In this document: piece by piece, positions 1 through 64,000 of the stretch | How the letters are laid out: the number at the start of each line of letters is the position of its first letter | How positions within the stretch are numbered: the stretch's first letter is position 1 | Notes under the pieces: model-generated | Seen by the model: only the letters and a program-made list of their open reading frames with translations | The model's database searches: none | Told to the model about the DNA's origin: nothing | Program-made: the position numbers and the translations under genes | Assembly (NCBI RefSeq): GCF_004363005.1 | Contig: NZ_SNYH01000004.1 | Location: 340,724 to 404,723, forward strand | Length of the DNA: 64,000 bases | Source: Tenacibaculum caenipelagi | GTDB taxonomy: Bacteria; Bacteroidota; Bacteroidia; Flavobacteriales; Flavobacteriaceae | Reading direction: 5' to 3'

Positions 1-321
1 ACTGTCTTTAAACCATTCGGCATGTAAGTTCACAAACTCATCCACTGTATAGGTTATTTTTGTGTTTGGCAAAATCAGTTCCATTCTACCCGATGTGGAC
101 ATGGTTGATTTTAATGAGTCAATGTTTTCATTTTTAAGTTCTGTGTCATAAAGAATTATTGATTTGTTCATTTTCCTGTTATTATATATTTCAAGTTTAT
201 TGTAGTATTCTTTAAGATTTTTTGGAATATCAGAATGGATTAATTTTAATTCAGTTGGTAACAAAAATTCGATTGTATTTATAGTCTGCTTTAACCATTC
301 TTTTTCTAATTCATTTTCCAC
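1..321 (-). CDS. partial hypothetical protein (3' end beyond window)
   Basis: A reading frame stays open from a GTG at 321 to the window edge (107 codons, no stop), so the C-terminus is missing. It starts inside the last codons of the 306-590 gene (overlap about 16 bp), which suggests translational coupling. The visible part is charged and soluble, with no signal peptide or membrane segment, and I recognise no family. The GTG start is the first usable codon in the frame; an internal ATG also exists near 165. It belongs to the minus-strand accessory array. Confidence 0.5.
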   Translation of the reverse strand, partial: MENELEKEWLKQTINTIEFLLPTELKLIHSDIPKNLKEYYNKLEIYNNRKMNKSIILYDTELKNENIDSLKSTMSTSGRMELILPNTKITYTVDEFVNLHAEWFKDS

Positions 322-590
322 ATTAAAAATAATAATCTTAAAGGAATTATTATTAAAATACTTAAAGAGATAATTTTAATAGTCAAAGATTTTTTCTTTG
401 TTAAGAAATAAACTAAAAAACTTAATGCAACATAATAAACTAAAAAACCTAATGCAACGCCAATAATTGTCAAACCAAAGGTGAAAGCTATATTTTTATC
501 TTTTAAGATTTCTGTAATGTTTCCAAATAATATGACAGGAGTGAAAATAAAAAGTAATTTCCAGATATTTGTTTTTTGTGCTTTTTTCAA
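306..590 (-). CDS. small hypothetical membrane protein
   Basis: A 94-residue protein with two or three hydrophobic segments (about residues 11-23, 35-62 and 72-90) separated by short lysine-rich stretches, so it is probably an integral inner-membrane protein. I recognise no family. It is the first gene after the palindromic element at 611-742 and overlaps the start of the next gene downstream on the same strand. Small membrane proteins of unknown role are typical contents of this array. Confidence 0.6.
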   Translation of the reverse strand: MKKAQKTNIWKLLFIFTPVILFGNITEILKDKNIAFTFGLTIIGVALGFLVYYVALSFLVYFLTKKKSLTIKIISLSILIIIPLRLLFLMWKMN

Positions 591-610
591 AGTACTTTTT
601 TTTAATTATA

Positions 611-742
611 GTTAACAGTTAGTATAAGAATAGTAGCGAATTTTATACACAAGCCATGCAGTTTTAGACTAACTTTATATATAAAAAACGACTTCGATTA
701 AGCACCAAAGTCGCTGTTATTTTATACATTGTTGCCAGTAGT
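611..742 (-). repeat. palindromic inter-cassette element E1
   Basis: The arms GTATAAGAATAGTAGCGA (622-639) and TCGCTGTTATTTTATAC (711-727) are near-perfect inverted repeats. Read on the minus strand the element runs from GGCAACAATGTATAAAA to CTTATACTAACTGTTAAC. It matches the elements at 30526 and 33224 in arm sequence (GTATA-AAATA-GCG) and in the inner GTGCTTAATCG block. It fills almost the whole gap between the 306-590 and 785-1588 genes. Confidence 0.7.
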
Positions 743-784
743 ATTTTCTATTGCTTTTATTCCGTTTCAAATTCTATTCGAGTA

Positions 785-1588
785 CTAATTCATATTTTTA
801 TTCTCTTTCAAATATTCGGTTAATGCTTCTAAATAAAGTTTGTTAAAAGCTGTTCCTGAAAACGGGTTTTGACTGGTTACTAAATTCCTGTCTTTTACAG
901 CATAGTTTGCCTTTGGCAGTTTCCTTCTATATTTTAATCCTAATTTTCTTAATCTTTTGGCTATTTTTCTGTTCTTGGGTTTCCCTTTCATAATAAAACG
1001 CTCAATTACAAACTCCTCAAAAGGCGAAACTGAATTAACTTTAAAACCAATATATGGATTTTCATCTTTTGGTATTGTTAATATGAGACTGGGTGCGTGA
1101 CAAATAAGTCCTGTTGGTTTATTTTCCTTCGCAAAGTACTTTAATAGAATAGGGATATTAATGTCTTCTTTCAAATCTATCATTAAGCCTTGTCCACCTG
1201 GAATTATCAAACCTATATAATCAGATTTTTTTTCAATAGCTTTTTCAAGTGTTATTGGACTATTAAATAGACTATCTGTTTTAGTAAATATTAAAGCCTC
1301 ATTTTTTACTTTCAAGTTGTTTTTCCAATACTTGTCGTTTATGCTTTCTTTATCTATTGTTGATACAATTCCATTTGGTGTTGCAAAATCTACTGTATAT
1401 CCTGCTTCAGTTACCGATTTATATGCGAGATAAAATTCATTCAAAAACACACCAGTTTGTCGAAGTTTCTCTCCTTTATTTAATTGCAACGTATTTGCTG
1501 CACTCATTACGAATAGTATTTTGTTGTTTTGTGCAGAAACCGTTTTGGTTAAAAGCACTAATATTATTATTAAATTTCTAATTTTCAT
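785..1588 (-). CDS. DJ-1/PfpI family exported protein
   Basis: A 267-residue protein with an N-terminal signal peptide (residues 1-19, ending TVSAQ), so it is probably periplasmic or surface exposed. The body fits the class I glutamine amidotransferase-like / DJ-1/PfpI fold: PGGQG in the first half, then GLICHAPS near residue 160, where Cys-His forms the usual nucleophile elbow. Family members act as glyoxalases, chaperones or proteases; the substrate cannot be told here. It is the last gene of a three-gene unit with an SDR and a Crp-type regulator, 11 bp after the SDR. The basic C-terminal half (repeated Arg/Lys around 195-225) is less typical of the family. Confidence 0.75.
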   Translation of the reverse strand: MKIRNLIIILVLLTKTVSAQNNKILFVMSAANTLQLNKGEKLRQTGVFLNEFYLAYKSVTEAGYTVDFATPNGIVSTIDKESINDKYWKNNLKVKNEALIFTKTDSLFNSPITLEKAIEKKSDYIGLIIPGGQGLMIDLKEDINIPILLKYFAKENKPTGLICHAPSLILTIPKDENPYIGFKVNSVSPFEEFVIERFIMKGKPKNRKIAKRLRKLGLKYRRKLPKANYAVKDRNLVTSQNPFSGTAFNKLYLEALTEYLKENKNMN

Positions 1589-1599
1589 TTTGTGATGTT

Positions 1600-2124
1600 T
1601 TAAACTGTTACGCCTTTCATTATTCTGTAGGCTATTTTTGGACTAATTCTGTTTATGATTCTCAATAGTTTTACTTTATGAATATTTACTTCATATCTAT
1701 TATTTTTATAGGCTTTTATAAACTCATCTACCAATCTTTGAGGTGAAATTTTTCCTTTGCCTTTTCCTTTCGTCATTTCAATAGCTACTAAAGTTGGTAT
1801 TATTTCAAATACTTTTATTTTATCTAATTGGTATCGTAATGATTTTGAGAAAATGTGAATTGCTGCTTTTGTTCCGCAATAGACAGCTAATTTGGCTTTA
1901 GGAACAATGGTTAAACCTACAAGTCGGTCTAATTCTGATTGTGAAGAAATATCGCATTTAAATGAGGTAATACGCTTGTCTAATTTTACAAGTTCTTCTA
2001 ATCTAATCTCATTTCTGCCTACAGCTATTATTTGATTGTCCAATTGGCAAAATCTCTCTGCCAATTCTCTACCAATTCCAGAAGTAGCATCTGTAATAAG
2101 AATTTTGTTATTTAATAGTTTCAT
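1600..2124 (-). CDS. short-chain dehydrogenase with internal deletion (probably inactive)
   Basis: Resembles DltE-type SDR oxidoreductases. The N-terminal nucleotide site reads TDATSGIG where the family has TGxTSGIG, and the C-terminal half keeps the catalytic Tyr-x3-Lys as YCGTKAA. Between about residues 68 and 76 the sequence jumps straight from the region after the CDISS strand to the catalytic segment, so roughly 60-70 residues are missing, including the NNAG motif and the catalytic-Ser strand. At 174 residues it is far shorter than the usual 230-250. The frame is intact, so this looks like an in-frame deletion. The start is the ATG at 2124, which begins the conserved strand MKLLNNKILIT. 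Confidence 0.7.
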   Translation of the reverse strand: MKLLNNKILITDATSGIGRELAERFCQLDNQIIAVGRNEIRLEELVKLDKRITSFKCDISSQSELDRLVGLTIVPKAKLAVYCGTKAAIHIFSKSLRYQLDKIKVFEIIPTLVAIEMTKGKGKGKISPQRLVDEFIKAYKNNRYEVNIHKVKLLRIINRISPKIAYRIMKGVTV

Positions 2125-2190
2125 ACTCGTGATATTTAAAAGCAAAATTCACGAGAATAAAGAGTGAAATCATTTACATATGTAAAGATT

Positions 2191-2757
2191 TTACTTTTTG
2201 GCTCTAATACGACTTAATTGGGTTGGTGTAATACCTAAATACGAAGCGATATGGTATTGGTTAATTAGGTTTTCTAAACCTGGGTGTTCTTTTTTGAAGA
2301 TTGAGTAGCGTTCTGTTGCTTCAAGCGTTACAAGTTCAATTTCTCTTTTTTCTTTTATTGCAAACTTGTATTCTGCCATAATTCGAGCAAGGCTTTCAAA
2401 TTTCGGATAATTTTTATAAAGTGAAGTAAGTTGTCTAAAATCAGCAACGAATAGTGTACAGTCTGTTAAGCATTGAATATTAATTAAATTTTTCTGCTTT
2501 GTTGTTATTGATGAATACGCTGCTACAAAATTTGAAGATGTAAAGAACGTTTTATTGTATTCGTGTCCCGATTTATTGCGAAAAAATGCGCGCATTACTC
2601 CGTTTGAAATAAAAGCTAATTTTGATGAAAATTCTCCTTCTTTGGCGAAATAATCCTTCTTTTTGAGTTGAATTTCAGAAAAAAATGAAATGAAAACTTC
2701 TATTTCTCTTTTTGTAAAAGGGGCTAATGTTTCCAAATATATTTTTAGTTCATTCAT
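2191..2757 (-). CDS. Crp/Fnr family transcriptional regulator
   Basis: A 188-residue protein with an N-terminal cyclic-nucleotide-binding-like beta roll (about residues 25-115) and a short C-terminal helix-turn-helix (about 165-188, with ASYLGITPTQLSRIR). This matches the many flavobacterial Crp-like regulators with a compact recognition helix. It is first in a minus-strand unit with the SDR and the DJ-1/PfpI protein, so it probably controls these genes. The ligand is unknown; the phosphate-binding Arg/Glu pattern of true cAMP sites is not evident. Confidence 0.8.
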   Translation of the reverse strand: MNELKIYLETLAPFTKREIEVFISFFSEIQLKKKDYFAKEGEFSSKLAFISNGVMRAFFRNKSGHEYNKTFFTSSNFVAAYSSITTKQKNLINIQCLTDCTLFVADFRQLTSLYKNYPKFESLARIMAEYKFAIKEKREIELVTLEATERYSIFKKEHPGLENLINQYHIASYLGITPTQLSRIRAKK

Positions 2758-2783
2758 TTTTGTTTATGGTGTGTTGTTTTTTG

Positions 2784-2840
2784 CATTACTGTCAACGGTC
2801 TCGGTTATGAGTAGTTGCATGGTTCAGCACTTGTTAATTA
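2784..2840 (-). repeat. palindromic inter-cassette element E2 (short form)
   Basis: Read on the minus strand this is AAGTGCTGAACCATGCAACTAC followed by TCATAACCGAGACCGTTGAC. It corresponds to the right-hand part of the other elements (CATATAC-AGAGCCGTTG), and a diverged copy of the same block lies at 36563-36602. The left arm is reduced or absent. It separates the 2841-4037 gene from the Crp gene, and its end GTTGACAGTAAT opens the next unit. Confidence 0.55.
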
Positions 2841-4037
2841 TTAGTTGGAGTTTTTATCAGATAACTCTTTTACTTTCTTATAGAATAAAGAAGCTTTATT
2901 TTCATCACTCATTTCTTTATAAGTATCTCCTAGCCCTTTTAAAGGTCTTTCAGCATTTGGATGTTTCTCTGATAAAAATGTAAAAAGGTTTATTGCTTTA
3001 TCGTATTGATTATTTTCTAGATAGAATTCAGCAATTGAGCAAGCTCTATTTATTCTTAGCTCACCAAAAAAATTAGTTTTTTCAAATTCATTCATAAAAG
3101 TATCAAACTGATTATAATCGTTTGCTCGCATAGCATTCCTTACTAGCGTAAACATTGTCCATTTGGTTAATTCACGGGGAAATCCAAATTGTTGTGCTCT
3201 TTGTTTATAATAGTCATACACATAATCCAAACCACCAGCTTTGTTGAATTCTTCAAGATTACTAAATTGTAGTTCAGGATAAAAATGATAATACTTCTTC
3301 AATCCGTGATAAAGTGTTGTAAAGGGTGTTGACCTATGCTCTTCTCCTTCTATTTCTCTAAAAGTCCAGTTCATTGTTTTCGGAGCTTTATTTAGCAGAA
3401 GTTTATTCAATTTATCAGTTCCATCCTTCACTACTCCTTCATTGGAGCCAGAGGTAAAATATAAAAATTTGTAAAAGTTCGGAGTTTTTGAGGATAGGCT
3501 ATCTACTTTGTTTATTTTTTCATCCAAAGGAAATGGACTTGCAGCAATGTAACCTTTAAATAGGTCAGGATTAGTAGTCATAGCTTGAATGACAAATCCT
3601 CCTCCATATGCCCATCCAAATAATAATCGTTCTTTGGACGTACGAAATCTTTGCTCAATAAAACCTATGGCCTCTTTTTCAATGAAATCTAAATATTTTT
3701 TCGAATTGGAACTAAAGTTTCTATTTCTGTCCGATTGCTTTTTAGAAATGCCAACAATAATAAACTCGGGAGTCTGACGAAATTCAACAAACGATTTATG
3801 GAGACTAACACCATGTAGAAAATACCGTTGCCCATCTAAAATGTATAGGACAGGATACTCTTTCTTAGATTCGGTATAACTATCGGGCAAAAAAACTTGA
3901 ACTTCTCTTTCATCATTGAGTATTTTCGATTGAATCAAGAAAGTTTTCCCCACAATGTTATTTGTCTCATTAATTTGTGAATGAGATTTTAAGTTTAAAA
4001 AAAACAGCAATACAACAATGAAAATTTTTAGGTTCAT
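2841..4037 (-). CDS. exported esterase-like alpha/beta protein with TPR tail, nucleophile Ser replaced
   Basis: A 398-residue protein with a signal peptide (residues 1-20, ending SHSQ). Residues about 30-260 follow the esterase D / ferric-siderophore esterase fold: REVQVFLPDSY, YPVLYILDG, then GWAYGGGF near residue 142 where active enzymes have GxSxGG. The nucleophile position is Ala, so hydrolysis by the usual triad is unlikely. The His region (GEEHRSTPFTTLYHGL) is retained. Residues about 330-395 form TPR-like helices. It is a clear paralogue of 13479-14603, which lacks the serine too. Inference: a binding or scaffold role on the cell surface or in the periplasm. Confidence 0.75.
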   Translation of the reverse strand: MNLKIFIVVLLFFLNLKSHSQINETNNIVGKTFLIQSKILNDEREVQVFLPDSYTESKKEYPVLYILDGQRYFLHGVSLHKSFVEFRQTPEFIIVGISKKQSDRNRNFSSNSKKYLDFIEKEAIGFIEQRFRTSKERLLFGWAYGGGFVIQAMTTNPDLFKGYIAASPFPLDEKINKVDSLSSKTPNFYKFLYFTSGSNEGVVKDGTDKLNKLLLNKAPKTMNWTFREIEGEEHRSTPFTTLYHGLKKYYHFYPELQFSNLEEFNKAGGLDYVYDYYKQRAQQFGFPRELTKWTMFTLVRNAMRANDYNQFDTFMNEFEKTNFFGELRINRACSIAEFYLENNQYDKAINLFTFLSEKHPNAERPLKGLGDTYKEMSDENKASLFYKKVKELSDKNSN

Positions 4038-4048
4038 ATGTTTTTAAT

Positions 4049-4420
4049 TTAATAAGTGTTAATGTTTTTCAGCGTTTCCCAACTCATAACTTTTATTTTT
4101 TCAGATTCCTTTCTAATAGTTTCAATTCCGATTTTGTTCAGCCAGATTTCAACTTCTTCGTCAAGATCTAAAAAATCAGGTATTTTCTTTAAATCTTCAA
4201 GATTGTCCGAGTAAAGTCCGATTACAGGATATGGTTCTCCAAATGGGTTTCCTAAAGGTATGATTTCATATTTTATACTTTTTGGAAATTCCGTAAACAA
4301 TTCAGGTAATTTCGTTCGGATAATCTCAAGACACGAAACAATAGAATCCATATTCCAATTCAATTCCTCATAAATTGCTGGTTCTATAATTTTGTAACCT
4401 CTTGTTGTTTTTTCTTCCAT
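4049..4420 (-). CDS. hypothetical protein
   Basis: A soluble, acidic protein of about 123 residues with no signal peptide, membrane segment or motif I recognise. The ATG at 4420 is preferred; an in-frame TTG two codons upstream is possible. It is the first gene after element E3 and lies 11 bp upstream of the esterase-like gene, with which it shares a unit. Its size and composition are reminiscent of small immunity-type proteins, but no family can be named. Confidence 0.6.
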   Translation of the reverse strand: MEEKTTRGYKIIEPAIYEELNWNMDSIVSCLEIIRTKLPELFTEFPKSIKYEIIPLGNPFGEPYPVIGLYSDNLEDLKKIPDFLDLDEEVEIWLNKIGIETIRKESEKIKVMSWETLKNINTY

Positions 4421-4441
4421 ACTCAAATTTCGTAAATGTTT

Positions 4442-4566
4442 TACAACGGTCTCGTATAACCGTCAGTTATCGGTTTGCTTTTAGTTTTAGCACTGGCGTT
4501 AGCAATTCCTAGTAGATTTGGACGTAGTCAAGTCCACCGTAATTGCGGTTATACATTTTTGCCAAC
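4442..4566 (-). repeat. palindromic inter-cassette element E3
   Basis: On the plus strand it starts ACAACGGTCTCGTATAACCG and ends CGGTTATACATTTTTGCC, so the outer arms GTATAACCG (4454-4462) and CGGTTATAC (4546-4554) are exact inverted repeats. Inside lie a second inverted pair (AGCAATT / AATTGC) and a small hairpin GGAC-GTAGTCAA-GTCC (4520-4535). The same layout recurs at 5119, 6160 and 6771. The stop codon of the 4549-5079 gene lies inside it. Confidence 0.7.
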
Positions 4567-5079
4567 TGGTTTTTTTATTCCGCAAACAACTCCAATCGTT
4601 GTTAATGTCATCCATAAAATCATTACTCCAAATTCTCTAATGAATGGAATATTTTTCAGGTTAACAAAAGAAATATTCTCAATCCCTAATATCCAAATTG
4701 GGAAAGAAATACTCGACAATAAAAAAGTCAAAAGAATAGTTTTCAGATTAAGGTTTATGGATTTGACTAATAAGCCATTAATTCCGATAATCATAATTCC
4801 AGCTAAACCATAAATCAAACTCGGATACATATACTTATCTGACTCAAAACTAATTACTAGAATTATTGACAAAAAAAAGATTAAGGTTGATAATAAAATA
4901 ATTATTAAAGTCTTACCTATTTTTTGTTCAATCGGTTTTTCTAAATTAATTATTGGAATTCCAATAGCGAAAATCATCGGAACAAACAAGAGGATATCAG
5001 TTTGAAATGCAAGAAACGAACCAAGTACCGCTAATATAAAATTAGTAAGTATTGTTAAATATGATTTCGAAATATTCAT
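4549..5079 (-). CDS. hypothetical membrane protein
   Basis: A 176-residue protein that is hydrophobic almost throughout, with about five or six predicted transmembrane segments (approximately residues 8-25, 28-45, 57-75, 82-105, 110-130 and 145-165). I recognise no family. The last residues and the stop (VGKNV then TAA) are read from the left arm of element E3, so the C-terminus is partly element-encoded, as in two other genes of this array. It is a single-gene unit between E3 and E4. Confidence 0.6.
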   Translation of the reverse strand: MNISKSYLTILTNFILAVLGSFLAFQTDILLFVPMIFAIGIPIINLEKPIEQKIGKTLIIILLSTLIFFLSIILVISFESDKYMYPSLIYGLAGIMIIGINGLLVKSINLNLKTILLTFLLSSISFPIWILGIENISFVNLKNIPFIREFGVMILWMTLTTIGVVCGIKKPVGKNV

Positions 5080-5118
5080 TCAATTACAGGTTTAAAGTTA
5101 TTGTTTTTGGTTTGAAAC

Positions 5119-5187
5119 CGACGTTAGCAATTCCAAGTGTGTTCAGATACAGTCGAATCCGCCGTAATTGCTGTTATACATTGTTGA
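5119..5187 (-). repeat. palindromic inter-cassette element E4
   Basis: The plus-strand sequence from GACGTTAGCAATTCC to CGCCGTAATTGCTGTTATAC followed by ATTGTTG is nearly the same as the equivalent part of E3 and E6. It includes the inner inverted pair GCAATT / AATTGC and a TCGAATCCGCC segment. The outer arm towards the 5079 gene is diverged (TTTAAAGTTATTG), so only the half adjoining the 5174-5629 gene is well kept. Confidence 0.65.
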
Positions 5188-5629
5188 TAGTCATTTTTTT
5201 TATTACTTCAATCTGACATTTTTTATTTATGGAATCTAAAATATTTTCAATTTTCCTATATTCCTTTTCAGATTTAATTTTAATCTTTTTTTCGTTTTCA
5301 ACTACTTGCTTTTGAGTTCTAATTATTGGGTCATTATGAACCCACCTATTGAGTTGGTTACCCATTTCATAGCCTTCTGGAATACTTGCTCTAGAAGTCA
5401 AAATGTTCCTTGATTGACTTTCTTTGATCTTTTTTAAAATCGGGATTAGATATATCTCAATGATTAATACTTTATCTTTATTCCGATTTGTCCATTTTAA
5501 AATCTTTTCTTCAATTGTTAGCTTGTCAAATTGCCAACCTTTTAATTTTAACTTATTACAAATTTGAATCTGTAAATTATCAGAAGAATCAATATCCGAA
5601 AGTCTAATTATTTTCTGCTTTATTTTCAA
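5174..5629 (-). CDS. hypothetical protein
   Basis: A lysine- and isoleucine-rich 151-residue protein, mostly predicted helical, with no signal peptide or membrane span and no family I recognise. Its C-terminal residues TINNV and the TAA stop are read from element E4. It is a single-gene unit between E4 and E5 in the minus-strand accessory array. Confidence 0.55.
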   Translation of the reverse strand: MKIKQKIIRLSDIDSSDNLQIQICNKLKLKGWQFDKLTIEEKILKWTNRNKDKVLIIEIYLIPILKKIKESQSRNILTSRASIPEGYEMGNQLNRWVHNDPIIRTQKQVVENEKKIKIKSEKEYRKIENILDSINKKCQIEVIKKMTINNV

Positions 5630-5649
5630 TGTTTTAGATTTTAAAATTC

Positions 5650-5733
5650 ACACAACGGTCTATTATAACAAACAGTTACAAATTTAGACTACTAGTTTTT
5701 AGGTTAAAGAACTAGTGTTACCAATACAATAGT
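5650..5733 (-). repeat. palindromic inter-cassette element E5
   Basis: On the plus strand it starts CACAACGGTCTATTATAAC, as E3 does, and ends GTGTTACCAATACAATAG. A strong inner hairpin ACTAGTT...AACTAGT spans 5691-5716. The centre is unrelated to E3/E4/E6, but the position between single-gene units and the ACAACGGTCT end identify it as the same class. Confidence 0.6.
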
Positions 5734-5736
5734 AAT

Positions 5737-6132
5737 TTATTTAAATATAGCTATTCCTATCAATATCGAAATGATTCCCATTAGGACAAAAGCAATTAAA
5801 GCTGTTTTATAATTTTTTACAGATAAACAAGTTGATTTTTCATGTTTATTTCTCCAGACCATTAATGATATAGGTTCTCCTTCCATTGTATGAGTTTTAA
5901 AAGTATGCCTGCTCTCATTACTAATTTCTATATTCTCATACTCCTGACCTTCAATTATGTATTTATAGGTAATTTCTGCTATCATTTCTCTTCCCTTTCC
6001 TACTCTCTGTTCTTTAGAAATTGCTTTTATTACTATTCCTTTTGTTTTTATTCCATTAGTAAATAAAAGGAACTTTCTTAGATTAATTCCAGCCCATATT
6101 AGAGCTATAATTCCAAACATTAAAGGTACCAT
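5737..6132 (-). CDS. DUF3592-like membrane protein
   Basis: A 131-residue protein with an N-terminal transmembrane helix (about residues 3-22), a beta-rich domain of about 80 residues containing the GIVIKA and ITYKYIIEGQEYEN strands, and a C-terminal transmembrane helix (about 108-130). This hairpin-membrane layout and strand pattern fit the DUF3592 family, whose function is unknown. It is the only gene between E5 and E6. Confidence 0.65.
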   Translation of the reverse strand: MVPLMFGIIALIWAGINLRKFLLFTNGIKTKGIVIKAISKEQRVGKGREMIAEITYKYIIEGQEYENIEISNESRHTFKTHTMEGEPISLMVWRNKHEKSTCLSVKNYKTALIAFVLMGIISILIGIAIFK

Positions 6133-6159
6133 ACATTCTTTCTTTTATTGTTTTTGTTT

Positions 6160-6240
6160 GAGAACTAACCTTAGCAATCCCGAGTTAGATTCACACGCTG
6201 TCGAATCCGCTGTAATTGTGGTTATACATTGCTGGCAGCT
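6160..6240 (-). repeat. palindromic inter-cassette element E6
   Basis: The plus-strand sequence (TTAGCAATCCCGAGTTAG, then TCGAATCCGCTGTAATTG, then TGGTTATACATTGCTGGC) aligns along its whole length with E4 and E3. It contains the inner inverted pair GCAATC / AATTGT and ends with the arm GGTTATACATT. The stop codon of the 6222-6752 gene lies within it. Confidence 0.65.
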
Positions 6241-6752
6241 TTTTTTCTTGTTTTTACTTCTAATTTACAATGAATTCCAATATCTTTCAAATCTTCAGCA
6301 ATCTCCTCTAATTCAGTATAATTGTCGTTCCAAGCTTTAAATTCAGACAATATTATTTTTCCATCATTATTTACCATTTTTAGTAATTCAGGTGTAGAAT
6401 GGTTAAGTATAGATTTTAGTTTCGAAATATTAACCTTTGAGTAGGAAATTTCTAAATTCCAATAATTTTCAAGACTTTGTAATTTATTCTCAAAATGATG
6501 AATCCAATCTACTGTTGGTGCTGAACCTTCAAATTCTGCCATGTTTCCATCTTTACTAATCAAAATTCGACCAATTCCATACCAAGATGTTCTTTCACTC
6601 CAACTTAAATCTAATTCAGATTTAATACACCAAAATAAAGAATAGCAATATTTGTGTTCTTCCATTCCTTCTTCTAAAACAATCATTTCTTTTTCAAATT
6701 CTCGTTTGCTATTAATCCAATAATTAGCTTTTTCGATTATTTCTGTATTCAT
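6222..6752 (-). CDS. hypothetical protein, possibly immunity-like
   Basis: A soluble 176-residue protein. Residues about 35-90 (with SWYGIGRILISKDG and EGSAPTVDWI) faintly resemble the YrhB/Imm35 pattern, where a G-x-G turn precedes a short strand and a GS/GT motif. The second half (about 95-170) is alternating helix and strand and ends in a basic tail. The family call is weak. The last residues AASNV and the stop are read from element E6. Its unit opens with GTTAGTGGCC and closes with a roughly complementary TGCCAGCAA. Confidence 0.55.
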   Translation of the reverse strand: MNTEIIEKANYWINSKREFEKEMIVLEEGMEEHKYCYSLFWCIKSELDLSWSERTSWYGIGRILISKDGNMAEFEGSAPTVDWIHHFENKLQSLENYWNLEISYSKVNISKLKSILNHSTPELLKMVNNDGKIILSEFKAWNDNYTELEEIAEDLKDIGIHCKLEVKTRKKAASNV

Positions 6753-6770
6753 CCGTTGATTTTGTTAAAA

Positions 6771-6866
6771 TGGCCACTAACGGTTCTTATAACCGTCAGT
6801 TATAGATTTAAATATACTTTGTTTTTCGGTTTAGCATAGGCGTTAGTAATTTCGGTTATGCATTGT
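6771..6866 (-). repeat. palindromic inter-cassette element E7
   Basis: On the plus strand it begins CACTAACGGTTCTTATAACCG and ends TTTCGGTTATGCATTGTTG, so TATAACCG and CGGTTAT form the outer arms, with GTCAGTTAT and GGCGTTAGTAATT inside as in E3. The two extreme ends (CACTAAC on one side, GTTGTAAAT on the other) are not complementary to each other. Each instead matches the far end of its own unit. Confidence 0.7.
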
Positions 6867-6881
6867 TGTAAATAGTACTTT

Positions 6882-7679
6882 CTAATCAGTTTTTCCTAAC
6901 ACTATTTTACCATAAAAAAACCAAGGAAGAAAAGTCATTCCTAAGGCAAATGGGCTATTCTTTTTATACTTTTTTGCGAGAACTTGATTAATGAAAAATT
7001 TAGGAAAAAATCGAATAAAAGGTATAAATAGAGGTACAATCCACCAAATAGGCTTATTCGTTATTCTTAACAATGTTATATTATTTAAAATTGGAATCAA
7101 AGCGTAAGACTTAATTCTATTTTCTTTTTCAAAAAGAAGGTATAAACTTTTGAAATAAATTATAACGATAGCAATTAAAAAGCTAGGAGGAGAAAAAATA
7201 TTTAGGAGCCATGAGAAATTGCCGCTTTTTAAGAATTCTATAATCGAAATATAAGGTGTGCTAATAAAATACTGTACTAAATCAAAATTATTCAAGTGAT
7301 AGGGACTAAAATCAGTTAAAATCAAAAGTCCAGTTTTATTTTCCTTTTGTGGGTTATTTACAAATTCATGAATATGATAAAAAGAAAAGTCAATTACCCA
7401 ACTGAAAATGTAGGACATTAAAACATAAAACAAGGTTACAATCAAAAAATCATAGAAAGAAGTGTTCTTGTTTTTTTCGTAATCTTTATAGGCTAAAAGC
7501 AAAAATAACCCGAATATTATTATATAATATGTTTTATTAAATATAGCATCAATTATTATTGTGTCTTCCTGTTTCTCTACATTAAATATCAGATAAAAAA
7601 TCTTAGTTATGAATGTGGTTAGCAAAACAAAGAACAAACTTTTAGTTAGACTTATTTTAATTATTTCTTTAATATTCAT
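6882..7679 (-). CDS. DUF5684-like membrane protein
   Basis: A 265-residue integral membrane protein with about six to eight hydrophobic segments. The C-terminal part (about residues 190-262: LIPILNNITLLRITNKPIWW, then FIPFIRFF, then SPFALGMTFLPWFFYGKI) matches the pattern of DUF5684, a family of unknown function that in Bacteroidetes is sometimes fused to or next to signal peptidase I. No peptidase residues are present. It is the first gene of the minus-strand array. Its unit is bounded by GTTGTAAATAATACC upstream and the near-exact complement downstream. Confidence 0.65.
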   Translation of the reverse strand: MNIKEIIKISLTKSLFFVLLTTFITKIFYLIFNVEKQEDTIIIDAIFNKTYYIIIFGLFLLLAYKDYEKNKNTSFYDFLIVTLFYVLMSYIFSWVIDFSFYHIHEFVNNPQKENKTGLLILTDFSPYHLNNFDLVQYFISTPYISIIEFLKSGNFSWLLNIFSPPSFLIAIVIIYFKSLYLLFEKENRIKSYALIPILNNITLLRITNKPIWWIVPLFIPFIRFFPKFFINQVLAKKYKKNSPFALGMTFLPWFFYGKIVLGKTD

Positions 7680-7684
7680 TTATT

Positions 7685-7710
7685 GGTATTATTTACAACT
7701 TGTTTACATA
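7685..7710 (-). repeat. array-head sequence (shared with 27199-27224)
   Basis: Minus-strand sequence TATGTAAACAAGTTGTAAAT then AATACC. It is 22/26 identical to the sequence that opens the second accessory array at 27199-27224. It precedes the first gene of the array, is preceded by a GTTTA that can pair with TAAAC, and lacks the GAGACCGTTG type end seen in the internal elements. It may be an insertion or entry site. Confidence 0.6.
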
Positions 7711-7850
7711 CAGAATAAACTTACCAGTATACTCCTTTTTGGAAAGATTTGTAGAAACTCTTAGCAATTTTATTCTTCTCATTTTTTAGCAATATAGTTG
7801 TATTTTAGAAACTATCAAAAAAGGTTTTCGCAAAAAAAGAACAACTTTTC

Positions 7851-7880
7851 TTGTTTTTTAGAACATAATTTATACATTTG
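7851..7880 (+). promoter_or_regulatory. Bacteroidetes-type promoter of the thr operon
   Basis: A TTG at 7851-7853, then 19 bp, then TACATTTG at 7873-7880, which is an exact fit to the Bacteroidetes -33/-7 consensus (TTG, TAnnTTTG). The leader-peptide ATG is only 6 nt after the -7 element, so the transcript should have almost no 5' untranslated region. Confidence 0.7.
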
Positions 7881-7885
7881 ACTCA

Positions 7886-7984
7886 ATGTTTAACAACAAA
7901 AGCCATATTATCTCTATTCTAGCTGTAAGTATTACGGCTTCTTTTGTTGGCACTACAACTACAATTACTACTACAACCCTTTAG
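7886..7984 (+). CDS. threonine/isoleucine-rich leader peptide of the thr operon
   Basis: A 32-codon reading frame with ATG at 7886 and TAG at 7982-7984. Nine of the 32 residues are Thr and five are Ile, and codons 23-31 read TTTTITTTT. Thr is the product of the downstream operon and Ile is made from it, so this is the expected composition for a ribosome-sensing attenuation leader like enterobacterial thrL. It begins 6 nt after a strong -7 element and ends 109 nt before thrA. No other start exists in the frame, because a stop lies at 7859-7861. Function as a regulator is inferred from composition and position. Confidence 0.85.
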   Translation: MFNNKSHIISILAVSITASFVGTTTTITTTTL

Positions 7985-7989
7985 GGGTT
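7894..7989 (+). promoter_or_regulatory. candidate attenuator structures in the thr leader
   Basis: Two pairings are visible. CAACAAAAGCC (7894-7904) can pair with GGCTTCTTTTGTTG (7936-7949) with a 3-nt bulge. AACCC (7975-7979) can pair with GGGTT (7985-7989), followed by ATTTTC. The second hairpin spans the leader stop codon and is weak. Which structure, if any, terminates transcription is not clear from the sequence. Confidence 0.35.
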
Positions 7990-8093
7990 ATTTTCTATAC
8001 ATATCATCTCCGTATATATTTATTTTTTCAAAAGACTTGAAAACAGATAAATAGCTTAAAAAATCTTATTTTTAATTTATTATCCTTTTTAAA

Positions 8094-10535
8094 ATGAACG
8101 TTTTAAAATTTGGTGGTTCTTCAGTAGCCAACCCTCAAAACATAGAAAAAGTAGTACAAATCATTGCCAATGCGTCTGTAAACAGTCCACTTATTGTGGT
8201 GGTTTCTGCTTTTGGAAAAACAACGAATAAACTCATCGCATCGGCAGAACAAGCTGCTCAAAACGATGCTAATTACCTTGAAAACTACCAAGAAGTTGAG
8301 CAATTGCATTTTGAAGTAATTGAAAAATTAATTCCTGAAAATCAGCAAGAAGAAGTTAAAACCTATATAGCATCCCTTTTTAAGCAATTAAAAACCTTGT
8401 TAGAAGGTTGTTTGTTACTAAACGAAATTACTCCCAAAACGCTAGCTACGATTAGTGGTTTTGGTGAATTGTTATCTTCATACATCATTGCAAGCATAGC
8501 TAGTAAGCAACTAGATGTGGTATATAAAGACAGTAGAGAGTTAATCATCACTTCCAACGCTTTTGATAAAGCACAAGTTGATTTTCAACTAACCAACACC
8601 AATTGTAAGGAGTATTTTGCCAATAACAAACACCGAGTAACTTTGTTACCTGGTTTTATAGCTAAAACAAAAGAAGGAAAATCAACTACTTTAGGACGTG
8701 GAGGTTCCGATTATTCTGCGGCTATATATGCCGCTGCTATCAATGCTGATGAATTACAAATATGGACAGATGTTAGTGGTATGTACACTGCGAACCCGCA
8801 TATGGTAAAGCAGGCATTCCCTATTCCACATATTTCGTATCAAGAAGCCATGGAATTATCACATTTTGGGGCAAAGGTTATCTACCCTCCTACTATTCAA
8901 CCGGTGTTGGAAAAAGAAATTCCTATTCGAATAAAAAATACCTTTGAACCTGAAAATGTAGGAACACTCATTTCAAAAATTACCGAAAATGGAAAACCTG
9001 TAAAAGGAATTTCTCATATCGAAAATATTACGCTATTAACGTTAGAAGGAAGTGGCATGGTAGGCGTTTCTGGCATTTCTAAACGTTTGTTCGAAACTTT
9101 ATCGACACACAACATCAATGTGGTATTAATTACGCAAGCTTCTTCAGAACACTCTATTTGTGTGGGTATTTATGATGAAGATGCTGAAAAAGCAGCCTTA
9201 AAAATTAACGAAGCCTTTGCTTTTGAAATAGAACGTCATAAAATAGATCCGATTATTGTAGAACAAGGCTTAGCAATTATCGCTTTGGTAGGTGATAAAA
9301 TGAGAAATCACCAAGGCTTAAGCGGGCAAATGTTCAGTTCTTTAGGCAAAAACAACGTGAATATTCGTGCCATTGCTCAAGGTGCTTCAGAAAAAAACAT
9401 TTCTGCTGTTATTAACAGTTCAGATGCCAAAAAAGCATTAAACACCCTACACGAGCAGTTTTTTGAGGAAAAAGTAAAACAATTAAACTTGTTTGTTACG
9501 GGTGTAGGAAATGTCGGTGAACGCTTTTTAGCACAAATCCATCAGCAGAAAAAATACTTAAAAGAACAGTTGAAACTGAATGTACGTGTTGTAGGGATTT
9601 CCAATTCTAAACAAATGGTTTTTGATGAAGGTGGTATCAGCTTAAAATCGTGGAAAGAACAATTACAAAACGGAGAAGCAAGTACTTTAGAGCGCTTTTT
9701 TGAAAGAACAAAAGCGTTGAACCTTCGTAATTCGGTTTTTATTGACAATACGGCTAATCAAAAAGTTTCTGAGGTATACGAACACTATTTAGCCAATAAT
9801 ATTGGAGTAGTTACTTGTAATAAAATAGCCTGTGCTTCTGAACTAGACAATTATAAAAAGTTAAAGCACATTTCACGAAAGTATAGTGTGCCATTTTTGT
9901 TTGAAACCAATGTGGGTGCTGGTTTGCCTATTATTGATACGCTTAAAAACTTAATTGCTTCTGGTGATCGAGTACATAAAATACAAGCCGTGTTATCAGG
10001 TTCTCTAAACTTTGTGTTCAATAATTTTAATGAGAATACTTCATTTCACGATGTGGTACAACAAGCACAAGAACAAGGATATACTGAACCAGATCCTAAA
10101 ATTGATTTGAGTGGTGTGGATGTAGCCAGAAAAATATTAATTCTTGCACGTGAAAGCGGTTATGATTTGGAACTTTCTGATATTGAAAACAATGCATTTT
10201 TACCTAAAAAAAGTTTAGAAACTGCCAACAATGATGATTTTTATGCTTCTTTAACTGAATTTGAGGCACAATTTCAACAAGTATATAAAGAAGCTGCCGA
10301 CAAAAATTGTCGTTTAAAATATGTCGCTGAATTCAATGATGGAAAAGCAAGTGTAGGTTTACAACACATTCCGTTTGATCATCCTTTTTATAATTTAGAA
10401 GGTAGCGACAACATCGTATTGTTTTTTACAGATAGATACCCTGTAAATCCACTACAAATAAAAGGAGCTGGTGCGGGTGCTGAAGTAACTGCTTCAGGAA
10501 TTTTTGCAGATGTGATACGAATTGGAAATCAATAG
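8094..10535 (+). CDS. thrA: bifunctional aspartate kinase / homoserine dehydrogenase I
   Basis: Catalyses the first step (aspartate to aspartyl phosphate) and third step (aspartate semialdehyde to homoserine) of threonine/methionine synthesis. At 813 residues it has the usual ThrA length. KFGGSSVA is at residues 5-12 (kinase), with TTLGRGGSDYSA near 200. Tandem ACT regulatory domains (about 310-455) bind Thr in relatives. The dehydrogenase part starts with VTGVGNVGERFL near 467 (NAD(P) site) and contains GAGLPIIDTL. It is first in the operon with a methyltransferase, thrB and thrC, behind a Thr/Ile leader, so it is probably attenuated by charged tRNA-Thr/Ile and feedback-inhibited by Thr. Confidence 0.96.
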   Translation: MNVLKFGGSSVANPQNIEKVVQIIANASVNSPLIVVVSAFGKTTNKLIASAEQAAQNDANYLENYQEVEQLHFEVIEKLIPENQQEEVKTYIASLFKQLKTLLEGCLLLNEITPKTLATISGFGELLSSYIIASIASKQLDVVYKDSRELIITSNAFDKAQVDFQLTNTNCKEYFANNKHRVTLLPGFIAKTKEGKSTTLGRGGSDYSAAIYAAAINADELQIWTDVSGMYTANPHMVKQAFPIPHISYQEAMELSHFGAKVIYPPTIQPVLEKEIPIRIKNTFEPENVGTLISKITENGKPVKGISHIENITLLTLEGSGMVGVSGISKRLFETLSTHNINVVLITQASSEHSICVGIYDEDAEKAALKINEAFAFEIERHKIDPIIVEQGLAIIALVGDKMRNHQGLSGQMFSSLGKNNVNIRAIAQGASEKNISAVINSSDAKKALNTLHEQFFEEKVKQLNLFVTGVGNVGERFLAQIHQQKKYLKEQLKLNVRVVGISNSKQMVFDEGGISLKSWKEQLQNGEASTLERFFERTKALNLRNSVFIDNTANQKVSEVYEHYLANNIGVVTCNKIACASELDNYKKLKHISRKYSVPFLFETNVGAGLPIIDTLKNLIASGDRVHKIQAVLSGSLNFVFNNFNENTSFHDVVQQAQEQGYTEPDPKIDLSGVDVARKILILARESGYDLELSDIENNAFLPKKSLETANNDDFYASLTEFEAQFQQVYKEAADKNCRLKYVAEFNDGKASVGLQHIPFDHPFYNLEGSDNIVLFFTDRYPVNPLQIKGAGAGAEVTASGIFADVIRIGNQ

Positions 10536-10538
10536 TAT

Positions 10539-11168
10539 ATGGAAAAGCGTTATCAAAATATCATACAAGTCTATAACAATGTAGCACAGGCGTATCAAGA
10601 TAAATTTGCCAATGATACCGTGTACAATCATAGTTATGACCTTCTTTTAAAGCATATGAAACCGACTCACAAAAGAGTCTTAGACGTAGCTTGTGGTTTT
10701 GGTAAGATTACTAAGTATCTTTTACAGCACAATCCTGCACTTACTTTTTTAGGAGTGGATGCTGCTGAAAATATGGTGGCTTTGGCTAAACAGCACAATC
10801 CGAAAGCTTCTTTTAAAGTGCTAGATTGTAGAGAGATTATTAGTTTACAACAAGGTTTTGATATTATTATCTTCGGATTTTGTTTTCCGTATCTTACCAA
10901 AGAGGATGCTCTAAAACTTATAAAGGATGTTGCTACGATGTTACATCCAAACGGATTATTATACATCAGTACTATGGTTGGGGATTACGAAAAAGACTCT
11001 CGTATCACTGCTAGTTCGGATGGAAAAAACTCGATGTTTATCCATTATCATGAACCAAAATATTTGATTGAAGCTTTAGAAGCACAAGGATTTAAAATTT
11101 TAGAAAATTACACCAAACTATATCAAGAAGGTGGTGATACCGACTTGTTTTTAATCGCAAAAAAATGA
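10539..11168 (+). CDS. class I SAM-dependent methyltransferase in the thr operon
   Basis: A 209-residue protein with the Rossmann-type SAM site VLDVACGFGKITKYLL (about residues 46-61), an acidic end of strand 2 (GVDAAENM) and the post-motif region DIIIFGFCFPYL. The substrate is unknown. It starts 3 bp after the thrA stop and overlaps the thrB start by 4 bp (ATGA), so it is tightly embedded and probably translationally coupled. Its presence between thrA and thrB is unusual; thrA-thrB-thrC are commonly adjacent. A link to homoserine or threonine metabolism is only inferred from position. Confidence 0.88.
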   Translation: MEKRYQNIIQVYNNVAQAYQDKFANDTVYNHSYDLLLKHMKPTHKRVLDVACGFGKITKYLLQHNPALTFLGVDAAENMVALAKQHNPKASFKVLDCREIISLQQGFDIIIFGFCFPYLTKEDALKLIKDVATMLHPNGLLYISTMVGDYEKDSRITASSDGKNSMFIHYHEPKYLIEALEAQGFKILENYTKLYQEGGDTDLFLIAKK

Positions 11169-12094
11169 ACTATTTAAAAATATTTTCACCTGCAACTGTT
11201 GCTAATGTTTCCTGCGGATTTGATGCTTTAGGTTTAGCACTCGAAACTGTTGGTGATACCATGACTTTTACCAAAACAGCTACAAAAGGAATCAAAATTA
11301 CCCAAATCACAGGGGCTGATTTACCTTTAGATGCAAAAGTAAATGCTGCGGGAGTGGTTGCGCTAGCTATGTTAGAAAAACATCCAGCTGATTTTGGAAT
11401 TGATATCACTATTCATAAAGGATATACTCCGGGAAGTGGTTTAGGAAGTAGTGCTGCCAGTGCTGCAGGAGCTGCGTTTGGTGTAAATCAGTTATTGGGA
11501 AATAGCTTCACCCCTCTTGAATTAACTCAATTTGCGATGTTAGGAGAAGAAGCCACTTGCGGAACTCCAATAGCTGATAATGTTTCTGCGGCTATTTATG
11601 GTGGTTTTACGTTGGTGCGCAGTTATGAACCTTTAAGTATTGTAAAAATTCCTGTACCTGCTGATTTAAGAGTGGTGGCTATCCACCCTCAAGTTGAAGT
11701 GAAAACCAAAGATGCCAGAGCGGTATTGCCAAAAGAAATTACTTTAAAAGATGCGGTTACACAATGGGCTAATGTTGGTGGTTTAATTAGTGGATTACAC
11801 TCCAATGATTATCAATTAATCGCAGATTCATTAACCGATATCATTGTTGAACCTGCTCGTAAACACCTGATTCCTCATTTTGATGAAGTGAAGCAACAAG
11901 CAATTAAAGCAGGAGCTTTAGGAGCAGGAATCTCAGGTTCGGGTCCAACTATTTTCACCTTATGTAAGGGAGATGAAACCGCAGAAAGCGTTTATAAAAC
12001 CATACAAAACACTTACCAAGACAAACAAATTGATTTTAATATGATTCTTTCTAAAATCAATACAGAAGGAATTAAAATTTTAGACACTAACTAA
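11165..12094 (+). CDS. thrB: homoserine kinase
   Basis: Phosphorylates homoserine to O-phosphohomoserine, the substrate of ThrC. It is a GHMP-family kinase of 309 residues: N-terminal SPATVANVSCGFDALGLAL, the ATP-binding loop PGSGLGSSAASAAGAAFG (about residues 88-105), and a C-terminal GAGISGSGPTIF motif. Its length is normal. It overlaps the methyltransferase stop by 4 bp, and thrC follows after about 50 bp that contain a REP-like palindrome. Confidence 0.95.
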   Translation: MNYLKIFSPATVANVSCGFDALGLALETVGDTMTFTKTATKGIKITQITGADLPLDAKVNAAGVVALAMLEKHPADFGIDITIHKGYTPGSGLGSSAASAAGAAFGVNQLLGNSFTPLELTQFAMLGEEATCGTPIADNVSAAIYGGFTLVRSYEPLSIVKIPVPADLRVVAIHPQVEVKTKDARAVLPKEITLKDAVTQWANVGGLISGLHSNDYQLIADSLTDIIVEPARKHLIPHFDEVKQQAIKAGALGAGISGSGPTIFTLCKGDETAESVYKTIQNTYQDKQIDFNMILSKINTEGIKILDTN

Positions 12095-12103
12095 TATTAA
12101 ATG

Positions 12104-12122
12104 TTCGCTGAGCGTAGTCGAA
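12104..12122 (+). repeat. REP-like palindrome inside the thr operon
   Basis: TTCGCTGAGCGTAGTCGAA, whose reverse complement contains TCGACTACGCTCAG. Closely related short palindromes of this type are dispersed in many bacterial genomes. A second, variant copy is at 55617-55636 (CTCGACTGCGCTTGAGG). It lies between thrB and thrC, just upstream of the thrC start. Confidence 0.6.
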
Positions 12123-12146
12123 GTGAAAAAAAACAAACACGAAATT

Positions 12147-13427
12147 ATGAACTATTATAGTCTCAATCATAGATCACCAAACGTTAGCTTTGAAGAAGCT
12201 GTAGTAAACGGATTAGCTCCAGATAGAGGATTGTATTTTCCTGAAAACGTTACGCCACTATCAAAAGAATTTATTGATAATATTGGTGAATATTCTAATG
12301 AAGAAATTGCTTACGAAGCCATTAAGCAATTTGTGGCTGATGAAATTCCGAAAGACGTTTTACAAAAAATCATTAAAGAAACCATCAATTTTGAGTTTCC
12401 TGTGGTATCTATTGAAGAAAATATCGGTACGCTAGAATTATTTCACGGACCAACCATGGCTTTTAAAGATGTTGGTGCTCGTTTTATGGCTCGATGCTTG
12501 GGATACTTTAATCGTGATAAAGACCAACAAGTTACTGTATTGGTTGCTACTTCTGGTGATACTGGTGGTGCTGTTGCTAATGGTTTTTTAGGAGTGAAAG
12601 GTGTAGATGTGGTCATTCTCTACCCTAGCGGAAAAGTAAGCGATATTCAAGAAAAGCAATTAACAACCTTAGGACAAAATATTACTGCTTTAGAAGTCGA
12701 CGGTGTTTTTGATGATTGCCAAGACATGGTAAAAACTGCTTTTTTAGATGCAGATATCAATCGTACCTTAACCTCAGCTAATTCCATAAATATTGCTCGT
12801 TGGTTACCACAAATGTTTTACTTTTTCTTTGCCTATAAACAAGTTTATAAACAACATGAAGAAGTAGTTTTTTCAGTACCTAGTGGAAATTTTGGAAATA
12901 TTTGCGCGGGAATTATGGCGCAAAAACTAGGTTTGCCTATCAAACATTTTGTAGCTTCGACCAATGTAAATGATACTGTTCCTAATTATTTAGCAAGTGG
13001 TGAATACCACCCTAAACCATCTAAAGCAACCATATCAAATGCGATGGATGTTGGAAACCCGAGTAACTTTATCAGAATTCAAGAATTATTCAATAACGAT
13101 TTAGTGCTTTTAAAAGCTGCATTTTCTTCTTTTTCTTTTTCTGATGATGAAACTCGTGACGCTATGAAAAACATCTATGAGAACTCTAATTATATTGCTG
13201 ATCCGCATGGAGCAGTTGGATATTTAGGCATGAAAAAGTACGGATTACAAAACGAGTTTGGAATTTTCTTAGAAACTGCACATCCAGTAAAATTTTTAGA
13301 TGTTGTTGAAGAGGTTTTAAATGTAACTGTTGAAATCCCTTCGCAAATAGCATCTGTAATAGACAAACAAAAAGAAGCTATACAAATTAGCTCGTATCAA
13401 GAGTTAAAAGATTTTTTAAATGCTTAA
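12147..13427 (+). CDS. thrC: threonine synthase
   Basis: PLP-dependent conversion of O-phosphohomoserine to threonine. The N-terminus (YYSLNHRSPNVSFEEAV, then NGLAPDRGLYFP) and GPTMAFKDVGARFMAR, with the PLP lysine near residue 106, are typical. LVATSGDTGGAVANGF binds the cofactor phosphate. I start at the ATG at 12147 (426 residues), because an upstream in-frame GTG at 12123 only adds non-conserved residues that overlap the REP-like palindrome. It is the last gene of the operon and is followed by a strong terminator. Confidence 0.95.
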   Translation: MNYYSLNHRSPNVSFEEAVVNGLAPDRGLYFPENVTPLSKEFIDNIGEYSNEEIAYEAIKQFVADEIPKDVLQKIIKETINFEFPVVSIEENIGTLELFHGPTMAFKDVGARFMARCLGYFNRDKDQQVTVLVATSGDTGGAVANGFLGVKGVDVVILYPSGKVSDIQEKQLTTLGQNITALEVDGVFDDCQDMVKTAFLDADINRTLTSANSINIARWLPQMFYFFFAYKQVYKQHEEVVFSVPSGNFGNICAGIMAQKLGLPIKHFVASTNVNDTVPNYLASGEYHPKPSKATISNAMDVGNPSNFIRIQELFNNDLVLLKAAFSSFSFSDDETRDAMKNIYENSNYIADPHGAVGYLGMKKYGLQNEFGIFLETAHPVKFLDVVEEVLNVTVEIPSQIASVIDKQKEAIQISSYQELKDFLNA

Positions 13428-13433
13428 AACAAA

Positions 13434-13459
13434 AAAATGCCTCAAATATGAGGCATTTT
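13434..13459. terminator. bidirectional terminator
   Basis: An 11-bp perfect stem AAAATGCCTCA / TGAGGCATTTT with an AATA loop, between the convergent thrC and esterase-like genes. The A/T-rich stem ends supply U-runs in both directions. Confidence 0.85.
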
Positions 13460-13478
13460 AAATTTCTATATGAATCAC

Positions 13479-14603
13479 TTACAATTTACTCTTTGCTTCA
13501 TGTAAACCTTCTTTCATCATCTTATCAAATTTAGAATTTGGATAATCTTTTATGCCTCTTTCAAAAAATTTAATAGCGTTTTTGTAATCTTTATGTTTTA
13601 AATAAAACTGCCCTAACCTGTTTTGCCAGTGTGCTTTTTTATATATATCTATTTCAAAAATATCTTCAAACTTCTCCATAAAAAAACTAAAATATTTAAA
13701 ATTATCATGTTTCCACGCCAACCATATCAATGCATATTTTGTTTTACTGTCTATTTCTTCAATTCCTCCAAAACGTCTAGCTCTGTCTTTAAAATAAGAT
13801 TCTAGATAAGGAATTCCTCCTGCTCTTTCATAGGCTTCAATACTTTCAAACACCAACGAGTTATAGTTATGATAATAATACATAATGCCTTTATACATGG
13901 CTAAATGTGGCAATGTTTCATGTACCTCATCATTAAATAACTCATATTTCCAAAGTAAATTTTCAGGATTGTATTTTTTTAATATCCTATTAAACTCTTC
14001 TGTAGATTCAAGATTGTATATATCCTTTTTTGAGTTTGTTAAATATAAATACACATCCTTATTTGATTTAAAATTTTTAACAAGTTTTTCAGAAGCATAA
14101 CCTCCATCTGTTATAATTGCTCCTTGAAATAAATCGTTTTCTTCTAAAATGAGTTCGCTTACATAATATGATGCAGCCTCCCAACCGTAGATAATTCGCT
14201 CATTTGTAGTTCTAAAGTTAGAATCTATAAATTTTATTACTTCATCTTTTAAAAAAGAGGTGAATTTTTTCTTTTCTCCATTAAAAAGAGTTCTTCTCAA
14301 AGGATTTTCATTTCTTATTCCTACAACAATCATTTCTGGAATCGCTTTAGGTACTCTCAGTGATTTTTGAATAGCAACACCATTGGTAAAAAACCACTGA
14401 CCGTCTAAAATATACAAAACAGGATATTCTTCTTTTGAAGTAGTATAACTATCGGGTAAATAAACCTGAACCTCTCTATCCTGATTTAAAATAGTTGATT
14501 TAATAGTATAATTAGTTCCTATGGAAACTTTGTCTTCTTGTGTTTGAGAAAATGAATAAAGGGTACAAAATAAAGTGAGTAATAGCGTAATATGTTTAGT
14601 CAT
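13479..14603 (-). CDS. exported esterase-like alpha/beta protein with TPR tail, nucleophile Ser replaced
   Basis: A paralogue of the 2841-4037 protein (shared REVQV-LPDSYT, EYPVLYILDGQ, RAGGIPYLESY-type regions). The signal peptide is residues 1-19 (ending YSFSQ) when starting at the ATG at 14603; an upstream in-frame start would add seven residues before it. The nucleophile elbow reads GWEAAS near residue 139 instead of GxSxGG, so both the serine and the following glycine are lost. The His region (DEVHETLPHLAMYKG) remains. C-terminal TPR-like helices occupy about 300-370. It is probably a non-catalytic periplasmic or surface protein, or an enzyme with an atypical mechanism. Confidence 0.75.
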   Translation of the reverse strand: MTKHITLLLTLFCTLYSFSQTQEDKVSIGTNYTIKSTILNQDREVQVYLPDSYTTSKEEYPVLYILDGQWFFTNGVAIQKSLRVPKAIPEMIVVGIRNENPLRRTLFNGEKKKFTSFLKDEVIKFIDSNFRTTNERIIYGWEAASYYVSELILEENDLFQGAIITDGGYASEKLVKNFKSNKDVYLYLTNSKKDIYNLESTEEFNRILKKYNPENLLWKYELFNDEVHETLPHLAMYKGIMYYYHNYNSLVFESIEAYERAGGIPYLESYFKDRARRFGGIEEIDSKTKYALIWLAWKHDNFKYFSFFMEKFEDIFEIDIYKKAHWQNRLGQFYLKHKDYKNAIKFFERGIKDYPNSKFDKMMKEGLHEAKSKL

Positions 14604-14687
14604 TTGGTAAAAGTTTAAACTCAAATGTAAAAATATGATTGCCGTATAATTAACATTTGAGTTTTTTTATAAATACTTTAACTAAAA

Positions 14688-14953
14688 TTAAAACTCTACC
14701 ACATTATCTACTAAATTTTCATCATTTCTAGTTCTGTAAGGATCTATAGCAATATAATTAGGTTTTTCATTTACTATACATCGAACTTCGGTAAGTTCTT
14801 TAGTCAATTGTTTAGAGTCATAAAATAATATTTTACTAGTGAAGCATGGGTTGTAAAGATTCCTATTTTAATAGGTTCATTAATCCCTACTTCTTTAATA
14901 TCTCCATCTAATAATGTTTCAAATCAGTGTCAATCTATAATAGCTTTCAACAT
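14688..14953 (-). pseudogene. decayed C-terminal fragment of an M1 peptidase/ABC permease fusion
   Basis: No intact frame. Read on the minus strand, one stretch gives IKEVGINEPIKIGIFTT and another, up to a TAA at 14688, gives VNEKPNYIAIDPYRTRNDEN followed by LVDNVVEF. This resembles the C-terminal end of flavobacterial ABC-2 permease/M1 aminopeptidase fusions, where a KP-x-IDPY-x-x-xDxxxxDNV pattern closes the protein. Frame shifts and stops (for example just after 14953) separate the pieces. The rest of the gene is missing. The remnant fills most of the gap between the 13479-14603 and 15013-16785 genes. Confidence 0.5.
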
Positions 14954-15012
14954 TTTATTTTTCTTTCATCTCATTTATTTTCTTAGATTTATGCATCAAC
15001 AAAACCATTTGC

Positions 15013-16785
15013 ATGCATATATCTTCAACAGTTACACGTCTTTTTGATTTTCCCTACTATCAACTAGAAAACTATCCACAACAAAATTGCTTGGTTTCTA
15101 AAGAGAATAACGAATGGAAAAGTATTTCTACACAAAAATATATTGAAGACGCTAACACCATAAGTAAGGCATTACTAAACCTTGGAGTTAAACCTGGAGA
15201 TAAAATTGCAGTAATTACTTCTGTAAATCAACCAAAATGGCATTTGTTAGATATTGGTGTAATGCAAATTGGTGCTGTAAATGTTCCTTTATACCCTACT
15301 TTTTCTGAAAAAGACTGCTCTTATATCTTAAATCATTCTGATAGTGTTTATTGTTTTGTTTCTGATGATGAACTATATCAAAAAGTAATCAAAATTCAAG
15401 GACAAACACAGCTTAAAAAAGTGTTTACTTTTGAAGAATTAGAAACAGATTACAGTTGGAGTTCCTTTCTAAATCTTGGTAAAGATGAAACACTTCAACC
15501 TAAAGTAGATAGCTTAAAAGAAATTATAAAACCATCAGACCTAGCTACAATTATTTACACTTCAGGTACAACAGGAGTACCAAAAGGAGTTATGTTATCA
15601 CACCATAACATCGTTAGTAATGTGTTTGCCGTAGGAAAAAGAGTTAATTTACAAGACAACCAAAAAAAAGTAATAAGCTACCTTCCTATATGTCACATTT
15701 TTGAACGTGCTGCATCCTATTATAGCCAATACATGGGCTTTGAAATTCATTTTGCTGAAAGTATTGATAAAGTCGGAGAAAATTTACGCGAAATTCAGCC
15801 TCATTTTATGGCAGTTGTTCCTCGATTACTCGAAAAGGTTTTTGATAAAATCGTAGATAAAGGAAGTAATTTAAAAGGTATAAAAAAACGACTCTTTTAC
15901 TGGGCATTACAATTAGGTGAACAATACCAACCCTATAAAGCAAACGGTTGGTGGTATGAATTTCAACTTTCTATAGCTCGTAAACTTATTTTTTCTAAAT
16001 GGAAAGAAGCCTTAGGTGGACAATTAGAGTTTATGCTAGCAGGTAGCGCCCCAACACAAGCTAGATTGATAAGAGTATTCACTGCGGCAGGAATTCCAGT
16101 ATTTGAAGGTTACGGACTTACCGAAACTTCTCCAGCCATTTCAGTAAACGATATAAGAAATAATGGTTTTAAAATTGGAACGGTAGGAAAAGTCATTGAA
16201 AAGGCAACCGTAAAAATAGCTGAAGACGGAGAAATTTTAGTGAAAGGTCCTAATGTCATGTTAGGATATTATAAAGCTCCTGAAAAGACTAAAGAAGTAA
16301 TTGTGAATGATTTTTTTCACACTGGAGACATCGGTGAATTAGATGAAGAAGGTTTTTTAAAAATTACTGATAGAAAAAAGGAAATTTTTAAAACCTCTGG
16401 AGGTAAATACATCGCTCCTGCTATTTTAGAAGGCGAATTAAAAAAATCACGTTTTATAGAACAAGTAATGGTGATTGGTGAAGGAGAAAAAATGCCTGCA
16501 GCTTTTATACAAGTTGCTTTTGACTTTGTAAAAGAATGGGCCAAACGACACCAACATATAATTACAGATGTTACTACTGATGAAAAACTCATCAAACGAA
16601 TTCAAAAAGAAATAGAATATTACAACCAAAAATTTGGAAAATGGGAACAAATAAAACGTTTCGAAATAACTCCTGATGAATGGACCATAGATTCAGGTCA
16701 TTTAACTCCCACATTGAAAATGAGACGAAAAATTATCTTAGAAAAATATAATGATTTACGTAAAAAAATATATAATCCTCAATAA
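15013..16785 (+). CDS. long-chain fatty acid-CoA ligase (first of two)
   Basis: An AMP-forming acyl-CoA synthetase (590 residues) that activates fatty acids to acyl-AMP and then acyl-CoA. It has the P-loop IIYTSGTTGVPKGVMLSH near residue 180, GYGLTETSPAISVND, the adenine/ribose motif HTGDIGELDEEGFLKITDR, and KEIFKTSGGKYIAP before the mobile C-terminal domain. No signal or membrane segments, so cytosolic or membrane-peripheral. A paralogue follows 71 bp after its stop, giving a tandem duplication. Confidence 0.92.
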   Translation: MHISSTVTRLFDFPYYQLENYPQQNCLVSKENNEWKSISTQKYIEDANTISKALLNLGVKPGDKIAVITSVNQPKWHLLDIGVMQIGAVNVPLYPTFSEKDCSYILNHSDSVYCFVSDDELYQKVIKIQGQTQLKKVFTFEELETDYSWSSFLNLGKDETLQPKVDSLKEIIKPSDLATIIYTSGTTGVPKGVMLSHHNIVSNVFAVGKRVNLQDNQKKVISYLPICHIFERAASYYSQYMGFEIHFAESIDKVGENLREIQPHFMAVVPRLLEKVFDKIVDKGSNLKGIKKRLFYWALQLGEQYQPYKANGWWYEFQLSIARKLIFSKWKEALGGQLEFMLAGSAPTQARLIRVFTAAGIPVFEGYGLTETSPAISVNDIRNNGFKIGTVGKVIEKATVKIAEDGEILVKGPNVMLGYYKAPEKTKEVIVNDFFHTGDIGELDEEGFLKITDRKKEIFKTSGGKYIAPAILEGELKKSRFIEQVMVIGEGEKMPAAFIQVAFDFVKEWAKRHQHIITDVTTDEKLIKRIQKEIEYYNQKFGKWEQIKRFEITPDEWTIDSGHLTPTLKMRRKIILEKYNDLRKKIYNPQ

Positions 16786-16856
16786 ATCAACAAGTAAAGT
16801 ATAACTTGTGTAATCAGGGTATTTTTTATACTTTGCAGAGCCCAAAAATTGAACAT

Positions 16857-18629
16857 ATGTCGATTGAAATTACTCGTCTTTTTGACTTTCCTTATTATCA
16901 ACAAGAAAAATACAACTTAGATAAAGCTTTTATTACAAAATATAATGGTAAATGGCAATCTATTTCATCAAAAGAATACATCAATCAAGCCAATACTATA
17001 AGTAGAGGTTTATTACGATTAGGTGTTCAAGCAAATGATAAAATTGCGGTAATTTCAACAAATAACCGTACAGAATGGAATGTTTGTGATATAGGAATCC
17101 TACAAACTGGTGCCCAAAATGTACCTATTTACCCTACTATTTCTAAAGAGGATTATGAATATATTTTAAATCACTCAGAAGCTACCTATTGTTTTGTTTC
17201 TGATGAAGCTATTATAGAAAAACTAAACCAGATAAAAGGAAACACAAAACTTAAAGGAGTTTTTACTTTTGATGATATAGCAGGAGAAAAAAGCTGGAAA
17301 GAAGTTTTAGAATTAGGAAAAGATGAGGCTAACCAAAGTGAAGTTGAAGAACGTAAAAATGCGGTTACTACCGATAGTTTAGCTACTTTAATTTATACCT
17401 CTGGTACTACAGGACGCCCAAAAGGTGTTATGTTAAGTCATAAAAATGTAGTGTCAAATGTGTTGAGTAGTGAAAAAAGAGTACCTCTAGAATACGGACA
17501 AGGAAGAGCGTTAAGCTTTTTACCTGTATGCCACATTTTTGAGCGTATGATTTTATACTTATATCAATATTGTGGTATTTCTATCTATTTTGCTGAGGCT
17601 ATTGATAAATTAAGTGAAAATGCACAAGAAATAAAGCCTAATGTAATGACTGCTGTTCCTAGGCTTTATGAAAAAATTTACGATAAAATATATGCTAAAG
17701 GAGCAGAATTAACTGGTATTAAAAAGAAATTATTCTTTTGGGCTATCGAATTAGGGTTACAGTATGAACCATACGGAGCTAATGGATGGTGGTACGAAAA
17801 GAAATTAAGCATCGCTCGTAAGTTAATATTCTCTAAATGGCAAGCTGCCTTAGGAGGAGAATTAAAAATAATGGTTTCTGGTTCTGCAGCTCTGCAACCT
17901 CGCTTAACTAGAGTTTTTACCGCTGCTGGTATGCCTGTAATGGAAGGTTATGGTCTTACTGAAACTTCACCTGTTATTGCTGTAAATGATATGCGTAATG
18001 GTGGATTTAAATTAGGTACCGTAGGTAAAATGATTGATGGAGTTGAAGTAAAAATTGCTGATACTGGAGAAATTTTGGTTAAAGGACCAAATGTGATGCA
18101 AGGATACTATAAAGATCCAGAGAAAACTGCTGAAGCTCTTAAAGATGGCTATTTTCATACTGGAGATAAAGGAGAAATCTGTGAAGATGGCTTCTTAAAA
18201 ATCACAGGTCGTACTAAAGAAATGTTCAAAACTTCTGGTGGAAAATACGTAATCCCGCCATTATTAGAAGGAGAACTAAAACAGTCTCGTTTTATTGAAC
18301 AAGTAATGGTAATTGGTGAAGGTGAGAAAATGCCTGCTGCATTTATTCAGCCAAACTTTGAGTTTGTTCGTGAATGGGCACAAAGGCATAACATTACTGT
18401 TGGAGATAATATTGATTTAATTAGTAACCCTAAGATAGTTGAACGTATTCAAGAAGAAGTTGATACAGCCAATTCTAAATTTGGAAAATGGGAAACGATA
18501 AAGAAATTCGAATTAACACCTGAAGAATGGTCCATTGATGGAGGGCAACTTACTCCTACTATGAAGATGAAACGAAATATTATTAAAGAAATGTATAAAG
18601 ATTTATACGATAAAATTTATAGAAACTAA
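16857..18629 (+). CDS. long-chain fatty acid-CoA ligase (second of two)
   Basis: A close paralogue of 15013-16785, about 590 residues from the ATG at 16857; the upstream in-frame extension to 16806 lacks conservation. Motifs: LIYTSGTTGRPKGVMLSHKN, GYGLTETSPVIAVNDMRNGG, and HTGDKGEICEDGFLKITGRT followed by KEMFKTSGGKYV. Same reaction and fold. Codon choice and sequence differ enough to suggest an old duplication. It is followed by a strong terminator at 18636. Confidence 0.92.
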   Translation: MSIEITRLFDFPYYQQEKYNLDKAFITKYNGKWQSISSKEYINQANTISRGLLRLGVQANDKIAVISTNNRTEWNVCDIGILQTGAQNVPIYPTISKEDYEYILNHSEATYCFVSDEAIIEKLNQIKGNTKLKGVFTFDDIAGEKSWKEVLELGKDEANQSEVEERKNAVTTDSLATLIYTSGTTGRPKGVMLSHKNVVSNVLSSEKRVPLEYGQGRALSFLPVCHIFERMILYLYQYCGISIYFAEAIDKLSENAQEIKPNVMTAVPRLYEKIYDKIYAKGAELTGIKKKLFFWAIELGLQYEPYGANGWWYEKKLSIARKLIFSKWQAALGGELKIMVSGSAALQPRLTRVFTAAGMPVMEGYGLTETSPVIAVNDMRNGGFKLGTVGKMIDGVEVKIADTGEILVKGPNVMQGYYKDPEKTAEALKDGYFHTGDKGEICEDGFLKITGRTKEMFKTSGGKYVIPPLLEGELKQSRFIEQVMVIGEGEKMPAAFIQPNFEFVREWAQRHNITVGDNIDLISNPKIVERIQEEVDTANSKFGKWETIKKFELTPEEWSIDGGQLTPTMKMKRNIIKEMYKDLYDKIYRN

Positions 18630-18635
18630 TCATTA

Positions 18636-18663
18636 AAAGTGTTGTGAGAGCAACACTTTTTTC
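18636..18663 (+). terminator. rho-independent terminator
   Basis: Stem AAAAGTGTTG / CAACACTTTT with a short GTGAGAG-type loop, followed by TTCTTTTT. It lies 7 bp after the acyl-CoA ligase stop. Confidence 0.85.
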
Positions 18664-18667
18664 TTTT

Positions 18668-18675
18668 TACATTTG
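18668..18675 (+). promoter_or_regulatory. -7 promoter element of the pseudouridine synthase gene
   Basis: TACATTTG is an exact TAnnTTTG match 35 bp before the ATG at 18711. A TTG at 18642-18644 is 23 bp upstream, the long end of normal spacing, and lies in the preceding terminator stem. Confidence 0.5.
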
Positions 18676-18710
18676 TACGTCTTTAACTCATTACTTTTGG
18701 TGTCATAGCT

Positions 18711-20333
18711 ATGACTAAAATTATTTCTTTTTCTTCGGATGTAACTTCCATTCCTTTTCCTACAAAGTTTACCTATCCGTACAACTATACTCCTCACCTT
18801 TTGGCAGAAATTGCGTCAAAAGAGTTACAAGAGTATTTAATATATCAAACTGATTTTTCTCATGACTTTGGTATTGATAATTCTAACAACAAAGATGCTT
18901 TGGGTAAAATGTTTGGCGTTTTAGTTGTTCAAAATGTAAATGGTGATTTAGGCTATTTAGCTGCCTTTTCTGGAAAATTAGCCGAAAGTACTCAACACAA
19001 ACATTTTGTTCCGCCTGTTTTTGATGTTTTAGATAAAAATGAATTCTACCTTACAACAGAAGAACGACTCAACCAGTTAAATTCAAAAATAACCTTTATT
19101 GAAAATGCTGCGGAATTTGGAAAAGCTAAAAAAGCATATCAGAAAACACAGAGACTACATTCCAACCAACTTACTGAAGAACAAACCAAAATAAAACAAC
19201 GTAGAAAATTAAGAAAACAATTAGGGCTGCAAAACAATCAGCTAAACATTAATGAAGAGTTTTATCTACGTGAGTATGAGGTATATTTGAATGATAAAAT
19301 AGCTCCATTAAAAAAAGCTTTTGACACCTTTCAGCAAGAACTAAAAAAACTAAAAAAGCAGCGTAAAGAACTTTCAGCTTGGGCACAGCAAGAGATTTTT
19401 AAACATTACGCTTTTTTAAATTCTAAAGGAAAAGTTCAAAACTTATTAGCCATTTTCAATGATTCTGGTCAAAATATTCCAGCTGGTGCAGGCGATTGCT
19501 GTGCTCCAAAATTATTACAATACGCTTTTAAACATCAATTGCATCCTATTTGTATGGCTGAATTCTGGTGGGGGAAACCATTGCAAACTTCTATTAGAAA
19601 GCATCAAAATTTTTATCCTGCATGCACAGGAAAATGTAAACCCATTTTAACACACATGTTACAAGGATTGTCTGTTGATGATAATCCATTAGAAACTCAA
19701 TTAACAAGTGAAAAAGAAATCACTTTCCTCTACGAAGACGCTGATATATTAGTAATTAATAAACCACATGACTTATTATCTGTTGAAGGAAAAGAAATTA
19801 AAGATTCGGTATACAGTCGAATTCAAAAATTATATCCTAATGCTACAGGACCATTAGTGATACATCGCCTAGACATGTCTACGTCAGGAATTCTATTAAT
19901 TGCCAAAAACGAAGAAACTTATAAAGCTATACAATCTCAGTTTATAGAAAAAACCATACAAAAACGTTACGTAGCCTTATTAGATGGTATTTTAACAGAT
20001 GATAATGGTCAAATAAACCTTCCTCTTAGAGTAGACTTAGAAGATCGCCCTAAACAACTTGTTTGTTATACTCATGGAAAAAAAGCACTCACTAAATGGG
20101 AAACCATTGAAGTTATAGAAAATAAAACCAAAGTATATTTTTACCCTATTACTGGGCGTACACATCAATTACGTGTACATGCGGCTCATCATTTAGGTTT
20201 AAACACCTCTATTGTTGGTGATGATTTATACGGAAAGAAAGCAGACAGGTTGTACTTACATGCTGAAAAAATTACATTTGTACATCCAACAACAAAAAAA
20301 CAAGTAAGTTTTACAGCTCCTGCTCCTTTTTAG
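18711..20333 (+). CDS. RluA-family pseudouridine synthase with long N-terminal extension
   Basis: At 540 residues it is about twice the length of plain RluA. The C-terminal catalytic domain (about 340-540) has VIHRLDMSTSGILL, with the catalytic Asp near residue 387, and PITGRTHQLRVHAAH. The N-terminal part contains a charged coiled-coil-like stretch (about 110-230) and a Cys/His-rich segment (GAGDCCAPKLL, then CMAEFWWG, then CTGKCKP) that could hold a metal. This extended form occurs in Bacteroidetes and some Gammaproteobacteria. The RNA target is unknown. It ends one base before the stop of the convergent MFS gene. Confidence 0.88.
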   Translation: MTKIISFSSDVTSIPFPTKFTYPYNYTPHLLAEIASKELQEYLIYQTDFSHDFGIDNSNNKDALGKMFGVLVVQNVNGDLGYLAAFSGKLAESTQHKHFVPPVFDVLDKNEFYLTTEERLNQLNSKITFIENAAEFGKAKKAYQKTQRLHSNQLTEEQTKIKQRRKLRKQLGLQNNQLNINEEFYLREYEVYLNDKIAPLKKAFDTFQQELKKLKKQRKELSAWAQQEIFKHYAFLNSKGKVQNLLAIFNDSGQNIPAGAGDCCAPKLLQYAFKHQLHPICMAEFWWGKPLQTSIRKHQNFYPACTGKCKPILTHMLQGLSVDDNPLETQLTSEKEITFLYEDADILVINKPHDLLSVEGKEIKDSVYSRIQKLYPNATGPLVIHRLDMSTSGILLIAKNEETYKAIQSQFIEKTIQKRYVALLDGILTDDNGQINLPLRVDLEDRPKQLVCYTHGKKALTKWETIEVIENKTKVYFYPITGRTHQLRVHAAHHLGLNTSIVGDDLYGKKADRLYLHAEKITFVHPTTKKQVSFTAPAPF

Positions 20334-21629
20334 TTATACTACGTATTTTGTTTTCTTAAGTGTGCTAAGAATAATAAATGATGCTAAGAAGAAAATCGCT
20401 AAACACAAAACACTCCATTGCATTGACCCTGTAATTGCATTTAAGGCACCATATACAGCTGTTCCTAATACGATAGCTATTTTTTCTGTTACATCATAAA
20501 AACTAAAATACGTTGCGTGATCTTCAGTTTCAGGTAATAATTTAGAATAGGTAGAACGTGTTAAGGTTTGAATAGCTCCTTGAACTAATCCTAATAAACC
20601 TCCTAAACCATAAAAATAAACAGCTACATACTCTTGAGATTTATCTAATAAAAAAGCACAAAAACACACTAGCATCCATACTACAATAGTTACTTTTAAT
20701 GCAGTTATATTTCCCCATTTTTCTGATAACCTAGAGAATAATATAGCTCCTAAAATGGCTACAATTTGTACTAATAAAATAGTAATTATCAAACTGGTAG
20801 ACGACAACCCTAACTCAGAAGAGCCAAAGATAGCAGCCATTAAAATAATAGTTTGTACACTAATGCTTAATAAGAAAAATGAAATTAAAAATCGTTTTAA
20901 GGTTGGATAGTTCATCACCTCTTTTATTACAATTTGTAATTCTTTATACCCCTTCCATATATAATCTTTCTCAGGTTTTTTATTATAAACGTTACCTGGT
21001 AAACGTTTAAAAGTTATCTGAGCAAAACCTAACCACCATAAACCTACCATCACAAAAGAAATTCTAGAGGCCATACCTGAAGTAATACCTATAGCTTCAG
21101 GAAACATAATCATTGCTAAATTGATCACTAATAATATAACAGAACCTATATAACCGTATACAAACCCTTTTGCACTAGCTCTATCTTGTTGTTCCGGATG
21201 GGCAACCTCTGGTAAATAAGCATTATAAAACACCAAACTAGCCCAAAAACCTATACTTGCTAAAATAGTAAACCAAATACCAATCCATACGGTATCAATT
21301 CCATCAAAAAAGAATAAACTCATTACTGATATTGCCCCAAGTGAACAGAAAAATTTCATAAATTTTTTCTTACTTCCTGTGTAATCTGCAATACCAGATA
21401 AAATAGGTGATATAAAAGCAACTACTAAAAACGAAAAAGATAAGGCATAGCTATATAAACTATCAGGATGATCCCAATCCATTCCTAAAAAATGAACTGT
21501 TTTACCTTTTGTTATTGCACTATAATATAATGGAAAAACAGCTGTACTTATTACTAATGAATACACAGAATTTGCCCAATCGTAAAATGCCCAACCGTTA
21601 ATTAACTTCTTATCTCCTATTTTGTACAT
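20334..21629 (-). CDS. MFS transporter of the UMF1/Atg22-like family
   Basis: A 431-residue permease with about 12 transmembrane segments. The N-terminal GWAFYDWANSVYSLVISTA and later FFSFYDVTEKIAIVLGT motifs are typical of the UMF1/Atg22-like branch of the major facilitator superfamily. The substrate is unknown, although yeast Atg22 exports amino acids from the vacuole. Its stop codon abuts the stop of the convergent pseudouridine synthase with no base between. It probably shares transcription with, or lies behind the terminator of, the M48 gene upstream. Confidence 0.85.
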   Translation of the reverse strand: MYKIGDKKLINGWAFYDWANSVYSLVISTAVFPLYYSAITKGKTVHFLGMDWDHPDSLYSYALSFSFLVVAFISPILSGIADYTGSKKKFMKFFCSLGAISVMSLFFFDGIDTVWIGIWFTILASIGFWASLVFYNAYLPEVAHPEQQDRASAKGFVYGYIGSVILLVINLAMIMFPEAIGITSGMASRISFVMVGLWWLGFAQITFKRLPGNVYNKKPEKDYIWKGYKELQIVIKEVMNYPTLKRFLISFFLLSISVQTIILMAAIFGSSELGLSSTSLIITILLVQIVAILGAILFSRLSEKWGNITALKVTIVVWMLVCFCAFLLDKSQEYVAVYFYGLGGLLGLVQGAIQTLTRSTYSKLLPETEDHATYFSFYDVTEKIAIVLGTAVYGALNAITGSMQWSVLCLAIFFLASFIILSTLKKTKYVV

Positions 21630-21641
21630 AAAAATTATAAT

Positions 21642-21673
21642 AAAAAAAACCGTTCAAAAATGATTGAACGGTT
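21642..21673 (-). terminator. terminator of the M48 peptidase gene
   Basis: Minus-strand stem AACCGTTCAA / TTGAACGGTT followed by a run of eight T, located 27 bp after the M48 gene stop. Confidence 0.85.
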
Positions 21674-21699
21674 TGCAATATACTATAATTTAATGAGCT

Positions 21700-22509
21700 T
21701 TATTTACTAACAGGCACGTTGTATTTTGCTGCTAAACGCTTCGCCTCTGGTAAATAAGCCTTTAAGGTTTGAATACGTGTTTCGTTTGATGGGTGTGTAC
21801 TCATAAACTCTGGTGGAGCACCACCTCCTGAGCGTTGGCTCATTCTTACCCATACTTCAGCTGCTTCCTCACCTCTATATCCTGCCATAATCATAAAAAC
21901 TAATCCTAATTTATCAGCTTCAGTTTCATGTTGTCTACTAAACGGTAACATTACACCGACTTGTGTTCCTAATCCATATGCCATATTCCATATTTTAGCA
22001 TTTTCGCTATTTTGAGTACCTAAAGCTAAAGCAACTCCTCCTAATTGTTGTAATTGCCCTGTAGACATACGCTCCTGTCCGTGTTTAGCAAAAGCATGCG
22101 CTACCTCGTGCCCCATAACAGCCGCTATACCATCTTCATTTGCACAAATTGGTAAAATTCCTGTATAAAAAACTACCTTCCCTCCTGGTAAACACCAAGC
22201 GTTTACTGTTTTATCTTCAATCAAATTAAATTCCCATCTGTAAGAATCTGCCTCAGCTTTCATTCCATTAGCGCGCATAAAACGATCCACTGCTGATGAA
22301 ATGTTTTTCCCTACTCTTCTTATTTGGTTTGTTTTTGCTACGTCTGTAGATACTTTATTTTCTTTTAAAAAACCTTGATATTGAGCAAAACTCGCTGGTA
22401 ATATTTCAGCATCGCTTACAAAGTTTAATCTTTTTCTTCCTGTAATAGGCACCGTGCTACATTGCACTAAAAAAACGGCTACACACGCTAAAGCTATAAT
22501 TTTTTTCAT
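21700..22509 (-). CDS. M48 family metallopeptidase, lipoprotein
   Basis: A 269-residue protein with a lipoprotein signal (Cys near residue 17 in FLVQCSTVP), so it is probably anchored in the outer membrane facing the periplasm. It has zinc site HEVAHAFAKHG near residue 130 and the third ligand in the HETEADKLG segment near 195. The layout matches the YcaL/LoiP-type periplasmic quality-control proteases (M48C). Length is normal. It is divergent from the 22641-23513 hydrolase gene. Confidence 0.9.
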   Translation of the reverse strand: MKKIIALACVAVFLVQCSTVPITGRKRLNFVSDAEILPASFAQYQGFLKENKVSTDVAKTNQIRRVGKNISSAVDRFMRANGMKAEADSYRWEFNLIEDKTVNAWCLPGGKVVFYTGILPICANEDGIAAVMGHEVAHAFAKHGQERMSTGQLQQLGGVALALGTQNSENAKIWNMAYGLGTQVGVMLPFSRQHETEADKLGLVFMIMAGYRGEEAAEVWVRMSQRSGGGAPPEFMSTHPSNETRIQTLKAYLPEAKRLAAKYNVPVSK

Positions 22510-22640
22510 TTTTAAATGTTTTACGTTTTCTGATTATATTAATTTTTGACACAATCTTGCAGGTGATTGTCACAAAGTTGTTCGTAAAATTATGTGTTTA
22601 AAATTACAAATTCTATATTTATCATAAAAAAACTAAATAA

Positions 22641-23513
22641 ATGAATCTTAAAAGTTCAAACATCTTTCCTCCTAGTCTAAACATTCCTCTTCCTATCATT
22701 CTTTTTTCAAAGACGTTACAAAATTTCTCTACTCATTTAACGGCTAAGTTCGCAGCTAAATTATTTACAACTCCTGTAAGTTTTCCTATACCTAAAAGAG
22801 AAAAAGTAATGTTAGAGAGTGCTCAAAAGAAAACAATAAATGTGCCATCAATTAATAAAGATATTCAAATGCTTTCTTATGGATATTCTACTAAAAAAGT
22901 TTTATTTGTTCATGGTTGGGCAGGTAGAAGTACACAGCTTTATATGATTGCTGACAAATTGCTTGAAAAGGGGTATATGGTTATTTCTTTTGACGGACCA
23001 TCTCATGGAAACTCTACAGGAAAAACCACTGAAATGCCTGAATTTTTGGAAGCTATCTCTGAAATTAATAAACAATTCGGTCCTTTTGATGCTGCCATTG
23101 GGCATTCTTTTGGGGCAATGTGTTTATTTAATGCTATTTCAGAAGGTTTTTCAATAAACAAATTTGTTAGTGTTGGATCGGCAGATAAAATTTCCGACGT
23201 CATTTTAAATTTTACTAAAAACCTAAAAGTAAAGCCTATCATTGCAAAAAAAATGAAACGCTTGTTTGATAAAAAATGGCAAAGAGACATTGATATACAT
23301 TCATCAAGCAATGTTGCCAAGAAGATTACAATTCCTACATTGGTTGTTCATGATACAACTGACGGAGATGTCTCTGTAAGTTGCGCAATAAAAATTCGTC
23401 AAAACCTACAAAACGGAAAGCTTTTAATTACTGAAGGACTTGGACACACTAAAATTCTTCGCAATTCAAAAGTAGCTTCCAGAATTGTCGATTTTATTAC
23501 ACAACAATCATGA
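22641..23513 (+). CDS. alpha/beta hydrolase
   Basis: A 290-residue serine hydrolase. FVHGWAGRSTQ forms the oxyanion region (about residue 92), SFDGPSHGNSTG follows, GHSFGAM near 155 contains the nucleophile Ser, an Asp lies in VVHDTTDGDV and the His in LGHTKIL. No clear signal peptide. The substrate is unknown. It overlaps msrB by 4 bp (ATGA), so the two are probably translationally coupled. Confidence 0.85.
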   Translation: MNLKSSNIFPPSLNIPLPIILFSKTLQNFSTHLTAKFAAKLFTTPVSFPIPKREKVMLESAQKKTINVPSINKDIQMLSYGYSTKKVLFVHGWAGRSTQLYMIADKLLEKGYMVISFDGPSHGNSTGKTTEMPEFLEAISEINKQFGPFDAAIGHSFGAMCLFNAISEGFSINKFVSVGSADKISDVILNFTKNLKVKPIIAKKMKRLFDKKWQRDIDIHSSSNVAKKITIPTLVVHDTTDGDVSVSCAIKIRQNLQNGKLLITEGLGHTKILRNSKVASRIVDFITQQS

Positions 23514-23977
23514 AAAAAATAATTTTCTTCTTCTTTCTAACCTTTCTATTCAATTTTTCTGGAAATGCACAAAATCAGAAAAACAATACAGTAAATAAAA
23601 CTAATAGTGAATGGAAACAATTGTTAACCCCTGAACAATACTACGTATTAAGAAAAGCTGGTACTGAGCGCCCTAATTCAAGTCCTTTAAACAAAAATTA
23701 TAAAGAAGGTGTTTATATATGCGCTGCTTGTAAAACACCTTTATACAAATCTGATAGTAAATTCGATTCTGGTTGCGGTTGGCCTTCTTTTGATAGTGCT
23801 ATCAAAGAAAACATAGAGTTTGGTGTCGATTACAAATTAGGATATGCACGTACCGAGTTAAGATGTAAAACTTGTGGAGGCCATTTAGGACATGTTTTTG
23901 ATGATGGACCAAAAGAAACTACAGGTAAACGTCATTGCGTTAATGGAGTTGCTTTAGAGTTTATTCCTAAAAAATAA
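23510..23977 (+). CDS. msrB: exported methionine-R-sulfoxide reductase
   Basis: Reduces methionine-R-sulfoxide in proteins. A signal peptide (residues 1-21) points to a periplasmic enzyme. Zinc cysteines occur as CAAC (about 71-74) and CKTC (about 120-123). The resolving/substrate region is FDSGCGWPSFDSA, and the catalytic Cys is in GKRHCVNGVAL near residue 144; most MsrB proteins have CVNSAAL, so Gly-Val here is a small variation. It is the second gene of a two-gene operon. Confidence 0.93.
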   Translation: MKKIIFFFFLTFLFNFSGNAQNQKNNTVNKTNSEWKQLLTPEQYYVLRKAGTERPNSSPLNKNYKEGVYICAACKTPLYKSDSKFDSGCGWPSFDSAIKENIEFGVDYKLGYARTELRCKTCGGHLGHVFDDGPKETTGKRHCVNGVALEFIPKK

Positions 23978-24023
23978 TTAGATAGAAATTTTGTAGATTA
24001 GAAGTTTTTAAAAATCAATTTCT

Positions 24024-24578
24024 ATGAATACCTCATACCTCTCTAGTATACAAAGACAATTTGAATATTATAAATCTTTAGGAGACAAAACTTTTGCTCA
24101 AATTAGTGAAGAGCAATTTTTTTGGCAAGCTAATGAAGAAAGTAACTCTATAGCTATCATAGCAAAACACATTGCTGGAAATATGTTTTCTCGATGGACA
24201 AATTTTTTAACTGAAGATGGAGAAAAATCATGGCGTAATCGCGATGGAGAATTTGTCAATTCATTTAAAACCAAAGAAGAAGTAATTACCTATTGGGAAC
24301 AAGGATGGGATTGTTTATTTGCAGCAATTAATCCGTTAACTGAAGAAGATTTAGAAAAAATTGTGTACATCAGAAATCAAGGGCATACAGTTATTGAAGC
24401 TATTAACAGACAGTTATGTCATTACTCCTATCACATAGGACAATTAGTTTTTTTAGGTAAAATGATGCAAAATGAAAACTGGGAGTCTTTATCTATCCCT
24501 AAAAATGCATCAAAAAATTACAATACAGAAAAGTTTAACGAACACAAAAGTCGTAAACATTTTACAGAAGATTTATAA
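24024..24578 (+). CDS. DinB-like DUF1572 family protein
   Basis: A 184-residue protein predicted as a four-helix bundle. Conserved His positions occur as IAKHIAGNMFSRW near 47 and LCHYSYHIGQLVFLGK near 132, which fits the DinB/DUF1572 metal-binding pattern. The bacterial function is not established; relatives include thiol-dependent transferases. The gene stands alone between msrB and ffh. Confidence 0.8.
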   Translation: MNTSYLSSIQRQFEYYKSLGDKTFAQISEEQFFWQANEESNSIAIIAKHIAGNMFSRWTNFLTEDGEKSWRNRDGEFVNSFKTKEEVITYWEQGWDCLFAAINPLTEEDLEKIVYIRNQGHTVIEAINRQLCHYSYHIGQLVFLGKMMQNENWESLSIPKNASKNYNTEKFNEHKSRKHFTEDL

Positions 24579-24728
24579 TACCTCTTTTCTGATTTTTCTT
24601 GCTAATGGCACGATTATTACCACAATTGATAATAATTTGTATGCTTTTATCAAAAAAATCTACCAACTAATTGCTAAAAACTAACAACTAATAGCTAAAT
24701 TTGTGCCTCTAAAAAATGAAGCCGATAC

Positions 24729-26057
24729 ATGTTTAATAATTTAAGCGAAAAGTTAGATAAAGCGTTACATACGCTGAAAGGACACGGAAAAATTACCGAA
24801 GTTAACGTTGCGGAGACTTTAAAAGAAGTTCGTAGAGCTTTGTTAGATGCCGATGTTAACTTTAAAATTGCGAAAGAGTTTACCAAAACTGTACAAAAGA
24901 AAGCCTTAGGACAAGACGTATTAACTACGTTAAATCCTGGTCAATTAATGGTAAAACTTGTTAAAGACGAGTTAACCGAGTTAATGGGTGGTGATACAGT
25001 AGGTATTAACTTAGGAGGTTCTCCTACCGTTATTTTAATGTCTGGTTTACAAGGTTCGGGTAAAACAACCTTCTCTGGTAAATTGGCTAACTACCTTAAA
25101 ACTAAAAAATCAAAACAGGTTTTATTAGTTGGATGTGATGTATATCGTCCTGCAGCAATTAATCAGCTACGTGTAGTTGGAGAACAAATTGGTGTAGAAG
25201 TATATGCAGAAGAAGGAAATCAAAATCCTGTTGAAATTTCTCAAAATGCTATTAAACATGCAAAAGCAAACGGTAAGAATGTGGTAATTATCGATACCGC
25301 TGGTCGTTTAGCTGTTGATGAAGAAATGATGACAGAGATTTCTAACATCCACAAAGCTGTAAGCCCACAAGAAACATTGTTTGTAGTTGACTCTATGACA
25401 GGGCAGGATGCAGTAAACACAGCTAAAGCCTTTAACGATGTACTGAATTTTGACGGAGTTGTATTAACCAAGTTAGATGGTGATACTCGTGGTGGAGCTG
25501 CTTTATCGATTAAATCGGTAGTAGATAAACCTATTAAATTTATCGGTACGGGTGAAAAAATGGATGCTATTGATGTATTCCACCCTAGTCGTATGGCTGA
25601 TCGTATTTTAGGAATGGGAGACGTTGTTTCGTTAGTAGAGCGTGCCCAAGAACAATACGATGAAGAAGAAGCTAGAAAATTACAAAAGAAAATTGCTAAA
25701 AATCAATTTGGTTTTGATGACTTCTTAAGTCAGATTCAACAAATCAAAAAGATGGGTAGCATGAAAGATTTAGTAGGAATGATTCCTGGAGCCGGAAAAG
25801 CTTTAAAAGATGTCGATATTGATGACGATGCCTTTAAAGGAATTGAGGCTATTATACACTCTATGACACCAGATGAAAGAAGCACGCCTACTATAATTAA
25901 TGCGAGTCGTAAAAAAAGAATTGCAAAAGGTTCTGGTACTTCGGTACAAGAAGTAAACCAGCTAATGAAGCAATTCGACCAAATGAGCAAAATGATGAAG
26001 ATGATGCAAGGTGGTGGCGGAAGAAAAATGATGCAAATGATGAAAGGCATGAGATAA
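24729..26057 (+). CDS. ffh: signal recognition particle GTPase
   Basis: The SRP54 homologue, 442 residues, which targets nascent inner-membrane proteins to FtsY. It has an N domain (1-90), a G domain with GLQGSGKTTFSGKLA (about 105-120), DTAGR and TKLDGD motifs, and a Met-rich M domain at the end (repeated MM pairs from about residue 415) that binds signal peptides and the SRP RNA. Length is normal. It is followed by a clear terminator. Confidence 0.97.
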   Translation: MFNNLSEKLDKALHTLKGHGKITEVNVAETLKEVRRALLDADVNFKIAKEFTKTVQKKALGQDVLTTLNPGQLMVKLVKDELTELMGGDTVGINLGGSPTVILMSGLQGSGKTTFSGKLANYLKTKKSKQVLLVGCDVYRPAAINQLRVVGEQIGVEVYAEEGNQNPVEISQNAIKHAKANGKNVVIIDTAGRLAVDEEMMTEISNIHKAVSPQETLFVVDSMTGQDAVNTAKAFNDVLNFDGVVLTKLDGDTRGGAALSIKSVVDKPIKFIGTGEKMDAIDVFHPSRMADRILGMGDVVSLVERAQEQYDEEEARKLQKKIAKNQFGFDDFLSQIQQIKKMGSMKDLVGMIPGAGKALKDVDIDDDAFKGIEAIIHSMTPDERSTPTIINASRKKRIAKGSGTSVQEVNQLMKQFDQMSKMMKMMQGGGGRKMMQMMKGMR

Positions 26058-26061
26058 TATT

Positions 26062-26096
26062 AAAAAGAGAGAAGCTTTGTCGGCTTCTCTTTTTTC
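26062..26096 (+). terminator. rho-independent terminator after ffh
   Basis: Stem AGAGAGAAGC / GCTTCTCTTT with a 7-nt loop, followed by TTTTCTTTT. Confidence 0.85.
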
Positions 26097-26105
26097 TTTT
26101 TAAAT

Positions 26106-26142
26106 ACACAACAACACACTAAATAACACACAACAACACACT
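26106..26142 (+). repeat. G-free CA-rich direct repeat before folD
   Basis: Two copies of ACACAACAACACACT (26106-26120 and 26128-26142) separated by seven bases, immediately upstream of the folD start at 26147. The block contains no G, so the mRNA leader should be unstructured. Confidence 0.5.
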
Positions 26143-26146
26143 TAAA

Positions 26147-27031
26147 ATGATTTTACTAGACGGTAAAAAAACATCAGCAGACATTAAAGAAGAAATAGCT
26201 TTAGAAGTAGCAGCATTAAAAGCGAATGATAAAAAGGTACCGCATTTAGCTGCCGTTATTGTTGGTAATGACGGAGCAAGTTTAACCTACGTTAACGCTA
26301 AAGTTAAAGCTTGCGAACGCGTTGGATTTGAATCTACTTTAGTTCGCCTTCCTAAAGAAACTACTGAAGAAGAATTATTAAACGAAATTGCTATTTTAAA
26401 TATCGATAATGACATTGACGGGTTTATCGTGCAACTACCACTACCCGATCATATTAATGAACAAAAGGTTTTAATGGCTGTAAACCCAGATAAAGATGTA
26501 GATGGTTTTCACCCAATGAACGTTGGTAAAATGACATTAAACCTACCTACGTTTATCTCGGCTACTCCTTTTGGTATTTTAGAATTATTAGATCGTTATA
26601 ATATTGAAACTTCTGGTAAAGATGTCGTTGTAATTGGTCGTAGCCATATTGTAGGAAGCCCGATGAGTATTTTATTATCTCAAAAAAGGAAAGTAGGAAA
26701 CGCTACCGTTACCTTAACACATAGTAGAACTAAAAACTTAAAAGAAATTACCAAAAGAGCCGATATTATTGTAGCTGCTATTGGTATTCCTGAGTTTTTA
26801 AAAGGGGACATGGTAAAAGAAGATGTCGTAATTATTGATGTTGGAATTACTCGTGTGGCTGATCCTTCAAAAAAGCAAGGTTTTAGACTAGTAGGTGATG
26901 TCGCTTTTAATGAAGTGGCAGAAAAAGCATCGCACATTACTCCTGTTCCTGGAGGTGTGGGACCAATGACCATTGCAATGCTGCTAAAAAACACCCTTTT
27001 AGCTTGTGAACGAAGACAAGAAAAAGCTTAG
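26147..27031 (+). CDS. folD: methylenetetrahydrofolate dehydrogenase/cyclohydrolase
   Basis: A bifunctional one-carbon enzyme of 294 residues. [11 protein letters not shown] near 45-55 includes the catalytic Lys region, [10 protein letters not shown] is the classic substrate motif, [12 protein letters not shown] is the nucleotide-binding part, and [14 protein letters not shown] closes the protein. Length is normal. The following terminator marks the edge of the second accessory array. Confidence 0.96.
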
Positions 27032-27053
27032 TATAACAACTCACATATAATAA

Positions 27054-27077
27054 AAAGACTGCTTAAAAGCAGTCTTT
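27054..27077 (+). terminator. rho-independent terminator after folD
   Basis: Stem AAAGACTGCTT / AAGCAGTCTTT with an AA loop followed by a T run. Confidence 0.85.
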
Positions 27078-27150
27078 TTTTATGGATAATATTAAAACCT
27101 TCTTGAATTACAGATTTTCTTTTATATCTTGCTAATAAAAATTTAAAAAG

Positions 27151-27224
27151 GTACGTTTATACCTCCCTATTTGGTTGTATAAAAGAACAAAAAGTGCTTA
27201 TATAAACAAGTTGTACACAATACT
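27151..27224 (+). repeat. array-head element (shared with 7685-7710)
   Basis: GTACGTTTATACC at its left can pair with TATATAAAC at its right, enclosing about 35 bp. The last 26 bases (27199-27224, TATATAAACAAGTTGTACAC then AATACT) are 22/26 identical to the start of the first array (7685-7710, minus strand). GTTGTACACAATACT (27210-27224) is also the near-exact complement of AGTACTGTGTACAAC at 30526-30540, so it marks the left end of the helicase unit. Confidence 0.6.
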
Positions 27225-27235
27225 GAACCAACTTT

Positions 27236-30200
27236 ATGATAAACATTAAACTTCCCGAATTAAAGAAAATATATTGGCAGAAAGTTGGGACAAAAAATAT
27301 TTCCAAACAACTATTAGAACCAAGTTCAAAATTGGAATACAACTTTGTTTCTTCTCATAGAAGCTATACTCTAATTGAAAATAGTGGAATTCAATATTGT
27401 TTGTGTAACAATCCAGACACAATGCCTGACGGTTTTGATTACGTTCTACTAACTAATAAAAAGGCAACCGAAGAAAGATTAGAAAACAATGAGATAAAAT
27501 TCAAAAAATGGATTAAACATCCTAAAATCAAAGAATTTACTACTGATGAAATAATTGAATCTTGGAAAGGAAATTTTTCTTTTGTTGAAGAAGACTTACA
27601 AGAAGGAATAAACGGTTTGAGAGAACCACAAATTGCAGCCTTATATTCAATTTTAAGTCACTTAAAAATTTCAGATGAAATAGGTACAGTTGTTATGCCA
27701 ACAGGAACAGGTAAAACTGAAACTATGCTTACCACTCTGATAGCCAATAGATGCGAAAAGATAATTATAACAGTTCCTTCTGATGCATTAAGAACTCAAA
27801 TTTTCAACAAATTTTATACTTTAGGATTACTTAAAAAATTTGGAATTGTAAATGAAAAAGCCCTAAATCCAAGAGTTGGAATTTTACAGCAAAATTTTAC
27901 AGAATCAGAAGAACTATTGGAGTTTATTAACGAATGTAACGTTGTTGTTACTACAATGAGTATTCTCTCAAAAAACTCAAATGAACTACTTTCATTACTA
28001 TCAGAAAATTTTTCTCATTTATTTATAGATGAAGCACACCATTCCGAAGCTCGTTCTTGGAATAGAGTAAGACTTTTTTTCAATGAATCTAAAATTTTAC
28101 AATTTACAGCGACACCATTCCGAAACGATAGAAAAAGAGTTGACGGTAAAATAATATTTAACTTTTCTCTCAAAAAAGCTCAAGAACAAGGATATTTCAA
28201 ACCAATTAATTTTCTTCCAATCAGAGAATATGACTTTAAAAAAGGAGATAAAATAATCGCAGATAAAGCGGTTGAGAAATTAAGAGAAGATATTGCTTCA
28301 GGTTACAATCATATTTTAATGGCTCGGTGCGAAAACAAAAGCAGAGCAAAAGAAATATTTGAAATTTATGAAGAGTTTGAGGATTTAAACCCTGTTATGG
28401 TTCATTCGTCAATTGCGAACAAAAAAGAAATTTTAGAGTCTATTGTCAATTGCGAACATAAAATTATTGTTGCAGTAGATATGTTAGGAGAAGGTTTTGA
28501 TTTACCGCAACTCAAAATAGCAGCATTTCACGATATTAGAAAGAGTTTACCAATCACACTTCAATTTGCTGGTAGATTTACAAGAACATCTCACGATGAC
28601 GAACTGGGCAACGCCACTTTTATTGCCAATTTAGCGGATTCAAACGTTGAGAATGAGTTAAGTGAACTTTATGCACAAGATTCAGACTGGAATTCGCTAT
28701 TATCAACATTGAGCTCTGATGAAATTGAAGAACAAATAGATTTTAATGAATTCATAGATGGCTTCCAGTATTTAGAAAGTTCAAAAATCCCGTTTCAAAA
28801 TATACGGTTTGCATTAAGCACAGTAGTTTATAAAAACAACTTTGATAAAGATGACCCAAATATTAATGTCGATGAAACCTATAATCTAAAGAAATTTAAA
28901 AAAGGAATCAAAGGATATGATGATTTGGAATATAAGTTTTCCGACTACAATGAATCCGCTAAAACATTGGTCTTGATTACCGCAGGAAAAAGCGAGGTTG
29001 AATGGGTAAACTATAAAGAAGTTTTTGGTTTAAATTGGCAATTAACAGTTCTCTACTATGATACAGATAGTAATCTTTTATTTATTCACAGTTCAGATAA
29101 ATCAAGTCTATATAAAGATTTAGCTAATGCGGTTTTGTATGATAAAGCCATAATGATTAATCAATTAAATGTATTCAAAAGTTTTTATGATATAAAGAGG
29201 GTTTCACTTCAAAACGTTGGGTTAAAGGAATTTTTAAATAGAAAAATTCGATTTACAATGAGAGTTGGAACAGATATAGAAGAAGCTTTGTCAATCGCAG
29301 AACAACAAAGAGGACAAAAAGCGTTCGTTTTTGGTTCAGGTTACGATGAAGGAGATAAAATAACTTTGGGCTGTTCGTACAAAGGTCGCATTTGGAGTTA
29401 TTTAAGAAATGATTTAAGAGGTTTCATTAAATGGTGTAATAAACTTGGTCAAAAACTAATCGATGAAACAATTGACCCAAACCAAGTTTTAAAAGAAACT
29501 TTGATTCCTCAAATTGTAAGTGAGATCCCAAAAATTTACCCAACTCATATTGATTGGGATGACAATTTTTACGACAACTCTGAATCAAGAGTTTCCTTTG
29601 TTATCGAAAACCAAGAATTCAGTTTAACATATTGTTCAATTGAACTACTGAACGCAAATGCAAATGGAGAAATAACCTTTGAAATTAATACACCAACAAA
29701 TTCTATTAAATTTAAAAAAGAGCTATTTGAAGAAACAATTGGAGAAAATCAAGTAGCAAATTTTAGAATTGTAAAAACCTCTGTCAATAATGGAGAAATA
29801 ATAATTGGTACTAAAAAGTTAGACCTAACCGAGTATTTAAACGCTTATCCTCCAATAGTTTGGTTTGCCGATGGTTCAAGATTAGAAGGCAATGAATATG
29901 TCGAATTAAAACAAATAATTTTACCATACCCAACAGAGAACCTAATTGCTTGGGATTGGTCTAATGTTGATTTAAGTAAAGAAGCACAAGGAGTAGTTCC
30001 TTTACGAACAGATTCAATACAATATGTTACAATTCAAAAGCTTATTGCAGAAGACTATGACATAGTTTATGATGATGACTATTCAGGAGAAATTGCAGAT
30101 GTAATAGCTATCAAAGAATTTGATAAAAGAATTGATATTCAGTTCTATCATCTAAAATTTGCAAAAGACGGTAACGTAAACACAAGGATAGATAACTTTT

Positions 30201-30523
30201 ATGAAGTTTGTGGTCAAGCACAAAAATCCATTCATTGGAAACATAAAAAAGGAACAGAGTTTTTTGAACATTTACTAAAAAGAAAAACCAAAGTCAGAAC
30301 AGGAAACGAAAGAAGTAGAATTGAAAAAGGAACTACGGAGGATTTGGAAAGACTATTGACTATTGCCAAAAATAAAAAACCAATGAACTTTGAGGTTTTT
30401 ATCGTTCAACCAAGTTTATCCAAACAGAATGTATCGGAAAACATTATGACGTTACTCGGAGTAACTGAAAACTACCTTAAAGAAGTCGGGAATATAGATT
30501 TAAAAGTAATAGTGAACGAGTAA
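27236..30523 (+). CDS. large DEAD/DEAH helicase with possible nuclease-like C-terminus
   Basis: A 1095-residue SF2 helicase. Walker A MPTGTGKTET is near residue 155, DEAH near 266, TATPFRND near 292 and motif VI QFAGRFTRT near 443. The middle (about 500-900) is not recognised. Near residues 940-1015, IADVIAIKEF and IDIQFYHLKF are spaced like a PD-(D/E)xK-type core with an H-x-K variant, but no firm nuclease call is possible. It stands alone in its own unit. Such single-gene helicase-nuclease proteins are common in defence islands, so an anti-phage role is a fair inference. Confidence 0.8.
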   Translation: MINIKLPELKKIYWQKVGTKNISKQLLEPSSKLEYNFVSSHRSYTLIENSGIQYCLCNNPDTMPDGFDYVLLTNKKATEERLENNEIKFKKWIKHPKIKEFTTDEIIESWKGNFSFVEEDLQEGINGLREPQIAALYSILSHLKISDEIGTVVMPTGTGKTETMLTTLIANRCEKIIITVPSDALRTQIFNKFYTLGLLKKFGIVNEKALNPRVGILQQNFTESEELLEFINECNVVVTTMSILSKNSNELLSLLSENFSHLFIDEAHHSEARSWNRVRLFFNESKILQFTATPFRNDRKRVDGKIIFNFSLKKAQEQGYFKPINFLPIREYDFKKGDKIIADKAVEKLREDIASGYNHILMARCENKSRAKEIFEIYEEFEDLNPVMVHSSIANKKEILESIVNCEHKIIVAVDMLGEGFDLPQLKIAAFHDIRKSLPITLQFAGRFTRTSHDDELGNATFIANLADSNVENELSELYAQDSDWNSLLSTLSSDEIEEQIDFNEFIDGFQYLESSKIPFQNIRFALSTVVYKNNFDKDDPNINVDETYNLKKFKKGIKGYDDLEYKFSDYNESAKTLVLITAGKSEVEWVNYKEVFGLNWQLTVLYYDTDSNLLFIHSSDKSSLYKDLANAVLYDKAIMINQLNVFKSFYDIKRVSLQNVGLKEFLNRKIRFTMRVGTDIEEALSIAEQQRGQKAFVFGSGYDEGDKITLGCSYKGRIWSYLRNDLRGFIKWCNKLGQKLIDETIDPNQVLKETLIPQIVSEIPKIYPTHIDWDDNFYDNSESRVSFVIENQEFSLTYCSIELLNANANGEITFEINTPTNSIKFKKELFEETIGENQVANFRIVKTSVNNGEIIIGTKKLDLTEYLNAYPPIVWFADGSRLEGNEYVELKQIILPYPTENLIAWDWSNVDLSKEAQGVVPLRTDSIQYVTIQKLIAEDYDIVYDDDYSGEIADVIAIKEFDKRIDIQFYHLKFAKDGNVNTRIDNFYEVCGQAQKSIHWKHKKGTEFFEHLLKRKTKVRTGNERSRIEKGTTEDLERLLTIAKNKKPMNFEVFIVQPSLSKQNVSENIMTLLGVTENYLKEVGNIDLKVIVNE

Positions 30524-30525
30524 AA

Positions 30526-30672
30526 AGTACTGTGTACAACAACGTATATAAAAAATAGCGGTTTAATCGCTTAATCAAAAGAAAATGAATAAATTAAAGG
30601 TCATTGTAAAACTGAAAAATTAGCGTGTAAAATCCGCTACTTTTCATATACAGAGCCGTTGTACAACATATG
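30526..30672 (+). repeat. palindromic inter-cassette element E8
   Basis: Left AGTACTGTGTACAACAACG then TATATAAAAAATAGCGG, right CCGCTACTTTTCATATAC then AGAGCCGTTGTACAACATAT. The inner arms GTATAT-AAAATAGCGG and CCGCTACTTTTCATATAC are near-perfect inverted repeats, with a shared TTTAATCGC / GCGTGTAAAATC layer inside. It is highly similar to E10 (33224-33356), and E1 has the same arms. Confidence 0.75.
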
Positions 30673-30691
30673 ACTGACCGAGAATAATTCA

Positions 30692-31669
30692 ATGATAGAA
30701 ACACAAATTTCGATTTTAATAAACAGAAAATCAGATGCGGAACTGATTAAGAATTGTATTATTGAAAGTAAAATCCAGTTTCCAATTTATATTTGTGAAT
30801 ACGAAAAAGACTTCGCTATTAATTTTACAAGTGACTACGAGGAATGGGAATTAGATTCCAAAATACTTAATTGCTTTCCTGAATATGAATTTACCAAAAA
30901 CATTGAAAAAGGTCGAAAAGAAATAAGATTGCAGATTTCACGAAATCAATCTGAATTTGGTTCTTATGGTTGGGTAGAAAATCCAACAAACGAGACCAAA
31001 TATCTGATAAAGAAATCAAAAGACAAGTTACAAAAATTCAATCCGAGAGTAACGGTATTATTCGAAGATAAGGAACAAGATTATTACGTGAATATTGTTA
31101 ACGGAATTAATAAAGGTTCTGGAGAAAAAGGCTTTTTACTTCTTAACGAATTTAAAAACCAAGTTGAGGATAGTGAAGTTTTAAAAGATAAACTTTACAA
31201 AACACCAATTGAAGCGTTCCATTTTGGGGTTTCAAAAATGGAGAGTATAGTAGATAATGACTTTCAAGAATATTTAAAAGAGAAAAAGAAAGCGAAAAGA
31301 AAACGAGAAAGAATCCCACGAAAAACAGTCCGAAACTTTATAAATTCCTGCAACAAAAAAGATTTGGAAGGAATTTTAAAAGACCTTGATAAAAATGTTG
31401 TTTTTGAAAAAAATATTAAAAGGAAAACTGAATGTGAATTTAATGGGATTGAAGAATTTAAAAAATATATCAAATCTGAAAATGAAGACTTGTGCAATTT
31501 AGAATTTAAAATAAGGTCATCTTGGACTATCAATTTACCATCAAGCATAACAATCGGTGTAAAATACTTCCCGGATTTGAATAAAAAAGATAATATGACA
31601 TTAATTTATAGACAATATTCATTTGAATTTAAAGACGAAAAAATAATAAGAATAACTGAAGAAAAATAA
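30692..31669 (+). CDS. hypothetical protein with C-terminal NTF2/SnoaL-like domain
   Basis: A 325-residue protein. The first two thirds are not recognised. A basic linker (about residues 190-213, rich in KKKAKRKRER) leads into a domain of about 110 residues whose start (VRNFINSCNKKDLEGILKDL) and later strands fit an NTF2/SnoaL-like cone fold. No signal peptide or membrane segments. It is the only gene in the unit between elements E8 and E9. Its role is unknown. Confidence 0.6.
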   Translation: MIETQISILINRKSDAELIKNCIIESKIQFPIYICEYEKDFAINFTSDYEEWELDSKILNCFPEYEFTKNIEKGRKEIRLQISRNQSEFGSYGWVENPTNETKYLIKKSKDKLQKFNPRVTVLFEDKEQDYYVNIVNGINKGSGEKGFLLLNEFKNQVEDSEVLKDKLYKTPIEAFHFGVSKMESIVDNDFQEYLKEKKKAKRKRERIPRKTVRNFINSCNKKDLEGILKDLDKNVVFEKNIKRKTECEFNGIEEFKKYIKSENEDLCNLEFKIRSSWTINLPSSITIGVKYFPDLNKKDNMTLIYRQYSFEFKDEKIIRITEEK

Positions 31670-31813
31670 ATACGTTGCACAACAACGTGTATAGTTCATT
31701 GCTTCTGAAATTCCTAATCGGAATTTCCTCGCAAATGTACTATCTTGGTTTCTTAATCGGAAAATCCTCGTGGATTTTCACGCAACGAAACCATACACAA
31801 AACCGTTACCCAC
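31670..31813 (+). repeat. palindromic inter-cassette element E9
   Basis: Left ATACGTTGCACAACAACG then TGTATAG, right CATACACAAAACCGTTACCCAC. GTGTAT and ATACAC form the arms with TTCATTGC / GCAACGAA inside, and the centre carries two copies of a TAATCGGAA-type hairpin (CCTAATCGG around 31713, CTTAATCGG around 31753). The outermost ends GCACAAC and GTTACCC are not complementary to each other, but each pairs with the far end of its own unit. Confidence 0.7.
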
Positions 31814-31922
31814 AAGCTGAAAACCAGCCGCACATTTTAGCACTTTCGGTTTTTTCCGACACGCAAATCCAACGCTATAAAAACCAAAAGAGCTAAAATT
31901 TTCCCAACGCTCGACAACTATG

Positions 31923-31944
31923 TATTTAAGTATTTGCTTAAATA
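31923..31944. promoter_or_regulatory. probable ArsR-family operator
   Basis: A perfect palindrome TATTTAAG-TATTTG-CTTAAATA overlapping the -33 element of the following promoter. Its 8-bp arms and AT-rich centre resemble ArsR/SmtB operators. Autoregulation by the product of the next gene is inferred. Confidence 0.6.
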
Positions 31945-31963
31945 AGAAATAAACGTAAATTTG
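31934..31963 (+). promoter_or_regulatory. promoter of the mercury-type module
   Basis: TTG at 31934-31936, a 19-bp spacer, then TAAATTTG at 31956-31963. The geometry is the same as the thr promoter. The arsR ATG is 4 nt after the -7 element, so the mRNA should be leaderless or nearly so. Confidence 0.65.
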
Positions 31964-31967
31964 TTTT

Positions 31968-32342
31968 ATGGAAAATAATTCTTGCATAAGACAACAAGCG
32001 GATATTGAACAAATAAACCGTTGCAAAGACATAGTTTCGGAATTAAACGAATCGTTCGACTATTTGGCAAATGGACTTTCATTAGTCGGAAATAGCGTTC
32101 GACTGAAAATACTTTACTTACTATTTGAGGAAAAAAGACTTTGTGTTTGTGATTTGAGCGACATTCTCGGAATGAACGTTCCAGCTATTTCTCAACATTT
32201 AAGGAAAATGAAAGACCGAAATCTATTAGAAACAGAAAGAGATGCTCAAACGATTTTTTACTCACTTACGGCTGAATACGAAAAATTACTAAATCCGTTT
32301 TTTGAGATACTTGATAAAAACAAAATTTTAGAAACGATATGA
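31968..32342 (+). CDS. ArsR-family metal-responsive repressor
   Basis: A 124-residue winged-helix repressor. The DNA-recognition helix region reads MNVPAISQHLRKMKDRNLL, and the preceding helix carries RLCVCDLSD, a CxC metal site as in arsenic/mercury-type ArsR sensors. N-terminal Cys residues (NSCIRQ and NRCKD) could complete the site. It is first in a three-gene operon with merTP and a GDCCVxC protein, overlapping merTP by 4 bp. The palindrome at 31923-31944 is its likely operator. Confidence 0.85.
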   Translation: MENNSCIRQQADIEQINRCKDIVSELNESFDYLANGLSLVGNSVRLKILYLLFEEKRLCVCDLSDILGMNVPAISQHLRKMKDRNLLETERDAQTIFYSLTAEYEKLLNPFFEILDKNKILETI

Positions 32343-32938
32343 AAAGTGAAAATAAATTAATTGGTGCAGGTTTGTTAACTGCAATTACAGCTTCCTTATG
32401 TTGTATTACACCAGTTTTGGCTCTAATCGCAGGAACAAGCGGAATTGCTTCTACATTTTCTTGGATTGAACCTTTTAGACCTTATTTAATCGGACTGACA
32501 ATTTTAGTTCTTGGTTTAGCTTGGTATCAAAAACTAAAACCTCAAAAAGAAATTGACTGCGAATGTGAGACGGACGAAAAACCAAAATTTATTCAAACAA
32601 AAAAGTTTTTAGGAATAGTCACTGTATTTGCAGTTGTAATGTTGGCTTTTCCATACTATTCAGGAGTTTTTTATCCAAATACAAACAAACAAATAATCGT
32701 AGTTGACAAATCAGACATTAAAACGACTGAATTTAAAATAAGCGGAATGACTTGTGCGAGTTGCGAAGAACACGTAAATCACGAAGTAAATAAGCTCAAC
32801 GGAATTGTAAACTCAAAGGCGTCTTACGAAAATGGAAATGCAATCGTTGAATTTGACAAAACCAAAACCAACGAAACAGAAATCGAGAATGCAATTAACT
32901 CAACAGGTTATAAAGTAACCGATAAAAAAGAAAACTAA
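32339..32938 (+). CDS. merTP: mercuric transport protein MerTP (MerT-MerP fusion)
   Basis: A 199-residue membrane protein. The N-terminal MerT-like part has a CC pair in the first helix (TASLCCITPVLALIAGTSG) and further membrane segments (about 43-60 and 92-112). An extracytoplasmic HMA domain (about residues 130-195) carries GMTCASCEEHV. These thiols would pass Hg(II) inwards, normally to mercuric reductase MerA, which is not found in this window. A second metal cannot be excluded. It overlaps the next gene start by 1 bp. Confidence 0.85.
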   Translation: MKSENKLIGAGLLTAITASLCCITPVLALIAGTSGIASTFSWIEPFRPYLIGLTILVLGLAWYQKLKPQKEIDCECETDEKPKFIQTKKFLGIVTVFAVVMLAFPYYSGVFYPNTNKQIIVVDKSDIKTTEFKISGMTCASCEEHVNHEVNKLNGIVNSKASYENGNAIVEFDKTKTNETEIENAINSTGYKVTDKKEN

Positions 32939-33144
32939 TGGAAGTCCAATTAAAATCAGAAATCACTTGTCCTAATTGCGGATATAAAAAAGTAGAAGAT
33001 ATGCCAACAAACGCTTGTCAATTTTTCTACGAATGCGAGAATTGTAAAACGGTTTTGAAACCAAAAGAAGGAGATTGCTGTGTTTATTGCTCATACGGAA
33101 CAGTTGCTTGTCCACCAATTCAAGAAAATAAAAGCTGTTGTTAA
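32938..33144 (+). CDS. GDCCVxC domain protein of a mercury module
   Basis: A 68-residue Cys-rich protein: CPNCG near the N-terminus, CENCKT, then GDCCVYCSYG (the GDCCVxC signature) and a terminal SCC. Proteins of this family are regularly found next to merTP and are thought to bind or shuttle thiophilic metals. It is last in the ArsR-MerTP operon. The start codon overlaps the merTP stop. Confidence 0.85.
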   Translation: MEVQLKSEITCPNCGYKKVEDMPTNACQFFYECENCKTVLKPKEGDCCVYCSYGTVACPPIQENKSCC

Positions 33145-33223
33145 AAAGCCAACGCTAAAAGCCATACACATTTGCAATTCGCACCAGCCAACGCTGAAAA
33201 CCAAGCTGAACGGAATAAAGCCA

Positions 33224-33356
33224 GTGGGTAACAACGTATATAAAAATAGCGGTTTAAGTGCTAAATCGAAATGAATTACATAAATTTAAGGTCAGTGTTT
33301 AACTGAAAAGTTTGTGCTTAAAATCCGCTACTTTTCATATACAAGACCATTATAAC
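33224..33356 (+). repeat. palindromic inter-cassette element E10
   Basis: Left GTGGGTAACAACGTATATAA then AAATAGCGGTTTAAGTGC, right GTGCTTAAAATCCGCTAC then TTTTCATATACAAGACC. The arms GTATATAAAAATAGCGG and CCGCTACTTTTCATATAC pair almost perfectly, extended by GGTTTAAGTGC / GTGCTTAAAATCC. It is nearly identical to E8. Its left end GTGGGTAAC is the exact complement of GTTACCCAC at 31805-31813. Confidence 0.75.
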
Positions 33357-33373
33357 ATATAAACCAAAATCTG

Positions 33374-34240
33374 ATGAAAAAAAACACTAACATTGATAGA
33401 AGAACTTCATTAAAGATTGGTTCGTTGGCAGCATTAGGTTTAGTTATTCCTAATATGTCTTTTGCAAATCAAAGTACAAATAGAATTTTGAAACTGACAA
33501 AAAACGATATTGTACCTAAACATTTCCCTAATATTTCACCTGAAGTCATAGAAGATGTTGTAGGTAAATCTCATTTCGATTTAGACCGTGTGAAAGAACT
33601 GGTAGATAAACGGCCTGAGCTTTCAAGGTCTGTTTGGGAATGGCGATTTGGTGATTTTGAATCAGCTATTGGCGCTGCATCACATGTAGGACGAAGAGAT
33701 ATAGCTTTATATCTTATGAGTAAGGGAGCTAGACCAACAATTTTCACTTTTGCTATGTTAGGACATTTTCAAGTCGTTAAGTCTATTATAGAAGCATCAA
33801 ATGGGATACAAAAAGTTACCGGGCCACATGGAATTAGTCTATTGGATCATGCGTACGCAGGAAGGAGAATGAAAGATAAAATGACCGAAACCGAGATTGA
33901 AAACTTGGAAAGAACTATTGACTATTTAACTGCTTTAGGGAACGCAAGCGGTGAAAAATATATAGATGTAACTAAAGAAGAACAAGAAAAATATCTTGGT
34001 GATTACAAGTATGGAAATGGAGAAAAAGAAGGTTTCACTATTAATGTGAATATGAGAAAATTGCTTTCTCTAGGTCCAATTGGCGGATTTGGAGGAGCGT
34101 TATATAAAATAGAGGAAAATAAATTTATTTATAATGGAGCTCCTTCTGTAATTATAACCTTTGATATTCAGGATGATTTGGTTAAAAGTCTTACAATTTA
34201 TGACCCTGATGTGACAATCATCGCTAAGAAAGTTTCATAA
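33374..34240 (+). CDS. Tat-exported ankyrin-repeat-like protein
   Basis: A 288-residue protein whose N-terminus has a twin-arginine signal (IDRRTSLKIGSLAALGLV), so it is probably exported folded. Residues about 60-175 contain helix pairs with ankyrin-like turns (DFESAIGAASHVGRRDIALY, MLGHFQVVKSII, LLDHAYAG). The C-terminal part (about 200-288) is beta-rich and unassigned. It is a single gene after element E10. No partner indicates its role. Confidence 0.65.
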   Translation: MKKNTNIDRRTSLKIGSLAALGLVIPNMSFANQSTNRILKLTKNDIVPKHFPNISPEVIEDVVGKSHFDLDRVKELVDKRPELSRSVWEWRFGDFESAIGAASHVGRRDIALYLMSKGARPTIFTFAMLGHFQVVKSIIEASNGIQKVTGPHGISLLDHAYAGRRMKDKMTETEIENLERTIDYLTALGNASGEKYIDVTKEEQEKYLGDYKYGNGEKEGFTINVNMRKLLSLGPIGGFGGALYKIEENKFIYNGAPSVIITFDIQDDLVKSLTIYDPDVTIIAKKVS

Positions 34241-34329
34241 ACAAGTTATTGGTAATCTTGAAATGCACCCTGAGCTTTACAAGAAAAACATCTGAACTTT
34301 AGAGAAATGTAAATAGAATAAACCTTGCA

Positions 34330-34337
34330 TACCTTTG
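34330..34337 (+). promoter_or_regulatory. -7 promoter element of the SDR gene
   Basis: TACCTTTG, an exact TAnnTTTG match 36 bp before the ATG at 34374. No clear TTG is found at the expected upstream distance, so support is partial. Confidence 0.4.
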
Positions 34338-34373
34338 TATTTTAATCACTTATTACACTAAAAACATAAAAAA

Positions 34374-35123
34374 ATGAGCAAGACAGTAATAATTACAGGT
34401 GGTACAGCAGGAATTGGTAAAGCAACTGCTTTAAAATTTGCAGAAAATGGATACAATATTGTAACCACTTCAAGAAGTAATGAAAAGGCAAAAAAATTCT
34501 TAGATGAATTTAAACAAGCTGGCTATGAGGCTACTGTTTACAATGTAGATGTAACTAAGGAAGAACAAGTTGAAAAACTGATTTCTGACACGGTTGAAAA
34601 ATATGGTTCTGTTGATGTCTTAGTTAATAATTCAGCGATTGCAGGCGAACCTAAAATTTTTGCGCAAACATCCAAAAACAATATGCGTAATATGGTAGAA
34701 ACAAACGTAATGGGCTTATATTATGGTATGCGTTATGGAATTCTGCAAATGCTAAAACAAGAAAAAAAAGGAAATATAGTTAACTTGGCTTCAATTGCAG
34801 GACTCAACGGTGTTGAATATGCTGGCGAATATGGTGCAACCAAACACGCTGTGGTAGGAATGACCAAAGGAGCAGCAGTAGAATACGCTACATCAGGAAT
34901 CCGCATTAACGCTGTGGCACCCGGAGCTATTTTGACAGATATTTTAAATGACGTAATTGCATCAGGTCAATTAACAAAAGAAGGGTTAGGTAATATACAT
35001 CCCATGAAACGTCCTGGAACTGTAGAAGACATTGCTAACGGAATCTTTTTTTTGGCATCAGACGAATGTCCATTTATGACAGGAACTATTTTAAATATTG
35101 ACGGCGGATACAACGCAAAATAA
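34374..35123 (+). CDS. SDR family NAD(P)-dependent oxidoreductase
   Basis: A complete classical short-chain dehydrogenase of 249 residues: ITGGTAGIGKATALKF (nucleotide site, about 7-22), NNSAIAG in place of NNAG, catalytic Ser near SIAG, YGATKHA (Tyr-x3-Lys) and PGAILTDIL, with the C-terminal FMTGTILNIDGGYNAK typical of this family. The substrate is unknown. It is first in a plus-strand cluster with a membrane protein and an AraC regulator. Confidence 0.9.
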   Translation: MSKTVIITGGTAGIGKATALKFAENGYNIVTTSRSNEKAKKFLDEFKQAGYEATVYNVDVTKEEQVEKLISDTVEKYGSVDVLVNNSAIAGEPKIFAQTSKNNMRNMVETNVMGLYYGMRYGILQMLKQEKKGNIVNLASIAGLNGVEYAGEYGATKHAVVGMTKGAAVEYATSGIRINAVAPGAILTDILNDVIASGQLTKEGLGNIHPMKRPGTVEDIANGIFFLASDECPFMTGTILNIDGGYNAK

Positions 35124-35184
35124 TCTGTACATTTAAAACTAGAACAAATCCGGAATTTTAGTGTGGACTTTAATCTCATAAAAA

Positions 35185-35685
35185 ATGATCAAACAAACTT
35201 TAAATTGGTACGAAGGTGAAATTTTTGAGGCTAAATTTATACTTGCTTTTGGTATTGCCATCGTAATTATAGCATTTTTATTTCGTTACTTTGGTAATAC
35301 GCCTTATGCAAAAGCTTTATTAATTCCCCTACTAGTTGCAGGACTTATTATTTCCCTCATTGGTAGTTTAATGCTCATGTCAAACCAAAGGAAAATGGAG
35401 ACAGTTGAACAAAACTTTATGAATGATAATGAACAGTTCGCCAAATCTGAAAAACAAAGAGTTGAAGATTTTCAATACTTATATCCTCTTTCTTTAGGAA
35501 TAAGTGTTGTTTGCTTTTTTCTTACTTTTATATTTCTTGCATTTACAAAGAATATGTATTTACATGCATCAGCAATCGCTATCGCACTGTTTGGTTTAAC
35601 ATTTATAATTATTGATTATTTCTCCAAAGAAAGAGCCAATATTTACTATGAACAAATCAATCATTTTTTGCTTCAGTATCAATAA
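35185..35685 (+). CDS. hypothetical four-helix membrane protein
   Basis: A 166-residue integral membrane protein with four hydrophobic segments (about residues 13-33, 43-64, 100-120 and 125-145) and a charged loop of about 35 residues after segment two. I recognise no family. It lies 61 bp after the SDR and 1 bp before the AraC-type regulator, so it is probably in one operon with both. Confidence 0.65.
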   Translation: MIKQTLNWYEGEIFEAKFILAFGIAIVIIAFLFRYFGNTPYAKALLIPLLVAGLIISLIGSLMLMSNQRKMETVEQNFMNDNEQFAKSEKQRVEDFQYLYPLSLGISVVCFFLTFIFLAFTKNMYLHASAIAIALFGLTFIIIDYFSKERANIYYEQINHFLLQYQ

Positions 35686-35686
35686 T

Positions 35687-36487
35687 ATGCAACAAGACAA
35701 AGACAGAATAAGAAATAACATTTTACTTTCCTGTATTGAACAAGAAAAAAAAGACTTCCAACCATTTGTAGAAGATCATACTGTGTCGTTTGTGTTGGAA
35801 GGTACATTAATTATAAACGATGGCGATGAAATCACCGAATATAATAAAGGAGAAATCGGATTCATCTCAAAAAATCAACTAGTCAAAATACAAAAACTAT
35901 CCAAAGGAAACAAACCATTTTTGAGTATAAGTGTAATTCTTCCTAAAAACATTCTATTTCAATATTCTAAAGAAAACTACCTGTCACCCAAAGGAATATA
36001 TATTGAAAAACCAAATTTCATCTTCGCTCACGATATCTATTTAAAAAGCTATTTTAACTCAATGATACCTTATTTTGAAAATCCACAAGCATTGACCCAT
36101 AAATTATCCGAGTTAAAAACTTTAGAACTTATAGAACTTTTATTGAGAGATGATAGAATGCAAAATATATTGTTCAACTTTCAGGACAAATTTAAGTTGG
36201 ACCTACAAGCCTATATGAACAAAAACTATATGCATAACATCCCATTGAAGCAATTTGCGAAATTAACCGGACGTAGCCTTTCAACGTTTAAGCGTGATTT
36301 TCAAGCAATTTTTAACGAAACTCCTAATAAATGGCTTATAAAAAAACGACTGGATTTAGCTCATTATTTAATTACTAAAAAAAATAAAAAAACCTCTGAA
36401 ATCTTCTTTGATGTTGGTTTTGTAAATCTTTCCCACTTTTCCCGACGTTTCAAAACTGAATTTGGAAAAAGTCCATCAGAAATTTAA
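35687..36487 (+). CDS. AraC family transcriptional regulator
   Basis: About 266 residues from the ATG at 35687; an upstream in-frame extension to 35612 would overlap the previous gene. The N-terminal part is cupin-like (about 20-110, with VSFVLEGTLIINDGDEI). The C-terminal AraC-type double helix-turn-helix (about 170-266) includes LTGRSLSTFKRDFQAIF and VGFVNLSHFSRRFKTEFGKS. It probably controls the upstream SDR/membrane protein pair. It is the last gene of the array before the degenerate element at 36510. Confidence 0.85.
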   Translation: MQQDKDRIRNNILLSCIEQEKKDFQPFVEDHTVSFVLEGTLIINDGDEITEYNKGEIGFISKNQLVKIQKLSKGNKPFLSISVILPKNILFQYSKENYLSPKGIYIEKPNFIFAHDIYLKSYFNSMIPYFENPQALTHKLSELKTLELIELLLRDDRMQNILFNFQDKFKLDLQAYMNKNYMHNIPLKQFAKLTGRSLSTFKRDFQAIFNETPNKWLIKKRLDLAHYLITKKNKKTSEIFFDVGFVNLSHFSRRFKTEFGKSPSEI

Positions 36488-36509
36488 AAAATACAGCTAA
36501 CAATAAAAA

Positions 36510-36602
36510 ACAGAGGCTAACAACATCTATAATCTATTAATAGCCTACTTTCAAGATTAAGTGCTAAATCATGCAACTACTCATAATCAAAATCGTAACC
36601 CT
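36510..36602 (+). repeat. degenerate palindromic element E11
   Basis: It begins GAGGCTAACAACATCTATAA, and its right part AAGTGCTAAATCATGCAACT then ACTCATAATCAAAATCG aligns with E2 (AAGTGCTGAACCATGCAACT, ACTCATAACCGAGACCG). It marks the far end of the second array, just before the convergent pepE gene. Nothing else is seen in 36488-36673. Confidence 0.5.
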
Positions 36603-36673
36603 ACTCTCACAACTTCTCTACCTCTTTAATCGTAAGATTTAAAGTTTATTATAGACTTATATAGTTAATGATT

Positions 36674-37381
36674 TTAAAAATACTGACGAATGTCTTTATC
36701 ACTTTCTAACTCTACAGCTTCTTTGTTTTGTTGAAATAAACGCGCTGTATAAGTTCCTCGCAATACAATTGAATCTCCGTTTACTTCTAGCCAACTCCCT
36801 TCACGTAATCCTAATACAGAAGTTTCATTAAAAATATGATATTCTTTAATACGGGTTTCACGCGTTTCTCCCATATGTGTTGAATCAGGATTCGGGTCTA
36901 AATAATGTGCATTGATATTAAACGGAATAAATCCTAAGGTTTTAAAACTTGGTGGATACACGATAGGCATATCGTTCGTATTCATCATCGTTACTCCACA
37001 AATATTACTACCTGCGCTAGTACCTAAATACGGAGTTCCATTTTCTACAGCCTTTGTTAAATCTGGAATGATATCATTTTTATACAGCTGATTTACCAAC
37101 TCAAACGTATTTCCTCCACCCGTAAATATTGCTTCTGCTTGTAAAACAGCTTCCTTGGGATTTTCATACTCATGAATTCCTCTTACCTCTTTATTGATTG
37201 TAGCAAAAGCATTACGAGCTATCGCAGTATATTCATCATAGGTTTTTCCGCTTGCACGCGCATAAGGGATGAACAAAATTGTTGATGCTTCCTTAAAAAA
37301 ATCAGTTAAGGTTGGTAAAATATATTCTAAATAACCACTTCCATGTACTGTAGAGGTGCTCGCTATTATTAATTTTTTCAT
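36674..37381 (-). CDS. pepE: dipeptidase E (peptidase S51)
   Basis: Hydrolyses Asp-X dipeptides in the cytosol. A 235-residue protein with GGGNTFELV (oxyanion region) and GTSAGSNI near residue 121, containing the catalytic Ser of family S51, followed by the INAHYLDPNP region with the conserved His. Length is normal and there is no signal peptide. It is convergent with the AraC gene across element E11. Confidence 0.92.
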   Translation of the reverse strand: MKKLIIASTSTVHGSGYLEYILPTLTDFFKEASTILFIPYARASGKTYDEYTAIARNAFATINKEVRGIHEYENPKEAVLQAEAIFTGGGNTFELVNQLYKNDIIPDLTKAVENGTPYLGTSAGSNICGVTMMNTNDMPIVYPPSFKTLGFIPFNINAHYLDPNPDSTHMGETRETRIKEYHIFNETSVLGLREGSWLEVNGDSIVLRGTYTARLFQQNKEAVELESDKDIRQYF

Positions 37382-37508
37382 GTATTCAATATCTATTTAT
37401 ACTTGATTAGCATCAAGTATCTTTTACTAACTCTTTATATTTCAAATTAACAAAAATTTACCATGTCGTTAAAACATTTTTAAGACGACTTAGTGGTTTA
37501 TTTGTGCT

Positions 37509-38285
37509 ATGAGAAACTTTTTAATTGCTTTTTTTACTTTCTACTCGTGTTTACTATTTGCTCAAAACACTCCTAAAATTATTATCGGTACTGTTTTTAT
37601 AGATAGCATTCCAACACAAGATGTACATATTATCAATAAGAAATTAGCAGTAGGTACAATATCTAATGAAAATGGGAGGTTTGAAATTTTAGCTACAAAA
37701 AATGATGTTCTCTTAATTTCTCATCTAAACCTAGAGTATAAAGAGTTTACTATTGCTCAAGAGAATATTCAATCAAAAAACATTGTCATTTATGTTGATA
37801 GTAAAACTCATATGCTTGATGAGGTGGTTTTAGAAAGAAAAAAAGGAATTTTTGAAATAGATAAAGACATAATGCCTAACAATGCTCCAGTTGTCAACGC
37901 CAAAACATTAAATCTTCCTTATGCTAATAGCAAACCTAAAGAAGAAAAAACTGTAAGAATTGAATCGGGAATAGCAATAGGTATTATAGGACTTATCAAT
38001 GCACTTAACGGAAAAAACAAGCAAAAAAAATTACTAAAAAAGATAAAAGTTGAAGATCAAAATATTGAAAAAATCAGAAAACATTTTACTGATGGCTTTT
38101 TCGTTCAACAACTAAAAATTAAAAAGGAACATATTAATTCGTTTCTAGAAAGTTGCATTTCAAAAGGTATTGTTTACCTATATAAAAAGGAAAAAGTTTT
38201 AGAGCTCACCTCAGTATTGATTGAAAATAGTAAAAACTCTCCATACCTACTAGAAAATGAACATATAAGGCTTACTCAAAAATAA
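37509..38285 (+). CDS. CarboxypepD_reg-like exported protein, subtype A (1 of 4)
   Basis: A 258-residue protein with a signal peptide (residues 1-18, ending LLFAQ). An N-terminal CarboxypepD_reg-like beta sandwich (about 22-105) contains the HIINKKLAVGTISNENGRF type repeat. The middle (about 125-185) carries NAKTLNLPYANSK and a hydrophobic stretch (GIAIGIIGLINALNG). The C-terminal helical region is shared loosely by all four tandem copies. This domain is best known as the N-terminal part of TonB-dependent transporters, but no barrel follows here. It is the most diverged of four consecutive paralogues; function unknown. Confidence 0.75.
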   Translation: MRNFLIAFFTFYSCLLFAQNTPKIIIGTVFIDSIPTQDVHIINKKLAVGTISNENGRFEILATKNDVLLISHLNLEYKEFTIAQENIQSKNIVIYVDSKTHMLDEVVLERKKGIFEIDKDIMPNNAPVVNAKTLNLPYANSKPKEEKTVRIESGIAIGIIGLINALNGKNKQKKLLKKIKVEDQNIEKIRKHFTDGFFVQQLKIKKEHINSFLESCISKGIVYLYKKEKVLELTSVLIENSKNSPYLLENEHIRLTQK

Positions 38286-38289
38286 CTGT

Positions 38290-39108
38290 ATGATAAAACA
38301 ACTACCCTTCACTTTACTTTTTATAATTACTTTAAAAATATCAGCTCAAGAAAACCGAAAGTTTTTATACGCTACTGTAAATGACGAATTAGGCTCGATG
38401 CCTAATGTACATGTTATAAATCTTAACACTAAACAAGGAACATTTACTAATGATAATGGTGAATTTCGAATCTTGGCAAAACCAAACGACACATTACGTT
38501 TATCTTTTGTAGGCTATGAAACCAACAATTTTAAGATTAAAATTAATCACTTTGGTATAGTAGAGAATAAAATAGAACTCAAAAAAGAGGTAATTGAACT
38601 TGATGAAGTTCAAATTAAAAAACACAATTTAACAGGCTCTCTTTATGCAGATTTAAAACAAACTCCTAAAGATATAGCAAAAGAAAAAACTAAAAGCGCC
38701 TTAGATTTTTCTAAAATAAACTTTAAAGAATCTGTAGTATCAGATATTGATATAGTAGCCCGAGGCAAAGCTCCCAATATGAGAAAAGAGACCGATCCTA
38801 CGGCTAAATTTGCTGGTGTTGGAGGTGGTGTTAGCTCAGGTCCGGATAAATACTCTCAAGAGCTTAAAAGAACACGAAAAGAAATTAACTTCAAAGAAAA
38901 CTTTCCTGAAAAATTACTCTCAGAATTCGGTTCACACTTCTTTTTTGTTGAATTAAAAATACCAAAAGAAAAGTATCTTCATTTTTTAGAATATTGTAAT
39001 TCCTTAGAAATAGAAAAGTTATATAAAAATGGAAATATTCTCAAAGTAATTAATATCTTACAGCAAGAGAGTTATAACTATCTAAAAATAATTAAAGAAA
39101 AAGAATGA
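38290..39108 (+). CDS. CarboxypepD_reg-like exported protein, subtype B (2 of 4)
   Basis: A 272-residue protein with a signal peptide (about 1-19, ending KISAQ) and a CarboxypepD_reg-like domain (about 24-105: NVHVINLNTKQGTFTNDNGE, then LSFVGYET). The middle is of subtype B (KSALDFSKINF, then TDPTAKFAGVGGG). The conserved tail includes FFFVELKIPKEKYLHFLEYC. It starts 4 bp after the previous stop and overlaps the next start by 4 bp, so the first three copies form one operon. Confidence 0.75.
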   Translation: MIKQLPFTLLFIITLKISAQENRKFLYATVNDELGSMPNVHVINLNTKQGTFTNDNGEFRILAKPNDTLRLSFVGYETNNFKIKINHFGIVENKIELKKEVIELDEVQIKKHNLTGSLYADLKQTPKDIAKEKTKSALDFSKINFKESVVSDIDIVARGKAPNMRKETDPTAKFAGVGGGVSSGPDKYSQELKRTRKEINFKENFPEKLLSEFGSHFFFVELKIPKEKYLHFLEYCNSLEIEKLYKNGNILKVINILQQESYNYLKIIKEKE

Positions 39109-39890
39109 AAAAGCTATTGATACTTTCTGTCTGTTTAGTTTTCTCCCTAAACACTGTATCTCAAGAGCATAGATCTTTTTTTTATGCCTCAATATATGAT
39201 GAAGTGGGTGCTGTATCAAACGCACATATTATTAATTTAAATACCAAACAAGGAACATTTAGTAACAATACAGGTGAATTTCGAATTTTAGCAAAACCAA
39301 ATGATACATTACAACTGTCATTTGTTGGGTATGAAACTAAAAAGTTTGCAGTTAAAATCAACCACTTCGGATTACATAAAAATACAATTCAACTTACAAA
39401 AGTTCCTATTGAGTTAAATGAAGTAGAAATAAAAAAACATAATCTTTTAGGTTATATATCTACCGATACTAAACATATCCAATCTAAAAAAGAAATTAAT
39501 GCAGAGACACTAAAGCTACCATTTGCTGGTTCCAGAATTTTAACTCCTGCTGAAAGAAGACTACATACCGCCATGTCTAGTTCTGCTGGTATTCCTATAG
39601 ATCCTTTACTTAATTGGATATCTGGTAGAATTAAAAAACTAAAAAAACTAAAAGCAATAGAAGATAAAGAGAAAAGAATACAATTTATACATAACAATTA
39701 TTATATATATATTAAACATGAGCTTAGAATTTTACAACAAGATATTTCTAGGTTTATCTATTTTTCTGAAGAAGCTAACGATTTCCAATATTCATTTTTA
39801 AATAACGAAGTATCGATGATCTCTTTCTTAAAAAGTAAATCAGAAGAGTTTAAAAAGCTAAATTCTAAAAACTACTCAAAACTTAAATAA
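39105..39890 (+). CDS. CarboxypepD_reg-like exported protein, subtype A (3 of 4)
   Basis: A 261-residue protein with a signal peptide (about 1-19). The N-terminal domain is very similar to copy 2 (HIINLNTKQGTFSNNTGEF, LAKPNDTLQLSFVGYE), while the middle matches copy 1 instead (NAETLKLPFAGSR, then GIPIDPLLNWISGR). It is therefore subtype A with a subtype-B-like front end, which suggests recombination or gene conversion among the copies. It overlaps copy 2 by 4 bp. Confidence 0.75.
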   Translation: MKKLLILSVCLVFSLNTVSQEHRSFFYASIYDEVGAVSNAHIINLNTKQGTFSNNTGEFRILAKPNDTLQLSFVGYETKKFAVKINHFGLHKNTIQLTKVPIELNEVEIKKHNLLGYISTDTKHIQSKKEINAETLKLPFAGSRILTPAERRLHTAMSSSAGIPIDPLLNWISGRIKKLKKLKAIEDKEKRIQFIHNNYYIYIKHELRILQQDISRFIYFSEEANDFQYSFLNNEVSMISFLKSKSEEFKKLNSKNYSKLK

Positions 39891-39961
39891 TCAACTATTT
39901 AGCACTACCTTTTCTCTAAAATATTTGTATCTTTAGAAGAAAGGTCTAAAATAGTTTTATC

Positions 39962-40759
39962 ATGAAAAAAGTTTTGCTTGTTTTTGTTTTTTTATCACAC
40001 ATCGCATTCTCTCAGGAAGAACGAAGAACGTTATTTGGAATTGTTTATGATGAAAACGGCGTGTTAGAAAATGTGCATATTGTTAATTTTTCTACTAATC
40101 AAGCTACATTTTCTAATGAAGATGGAGAATATAGAATTTTTGCAAAACCCAACGACTCTATCAGGTTCACATCAATTGGATATAAAACTATTTATGAAAC
40201 ACTAACCAAAGAAGATTTTAACACCTATAGAAAAAGAACCACCTTAGAAAGACAAGACTATGAATTAGAGGAAATTTCAATACGAAATAATGAGCTTTCA
40301 GGAGACCTTACTAAAGACTTAAAAAAGGTAAAACGCGATAAAATGCAAGATATAGTTACTAATGCTACTGATTTTTCCAATGTAAATTATGATAATTATA
40401 CTTCAGATGATCATATAAGTAAACATGTAAAACCAAACCTTGTTAAAGTTGACCCAACCACAAGTTTTGAAGGTATGGGCACAAAAAATGCTTTACCTTT
40501 TAAAGAATCAGAAAATCTATGGAAACTTCGTAAAGAACTGGCATTTAAAGAAAATTTACCTGCAAAATTGTTAAACGAACTAGGAGAAGACTTCTTTTTT
40601 GTAGAGTTAAAAATCCCTGTAGAAAAATACTATAGTTTTCTTGAATATTGTAACCCATTAGGGATTGAAAAGCTCTACCAAGAAAATGAAGTGTTAAAAG
40701 TGATTAAAATCTTAAGAAAAGAACATTACGGTTATCTTAAACTTATAAAAAAACAGTAA
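39962..40759 (+). CDS. CarboxypepD_reg-like exported protein, subtype B (4 of 4)
   Basis: A 265-residue protein with a signal peptide (about 1-18, ending HIAFSQ). CarboxypepD_reg-like domain at about 24-105. The middle is subtype B (NATDFSNVNYDNYTSD, then VDPTTSFEGMG), and the tail FFFVELKIPVEKYYSFLEYC closely matches copy 2. It is separated from copy 3 by 71 bp, so it may have its own promoter. Confidence 0.75.
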   Translation: MKKVLLVFVFLSHIAFSQEERRTLFGIVYDENGVLENVHIVNFSTNQATFSNEDGEYRIFAKPNDSIRFTSIGYKTIYETLTKEDFNTYRKRTTLERQDYELEEISIRNNELSGDLTKDLKKVKRDKMQDIVTNATDFSNVNYDNYTSDDHISKHVKPNLVKVDPTTSFEGMGTKNALPFKESENLWKLRKELAFKENLPAKLLNELGEDFFFVELKIPVEKYYSFLEYCNPLGIEKLYQENEVLKVIKILRKEHYGYLKLIKKQ

Positions 40760-40789
40760 ATTGGCTCAGTTTTTGAACTAATTCTATTC

Positions 40790-41281
40790 ATGAAAAAAGT
40801 TATTATTTTTCTTATAACCTTCACTTTATTATCATTTACAACACATAAATACTATGTTGCTTTAACTGAAATTGAATATAGAGAAGATACTCGAAGCATT
40901 CAGATAATTATGAATGTATTTATGGATGATATTGAAGTAGCTCTTAATAGTGATTATAATATAGATTTACAGTTAGACACAAAGAATGAACATAAAAATA
41001 CTAATGTCTATTTTTTAAAGTATTTAAAAGAACACTTTAAACTAACAGTTAACAACGACTATGTTGATTACAAATTCATTGGTAAAGAATACGATGGAAA
41101 TATTGTTTACTTTTATTTAGAGATAGAAAACATATCGATACCGACATCTATTCAAGTTGAAAACGACATTCTAGTTAAATATTTTCCTGATCAACAAAAC
41201 CTTATCAAAGCTACAGTAAAAAATAAACGCAAAAGTTTGTTCTTATCTAAAAAAAATGATAAAGGTTTGTTAAATTTTTAA
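40790..41281 (+). CDS. DUF6702-like exported protein
   Basis: A 163-residue protein with an N-terminal hydrophobic signal (about 1-18). The body begins HKYYVALTEIEY and is beta-rich, followed by a positively charged tail. The pattern matches the small DUF6702-type proteins that often precede M1 peptidases in Flavobacteriaceae, and an M1 peptidase indeed follows 69 bp later. Function unknown. Confidence 0.7.
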   Translation: MKKVIIFLITFTLLSFTTHKYYVALTEIEYREDTRSIQIIMNVFMDDIEVALNSDYNIDLQLDTKNEHKNTNVYFLKYLKEHFKLTVNNDYVDYKFIGKEYDGNIVYFYLEIENISIPTSIQVENDILVKYFPDQQNLIKATVKNKRKSLFLSKKNDKGLLNF

Positions 41282-41350
41282 CACACTCTCTTTTTTACCA
41301 ACAAGATTTCATTAACTTTCCGCATATTTTTCAAAATTAACAAACAAAAG

Positions 41351-43579
41351 ATGAGAAAATACTCTACACTATTATTTTCAGCCCTTTTTGTTTCAGCATC
41401 ATTATTTGCACAAGAAGCACCAAAAAAAGAGCCACAAAAAGGTCATATCGATCAAAACAAATTCCGTCAATTAAAAGACTTTTTAGCTACTCCTAACGAT
41501 CAACGTACAGCTTCAGGAGCTCCTGGTCATGCATACACACAACAAAAAGTTGATTATGTAATGAACATTCAATTGGATGAGGCTACTAATAAGATTTATG
41601 GAGAAGAAAATATTACATACCACAATAATTCTAAAGACAATTTAGAATATTTATGGTTGCAATTAGATCAAAACATGCGTGCTCCTGACTCTAAAACTCC
41701 TTTAGCGGAGTCTAAAGGCACAAACGGTTTTCAAACACCTGAAAAATTTGTATCAGATAATATAGGAAAACCTAAGGATTTTGGTTTTAAAATTGAATCT
41801 GTAAAGTACGCTGATGGTAGAGATTTATCACATACTATTAACCGTACCATGATGCGAATTAACTTACCAAAGCCGTTAGCTCCTGGTGAAGTTTTTAAAT
41901 TCAATATTAAATGGAATTATTTGATTAACAACTCCGTTAAAGATGGTGGTCGTTCTGGTTTTGAATTATTCCCTGATGGAAATAAAAACTATACAATTGC
42001 TCAATTCTTTCCAAGGTTATGTGTATATAACAATGTAGAAGGTTGGCAAAATATGCAATTTTGGGGACGCAGTGAATGGGCTCTTGAGTTTGGTGACTAC
42101 GATGTAAAAATTACTGTTCCTGCTGATCATATTTTAGATGCTACAGGTGAATTACAAAACGAAAAACAAGTACTTAGTAAAGAACAACGCAACCGTTGGG
42201 AAAAAGCTAGAGAATCATACAAAAACCCTGTTTTTATTGTTACTCAAAAAGAAGCTGAAGAAAACGAAAAAGCAGGAACGACTAAGACTAAAACTTGGCA
42301 TTTTAAAGCTAACCAAGTACGTGATTTTGCTTTTGCTTCTTCAAGAAAATATATCTGGGATGCTATGGCTGTGAATATTAATGGTAAAACAGTTATGGCA
42401 GTATCTTTATATCCGAAAGAAGGAAATCCTTTATGGGAAGAGCATTCTACCAGAGTTGTAGCAAATACCTTAGAAGAATACTCAAAATTAACATTTGATT
42501 ATCCATATTCAAAAGCTATTTCAGTACATGCAAAAGATCAAGGTATGGAGTACCCAATGATTTGTTTCAATTATGGACGTCCAAACCCTGATGGATCGTA
42601 CTCTGATAGAGTTAAAAACGGAATGATTGGGGTAATTACACATGAAGTTGGTCATAACTTCTTCCCTATGATTGTAAATTCTGATGAACGTCAATGGACA
42701 TGGATGGACGAAGGTTTAAACTCTTTTGTTGAAACTTTAGCTGAATTGGATTATGATCCGAACTTTAATACTGGTAATTTACCAAAAGACATCGTTCGTT
42801 ATATGAGTTTAGATCAAAATAGACTTAGTCCTATTATGTCACAAGGTGATTACGTACACAATTTTGGTCCAAATGCTTATACAAAACCTGCTGCTGGTTT
42901 ATACATGTTACGTCATACAATTATGGGGCCTGAATTATTCGATTATGCTTTCAGAACCTATTCTAAAAGATGGATGTTTAAACACCCTACCCCTGCTGAT
43001 TTTTTCAGAACTATGGAAGATGCATCTGGAATGGATTTAGATTGGTTTTGGAGAGGATGGTTTTATACTACCGATTATAATGATATAGGTATTAAAGAAG
43101 TAAAACCTTTATACTTAACAAACAAACCAGATGAAAAAACAAAGGAGTTACAAGAACAATACCCTGCTTATTTTGCTCGCTTAGGGAAATTAGTTTACTT
43201 AACTACAAATAAAGAAGAAGCTAATGATAGTGATGTAAAATCATACATCAATGGATTATCAGCTGAAGAAAAAGCTAGTTTGAATGAAATTCCTAAGTAT
43301 ATGTATCAAGTAGAGTTTGAAAAACCAGGAGGATTGGTTTTACCTATTATTGTAGAGCTTACTTATGCTGATGGAACAAAGAAACGTGAAACTTTTCCTG
43401 CTCAGATATGGAAAAAAAATGACAACAAAGTTTATAGAGTATTTACATCATCAAAAGAAATTAAGAGTATTGTAGTTGACCCTGATTTAGAAACTGCAGA
43501 TATTGATACTTCTAACAACAGTTGGCCAAAACAAACCACTAATAAGTTTGATGCTTTTAAAAGCAAAGCTAAAAACTAA
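41351..43579 (+). CDS. exported M1 family metallopeptidase
   Basis: A 742-residue protein with a signal peptide (about 1-20, ending ASLFAQ). It has gluzincin site HEVGHNFFP near residue 431, with the third zinc ligand in WMDEGLNSFVE near 453, which fits family M1 aminopeptidases. The N-terminal beta domain (about 60-300) is typical. The usual GAMEN exopeptidase motif is replaced by a QGMEYPMICF segment. It is probably a periplasmic or surface aminopeptidase in peptide use. It pairs with the DUF6702 gene upstream and ends at a strong terminator. Confidence 0.9.
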   Translation: MRKYSTLLFSALFVSASLFAQEAPKKEPQKGHIDQNKFRQLKDFLATPNDQRTASGAPGHAYTQQKVDYVMNIQLDEATNKIYGEENITYHNNSKDNLEYLWLQLDQNMRAPDSKTPLAESKGTNGFQTPEKFVSDNIGKPKDFGFKIESVKYADGRDLSHTINRTMMRINLPKPLAPGEVFKFNIKWNYLINNSVKDGGRSGFELFPDGNKNYTIAQFFPRLCVYNNVEGWQNMQFWGRSEWALEFGDYDVKITVPADHILDATGELQNEKQVLSKEQRNRWEKARESYKNPVFIVTQKEAEENEKAGTTKTKTWHFKANQVRDFAFASSRKYIWDAMAVNINGKTVMAVSLYPKEGNPLWEEHSTRVVANTLEEYSKLTFDYPYSKAISVHAKDQGMEYPMICFNYGRPNPDGSYSDRVKNGMIGVITHEVGHNFFPMIVNSDERQWTWMDEGLNSFVETLAELDYDPNFNTGNLPKDIVRYMSLDQNRLSPIMSQGDYVHNFGPNAYTKPAAGLYMLRHTIMGPELFDYAFRTYSKRWMFKHPTPADFFRTMEDASGMDLDWFWRGWFYTTDYNDIGIKEVKPLYLTNKPDEKTKELQEQYPAYFARLGKLVYLTTNKEEANDSDVKSYINGLSAEEKASLNEIPKYMYQVEFEKPGGLVLPIIVELTYADGTKKRETFPAQIWKKNDNKVYRVFTSSKEIKSIVVDPDLETADIDTSNNSWPKQTTNKFDAFKSKAKN

Positions 43580-43600
43580 ATAGAATTTATCTTAAATATA

Positions 43601-43626
43601 AAAAAGCAGCTTAAAAGCTGCTTTTT
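43601..43626. terminator. bidirectional terminator
   Basis: A 12-bp stem AAAAAGCAGCTT / AAGCTGCTTTTT with an AA loop, between the M1 peptidase gene and the convergent 43648-44082 gene. Confidence 0.85.
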
Positions 43627-43647
43627 TGTTTTCTTAACTTATTGTAA

Positions 43648-44082
43648 TTATTTATTGAATAACTTATTTACATCATTAAATGTAAGTAATTTAGAAACCG
43701 TCATTACATCTGGATCTCTACTTACGTATTGTTGAATTTGTAATAAAGTAACTCCTTCTTCTTTTGTGTATTTAAGCCAAACTACTTCTCCGTTTGCTTT
43801 TATTTTAAACGGATCTCTAGGGCTTTCTTCAAATCCTTTAGCAATTATTTGATATAGTTTTTCAATATCATTATCAAGGTTTTTAAATGAAAAGTGAACA
43901 TATTCATGTATTGGGTCATTTATGTTTTTATAATAAAAATTATAGGCTTGATCACCTATTTTTTCTAAATAAACATATTCAATTTTACCTGTAATTTCTG
44001 TTCTTGTAGTTTCAATAAATTCAATTTGTGAATACGATACAGCAGAAAACATAAGCGCTGTTATAAAAAGGAATTTCTTCAT
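43648..44082 (-). CDS. hypothetical exported protein
   Basis: A 144-residue protein with a signal peptide (about 1-18, ending VSYSQ). The mature part is mixed strand and helix with aromatic-rich strands (QAYNFYYKNI). I recognise no family. It is convergent with the M1 gene, and about 160 bp separates it from the lipoprotein gene upstream on the same strand; I see nothing further in that gap. Confidence 0.6.
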   Translation of the reverse strand: MKKFLFITALMFSAVSYSQIEFIETTRTEITGKIEYVYLEKIGDQAYNFYYKNINDPIHEYVHFSFKNLDNDIEKLYQIIAKGFEESPRDPFKIKANGEVVWLKYTKEEGVTLLQIQQYVSRDPDVMTVSKLLTFNDVNKLFNK

Positions 44083-44243
44083 AAAATTTAAGGGTTTAGT
44101 TTGATATTGTTTTTAATTATAACTAAAACAACAACGCTGTTTAATTGTAAAAAGTATTTTATAGTTATATTCTTTCTCAAAAAAATTACAACTATAAAAA
44201 GAATATTAAAAAAAAGAGCTTTTATTACTTTGAAAGACAGGAA

Positions 44244-45128
44244 TTATTCAGTGAATCCTCCTGTGCTTATTTTAATATTATCTAGCCAAATTTCGAAAGG
44301 ATTAGTACCTTTTTGTGACCAACCTCCAAAACTAATTTCTTTTATAGGCAGATTAGAATAATGTCTATTAAATACCCCTTTTGCATTTACATATACTTTT
44401 CCATCAATTTCAATATAATACTCTCCGTCTGCTACTTCATTTTCTTTTGTCGTTCCTGAATTAAACTTCAGTCGAAATTTAAAGTGATGCCAATCGGTAC
44501 CCCAATAATCTGAAGCCCAATATTCATTTTGAGGTGTTTCTACCAATGCTGTATTAAAAGAACGTCCAATTAAATTTGGCTCTTTACCATCTAACCGAAT
44601 TATATTTTGTGTGTCATTTTGTTTTTCAGTACCATCTCCAAAACTAACTGAATAGAGCGCACCGTTATCAATACCTGTGTAATCTAAACCAAATGTAGTG
44701 TTAGCATATCCTCCATCAACAGATTTCGAACCAAAAACTTTCACGAATTTCATACCGAACTTACTTTCTGAAGGCATTTTTGCCCAAAAATCTATTGCTA
44801 TATCAGTTATATTTTGTGAAGAAGGTAAAGTATAATTAAGCCAAAAATAAGACTCACCTATTGGAATAGGGTAATTTACTTTTAATGCTAAATTTGTAAA
44901 ACTACCAACTTCTGAAATATCACTTTCTTCAAAAGAATATGAGGCTCCTTTTTGAGCTCCTATTCTCCAGTTATTAGGTACGGTACCATCATTAAAGTTC
45001 ATTTCATTTATAACTGTACTTGTAGATATGTCAATTTCTAAATCATCATTTTTGTTATTTTCACTACAGCTAAAAACTATAACTAAAAGCAATCCTATAA
45101 GAGCAATTTTGGGGTTAAGAATATTCAT
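44244..45128 (-). CDS. jelly-roll lipoprotein, polysaccharide-lyase-like
   Basis: A 294-residue protein with a lipoprotein signal (lipobox Cys near residue 21 in IVFSCSENN), so it is probably surface or periplasm anchored. The rest is a single beta-jelly-roll of concanavalin type: FNDGTVPNNWRI at the start, then FWAKMPSESKFGMKF, WGTDWHHFKFRLKFNSG, ADGEYYIEIDGK and ISFGGWSQKG. This pattern resembles alginate/glucuronan-lyase-like and carbohydrate-binding sandwich domains. No catalytic residues can be assigned. No polysaccharide locus (SusCD) lies nearby. Confidence 0.65.
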   Translation of the reverse strand: MNILNPKIALIGLLLVIVFSCSENNKNDDLEIDISTSTVINEMNFNDGTVPNNWRIGAQKGASYSFEESDISEVGSFTNLALKVNYPIPIGESYFWLNYTLPSSQNITDIAIDFWAKMPSESKFGMKFVKVFGSKSVDGGYANTTFGLDYTGIDNGALYSVSFGDGTEKQNDTQNIIRLDGKEPNLIGRSFNTALVETPQNEYWASDYWGTDWHHFKFRLKFNSGTTKENEVADGEYYIEIDGKVYVNAKGVFNRHYSNLPIKEISFGGWSQKGTNPFEIWLDNIKISTGGFTE

Positions 45129-45271
45129 TAATCTTAAATTTTAATAAAAAATAAATGTAATAAGATATTTTCTTTTTTAATAATATCTTCATCTTGTATA
45201 TAATTAAAGCATCTAAATATTTTTTTTATACTTTGCAGTTCTAATTAATTTTTTAATTCCTCTAAAAAATC

Positions 45272-46966
45272 ATGTTGAAACAATTTTCGTTTATCTTTCT
45301 AATGGTTTTTGCTTACACTTTATGTCATTCTCAAACAAAAAATAAATATGAAGAGAATGAACTAGAAAGGTTTAAAAAAAAGTTTTATTTAAATAGAAAA
45401 ATAGGCGTAGATAGTTCTTTATATTATATGGATAAACTATCTCTAAGCGATAACATTCCCTATAAGACATTTGCTTACGCTGCAATTGAGTACCTTAAAA
45501 CAAGAGAGAAACAACCTGTTGATGTTAGTTTTTATAAAAACACTGTTGAGAGTTTCTTGCTTAAAATTCCTGAAACAAAGCAAAATTATTCTATACTTTT
45601 TGATATATATATTCTGCTAGGAAATACAAACAAAAGAAGAAACTTAATTACACCTGCTTTAAACTATTACTTAAAAGCGGAAAATTACGCACTACAGTCT
45701 GATGATATAGAGCGAATGATTAAGATTAAAGGAAATATAGCATTAATATATCAAGATATGGACGAGCTTGAAAAGGCTCTCTTAAAAAGTAAGGAAACAT
45801 TAGCTCTTTTAGAAGAAAAAAAAGAGGTTCTTGGAGAAAAATATCTCACTCAAAAATATAAAACAGAATTAAACCTTGGAGCTATTTATACGACTTTATA
45901 TAAGAAAGACACTTTAAATAATAAATTTATAGACTCTGCATTAACTCATTACACCAAGCTACTAAAAAACAAAGACTTAAACAATGAAAACTATTATACT
46001 GCCAGAGTTTATTATAGTTTAGGAACAGCCTATACCTTAAAAAAAGAATATAATGAAGCTAATATGTATCTCGATAAAAGTTTAGCTCTTTTTAAAAAAG
46101 TAAATTCTCAATCATACCTCTATAAGGCTAATTATAATTCGGGGTATAATCATTTTATGTCTAATAATTATAATAAAGCTAAAAAACATTTTCTTCGTGC
46201 CCTTAGCTTCAAAAAGGATACCCTGCTAGATTATAATTATATCAATATTCAAAATTATTTATCGGAAATTTATTCTCAACAGAAAATAATTGACTCGGCA
46301 AATTACTTTTTAAAAAGCTTTTTAAAAGCTTATAGAAAAATGTCTACTAAAGAAAGACAACAGTTTAAAGAAGCTTATAAAATTGATAAAGAAACTGACT
46401 TTGAAAAGAAAATTCATAAATTGAATAAACAGAAGTACCTATACAGTTTTTTAATTTCGATCCTAATTCTAATATTAATTATTGCAGGTATTTTTATTAT
46501 AAAAAATAAAAGAGAAAAGAATAAAGCAAAAAATAAACTAAACGAATTATTAGCAAAACACTCAAATTCAGAAAACAATTTAAATACACCTAATAAACTA
46601 AAAATAAATGATGAACAACACCAACAAATTATTGATGGTTTATTTAAAATAGAGAAGAATCATTATTATTTAAAAGAAGATTTTAACCTATACAATGCTG
46701 CTAAGAAAATAGGCACCAATACAACATACCTCTCTAATGTCATTAAAAAGTATAAAAAAATGAGTTTTAATGACTATACAAATGAATTACGGATTAATTA
46801 CATTGCTAAACTGTTGACTGACGATAAAAAGATTAGATCATATACAACTCAAGCCATAGCGGAAATTGCTGGGTATAAAAATGCCAAATCTTTTACTCGC
46901 ATTTTCAAGAAATATACAGGAATAACTCCTTATCAATTTATAGAAAAAATTAATAAGGAATTATAA
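45272..46966 (+). CDS. TPR sensor with membrane anchor and AraC-type DNA-binding domain
   Basis: A 564-residue protein with a signal peptide (about 1-20), TPR-like helices through about residue 370, one transmembrane segment (about 389-412, LYSFLISILILILIIAGIFI), a lysine-rich linker and a C-terminal AraC helix-turn-helix (about 460-564, with FTRIFKKYTGITPYQFIEK). TPRs outside and DNA binding inside suggest a one-protein transmembrane regulator, a common flavobacterial design. It is next to the double-glycine peptide genes and may control them; this is inference from position. Confidence 0.85.
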   Translation: MLKQFSFIFLMVFAYTLCHSQTKNKYEENELERFKKKFYLNRKIGVDSSLYYMDKLSLSDNIPYKTFAYAAIEYLKTREKQPVDVSFYKNTVESFLLKIPETKQNYSILFDIYILLGNTNKRRNLITPALNYYLKAENYALQSDDIERMIKIKGNIALIYQDMDELEKALLKSKETLALLEEKKEVLGEKYLTQKYKTELNLGAIYTTLYKKDTLNNKFIDSALTHYTKLLKNKDLNNENYYTARVYYSLGTAYTLKKEYNEANMYLDKSLALFKKVNSQSYLYKANYNSGYNHFMSNNYNKAKKHFLRALSFKKDTLLDYNYINIQNYLSEIYSQQKIIDSANYFLKSFLKAYRKMSTKERQQFKEAYKIDKETDFEKKIHKLNKQKYLYSFLISILILILIIAGIFIIKNKREKNKAKNKLNELLAKHSNSENNLNTPNKLKINDEQHQQIIDGLFKIEKNHYYLKEDFNLYNAAKKIGTNTTYLSNVIKKYKKMSFNDYTNELRINYIAKLLTDDKKIRSYTTQAIAEIAGYKNAKSFTRIFKKYTGITPYQFIEKINKEL

Positions 46967-46993
46967 AACTTCATTAAAATCCCACTAAGTTTA

Positions 46994-47176
46994 CTACAAA
47001 CATAATGGGTTTTTATAAGGTAACATAGTTATCGGGTCTATGATTATTGGTAAGCAATTTTCTTCTCCATCTGTATCAGGACCACCATCTAACCTTGTTC
47101 CTTTTGCTAATATTTTAGATTTTTCTTCTCGGGTTAATTTATACTTCTTTAATGACTCAATAGATAGATATTTCAT
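46994..47176 (-). CDS. small peptide precursor, RiPP/bacteriocin-like
   Basis: A 60-residue product. The leader-like start MKYLSIESLKKYKLTREEKS and the following KILAKG resemble Bacteroidetes natural-product precursors (leaders of the form MKKLxLxxLxKxxLSREExxxIxGG). A GG pair lies near residue 32 and two Cys in the C-terminal part (ENCLPIII, NPLCL). It is convergent with the TPR/AraC gene and about 280 bp from the three tandem peptide genes. No maturation enzyme is present nearby. Confidence 0.55.
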   Translation of the reverse strand: MKYLSIESLKKYKLTREEKSKILAKGTRLDGGPDTDGEENCLPIIIDPITMLPYKNPLCL

Positions 47177-47457
47177 AAGTTTAAATTTTTAGTTAGGTAA
47201 AATTATCTTTTTTAACTCTTGTTTACTCACATATACTCCTTAACTCTTTTAAAAACATGTAAAAAACTAAAAAACAATAAGTTAACTACTGAATTGTAGT
47301 GGTATTTTTTTTAAATAATCCCACCCTTTTTCTTAAATAATGACTTCCTCTTCTTCTTTTCTGCTATCAAATGCTCAATATTTGTGTGGAATAATTCAAA
47401 AAATGCGGAACCTGAAAAGCATGTAAAAGAGTAAGGAAAATTAAAAATTAATTAACC

Positions 47458-47628
47458 ATGTTAAAATCAATTTCAAACTTAGGAAACGTTTTGAATAAAT
47501 CAGAACAAAGGACTATTAATGGAGGTCAAATTACTTGTCCTAGAGGTCAAGTACTAAAATGCAACTGGTTGGGATGCTGGTGTGAAGCAGAATATGTTGA
47601 AGAACTTCCTAAGGACTTTGATCACTAA
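47458..47628 (+). CDS. double-glycine leader peptide 1 of 3
   Basis: A 56-residue product. The leader MLKSISNLGNVLNKSEQRTI followed by NGG is nearly identical in the next two genes. The region after GG is different and has four Cys (C27, C35, C40, C42, ending GCWC). Leaders of this type are cut after GG by C39-peptidase ABC exporters and precede bacteriocins or peptide pheromones. It is short, but start, stop, spacing and paralogy support a real gene. No exporter gene is in the window. Confidence 0.75.
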   Translation: MLKSISNLGNVLNKSEQRTINGGQITCPRGQVLKCNWLGCWCEAEYVEELPKDFDH

Positions 47629-47656
47629 AATTATTAACAACTAACATCAAAGAATC

Positions 47657-47863
47657 ATGTTAAAATCAATATCAAATTTAGGAAATGTTTTAAACAAAGT
47701 GGAACAGAAAAGTATTAACGGAGGAGGTCCTGGAGATCCTAAATGGTGTAATAATTCTGATAATTGGGGACCAAACCCTACTGCATGTCTTAGAGGACAA
47801 GAACGTGTTTATGATCCTTCTTTAGGTTACTGCGTTTGTAAAGGTAAAGTTGCTGAAATGTAA
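47657..47863 (+). CDS. double-glycine leader peptide 2 of 3
   Basis: A 68-residue product. The leader MLKSISNLGNVLNKVEQKSI then NGG matches peptides 1 and 3. The core is longer and Gly/Pro/Asn-rich, with four Cys at 31, 44, 59 and 61 (ending CVC), so the C-x-C end is kept although the rest differs. It lies 28 bp after peptide 1 and 26 bp before peptide 3, so the three are probably one transcript. Confidence 0.75.
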   Translation: MLKSISNLGNVLNKVEQKSINGGGPGDPKWCNNSDNWGPNPTACLRGQERVYDPSLGYCVCKGKVAEM

Positions 47864-47889
47864 TAATAACTATTTAAAAACAATAAACT

Positions 47890-48069
47890 ATGTTAAAATC
47901 AATTTCAAATTTAGGAAATGTTTTAAACAAAACAGAACAAAGAGAAATTAATGGAGGTTTAATACAATGTCCTGACCATACAAGATATGTGTGTATAGGC
48001 ATACCTCCTATGGTATCATGTTGGTGTCAACCATTTGCTCTTCCTGGTGATGAAATAGCTACTAGATAA
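47890..48069 (+). CDS. double-glycine leader peptide 3 of 3
   Basis: A 59-residue product. Leader MLKSISNLGNVLNKTEQREI then NGG. The core has Cys at 27, 35, 44 and 46 (ending SCWC), so the first two Cys have the same spacing as in peptide 1 (seven residues apart) and the final Cys-Trp-Cys is shared. It is followed by a strong terminator at 48092. Confidence 0.75.
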   Translation: MLKSISNLGNVLNKTEQREINGGLIQCPDHTRYVCIGIPPMVSCWCQPFALPGDEIATR

Positions 48070-48091
48070 TAGAAGTAACTTGTTAAAATAT

Positions 48092-48123
48092 AAAGCCACT
48101 TATTAAAAAATAAGTGGCTTTTT
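48092..48123. terminator. bidirectional terminator
   Basis: Stem AAAGCCACTTATT / AATAAGTGGCTTT with an A-rich loop, between the peptide genes and the convergent lon gene. Confidence 0.85.
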
Positions 48124-48129
48124 TATAAA

Positions 48130-50586
48130 CTAAACTAGTTTCTTAGCATTTTTAACTTTTTGCTTGGTAAGTGCTATATCGATTACCTCACTCATGTCTG
48201 TTACATAATGAAAAGTCAATCCTTTTAAGTAACTTTCTTTAATTTCTTCAATATCCTTTCTATTATCGGCACAAAGAATTATCTCTTTAATATTTGCTCG
48301 TTTTGCTGCTAATATTTTTTCTTTTATCCCTCCAACAGGTAATACTTTTCCTCGTAGTGTAATTTCACCAGTCATTGCTAGTTTATTTTTCACTCTACGC
48401 TGTGTAAATACCGATACTAATGACGTTAACATTGTAATACCAGCACTTGGTCCATCTTTAGGAGTAGCTCCTTCCGGAACGTGAATATGTACGTCATATT
48501 TATCTAACACTTCAGGGTTAATTCCAAACTCTTCTGCATTCGACTTAATATATTTTATTGCAATAGTTGAAGACTCTTTCATTACCGTACCTAAATTACC
48601 TGTAATAGAAAGATTTCCCTTTCCTTTAGATAAAATAGATTCGATAAATAATATATCTCCCCCTACGCTAGTCCAAGCTAAACCTGTAACTACCCCTGCA
48701 ACATCATTATTTTCATATTTATCACGTTCTAAACGAGCAGGACCTAAAATAGTTTCAATATCCTCATCAGTCAAAACAACATTATACTCCTCTTCCATCG
48801 CGATAGACTTTGCAGCGAAACGAACCACTTTCGCTACTTGTTTTTCTAAACCACGAACTCCTGATTCTCGAGTGTATCCTTCAACTATTCTTTCTATTTG
48901 CTTTTTACCAACAGTTAAATGTTCTTTTGACAATCCGTGTTCTTTTAACTGCTTAGGGAATAAGTACTTCTTTGCTATTTCAACTTTTTCTTCAATAGTA
49001 TATCCCGTTACATTGATAATTTCCATACGATCTCGTAATGCCCATGGAATTTCACCAATATTGTTTGCTGTAGCTATAAATAACACTTTAGAAAGATCGT
49101 AACCTACTTCTAAATAATTATCATAAAAGTGTGTATTTTGTTCAGGATCTAGTACTTCTAACATTGCTGAAGAAGGGTCTCCTTGATGACTTTGCCCTAA
49201 CTTATCAATTTCATCTAATACAAAAACTGGATTTGATGTACCCGCCTTTTTTATATTCTGAATTAAGCGCCCTGGCATTGCTCCTATATACGTCTTTCTG
49301 TGTCCTCGTATTTCTGCTTCGTCACGTAAACCACCTAATGACATACGTACATATTTACGACCTAATGCTTCTGCTACCGATTTACCCAACGATGTTTTAC
49401 CAACACCTGGAGGTCCGTATAAACAGATAATAGGTGACTTCATATCTCCACGTAATTTTAAAACAGCTAAGTGTTCAATAATACGTTCCTTTACTTTTTC
49501 TAATCCAAAATGATCTCTATCTAAAATTTTCTGAGCTCTTTTTAAATCAAATTTATCCTTAGAATACTCGTTCCAAGGTAACTCCAACATTAATTCTAAA
49601 TAGTTACGTTGCACCCCATATTCTGCCATTTGAGGGTTCATACGCTTCAATCTACTCAACTCTTTTTCAAAAGTTTCTCCAACTTCTTTACTCCATTTTT
49701 TCGACTGAGCCTTTGTTCGCATCTCATCTAGCTCTTGCTCATGAGAAACACCTCCTAATTCATCTTGAATTGTTTTTAATTGCTGATGCAAGTAATACTC
49801 ACGTTGCTGTTTATCTAAATCAGATCGTGTTTTAGATTGAATATCATTACGCAATTGTAACTTCTGAAGTTCTTTATCTAAATTTTTTAGTGTTAAAAGC
49901 GCTCGCTCTTTTAAATTATCTTTTTCTAATAATACTTGCTTTTGCGCTACACTCAACTCCATATTTGAAGAAATAAAATTCACCAAAAATGAGCTAGATT
50001 GAATATTTTTAATTGCGAAAGATGCTTCAGAAGGAAGCATTGGGTTCTCCTTAATTACCTCTAAAGCTAGCTCTTTAATTGAATCTATAATTGCATCAAA
50101 TTCTTTTTGATCGTCAACATCACGCTCGTCAATAGCTTCATGAACTTTAGCTTTTAGGTAAGGTTCTTCTTGTATTATCTTTTCAATTTCAAAACGCTTT
50201 TTCCCTTGAATAATCACTGTTGTGTTACCATCAGGCATTTTTAGTACACGCAAAATCTGTGCTACTACACCAGTTTGATAAATATCATCAATAGTTGGAT
50301 CTTCGACATCGGTGTCTTTTTGTGCTACAACCCCAACAACTTTATCTCCTTTATTAGCGTCTTTGATTAACTGAATAGATTTGTCTCTTCCTGCTGTAAT
50401 AGGAATTACAACACCTGGAAACAATACTGTATTGCGCAATGGAAGAATTGGTAACTCTTCTGGAATGCTTTCATTATTTATTAACTCTTCGTCTTCTGGT
50501 GTTAATAATGGAATTAACTCTGAATCTTCATTAAAAACGTCTTGAAGCGACAAATTGTCTAAATGAATTATTTTTGATTTGCTCAT
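48130..50586 (-). CDS. lon: ATP-dependent protease Lon
   Basis: An 818-residue cytosolic quality-control protease: N-terminal substrate-binding LAN domain (about 40-240), AAA+ module with [14 protein letters not shown] near residue 390 and the second motif FVLDEIDKL, then the S16 protease domain with [11 protein letters not shown] near 710 (catalytic Ser) and a Lys about 43 residues later. Length and order are normal for LonA. About 230 bp separate it from the divergent 50815 gene; both promoters should lie there. Confidence 0.96.
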
Positions 50587-50814
50587 ATCTTATATATTCT
50601 GTCATAGTGGCATTATTTATTATGCTAAAAAATAAAAACCTCTATTAAAACCCTGTTAATTACTGGTAAACAATTAAATAAACTTACTTTAATACTTACC
50701 CCTATTCTATTGTTCAATTCTTATGCCAATAAAAACTATAACCAACTTAAATTGTAACTATTTTTGTTGTTAGTCGTCATATAAATAACTTGTTAAACAA
50801 AAACTAACTATAAA

Positions 50815-51501
50815 ATGAAAACCAAACTCTTATTTCTTTCCTTTATTGTATTAATTTTCAGCTGTACTTCTAATAAAAATTCAGTCGATTTTATAGAGAA
50901 AGCAACAGGACGTTATTACTTTAATGCTGATGAAATTATAGAAGTTACTTTTAATGATAATCATAAACTACTCTTAAAATGGCGTGACCAAGATTTGGAA
51001 CCTTTAAAGGTTAATGATTCTACCTTTTATGTGCGTGAGTTAAATGAAAAACTTATATTTAATTCAGATAAAAACAATATAGAATTAGCTGAAAAACGTG
51101 AACATGAAGGGGAAAAGTATATTTTTGAAAAATTGAAAAAAGGCGAAAAACTACCTAGCGAATATTTAGCTGAAGGTAATTTTGAAGCTGCTTTAGAAGG
51201 TTACAAAGCTATTAAAGAAAAAGATAGTTTAACTCCTGTAATTATGGAGAGAAACTTGAATAAATTAGGCTATCAATATCTTAGAAATAAAGAGTACAAA
51301 AATGCTATTAATGTTTTTAAGATCAATATCGAATTATATCCGAATAGCTCAAATACTTACGATAGTACAGGTGATGCTTATGCAAGAATGAAAGACACAG
51401 CAAACGCTATTGAATATTATAAAAAAGCATTAGCTATAAACCCTGAAAATAGAAGTTCTAAACGTGCTTTAGAGAAACTTACTTCTAAAGATGAAGAATA
51501 A
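50815..51501 (+). CDS. TPR lipoprotein
   Basis: A 228-residue protein with a lipoprotein signal (lipobox LIFSCTSN, Cys near 17). Residues about 20-110 form a beta-rich part. Residues about 120-225 contain TPR repeats (NAINVFKINIELYPNSSNTY, NAIEYYKKALAINPENRSS). It is probably attached to a membrane and may act in protein-protein contacts. It overlaps the next gene start by 1 bp (TAATG). Confidence 0.75.
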   Translation: MKTKLLFLSFIVLIFSCTSNKNSVDFIEKATGRYYFNADEIIEVTFNDNHKLLLKWRDQDLEPLKVNDSTFYVRELNEKLIFNSDKNNIELAEKREHEGEKYIFEKLKKGEKLPSEYLAEGNFEAALEGYKAIKEKDSLTPVIMERNLNKLGYQYLRNKEYKNAINVFKINIELYPNSSNTYDSTGDAYARMKDTANAIEYYKKALAINPENRSSKRALEKLTSKDEE

Positions 51502-52034
51502 TGAACAAATTAAAATATCCTATAGGAAAACCTAATATTCCTGCTGAAATATCTTCTGAATTACTTGCAGAGTGGATCGATACCTTAGAGCATTTTCCTG
51601 AGAAATTAAAGAGTCTTGTTAAAGATCTATCTGAAGAACAACTAGATACTCCCTACAGAGAAAATGGTTGGACTATTAGACAAGTAATACATCATTGTGC
51701 CGATAGTCACCATAATTCTTACATACGTTTTAAATGGACACTCACTGAAGATAAGCCTGTTATCAAAGTGTATTTTGAAGATCGTTGGGCAGAGTTATTC
51801 GATTCTAAAACAGCTCCTATTCAATTTTCTTTAGATGCTCTAAAGGCTTTACATGCTAAATGGGTTTATTTATTAAAAGGCTTAAGTGAAGAAGATTTAC
51901 ATAAATCTTTTATTCACCCAGACGGAAATGAAGAAGTGAAATTAAAAAACAATATTGGTATTTATGCATGGCATTGCAACCACCATTATGCTCATATTGA
52001 GCAGTTATTAATCAAAAAGAACTGGTATAAATAG
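51501..52034 (+). CDS. YfiT-like DinB-family putative metal-dependent hydrolase
   Basis: A 177-residue protein with N-terminal YPIGKPNIPAEIS, NGWTIRQVIHHCADSHHNSY near 55-75 and YAWHCNHHYAHIEQLL near 155, giving the three-His nickel/zinc site of the DinB-like YfiT family. Bacillus relatives are linked to bacillithiol S-transfer, and several Bacteroidetes make bacillithiol. It is the second gene of a two-gene operon with the TPR lipoprotein. Confidence 0.85.
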   Translation: MNKLKYPIGKPNIPAEISSELLAEWIDTLEHFPEKLKSLVKDLSEEQLDTPYRENGWTIRQVIHHCADSHHNSYIRFKWTLTEDKPVIKVYFEDRWAELFDSKTAPIQFSLDALKALHAKWVYLLKGLSEEDLHKSFIHPDGNEEVKLKNNIGIYAWHCNHHYAHIEQLLIKKNWYK

Positions 52035-52149
52035 TACTAAACATAGAGAATAATCTACATCCTATTCTTTTTTATAGAAGAAATTAAATAACTGTGCTGA
52101 TAATAAAATAAGGATTATAAAACATTTTTAACAATGCTAAATCTTATAA

Positions 52150-52521
52150 CTATTTTTTTAAAATAATAGAAAGCATTTTAAATCTTTGATGAGCTTTAAT
52201 TACACTAACTGTATTCCCAGGTATAATCATAGAGTCTCCATTTTTTAAATAAGTAAATACTTTATCAACCAATACTTCTGCTTCTCCTTCTATAACTTGA
52301 ATAAATGTTGAATAAGTAGTTGGTTTTGGTTTGTAAACTTTACCATAATCTAAAGCCAATACTATAATGTCATTTGTTTCCTCATATTCTATATGTTTAA
52401 TGACTACCGTATTTGAAACATAGTGTAACTTGTCTTTAATATTATAACTTATTAGCTTTGTAAATTCGTTATTTTTCACAGTATAAAGATTAAAAATTAG
52501 GACATAAGTTACACAAAACAA
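52150..52521 (-). CDS. cupin-domain protein
   Basis: About 123 residues. The C-terminal 80 form a single small cupin barrel (TYSTFIQVIEGEAEVLVD, then LKNGDSMIIPGNTVSVIKAH). Metal ligands are not the classic set, because the first motif lacks the two His. The N-terminus (hydrophobic, VTYVLIFNLYTV) may be misassigned; an internal start is possible. It stands alone before the palindrome at 52572. Function unknown. Confidence 0.65.
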   Translation of the reverse strand: MFCVTYVLIFNLYTVKNNEFTKLISYNIKDKLHYVSNTVVIKHIEYEETNDIIVLALDYGKVYKPKPTTYSTFIQVIEGEAEVLVDKVFTYLKNGDSMIIPGNTVSVIKAHQRFKMLSIILKK

Positions 52522-52571
52522 TAAGTAGTTTGTTATATAAAACCTATTTTAAGTTACATATATTACAGGTT

Positions 52572-52612
52572 TACTACAAAGAACCGTTTAACTTTTAAAC
52601 GGTTCTTTGTAG
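52572..52612. repeat. 41-bp perfect palindrome
   Basis: A 19-bp perfect inverted repeat (ACTACAAAGAACCGTTTAA and its complement) around a CTT centre. It could be a transcription terminator for the 52641-52877 gene on the minus strand, although the T run is interrupted by purines, or a regulatory palindrome. Confidence 0.65.
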
Positions 52613-52640
52613 TAATTAATTTTTACTTTAAAAATTAGTT

Positions 52641-52877
52641 TTATATAGTAGCTTGATAATTAGCTCTCAAAATACCTATAACCTCACTACGATTTTTATC
52701 GAGTTTAGTTTCTAATCTTTTAAATAAATCTGTTTCTTTTCCTGTTTCAAATTTCACATCTTCTTCCGTTAATTTAGGGTATTTAACCTTTAATGCCTTA
52801 GACTGTTTACTCCAATCTCCACTAAATTTAAAAAACTCATTTGACTTATTCTGCTCTCCTTTATTCTTAATTTCCAT
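52641..52877 (-). CDS. CsbD-like small protein
   Basis: A 78-residue charged protein. WSKQSKALKVKYPKLTEEDV and KRLETKLDKNRSEVIG fit the CsbD-like pattern (W-x-Q-x-x-x-LK...LT-x-D-V...L-x-x-x-x-x-K). CsbD-type proteins are stress-induced and their molecular role is unclear. It lies 98 bp downstream of the AraC-type gene on the same strand. Confidence 0.65.
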   Translation of the reverse strand: MEIKNKGEQNKSNEFFKFSGDWSKQSKALKVKYPKLTEEDVKFETGKETDLFKRLETKLDKNRSEVIGILRANYQATI

Positions 52878-52975
52878 GATTGTATAATTTTAAATAATGC
52901 TTATTTGCATTCATACAAAGATGATAATTAATAAAACTATATCTATTACACAACTAAACCCAAACCTTACATAAA

Positions 52976-53536
52976 TCACAGGTTTTCAAGGTTTTTTCTT
53001 CTTTTTTCTCCTGTTTTTTTAAAATAAGAAGGAGAATGTCCTGTAACTTTTTTAAACTGATTTGATAGGTGAGCAACACTACTGTAATGTAATCTGTAAG
53101 AAATTTCTGTAAGATTTAACTCATTATAAAGTATAAGTTCTTTTGCTTTTTCTATTTTATGTTTTATAATAAAGTGTTGAATTGTAATTCCTTTTACTTC
53201 TGAAAACAAATTGGATAAATATGTATAATCATATCCTAATTTTTCACTAATAAAATCAGAGTAATTAACTTTAGGTACTTCTTCTGAATAGTGTATCATT
53301 TCAATAATGATATTTTTTATTTTATCTATCAGAATACTTTTTTTATCGTCTAATAGCTCTAAACCTGAGGCTGCTAAGTTAGATTTTAATTGTTCTTTTT
53401 GTTCATTAGTAAGATTTTCTTGGATTTCAATCAAACCAAGTTCAATATTGGTATAATGTAGTCCAAGCTTTTGCAACTCTTGTTTGACCATTAGTTTGCA
53501 CCTTAAACTCACCATATATTTTACATATAGTTTCAT
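52976..53536 (-). CDS. AraC family regulator (short form)
   Basis: A 186-residue protein. The N-terminal 75 residues have no known domain (some similarity to HMA-like beta-alpha folds). The C-terminal part (about 85-180) is an AraC-type double helix-turn-helix (LGYDYTYLSNLFSEVKGIT and LHYSSVAHLSNQFKKVTGHS). It probably acts on the CsbD-like gene downstream or on stress genes; this is inferred from position only. Confidence 0.8.
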   Translation of the reverse strand: MKLYVKYMVSLRCKLMVKQELQKLGLHYTNIELGLIEIQENLTNEQKEQLKSNLAASGLELLDDKKSILIDKIKNIIIEMIHYSEEVPKVNYSDFISEKLGYDYTYLSNLFSEVKGITIQHFIIKHKIEKAKELILYNELNLTEISYRLHYSSVAHLSNQFKKVTGHSPSYFKKTGEKRRKNLENL

Positions 53537-53645
53537 TGTGATTCGTTAGTAAATACTTGACTTCTGTTAAAGGTACATCATAAATAACTAGATAAGAATA
53601 ATAATAACTAATATTTATTCTGCTTTTTTATAAAAAAACTTTTGA

Positions 53646-54260
53646 CTATAACAAAATCAACAGAGCAATACCAACAAAAACCACAATCTGTGCCCATTTT
53701 AAATAGACTCCTACTTTATTGTGCTGTTTGATGTAATCGGAAATTTTTCCTGCTAAAATTGCGATTGAAGAAAAGATGATAAATGAACTTAGTATAAACA
53801 AACCTCCTAGTACATAAAACTGTATGACATTTGACAAGGTGTCAGAAAACAAAAACTGTGGAAAAAAAGCCAAAAAGAAAATCGTAACCTTCGGATTTAA
53901 CACATTCATCCAAAAACCAGTTTTGTATAACTGTAAGGTTGATTTTCGCTCAACATTCTCGGTTGAAAAAGCAATTTTAGCATCACTTTTATATACTTGA
54001 TATGCTAAGTATAACAAATATCCTGCTCCGAATAACTTGATAATAAAAAACAAATTCGGATTCTGTTTGATGATTTCAGAAACACCAAAAGCCACCAAAG
54101 TAGTATGAATTATACATCCTGTCATTAAACCGCCAACAGTAGCTAATCCGTATTTTTTCCCATTAACAATGCTTTGTGTTAATACAAAAATATTATCAGG
54201 ACCAGGTGAAATAGCTAAAGTAGTCGTAGCGAATACAAAAGAAATGAGGGTTTCAAGCAT
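53646..54260 (-). CDS. LysE family amino-acid exporter
   Basis: A 204-residue inner-membrane protein with about six hydrophobic segments. The start (ATTTLAISPGPDNIFVLTQS) and NPKVTIFFLAFFPQF are LysE/RhtB-family signatures. It exports small solutes, typically amino acids; the substrate is unknown. It lies 46 bp downstream of the 54307-54534 gene on the same strand. Confidence 0.9.
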   Translation of the reverse strand: MLETLISFVFATTTLAISPGPDNIFVLTQSIVNGKKYGLATVGGLMTGCIIHTTLVAFGVSEIIKQNPNLFFIIKLFGAGYLLYLAYQVYKSDAKIAFSTENVERKSTLQLYKTGFWMNVLNPKVTIFFLAFFPQFLFSDTLSNVIQFYVLGGLFILSSFIIFSSIAILAGKISDYIKQHNKVGVYLKWAQIVVFVGIALLILL

Positions 54261-54306
54261 TTTTATTTAATTACATAGAGTGAAAAAAATAGCTGAATTA
54301 AACATT

Positions 54307-54534
54307 TTATTCATAAATCGTAGCTCCTTTCAAAATGGTTTTGAAATTTTCCCAAGTTGGTTTATCAGCATCTATATCCATTTCCATATTATCATAAAAC
54401 CCTTGAATATCTTCTGTATATGATTCCATCGCTTCAAAAAAATCTTCTAAAGTTTTGTTTCGCCAATTAGATTTATTGTCTTTCAAATCTTTTCTAAAAT
54501 CCTTAAGAAAATCTATGAACTCAATTCTTGTCAT
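54307..54534 (-). CDS. DUF7660-like small protein
   Basis: A 75-residue acidic soluble protein (start TRIEFIDFLKDFRKDL, with NWRNKTLEDFFEAM and KPTWENFKTILKGA). The pattern fits a short family of unknown function (DUF7660). It lies 18 bp after the pyrD stop and may be co-transcribed with pyrD. Confidence 0.65.
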   Translation of the reverse strand: MTRIEFIDFLKDFRKDLKDNKSNWRNKTLEDFFEAMESYTEDIQGFYDNMEMDIDADKPTWENFKTILKGATIYE

Positions 54535-54552
54535 TTAAGTTTTTTATGAGTT

Positions 54553-55587
54553 TTAACTTTCAGCTAAAATAGCTTTATTGATTCTTTTTACCAAACTAGG
54601 TCCTTCGTAAATAAATCCTGTATAAACCTGCACTAAGTCTGCACCTGCTTTTAGCTTTTCTAAAGCGTCTTTTTCAGAATGGATACCTCCTACTCCAATA
54701 ATTGGGAATGCTTTGTTGGAATTGTCTGCTAAATATTGAATCACTTTCGTACTTCTCTCTTTAATAGGTTGTCCGCTTAAACCTCCATTACCTATTTCTT
54801 CCAAACGTTCCTTAGAAGCCTTTAAACCGTCTCTATTTACTGAGGTATTCGACGCTATTACTCCATCAATTTTGGTTTCTGCAACTAACTCAATAATTTC
54901 ATCCAATTGTTGGTTGTTTAAATCTGGAGCTATTTTTAATAAAATAGGTTTTTGCTGCGCTTCAGCATTATTTAATTTCTGAACTTCTGTAATCAATTCC
55001 TTCAAATAATCAGCGTCTTCTAATTTTGCATGGCTAGATACATTTGGACAGCTTACATTCAGTACAAAATAATCTACATACGGATGCAATCCTTTAAAAC
55101 AAGTAACATAATCTTCCGTATAATTTTCAGGAGCTGTATTGGTATTTTTACCAATGTTTCCCCCAATAATTATTTTTCCTTTGTTCTTTTTTAATTGTTC
55201 AATCGCTGCTTCCAATCCTTCATTATTAAATCCCATTCGGTTGATGATTCCTTTATCATCTTTTAAACGGAATAAACGTTTTTTAGGATTTCCTACTTGT
55301 CCTTTTGGAGTTACAGTGCCAATCTCAACAAAACCAAAACCAAAATCTGCTAACTCATTATACAACACCGCATTTTTATCAAACCCTGCTGCTAAGCCTA
55401 CTGGATTTTTAAAAGTCAATCCAAATAAGTTACGCTCCAGTTTTTTATCATTAACTTGATACATTCCTCTAAAAATAGATGGCACTCCAGGTATTTTTGA
55501 CAAGAACTTTACCAATGAGAATGTAAAGTGATGAATCTTTTCTGGATCAAAAAGAAAGAAGATTGGGCGAATAAGTAATTTGTACAT
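54553..55587 (-). CDS. pyrD: quinone-dependent dihydroorotate dehydrogenase
   Basis: A class 2 DHODH, membrane-associated, which oxidises dihydroorotate to orotate in pyrimidine synthesis. 344 residues from the ATG at 55587, whose product starts [20 protein letters not shown]; the upstream in-frame extension to 55644 crosses a REP-like repeat and is not conserved. Motifs: [25 protein letters not shown] with the class 2 catalytic Ser, and the FMN phosphate site IIGVGGIHS. Confidence 0.95.
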
Positions 55588-55616
55588 CAGTTTATTTTGG
55601 TTTGTTTTAATTATGA

Positions 55617-55636
55617 CCTCTCGACTGCGCTTGAGG
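55617..55636. repeat. REP-like palindrome variant
   Basis: CCTCTCGACTGCGCTTGAGG, related to the copy at 12104-12122 (shared TCGACT-CGCT core) and of the type dispersed in many genomes. It lies between pheT and pyrD. Confidence 0.55.
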
Positions 55637-55672
55637 TGACACACTTATGTTTTTTATTTAAAAATATAAAAA

Positions 55673-55692
55673 AAGCTCCAAAAATGGAGCTT
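55673..55692 (-). terminator. terminator of pheT
   Basis: Minus-strand stem AAGCTCCA / TGGAGCTT with a four-base loop, followed by TTTTTATATTTTT. It starts 6 bp after the pheT stop. Confidence 0.85.
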
Positions 55693-55697
55693 CTGAA

Positions 55698-58124
55698 TTA
55701 TCTTAATACAGCTTCTAAATTCTTTTCGAATGTTAGCTGTAATTTTTGCATTATTTTATCTATTTGTTTGTCTTCTAACGTTTTGTTTTCATCTTGCAAT
55801 ACAAAACTCACCGCATACGATTTTTTTCCTTCTGGTAATTTATCACCTTCATATACGTCAAACAAATCTACTTCTTTCAATAGTTTTCTTTCCGATTGAA
55901 ATGCTAAGTTGTAAACTTCTTTAAACTCAACTTTATTGTCTAATAATAATGCTAAATCGCGTTTTACTGCTGGGAACTTAGGTAAATCAGTTACTTTAAT
56001 TTTCTTCTTCCCTACTAAATCTAAAATGTTTTGCCAATTTAAGTCAGCAAATAATACTTCTTGCTTAATAGAAAATTCTTTTAAAATAGCTCTCTTTGCA
56101 ACACCTAATTCTACCAACTTCATTTTACCTAAACTTAATGTAACTCCTTCAGAGAATACATCTGATTTAGTTGGAGTAGTTTTTAAGTTATCAATTCCTA
56201 AACGACTTAACAATGTTGTTACAATTCCTTTTAAATAAAAGAAATCTGACGCTTGAGTTGCAACTCTCCAGCTGTCTGGTGTTCTGTTTCCTGTAACAAA
56301 CAGCGTTAAATGTTTATCTTCTTGATACCCATTTTCGTATTTATGATATGTTTTACCAAACTCATAAAACTTTAAAGAGTTTTGTTTTCTATTGATGTTA
56401 TAGGCTACAGATTCTAACCCACTAAATAGTAATGATTGACGCATTACTTTTAAATCGTTACTCAGCGGATTTAACATCTCTACATTATACTCTGGATTCA
56501 AACTCTCAGACAAGTCAATATAATCTGCCTTTGTTAATGAGTTTGCCATTGTTTCGTTAAAACCAAGTGATGATAACTGATCTGCTACAATATTTTCAAC
56601 TTTAACTTCTTTATCATTATCAAAAGAAATAGAAGTGTTTAGCTTATGAGAGAACTCAATATTATTATAACCGTACACTCGTAAGATCTCCTCAATAATA
56701 TCTGCTTCACGTTGTACATCAACACGATATGATGGAACCACCAATCCTAAACCAGCTTCAGTAACACTATTAATTTTAATATCTAATGAAGCTAAAATCT
56801 TTTTAATGGTTTCTTTAGGAATTTCTTGCCCAATTAATTTGTAAGCATTTTCGAATGATAAGAATACTTCAAAATCTTCAACCCTAACTGGATAAAAATC
56901 TAAAATATCCGAAGACATTTTTCCATTTGCATACTCTTCAATCAACAACGCTGCACGCTTTAAAGCATATTTGGTTAAATTAATGTCGATTCCTCTTTCA
57001 AAACGGAAAGATGCATCGGTATTTAACGCGTGACGTTTGGCTGTTTTACGAATAGACACAGGATTAAAATATGCACTTTCTAAGAAAATAGTGTGTGTGC
57101 TTTCAGTAACTCCAGAATTTGCTCCTCCAAAAACACCACCAATACATAACGGTTTGTTATCAGCATCACAAATCATGATATCTTCAGAAGATAATTCTCT
57201 TTCAACATCATCTAACGTAGTGAATTTTGTTCCTTCTTCTAAGGTTTTCACTACTACTTTACCTCCTCTAATTTTTGAAGCATCAAAAGCGTGTAATGGT
57301 TGTCCTAATTCATGTAATACGTAGTTTGTAATATCTACAATATTATTTTTAGGAGTTAATCCAATCGCTTTTAATTTATTTTGAATCCATTCAGGAGATT
57401 CTTTTACTTCAATATCAGTAATAGTTATACCACAATAACGAGGTACTAAATCTTTATCTTCAACTTCAATATCAATTTTATGTGTACGCTCGTCTACATG
57501 AAAATTTGATACCGATGGAGAAATCAATTCTATATTAGTTCCTTGTTGAATTAAACCAGCACGTAAATCACGAGCCACACCAAAATGACTCATAGCATCG
57601 GCACGGTTTGGTGTTAAACCAATTTCAAATACGTAGTCAGTTTCTATATTAAAAACTTCTGAACAAGGAGTACCAGGAGCTAAACTTTCATCTAACACCA
57701 TAATTCCATCATGACCTTTACCTAAACCTAATTCGTCTTCAGCACAAATCATTCCATGGCTTTCTTCTCCTCTAATTTTTCCTTTTTTAATTTTAAATCC
57801 TTCACCTTTCTCATCATACAACATGGTACCAACAGTTGCTACAGGTACTTTTTGTCCTGCATCTACGTTAGGTGCTCCACAAACAATTTGTACTGGATTA
57901 CCATCTCCTAAATCAACAGTTGTAACTTTTAACTTATCAGCATTTGGGTGTTTTACACAAGTTTTTACTTCTCCTACAACAACTCCTTTTAAACTTCCTT
58001 TAATACTTTCAACAGTTTCTATACCTTCTACTTCAAGACCTAAGTCTGTCAATAATTCTCCTGTTTTTTCAGCTTCCCAGTCTGTTTGTAAAAATTGTCG
58101 TAACCAATTGTATGATATCTTCAT
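55698..58124 (-). CDS. pheT: phenylalanyl-tRNA synthetase beta subunit
   Basis: 808 residues from the ATG at 58124 (start MKISYNWLRQFLQTDWE); an upstream TTG adds two residues. It pairs with PheS as an (alpha-beta)2 enzyme, and pheS is not in the window. It has a tRNA-binding (OB) domain at about 40-150, B3/B4 editing (about 210-370), B5 and a catalytic-like core, and a C-terminal ferredoxin-like FDX-ACB domain (about 715-808, with KFPAVKRDLALLLD). Length and order are normal. Confidence 0.95.
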   Translation of the reverse strand: MKISYNWLRQFLQTDWEAEKTGELLTDLGLEVEGIETVESIKGSLKGVVVGEVKTCVKHPNADKLKVTTVDLGDGNPVQIVCGAPNVDAGQKVPVATVGTMLYDEKGEGFKIKKGKIRGEESHGMICAEDELGLGKGHDGIMVLDESLAPGTPCSEVFNIETDYVFEIGLTPNRADAMSHFGVARDLRAGLIQQGTNIELISPSVSNFHVDERTHKIDIEVEDKDLVPRYCGITITDIEVKESPEWIQNKLKAIGLTPKNNIVDITNYVLHELGQPLHAFDASKIRGGKVVVKTLEEGTKFTTLDDVERELSSEDIMICDADNKPLCIGGVFGGANSGVTESTHTIFLESAYFNPVSIRKTAKRHALNTDASFRFERGIDINLTKYALKRAALLIEEYANGKMSSDILDFYPVRVEDFEVFLSFENAYKLIGQEIPKETIKKILASLDIKINSVTEAGLGLVVPSYRVDVQREADIIEEILRVYGYNNIEFSHKLNTSISFDNDKEVKVENIVADQLSSLGFNETMANSLTKADYIDLSESLNPEYNVEMLNPLSNDLKVMRQSLLFSGLESVAYNINRKQNSLKFYEFGKTYHKYENGYQEDKHLTLFVTGNRTPDSWRVATQASDFFYLKGIVTTLLSRLGIDNLKTTPTKSDVFSEGVTLSLGKMKLVELGVAKRAILKEFSIKQEVLFADLNWQNILDLVGKKKIKVTDLPKFPAVKRDLALLLDNKVEFKEVYNLAFQSERKLLKEVDLFDVYEGDKLPEGKKSYAVSFVLQDENKTLEDKQIDKIMQKLQLTFEKNLEAVLR

Positions 58125-58294
58125 AATCAATCTCTAAATTTAGCCTGCAAATTTACGTAAAATAAAGGAAAAAATATCAACTTGTTTCCTATAGCTCTTA
58201 CGAAATTGATTGTTAACATTTTGATAACATTGATTCTCTACTTTTTTTATTGATTTGTAACGCATTAACAAAATTTTAACACAAGTTCATTTAC

Positions 58295-60865
58295 ATGAAA
58301 AAATTATTACCCTTCTTGGTATTGATGACTTCGTTATCAATATTCTCACAAATTCCTTCGTATTATAACGATGTGAATTTAAATTTATCAGGCACAGCTT
58401 TGAAAAATGAGTTAGCCACAAAAATTATCAATACGCATACTACCAACTTATCATACACACCAGGTATTTGGGACGCCTTAAAGCAAACAGATTTAGCCCC
58501 AAACAATCCTACAAAAGTGTTGCTAATTTATGGATATAGTGATACTGATGGTAATTATGTAACAGATAGAACTCGAGACAAAAACGCTAATGGTGGTACT
58601 GCTGGTACACAGTGGAACAGAGAACACGTATATCCAAAATCGTTAGGAAATCCGAATTTAGGAACTTCTGGCCCTGGTGCTGACGCGCACCATTTAAGAG
58701 CTGCTGATATCTCATTTAATTCGCAAAGAAGTAGCAAAAAATTTGCTGCAGGCTCAGGAAATGCTGGCGATGTAACAGGCGGATGGTATCCTGGTGATGA
58801 ATGGAAAGGAGATGTTGCTCGTATGATGATGTATATGTATTTACGTTACGGTAATCAATGTTTACCAACAGGTGTGGGTACAGGTTCTACCATGGCGTCT
58901 GATGCTAATATGCTTACCTTGTTCATTCAGTGGAACGTAGACGATCCTGTATCTGACTTTGAAAAACAACGTAACCCTATTTTAGAAAGCCTTCAAGGAA
59001 ATCGTAACCCGTTTATTGACAATCCTGCTTTTGCTACTCAAATTTGGGGAGGCCCACAAGCTGAAGATTTATTTGGCGGAGGTAGTAGTTCTGATACCCA
59101 AGCTCCTTCTGCTCCAACTAACTTAGCTGCTTCAAATATTACACAAACTTCTGTTGATTTAACATGGAGTTCTTCAACAGACAATATTGGTGTTACTGGT
59201 TACGATATATATAAAGGTGCTACAAAAATTGCTACAGTAACAAGTACTTCTTACAATGTTACAGGTTTAACAGCTGCTACAAACTATACTTTTTCTATAA
59301 AAGCTAAAGATGCTGCTGGTAATAAATCTACTGCAAGTAATACCGTTTCGATAACAACTCAAACTAGTACTGGTGGTGGAAATGGAACGGCTACAGATTT
59401 ATTAATTTCTGAATATGTAGAAGGTTCATCAAATAACAAAGCAATAGAAATAGCTAATTTTACAGGAGCTTCTGTAAACTTATCTGGTTATTCTTTAAAG
59501 AAAGCTTCAAATGGTGGTGGATGGACAAATACACTTACTTTAAGTGGCCAATTAGCTAATGGTAATGTATATGTAATTGCTAACAGCAGTGCTTCTAGCA
59601 CAATACTTAACAAAGCAGACAGAACTGACACTGGGGTACTTTCTTTTAATGGAAACGATGCAGTTGGATTATTTAAAGGAAGTACATTAATTGATTTAAT
59701 TGGTAACCCTAATAGCTCGTCTACGTTTGCTCAAGATGTAACTTTACAAAGAAAGTCTTCAGTTGCAGCTCCTAATAGCAGTTATACTACTTCTGAATGG
59801 GAAACATTAGCTAAAGATACATTTAGTGGCTTGGGAAACCACAGTATTGATGGAGGAACTTCTACTCCTGATACTACTGCTCCTTCAGCGCCTACTAATA
59901 TTGCTGCTTCCAACATTACACAAACTTCTGTTAATTTAAGCTGGACTGCTTCAACCGATAATATTGGTGTTACAGGATACGAAGTTTATCAAGGAAGCTC
60001 TAAAATAGCAACCATAACTACCACAAATTATTCAGTTAGTGGACTAACAGCTGCTACAAACTATACTTTTTCTATAAAAGCAAAAGATGCTGCTAATAAT
60101 ATTTCTTCAGCAAGCAACACTGTAAATGTAACAACTTTAACAAATACCGTTTCTTACTGTAGCTCTAAAGGAAATAATGCAAATTATGAATGGATAGATA
60201 ACGTTGTTATTGGCGGGATTTCAAATGCTACTGGTGCAAATGGCGGATATGCAGACTTTACATCTTTAACAGGAAACTTACCTTACGGAAGCAATACTAT
60301 TGTAGTAAGTGCTGGATTCTCTAGTTCTTCTTATACTGAATACTGGAAAGTTTGGATTGATTTTAACAAAAACGGAACTTTCGAAAGTAGCGAGGAAGTT
60401 GTAAGTGGTTCATCTTCTAGTTCAGGAAATTTATCATATAGTTTTTCTGTACCAACCTCTGCTTTAGCGGGTGCTACAAGAATGCGTGTTTCTATGAAAT
60501 GGAACGCCGCCCCATCTGCTTGTGAAACATTCTCTTATGGTGAAGTTGAAGATTACACTGTCAACATAAGCTCTAGTACCAAAGGATTAGGTAGCAATAA
60601 TGTTACCATTGATGGAAAACTACAAAATGAAGCTCCTGTATTTAATGCTAGTGTTTCTCCAAACCCAACCGCTGAAACAATAAAAATTCAATTGGCAGAT
60701 GATAGAAATGCTACTTTTAAAATTACAAATTTAGCTGGTCAAAAAGTTTTAAACGGAAAAGTTACACACAATAACGTAGATATTTCAAACCTACATAACG
60801 GAGTTTATATTCTTGAAGTAAATGACGGTCAAAAATCATTTACTAAAAAAATTATTAAAAAATAA
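58295..60865 (+). CDS. secreted multidomain endonuclease I with T9SS sorting domain
   Basis: An 856-residue protein with a signal peptide (about 1-18, ending IFSQ). Domain order: endonuclease I/NucM (about 20-250, with WNREHVYPKSLG near 106 and DAHHLRAADISFNSQR near 130), fibronectin type III (about 268-355), lamin-tail domain (about 365-515, LLISEYVEGSSNNKAIEIAN), second fibronectin type III (about 527-615), GEVED domain (about 650-758, FNKNGTFESSEEVV and GEVEDYTV), and a type A T9SS C-terminal domain (about 784-856, VSPNPTAETIKI...LEVNDGQKSF). It is probably secreted or cell-surface attached for extracellular DNA degradation. Confidence 0.93.
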   Translation: MKKLLPFLVLMTSLSIFSQIPSYYNDVNLNLSGTALKNELATKIINTHTTNLSYTPGIWDALKQTDLAPNNPTKVLLIYGYSDTDGNYVTDRTRDKNANGGTAGTQWNREHVYPKSLGNPNLGTSGPGADAHHLRAADISFNSQRSSKKFAAGSGNAGDVTGGWYPGDEWKGDVARMMMYMYLRYGNQCLPTGVGTGSTMASDANMLTLFIQWNVDDPVSDFEKQRNPILESLQGNRNPFIDNPAFATQIWGGPQAEDLFGGGSSSDTQAPSAPTNLAASNITQTSVDLTWSSSTDNIGVTGYDIYKGATKIATVTSTSYNVTGLTAATNYTFSIKAKDAAGNKSTASNTVSITTQTSTGGGNGTATDLLISEYVEGSSNNKAIEIANFTGASVNLSGYSLKKASNGGGWTNTLTLSGQLANGNVYVIANSSASSTILNKADRTDTGVLSFNGNDAVGLFKGSTLIDLIGNPNSSSTFAQDVTLQRKSSVAAPNSSYTTSEWETLAKDTFSGLGNHSIDGGTSTPDTTAPSAPTNIAASNITQTSVNLSWTASTDNIGVTGYEVYQGSSKIATITTTNYSVSGLTAATNYTFSIKAKDAANNISSASNTVNVTTLTNTVSYCSSKGNNANYEWIDNVVIGGISNATGANGGYADFTSLTGNLPYGSNTIVVSAGFSSSSYTEYWKVWIDFNKNGTFESSEEVVSGSSSSSGNLSYSFSVPTSALAGATRMRVSMKWNAAPSACETFSYGEVEDYTVNISSSTKGLGSNNVTIDGKLQNEAPVFNASVSPNPTAETIKIQLADDRNATFKITNLAGQKVLNGKVTHNNVDISNLHNGVYILEVNDGQKSFTKKIIKK

Positions 60866-60881
60866 TTTTTCCTACAAAAAC

Positions 60882-60912
60882 AAAAAGGCTACCAAAAATG
60901 GTAGCCTTTTTT
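60882..60912. terminator. bidirectional terminator
   Basis: Stem AAAAAGGCTACCA / TGGTAGCCTTTTT with a four-base loop, between the endonuclease gene and the convergent 60934-61230 gene. Confidence 0.85.
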
Positions 60913-60933
60913 GTTTAAATATATTGAAAAGTA

Positions 60934-61230
60934 TTAAACTTCAATCGTCTTTTTTACTTCTTTAGATGATGAAAACACATAGGTATATAACCACATTAAG
61001 GTAAATGTCGGTACTGCATCTAACCCTGGCATTGCTTCTTCTATAAAAGCTATAACCCCTGCTATTTTACCTTTGTTTCCTTTGTACATTTTAGTCATTA
61101 TATATGCCGAAGCGGGAGCCCATACAATATCTGACAGCTCTCCAATACCCGGAATTAGGTACGATACATATCCTATGGCATCAAACAACAAACTCAATAT
61201 TAATTTTTGATACTTATTTTCTTTGTTCAT
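60934..61230 (-). CDS. small membrane protein of unknown function
   Basis: A 98-residue protein with three hydrophobic segments (LLFDAIGYVSYLIPGIGEL near 14-32, APASAYIMTKM near 38-48, and AVPTFTLMWLYTYVF near 72-87). The pattern of an IPG-x-GE-x-x-D-x-x-WAP start and an acidic EEAMPGLDAVP hinge is widely seen in Flavobacteriaceae, but no function is known. It is divergent from the NUDIX gene. Confidence 0.7.
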   Translation of the reverse strand: MNKENKYQKLILSLLFDAIGYVSYLIPGIGELSDIVWAPASAYIMTKMYKGNKGKIAGVIAFIEEAMPGLDAVPTFTLMWLYTYVFSSSKEVKKTIEV

Positions 61231-61332
61231 TTACATTAAATTAATCCATAATTCACAAATCAAAATTCAAGCCAAAACATATACATTTTGTTTTGTAAAT
61301 TAATATGTTTGTTCTAAAATACTAAAAAACAA

Positions 61333-61959
61333 ATGATTTTTTTTGATTTTATCAATCTAATAGAAAAATTACAGGAAAAACAATTAGGAGGTTTACCATC
61401 TCAATTTAAACTTGCTCCAAAACTAAGAACAAGGTTTTCTGAAGAATTAATACAAAGTAGAAAACCTAAAAAAGCAGCAGTTTTAGCATTGTTTTATCCT
61501 GATAGCAACAATCAAACTCGCTTTTTACTTACCGAGAGAGCTAGTTATAATGGAGCACATTCCTCACAAATTAGTTTCCCTGGTGGTAAGTTTGATAAAA
61601 TAGATAATAATTTACAAACTACTGCATTACGAGAAACCTACGAAGAGGTTGGTGTTCCTTCTGAAACGATACAGATTATAAGACAAACATCTGATGCCTA
61701 CATACCCCCAAGTAATTTTTTAGTAGCTCCTTTTATAGGTATTTCTGAAGTTACTCCCTTTTTTACACCAAATGATGAAGTTGCTGGAATTATTGAAGTT
61801 TTATTAACTGATTTATTAGACGACTCAAATGTAACTTCTATAGAAATGGAAACCTCATATATGAAGAATATTGAGGTACCTTGCTTTAAATTAAACGATT
61901 ACATAGTATGGGGTGCTACAGCAATGATGCTCTCTGAAATTAAAGATTTATTTAAATAG
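61333..61959 (+). CDS. NUDIX hydrolase, CoA pyrophosphatase type
   Basis: A 208-residue protein. FLLTERASYNGAHSSQISFP followed by GGKFDKID, and TALRETYEEVGV, form the CoA-pyrophosphatase variant of the Nudix box (GGKxDxxD followed by TALRExxEEVG). The upstream LLTxRA segment is the NudL/UPF0035 signature. It is likely to cleave CoA to phosphopantetheine and 3',5'-ADP. It is first in a possible cluster with PlsC. Confidence 0.88.
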   Translation: MIFFDFINLIEKLQEKQLGGLPSQFKLAPKLRTRFSEELIQSRKPKKAAVLALFYPDSNNQTRFLLTERASYNGAHSSQISFPGGKFDKIDNNLQTTALRETYEEVGVPSETIQIIRQTSDAYIPPSNFLVAPFIGISEVTPFFTPNDEVAGIIEVLLTDLLDDSNVTSIEMETSYMKNIEVPCFKLNDYIVWGATAMMLSEIKDLFK

Positions 61960-62017
61960 TTCTATTCTATTTTTCTTTTGTAATTTAGCATTTACACTAA
62001 TAAAACCTGATTATAAA

Positions 62018-62821
62018 ATGCCTTTATTTAAAAGGAATCCGTTTGGACATATTTTATGGATTAAAAAGTGGTTAATCCGTATTTTAGGGGTTATATCACA
62101 TGGACGATATCGCCGTTTTAATGAACTACAAATAGAGGGTTCAGAGATTATACGTCAACTCCCCGAACAAAACGTACTCTTCATTTCAAATCACCAAACT
62201 TATTTTGCAGATGTTGCTGCTATGTTTCATGTTTTTAATGCAGCTTTAAAAGGTCGAGTAGATAACATTAATAATATAGGATACATTTGGAATCCTAAAT
62301 TAAATGTGTACTATGTCGCTGCTGGTGAAACTATGCGTTCTGGCCTATTACCTAAAATATTTGCCTATACTGGTTCTGTATCTATTGATAGAACTTGGCG
62401 TAGTGCCGGAAAAAATGTGAATAGACAAGTAAAGTTGTCAGACATTTCTAACATTGGTAAAGCCTTAAATGATGGTTGGGTGGTTACTTTTCCTCAAGGA
62501 ACAACTACTGCTTTTAAACCTATTAGAAGAGGTACTGCACATATTATTAAAACGTATAAACCTGTTGTTGTACCAATAGTAATTGATGGTTTTAGACGTT
62601 CTTTTGACAAAAAAGGATTACAAATTAAAAAACGTAATGTATTACAATCTATGGTAATTAAAGAACCATTAGAGATTGATTACGAAAACGAAACCATTGA
62701 AAATATTGTTGAAAGAATTGAATATGCGATTGAGCAACATCCTTCTTTTTTAAAGGTATTAACACCAGAACAAATTAAAGAACAAGAAGAATTAAATGAG
62801 AAACGAAAGTTTTGGAGTTAA
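62018..62821 (+). CDS. 1-acyl-sn-glycerol-3-phosphate acyltransferase family protein
   Basis: A 267-residue protein of the PlsC/LPLAT family for phospholipid synthesis. The catalytic motif reads NHQTYFADV, with one more residue between His and Asp than the textbook NHx4D, and motif III is FPQGTTTAF. The N-terminal region (about 15-35) is hydrophobic and may sit in the inner membrane. It follows the NUDIX gene by 58 bp and precedes the M42 gene by 32 bp. Confidence 0.88.
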   Translation: MPLFKRNPFGHILWIKKWLIRILGVISHGRYRRFNELQIEGSEIIRQLPEQNVLFISNHQTYFADVAAMFHVFNAALKGRVDNINNIGYIWNPKLNVYYVAAGETMRSGLLPKIFAYTGSVSIDRTWRSAGKNVNRQVKLSDISNIGKALNDGWVVTFPQGTTTAFKPIRRGTAHIIKTYKPVVVPIVIDGFRRSFDKKGLQIKKRNVLQSMVIKEPLEIDYENETIENIVERIEYAIEQHPSFLKVLTPEQIKEQEELNEKRKFWS

Positions 62822-62853
62822 TTCAATTATAAAACTTTTAATCATATAATACT

Positions 62854-63942
62854 ATGGCTAAAAAATCAATTCTAACTAAAAAGTCAATCGATTTTTTAGA
62901 AAAATACTTGAATAATGCGGCACCTACTGGATATGAGTGGGAAGGTCAAAAAATATGGATGGACTACCTAAAACCTTATGTTGATGAGTTCATTACAGAT
63001 ACTTACGGAAGTGCTGTAGGTGTGATTAACCCTGAGGCTAAATATAAAGTAGTTATAGAAGGACATGCCGATGAAATCTCTTGGTATGTAAATTACATTT
63101 CTGATGATGGATTAATCTATGTTATTCGTAACGGAGGAAGTGATCATCAAATTGCACCTAGTAAAATTGTAAACATTCATACCAAAAATGGGATTGTAAA
63201 AGGGGTTTTTGGATGGCCAGCAATTCATACACGTAACAAAGCTAAAGAAGAGGCTCCTAAGCCTGAAAACATCTTTATCGATTGTGGTTGTAATACCAAA
63301 GAAGAAGTTGAAAAATTAGGTGTGCATGTTGGTTGTGTAATCACTTATCCAGATGAATTCCATATTTTGAATGGAAATAAATTTGTTTGTCGTGCTTTGG
63401 ATAATCGTATGGGGGGATTCATGATTGCTGAAGTTGCTCGTTTACTACACGAAAACAAGAAGAAATTACCTTTCGGATTATACATTACAAACTCTGTTCA
63501 AGAAGAAATTGGTTTACGCGGTGCGGAAATGATTACCCAAACCATTAAACCTAACGTAGCTATTGTTACTGACGTAACACATGACACTACAACTCCTATG
63601 ATCGACAAGAAAAAAGAAGGTCATTTAGAATTAGGAAAAGGTCCTGTAGTAGCCTATGCTCCTGCAGTACAACAAAAATTACGCGATTTAATCATAGATA
63701 CTGCTGAAGCAAACAAAATTCCTTTCCAACGTTCTGCATTATCTAGAGCTACTGGAACTGATACCGATGCTTTTGCTTATAGTAATGGCGGAGTAGCTTC
63801 CGCTTTAATTTCATTGCCTTTACGTTATATGCACACTACGGTTGAAATGGTTCATCGTGAAGATGTTGAAAACGTAATTAAAATGATTTACGAAAGTTTA
63901 TTAAAAATTGAAGACGGAGAAAACTTCTCTTATTTCAAATAA
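62854..63942 (+). CDS. M42 family metallopeptidase (glutamyl aminopeptidase/endoglucanase-like)
   Basis: A 362-residue di-zinc aminopeptidase. The metal ligands appear as VVIEGHADEI, ALDNRMGGFM, SVQEEIGLRG (catalytic Glu pair) and VTDVTHD, with the C-terminal His in RYMHTTVEMVH. Relatives form large tetrahedral complexes in the cytosol that degrade peptides. Length is normal. It is the last gene of the window. Confidence 0.92.
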   Translation: MAKKSILTKKSIDFLEKYLNNAAPTGYEWEGQKIWMDYLKPYVDEFITDTYGSAVGVINPEAKYKVVIEGHADEISWYVNYISDDGLIYVIRNGGSDHQIAPSKIVNIHTKNGIVKGVFGWPAIHTRNKAKEEAPKPENIFIDCGCNTKEEVEKLGVHVGCVITYPDEFHILNGNKFVCRALDNRMGGFMIAEVARLLHENKKKLPFGLYITNSVQEEIGLRGAEMITQTIKPNVAIVTDVTHDTTTPMIDKKKEGHLELGKGPVVAYAPAVQQKLRDLIIDTAEANKIPFQRSALSRATGTDTDAFAYSNGGVASALISLPLRYMHTTVEMVHREDVENVIKMIYESLLKIEDGENFSYFK

Positions 63943-63956
63943 TATAAATAATCAAA

Positions 63957-64000
63957 CGTCATTACGAACAAAGTGAAGTAATCTTACTTTAGCTAAGATT
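63957..64000. repeat. dispersed palindromic repeat at window end
   Basis: CGTCATTACGAACAAAGTGA then AGTAATCTTAC, with ATTAC / GTAAT at the ends, followed by the hairpin AATCTT-ACTTTAGCT-AAGATT (63980-64000). The first part resembles the widespread CGTCATTGCGAGC-type dispersed repeat. It runs to the window edge. Confidence 0.5.

What the first reader, a model, noticed from the sequence alone, without database searches (positions are those of the whole stretch)
27199..33356. Integron-like cassette architecture: each unit's two ends pair with each other, not with the neighbour in the same element
Helicase unit: GTTGTACACAATACT (27210-27224) is the near-exact complement (14/15) of AGTACTGTGTACAAC (30526-30540). 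NTF2-like unit: GTTGTACAACATAT (30658-30671) vs ATACGTTGCACAAC (31670-31683), 12/14. Mer unit: GTTACCCAC (31805-31813) vs GTGGGTAAC (33224-33232), 9/9. Within element E9 the two ends (GCACAAC and GTTACCC) do not pair with each other. This is what circular cassettes joined by recombination at G/TT predict, because R'' of a site matches R' at the start of its own cassette. Known integrons are poorly represented in Bacteroidetes and no integrase is seen here. A novel recombination system is possible; so is an integrase-less array.
Basis: partly seen in the sequence, partly recalled or inferred. Interest (0 to 1): 0.93.

Follow-up and report, generated by a model that had tools for sequence, protein, structure and literature searches.

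The report
Orphan arrays of a new integron-like system
The window holds leftover gene-cassette arrays of an integron-like gene-capture system found across marine flavobacteria, which uses its own recombinase rather than the known integron enzyme and in relatives builds very long cassette arrays.

Summary
The window has two arrays, 27.2-33.4 kb (+) and 7.7-0.6 kb (-). They are cassette arrays whose ~125-nt sites fold on the bottom strand: 496 bottom-strand G.T wobbles against 16 top-strand ones in 231 sites. No integrase was found beside them. Relatives have one: a ~385-aa tyrosine recombinase just upstream, on the same strand, of a head site (ATATAAC..|GTT) and the first cassette, in Polaribacter, Tenacibaculum, Winogradskyella, Lutibacter and others. 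Unnamed same-genus genomes have arrays spread over about 100 kb. The enzyme scores below the integron-integrase cut-off, lacks the IntI-specific insertion and falls outside the IntI clade. The site boxes rarely fit GTTRRRY/RYYYAAC (9 of 231; 13 of 243). One cassette shared by two lineages runs GTT to GTT. So it works like an integron but is not an IntI integron: a new variant. Recombination itself is inferred, not shown.

The parts
27135..27212 (+). Head (attI-like) site of array A, ending ...TATATAAACAA|GTT; the G/TT at 27210 starts the first cassette
   Evidence: Same [AG]TAAAC[AT]A|GTT motif with similar context at other array heads of this genome (the short motif also hits a few coding places). 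At one of them (L041) the same 39 bp (97%) lie just behind the integrase gene in relative G042.
27210..30657 (+). Cassette 1: ResIII/DEAD helicase (27236-30523)
   Evidence: Own ends pair 14/15; Pfam ResIII, DEAD, Helicase_C
30528..30673 (+). attC-like element A1 (R'' TGTGTAC|AAC with AAC at 30538; R' GTT at 30658)
   Evidence: CM hit 1.5e-25, a training element; bottom strand folds better than top (z -5.2 against -2.9)
30658..31804 (+). Cassette 2: 325-aa protein (30692-31669), no Pfam match
   Evidence: Own ends 12/14; N7 6/7; Pfam none at E<=0.01
31671..31820 (+). attC-like element A2
   Evidence: CM hit 6.5e-21, a training element
31805..33348 (+). Cassette 3: ArsR-type regulator (31968-32342), MerT + HMA protein (32339-32938) and a short frame from about 32938 that was not tested
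   Evidence: Own ends 9/9; Pfam HTH_5, MerT, HMA. A 91.7% identical stretch of 1412 bp lies in the giant array of relative G001 (L055:18413-19820).
33220..33364 (+). attC-like element A3, last of array A; its right end reads ATT (33349-33351) instead of GTT
   Evidence: CM hit 2.5e-26, a training element
7697..7760 (-). Head (attI-like) site of array B, ...TATGTAAACAA|GTT (GTT 7699-7697)
6878..7699 (-). Cassette B1: 265-aa protein with a DUF5684 match (6882-7679)
   Evidence: Head N7 GTAAATA and element N7 TATTTAC are exact reverse complements (read); Pfam
6766..6877 (-). attC-like element B1
   Evidence: CM hit 9.8e-15, a training element
5047..5195 (-). attC-like element B4, right end not recognisable
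   Evidence: CM hit 7.8e-7
4432..4570 (-). attC-like element B5
   Evidence: CM hit 6.2e-22, a training element
601..743 (-). attC-like element B6; further elements follow beyond the window start, to about C4:337,760
   Evidence: CM hit 8.5e-21, a training element
6145..6250 (-). Degenerate element B2 (left half only)
   Evidence: Seen by eye; no CM hit at E<=1
5640..5745 (-). Degenerate element B3 (mostly right half)
   Evidence: Seen by eye; no CM hit at E<=1

Best explanation
These are arrays of mobile gene cassettes of an integron-like system of Flavobacteriaceae, here without their integrase. In intact copies a ~385-aa tyrosine recombinase gene is followed, on the same strand, by a head site (ATATAAC..|GTT), often with a promoter-like box (TATATTTG) just before it, and a row of cassettes. 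Each cassette is usually one gene ending in a ~125-nt site that folds as a single strand. Proposed mechanism: the recombinase binds the folded bottom strand of the circular cassette's site, where R'' pairs with the R' of the same cassette, and joins it at G/TT to the head site or to another cassette site. Inserted cassettes therefore carry paired ends within the unit and unrelated ends within a junction element. Strand choice would be set by conserved G.T wobbles, which pair only in the bottom strand, rather than by the extrahelical bases that the IntI-specific insertion reads (recalled for IntI4), an insertion this enzyme lacks. Shown: arrays, head site, integrase linkage, within-unit pairing, bottom-strand bias, a shared cassette with GTT-to-GTT limits, no integrase found here. 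Inferred: catalysis, the single-strand substrate, promoter function, and loss of the integrase in this lineage.
For: Within-unit pairing 6.0/7 against 2.6 shuffled. First cassettes behind the head site pair too: 39 of 48 at 6 or 7 of 7. 189 of 190 elements in 80 integrase loci lie downstream of the integrase and 0 are antisense; 43 of 47 loci with at least 1.5 kb of downstream sequence hold one. Bottom-strand wobble bias 496:16, and 93:15 after dropping the three commonest positions. Element and integrase in the same 156 genomes: 44 both, 9 integrase only, 28 elements only, 75 neither, odds ratio 13, p 2e-11 (cross-tabulated by hand; Fisher). Of the 80 longest between-genome alignments listed, 10 end within 7 bp of the head-site GTT after running through the integrase. 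One cassette shared by L097 and L154 starts exactly at GTT and ends 4 bp past the start of the next GTT in both, at different array positions. Longest ORF in units outside this genome: 129 of 171 on the cassette strand, 4 against, 38 without an ORF of 60 aa.
Against: No recombination has been shown. Pairing in this genome is only 4.08/7 (24 units). 9 of 53 genomes with the integrase show no element at E<=1e-4, and 28 of 72 with elements show no integrase at E<=1e-60; decay, divergence, strict filters or thresholds may explain this, untested, and the weakest integrase matches may be other relatives. The element profile was built with AAC and GTT in it, so their constancy is partly by construction. 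Predicted folding favours the bottom strand by energy in 7 of 8 elements tried but by z-score clearly in only 5 of 8. Most listed alignments do not end at the head site; some stop 20-200 bp short of it. The empty-site test behind folD failed for want of a matching flank. A head-like block also stands before other genes in relatives. The wide group of integrases has moderate support (89/81) with long branches.
Confidence: 0.88

Rival explanations
1. The arrays are an ordinary IntI integron remnant (CALIN) with a divergent attC consensus, captured from a donor with a classical integrase.
For: GTT/AAC cores, within-unit pairing, bottom-strand bias and one-gene cassettes are all integron traits. 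IntI is common elsewhere in the phylum, 85 of 296 genomes.
Against: No IntI over the cut-off in this genome, and none of the 86 matching genomes is marked as of this order, while a different recombinase sits beside the arrays. R boxes fit GTTRRRY in 9 of 231 and RYYYAAC in 13 of 243.
Confidence: 0.05
2. The elements are RNA hairpins (terminators or 3' stabilisers) or REP/MITE-like repeats placed behind genes.
For: They follow stop codons closely (median 15 bases from stop to the end of AAC) and fold.
Against: Wobbles favour the strand opposite to the transcript 496:16. Ends pair across the unit (median 670 bases) and not within the element. Linkage to an integrase on one strand. No Rfam family overlaps them at gathering score in the window or in the four array loci scanned.
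Confidence: 0.03
3. Cassettes are moved by host XerC/XerD (as in Xer-dependent modules), and the adjacent integrase is incidental.
For: This genome keeps arrays with only XerC, XerD and two larger integrases.
Against: The head motif follows the dedicated integrase in 70 of 80 loci, and where that gene is missing here the pairing is poorer (4.08 against 6.2-6.3).
Confidence: 0.04

Closest known systems
Chromosomal integrons / superintegrons (IntI, attI, attC; e.g. Vibrio)
   Same: Integrase + head site + array of cassettes with folded ~125-nt sites, joined at G/TT, R' and R'' paired within a cassette, arrays of about 100 kb
   Different: Integrase below the IntI cut-off and without the IntI insertion; R boxes are GTT-N7-AT and AC-N7-AAC with a variable paired N7 instead of GTTRRRY/RYYYAAC; strand marked by G.T wobbles, and 123 of 207 sites pair 14 of 14 without a bulge; integrase co-directional with the array (divergent in most integrons, recalled)
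CALIN (cluster of attC sites lacking an integron integrase)
   Same: The window's arrays are integrase-less
   Different: Sites belong to the non-IntI family described here; several head-like sites remain in the genome
Homology-independent uptake of aph(3')-IVb in Riemerella anatipestifer (PMC13148043, 2026; section 11 and passages read)
   Same: In Flavobacteriales a gene with 27 bp 5' UTR and 140 bp 3' UTR integrated without flanking homology; its 3' segment is reported to fold like attC; mechanism left open by its authors
   Different: Sequences were not compared here, and the words integrase and recombinase do not occur in its main text; a lead only
XerA (archaeal Xer; PDB 5hxy)
   Same: Closest solved relative of the integrase core (phmmer 1e-41; top fold match)
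   Different: The integrase has an extra ~92-residue N-terminal part without a Pfam match and sits at cassette arrays

Membership tests
Integron (IntI/attI/attC) | Integrase of the IntI family (TIGR02249 cut-off 265 bits) | tested here: not met
   197-211 bits for the four integrases scanned
Integron (IntI/attI/attC) | IntI-specific insertion in the catalytic domain (PMC8138268, passages read: essential for integron function, though not fully conserved in its subgroup) | tested here: not met
   IntI4 residues 183-237 face only residues 271-282 of P0002; TIGR02249 matches in two stretches in all four
Integron (IntI/attI/attC) | Integrase inside the IntI clade | tested here: not met
   16 IntI of this phylum form one clade, 100/100; the new integrases fall outside
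Integron (IntI/attI/attC) | R boxes GTTRRRY / RYYYAAC (consensus recalled) | tested here: not met
   9 of 231 and 13 of 243; only the GTT/AAC core is kept
Integron (IntI/attI/attC) | Cassette ends pair within the cassette, so junction elements mix two cassettes | tested here: met
   6.0/7 within units, 2.74 within elements, 2.60 shuffled
Integron (IntI/attI/attC) | Site folds on the bottom strand | tested here: met
   By wobble asymmetry 496:16; indirect, no biochemistry; predicted energies favour it only modestly
Integron (IntI/attI/attC) | Extrahelical bases in the attC stem | tested here: inconclusive
   123 of 207 sites pair 14 of 14 without a bulge; one element class has an extra G in the alignment
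Integron (IntI/attI/attC) | attI-like head site next to the integrase, receiving the first cassette | tested here: met
   Found by motif in 70 of 80 loci; 39 of 48 first cassettes pair at 6 or more of 7
Integron (IntI/attI/attC) | Cassettes exchanged between genomes with limits at G/TT | tested here: met
   L097/L154 cassette, 974 bp, start at GTT and end 4 bp past the next GTT's start in both; a single full case, species-level genomes only
Integron (IntI/attI/attC) | Integrase recombines attI x attC | not testable with these tools
   Needs experiment
Rfam RNA families | Covariance-model match over the element | tested here: not met
   No hit at gathering score over an element in the window or in four array loci; relaxed hits were all below gathering
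Xer-dependent modules | Units flanked by XerC/XerD (dif-like) sites | not tested
   No dif model was run

The most novel reading that the evidence does not exclude
A second lineage of integrons: a recombinase family outside IntI recombines folded single-stranded cassette sites without the IntI-specific insertion, choosing the strand by conserved G.T wobbles. It serves as a major gene-capture platform of Flavobacteriaceae and some other Bacteroidota, on chromosomes (arrays of about 100 kb) and on plasmids (Chryseobacterium, Persicobacter, Flammeovirga, Flagellimonas).
Probability: 0.75. Interest if true: 0.95.

Novelty: new variant of a known kind. Interest (0 to 1): 0.9.

Why it matters
Integrons are taken to rest on one integrase family whose special insertion is held essential. 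A second solution in a large group of marine and other bacteria would show what is truly needed for single-strand cassette recombination. It would also explain precise gene gain in Flavobacteriaceae, and may explain the homology-independent uptake reported in Riemerella. Element-bearing plasmids, one of them carrying erm(F), suggest that it could move resistance genes. Tools built on IntI and its attC are likely to miss it (not run here).

Tried and rejected
Rfam gave no family over the elements at gathering score and only sub-gathering hits at a relaxed limit. Element A1 against plasmids by DNA found one Flammeovirga and one Persicobacter record; a class I element found none; an element of the Chryseobacterium plasmid found only its own plasmid. 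The integrase against phages found 29 records at E<=1e-20, none covering 80% of the query. The empty-site test behind folD in the genus was inconclusive (29 downstream regions read out of 53 genomes with folD). No attC covariance model of the IntegronFinder kind was at hand. XerC, XerD and the 396- and 431-aa integrases of this genome were considered as movers and set aside because the dedicated enzyme sits at the head site in relatives; the AACAAYGTRTA word near the 396-aa gene lies inside another reading frame. The AlphaFold model is only moderate (pLDDT 78, pTM 0.51; residues 340-353, which hold the catalytic tyrosine, below 50), so nothing rests on it beyond the fold matches to XerA and IntI4.

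Literature: PMC searches gave no description of this system in their listings. PMC9024848 (passages) reports a complete integron in Bacteroidetes in Salinibacter ruber M1, after only In0 elements earlier. PMC2426708, PMC8618304, PMC8138268 and PMC5637372 were read in passages, PMC13148043 in section 11 and passages. Subscription papers and preprints were not searched.
Full report
Observation. They are part of a larger picture: the same window carries a second array on the minus strand (head GTT at 7699-7697, elements at 6766-6877, 5047-5195, 4432-4570 and 601-743, plus two degenerate ones seen by eye), and elements continue past the window start. The word AACAAYGTRTA occurs 43 times in the 3.27-Mb genome against 9 for the word read backwards; not every one is an element, several lie in coding frames. 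A covariance model built from 24 elements, bottom strand, has 55 hits in this genome at E<=1, of which 51 at 2.1e-4 or better; the 24 training elements come from this genome.

Test of the claim. With a sequence profile (nhmmer) 311 elements were found in 102 loci: this genome's stretches, same-genus stretches and named integrase loci. For consecutive elements 150-4000 bases apart, the 7 bases after GTT at the start of a unit were compared with the 7 bases before AAC at its end. 195 units average 6.0 of 7 matches, 160 of them at 6 or 7; 200 shuffles of partners average 2.60 (sd 0.10, maximum 2.85); the two ends of the same element average 2.74 (242 elements). By group: this genome 4.08 (24 units), same genus 6.17 (52), named loci 6.31 (119). 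So the pairing is within units, and poorer in this genome. Undetected elements between two detected ones would also lower the figure, and this was not separated from decay. The first cassettes of the two window arrays, which one search does not count, pair 7 of 7 when read directly (GTACACA with TGTGTAC; GTAAATA with TATTTAC).

Which strand folds. On the 24-element alignment 64 stem cells are G.T wobbles on the bottom strand and 7 on the top strand. On 231 distinct elements, with the register chosen by Watson-Crick pairs only, the counts are 496 and 16 (named loci 317:4, genus 135:2, this genome 44:10); 225 elements lean to the bottom strand, 2 to the top, 4 tie; 9 elements with fewer than 9 Watson-Crick pairs of 14 were dropped. 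Without the three commonest positions it is 93:15. Elements are related, so p-values overstate independence. Wobbles at stem positions 7 and 12 are near-constant (188 and 161 of 231). The geometry is tight in 207 elements from outside this genome: AAC to GTT median 125 nt (5-95%: 122-127), right spacer 6 nt in 186, and 123 with 14 of 14 pairs without a bulge. Predicted DNA folds of eight elements are lower in energy on the bottom strand in seven (not A3), but the z-score favours it clearly in only five (not A2, A3 or the L037 element). A transcript hairpin would lean to the other strand in its wobbles.

Integrase. No IntI passes the cut-off here and PF00589 finds four genes over its cut-off: XerD, XerC, and enzymes of 396 and 431 aa. 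Of 30 same-genus integrase loci, 26 were printed with their downstream sequence: 25 of the 26 have ATATAAC..GTT within about 250 bp after the stop (not L066), and 12 of the 26 have TATATTTG just before it, a box I recall as the -7 type of Bacteroidetes promoters. In these 80 loci (77 with the stop codon inside the contig) 189 of 190 elements lie downstream on the integrase strand, one upstream, none antisense; 43 of 47 loci with at least 1.5 kb downstream have one. The head motif was found in 70 of 80; 48 first cassettes average 6.1 of 7, 39 at 6 or 7.

What the enzyme is. Pfam: PF00589 and SAM-like domains; residues 1-92 match nothing. NCBIfam: XerA_Arch 203-220 bits (cut-off 220, none over it), integron integrase 197-211 (cut-off 265), the latter in two stretches. 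Against IntI4 (2a3v) residues 183-237 of IntI4 face 12 residues of the integrase, so the IntI-specific insertion, which PMC8138268 calls essential for integron function while noting that it is not fully conserved in its subgroup (passages read), is missing. In a tree of 57 rows the 16 IntI form one clade (100/100), 22 Flavobacteriaceae integrases another (100/100), and the new integrases with distant relatives form a group at 89/81; the Chryseobacterium plasmid enzyme is on a long branch. NCBI labels some relatives 'site-specific tyrosine recombinase/integron integrase', so the label exists; the searches made found no description of the system.

Spread. In 156 Flavobacteriales genomes at least 95% complete, elements (E<=1e-4, stricter filters) occur in 72 and the integrase profile (E<=1e-60) in 53; both 44, integrase only 9, elements only 28 (this genome among them), neither 75 (cross-tabulated by hand, Fisher). 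Some of the weaker integrase matches carry stops or may be other relatives. True IntI passes its cut-off in 85 of 296 genomes of the phylum; none of the 86 listed is marked as same order, family or genus. Plasmids: Chryseobacterium sp. SNU WT5 has a 347-aa integrase followed by five elements on its strand; Persicobacter psychrovividus pPP2 has 21 element hits at E<=0.1 in 16 kb, all on one strand; a Flammeovirga plasmid stretch has five; a Flagellimonas plasmid has elements on both sides of a dihydrofolate reductase family gene, next to erm(F) and a 272-aa xerA.

Movement. Of the 80 longest between-genome alignments listed, ten run through the integrase and end within 7 bp of the head-site GTT (L121/L123, L126/L134, L122/L134, L122/L126, L111/L114, L141/L144, L136/L144, L136/L141, L144/L148, L141/L148; these come from a few groups of related species); others end 20-200 bp short of it or lie elsewhere. 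One cassette is first in L097 (a Flavobacteriales MAG, UBA6772) and internal in L154 (Winogradskyella marincola), 87.7% over 974 bp, from exactly GTT to 4 bp past the start of the next GTT in both; large parts of it recur in L105 (Tenacibaculum pelagium, where it is first) and L167. Of 24 in-array alignments between genomes, 30 of 48 ends and 13 of 48 starts lie within 15 nt of a GTT; many are element-only matches, whose starts are not expected there. The window's mer-type cassette has a 91.7% copy in the giant array of G001.

This genome. At the array locus read in L041 the flank conserved with G017 (83-86%) runs up to the head, while G017 has a stop-bearing integrase gene between flank and head, and G042 one of full length whose following 39 bp match this genome's head at 97%. 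The simplest reading is loss of the integrase in this lineage with arrays and several head-like sites left behind. A remnant of the gene was not found, but the genome is a 14-contig draft.

Closest report. PMC13148043 (section 11 and passages read) describes homology-independent integration of a gene with its 140-bp 3' segment in Riemerella, with an attC-like fold and no mechanism. I did not compare sequences; it is a lead.

Verdict. It works like an integron; it is not an IntI integron by three tested features of the enzyme and one of the site. Recombination, the single-strand substrate and the role of the wobbles are inference.

Noticed in passing
window 47440-48070: Three tandem short genes starting MLKSISNLGN..LNK..EQ..INGG, which look like leader-type peptide precursors, behind an Rfam DUF805b hit at 47402-47437.
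   Followed up: no
L210 (Flagellimonas marinaquae plasmid NZ_CP092416) 3891-4746: Elements of this family on both sides of a dihydrofolate reductase family gene, beside erm(F) and a 272-aa xerA-type recombinase.
   Followed up: partly
L175 (Persicobacter psychrovividus pPP2): 21 element hits at E<=0.1 in 16 kb, with DUF4272 and DUF4279 genes recurring between them.
   Followed up: no
G071, G060, G013: 33, 28 and 21 matches to the integrase at E<=1e-5, many at Xer level: unusually many tyrosine recombinases.
   Followed up: no
L213, L214, L216 behind folD: A promoter-like block (TTGTTATATTRGCTA or near it) and, in L213, two copies of ACTAAAAGTGCTTAYATAAAC-like sequence recur behind folD in relatives, like the head of array A; origin unresolved.
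   Followed up: partly
L040 9507, L041 3284 and 5773: Some elements of this genome run into a terminator-like hairpin and a promoter-like block, in L040 followed by a new head site, as if heads had been copied within arrays.
   Followed up: no
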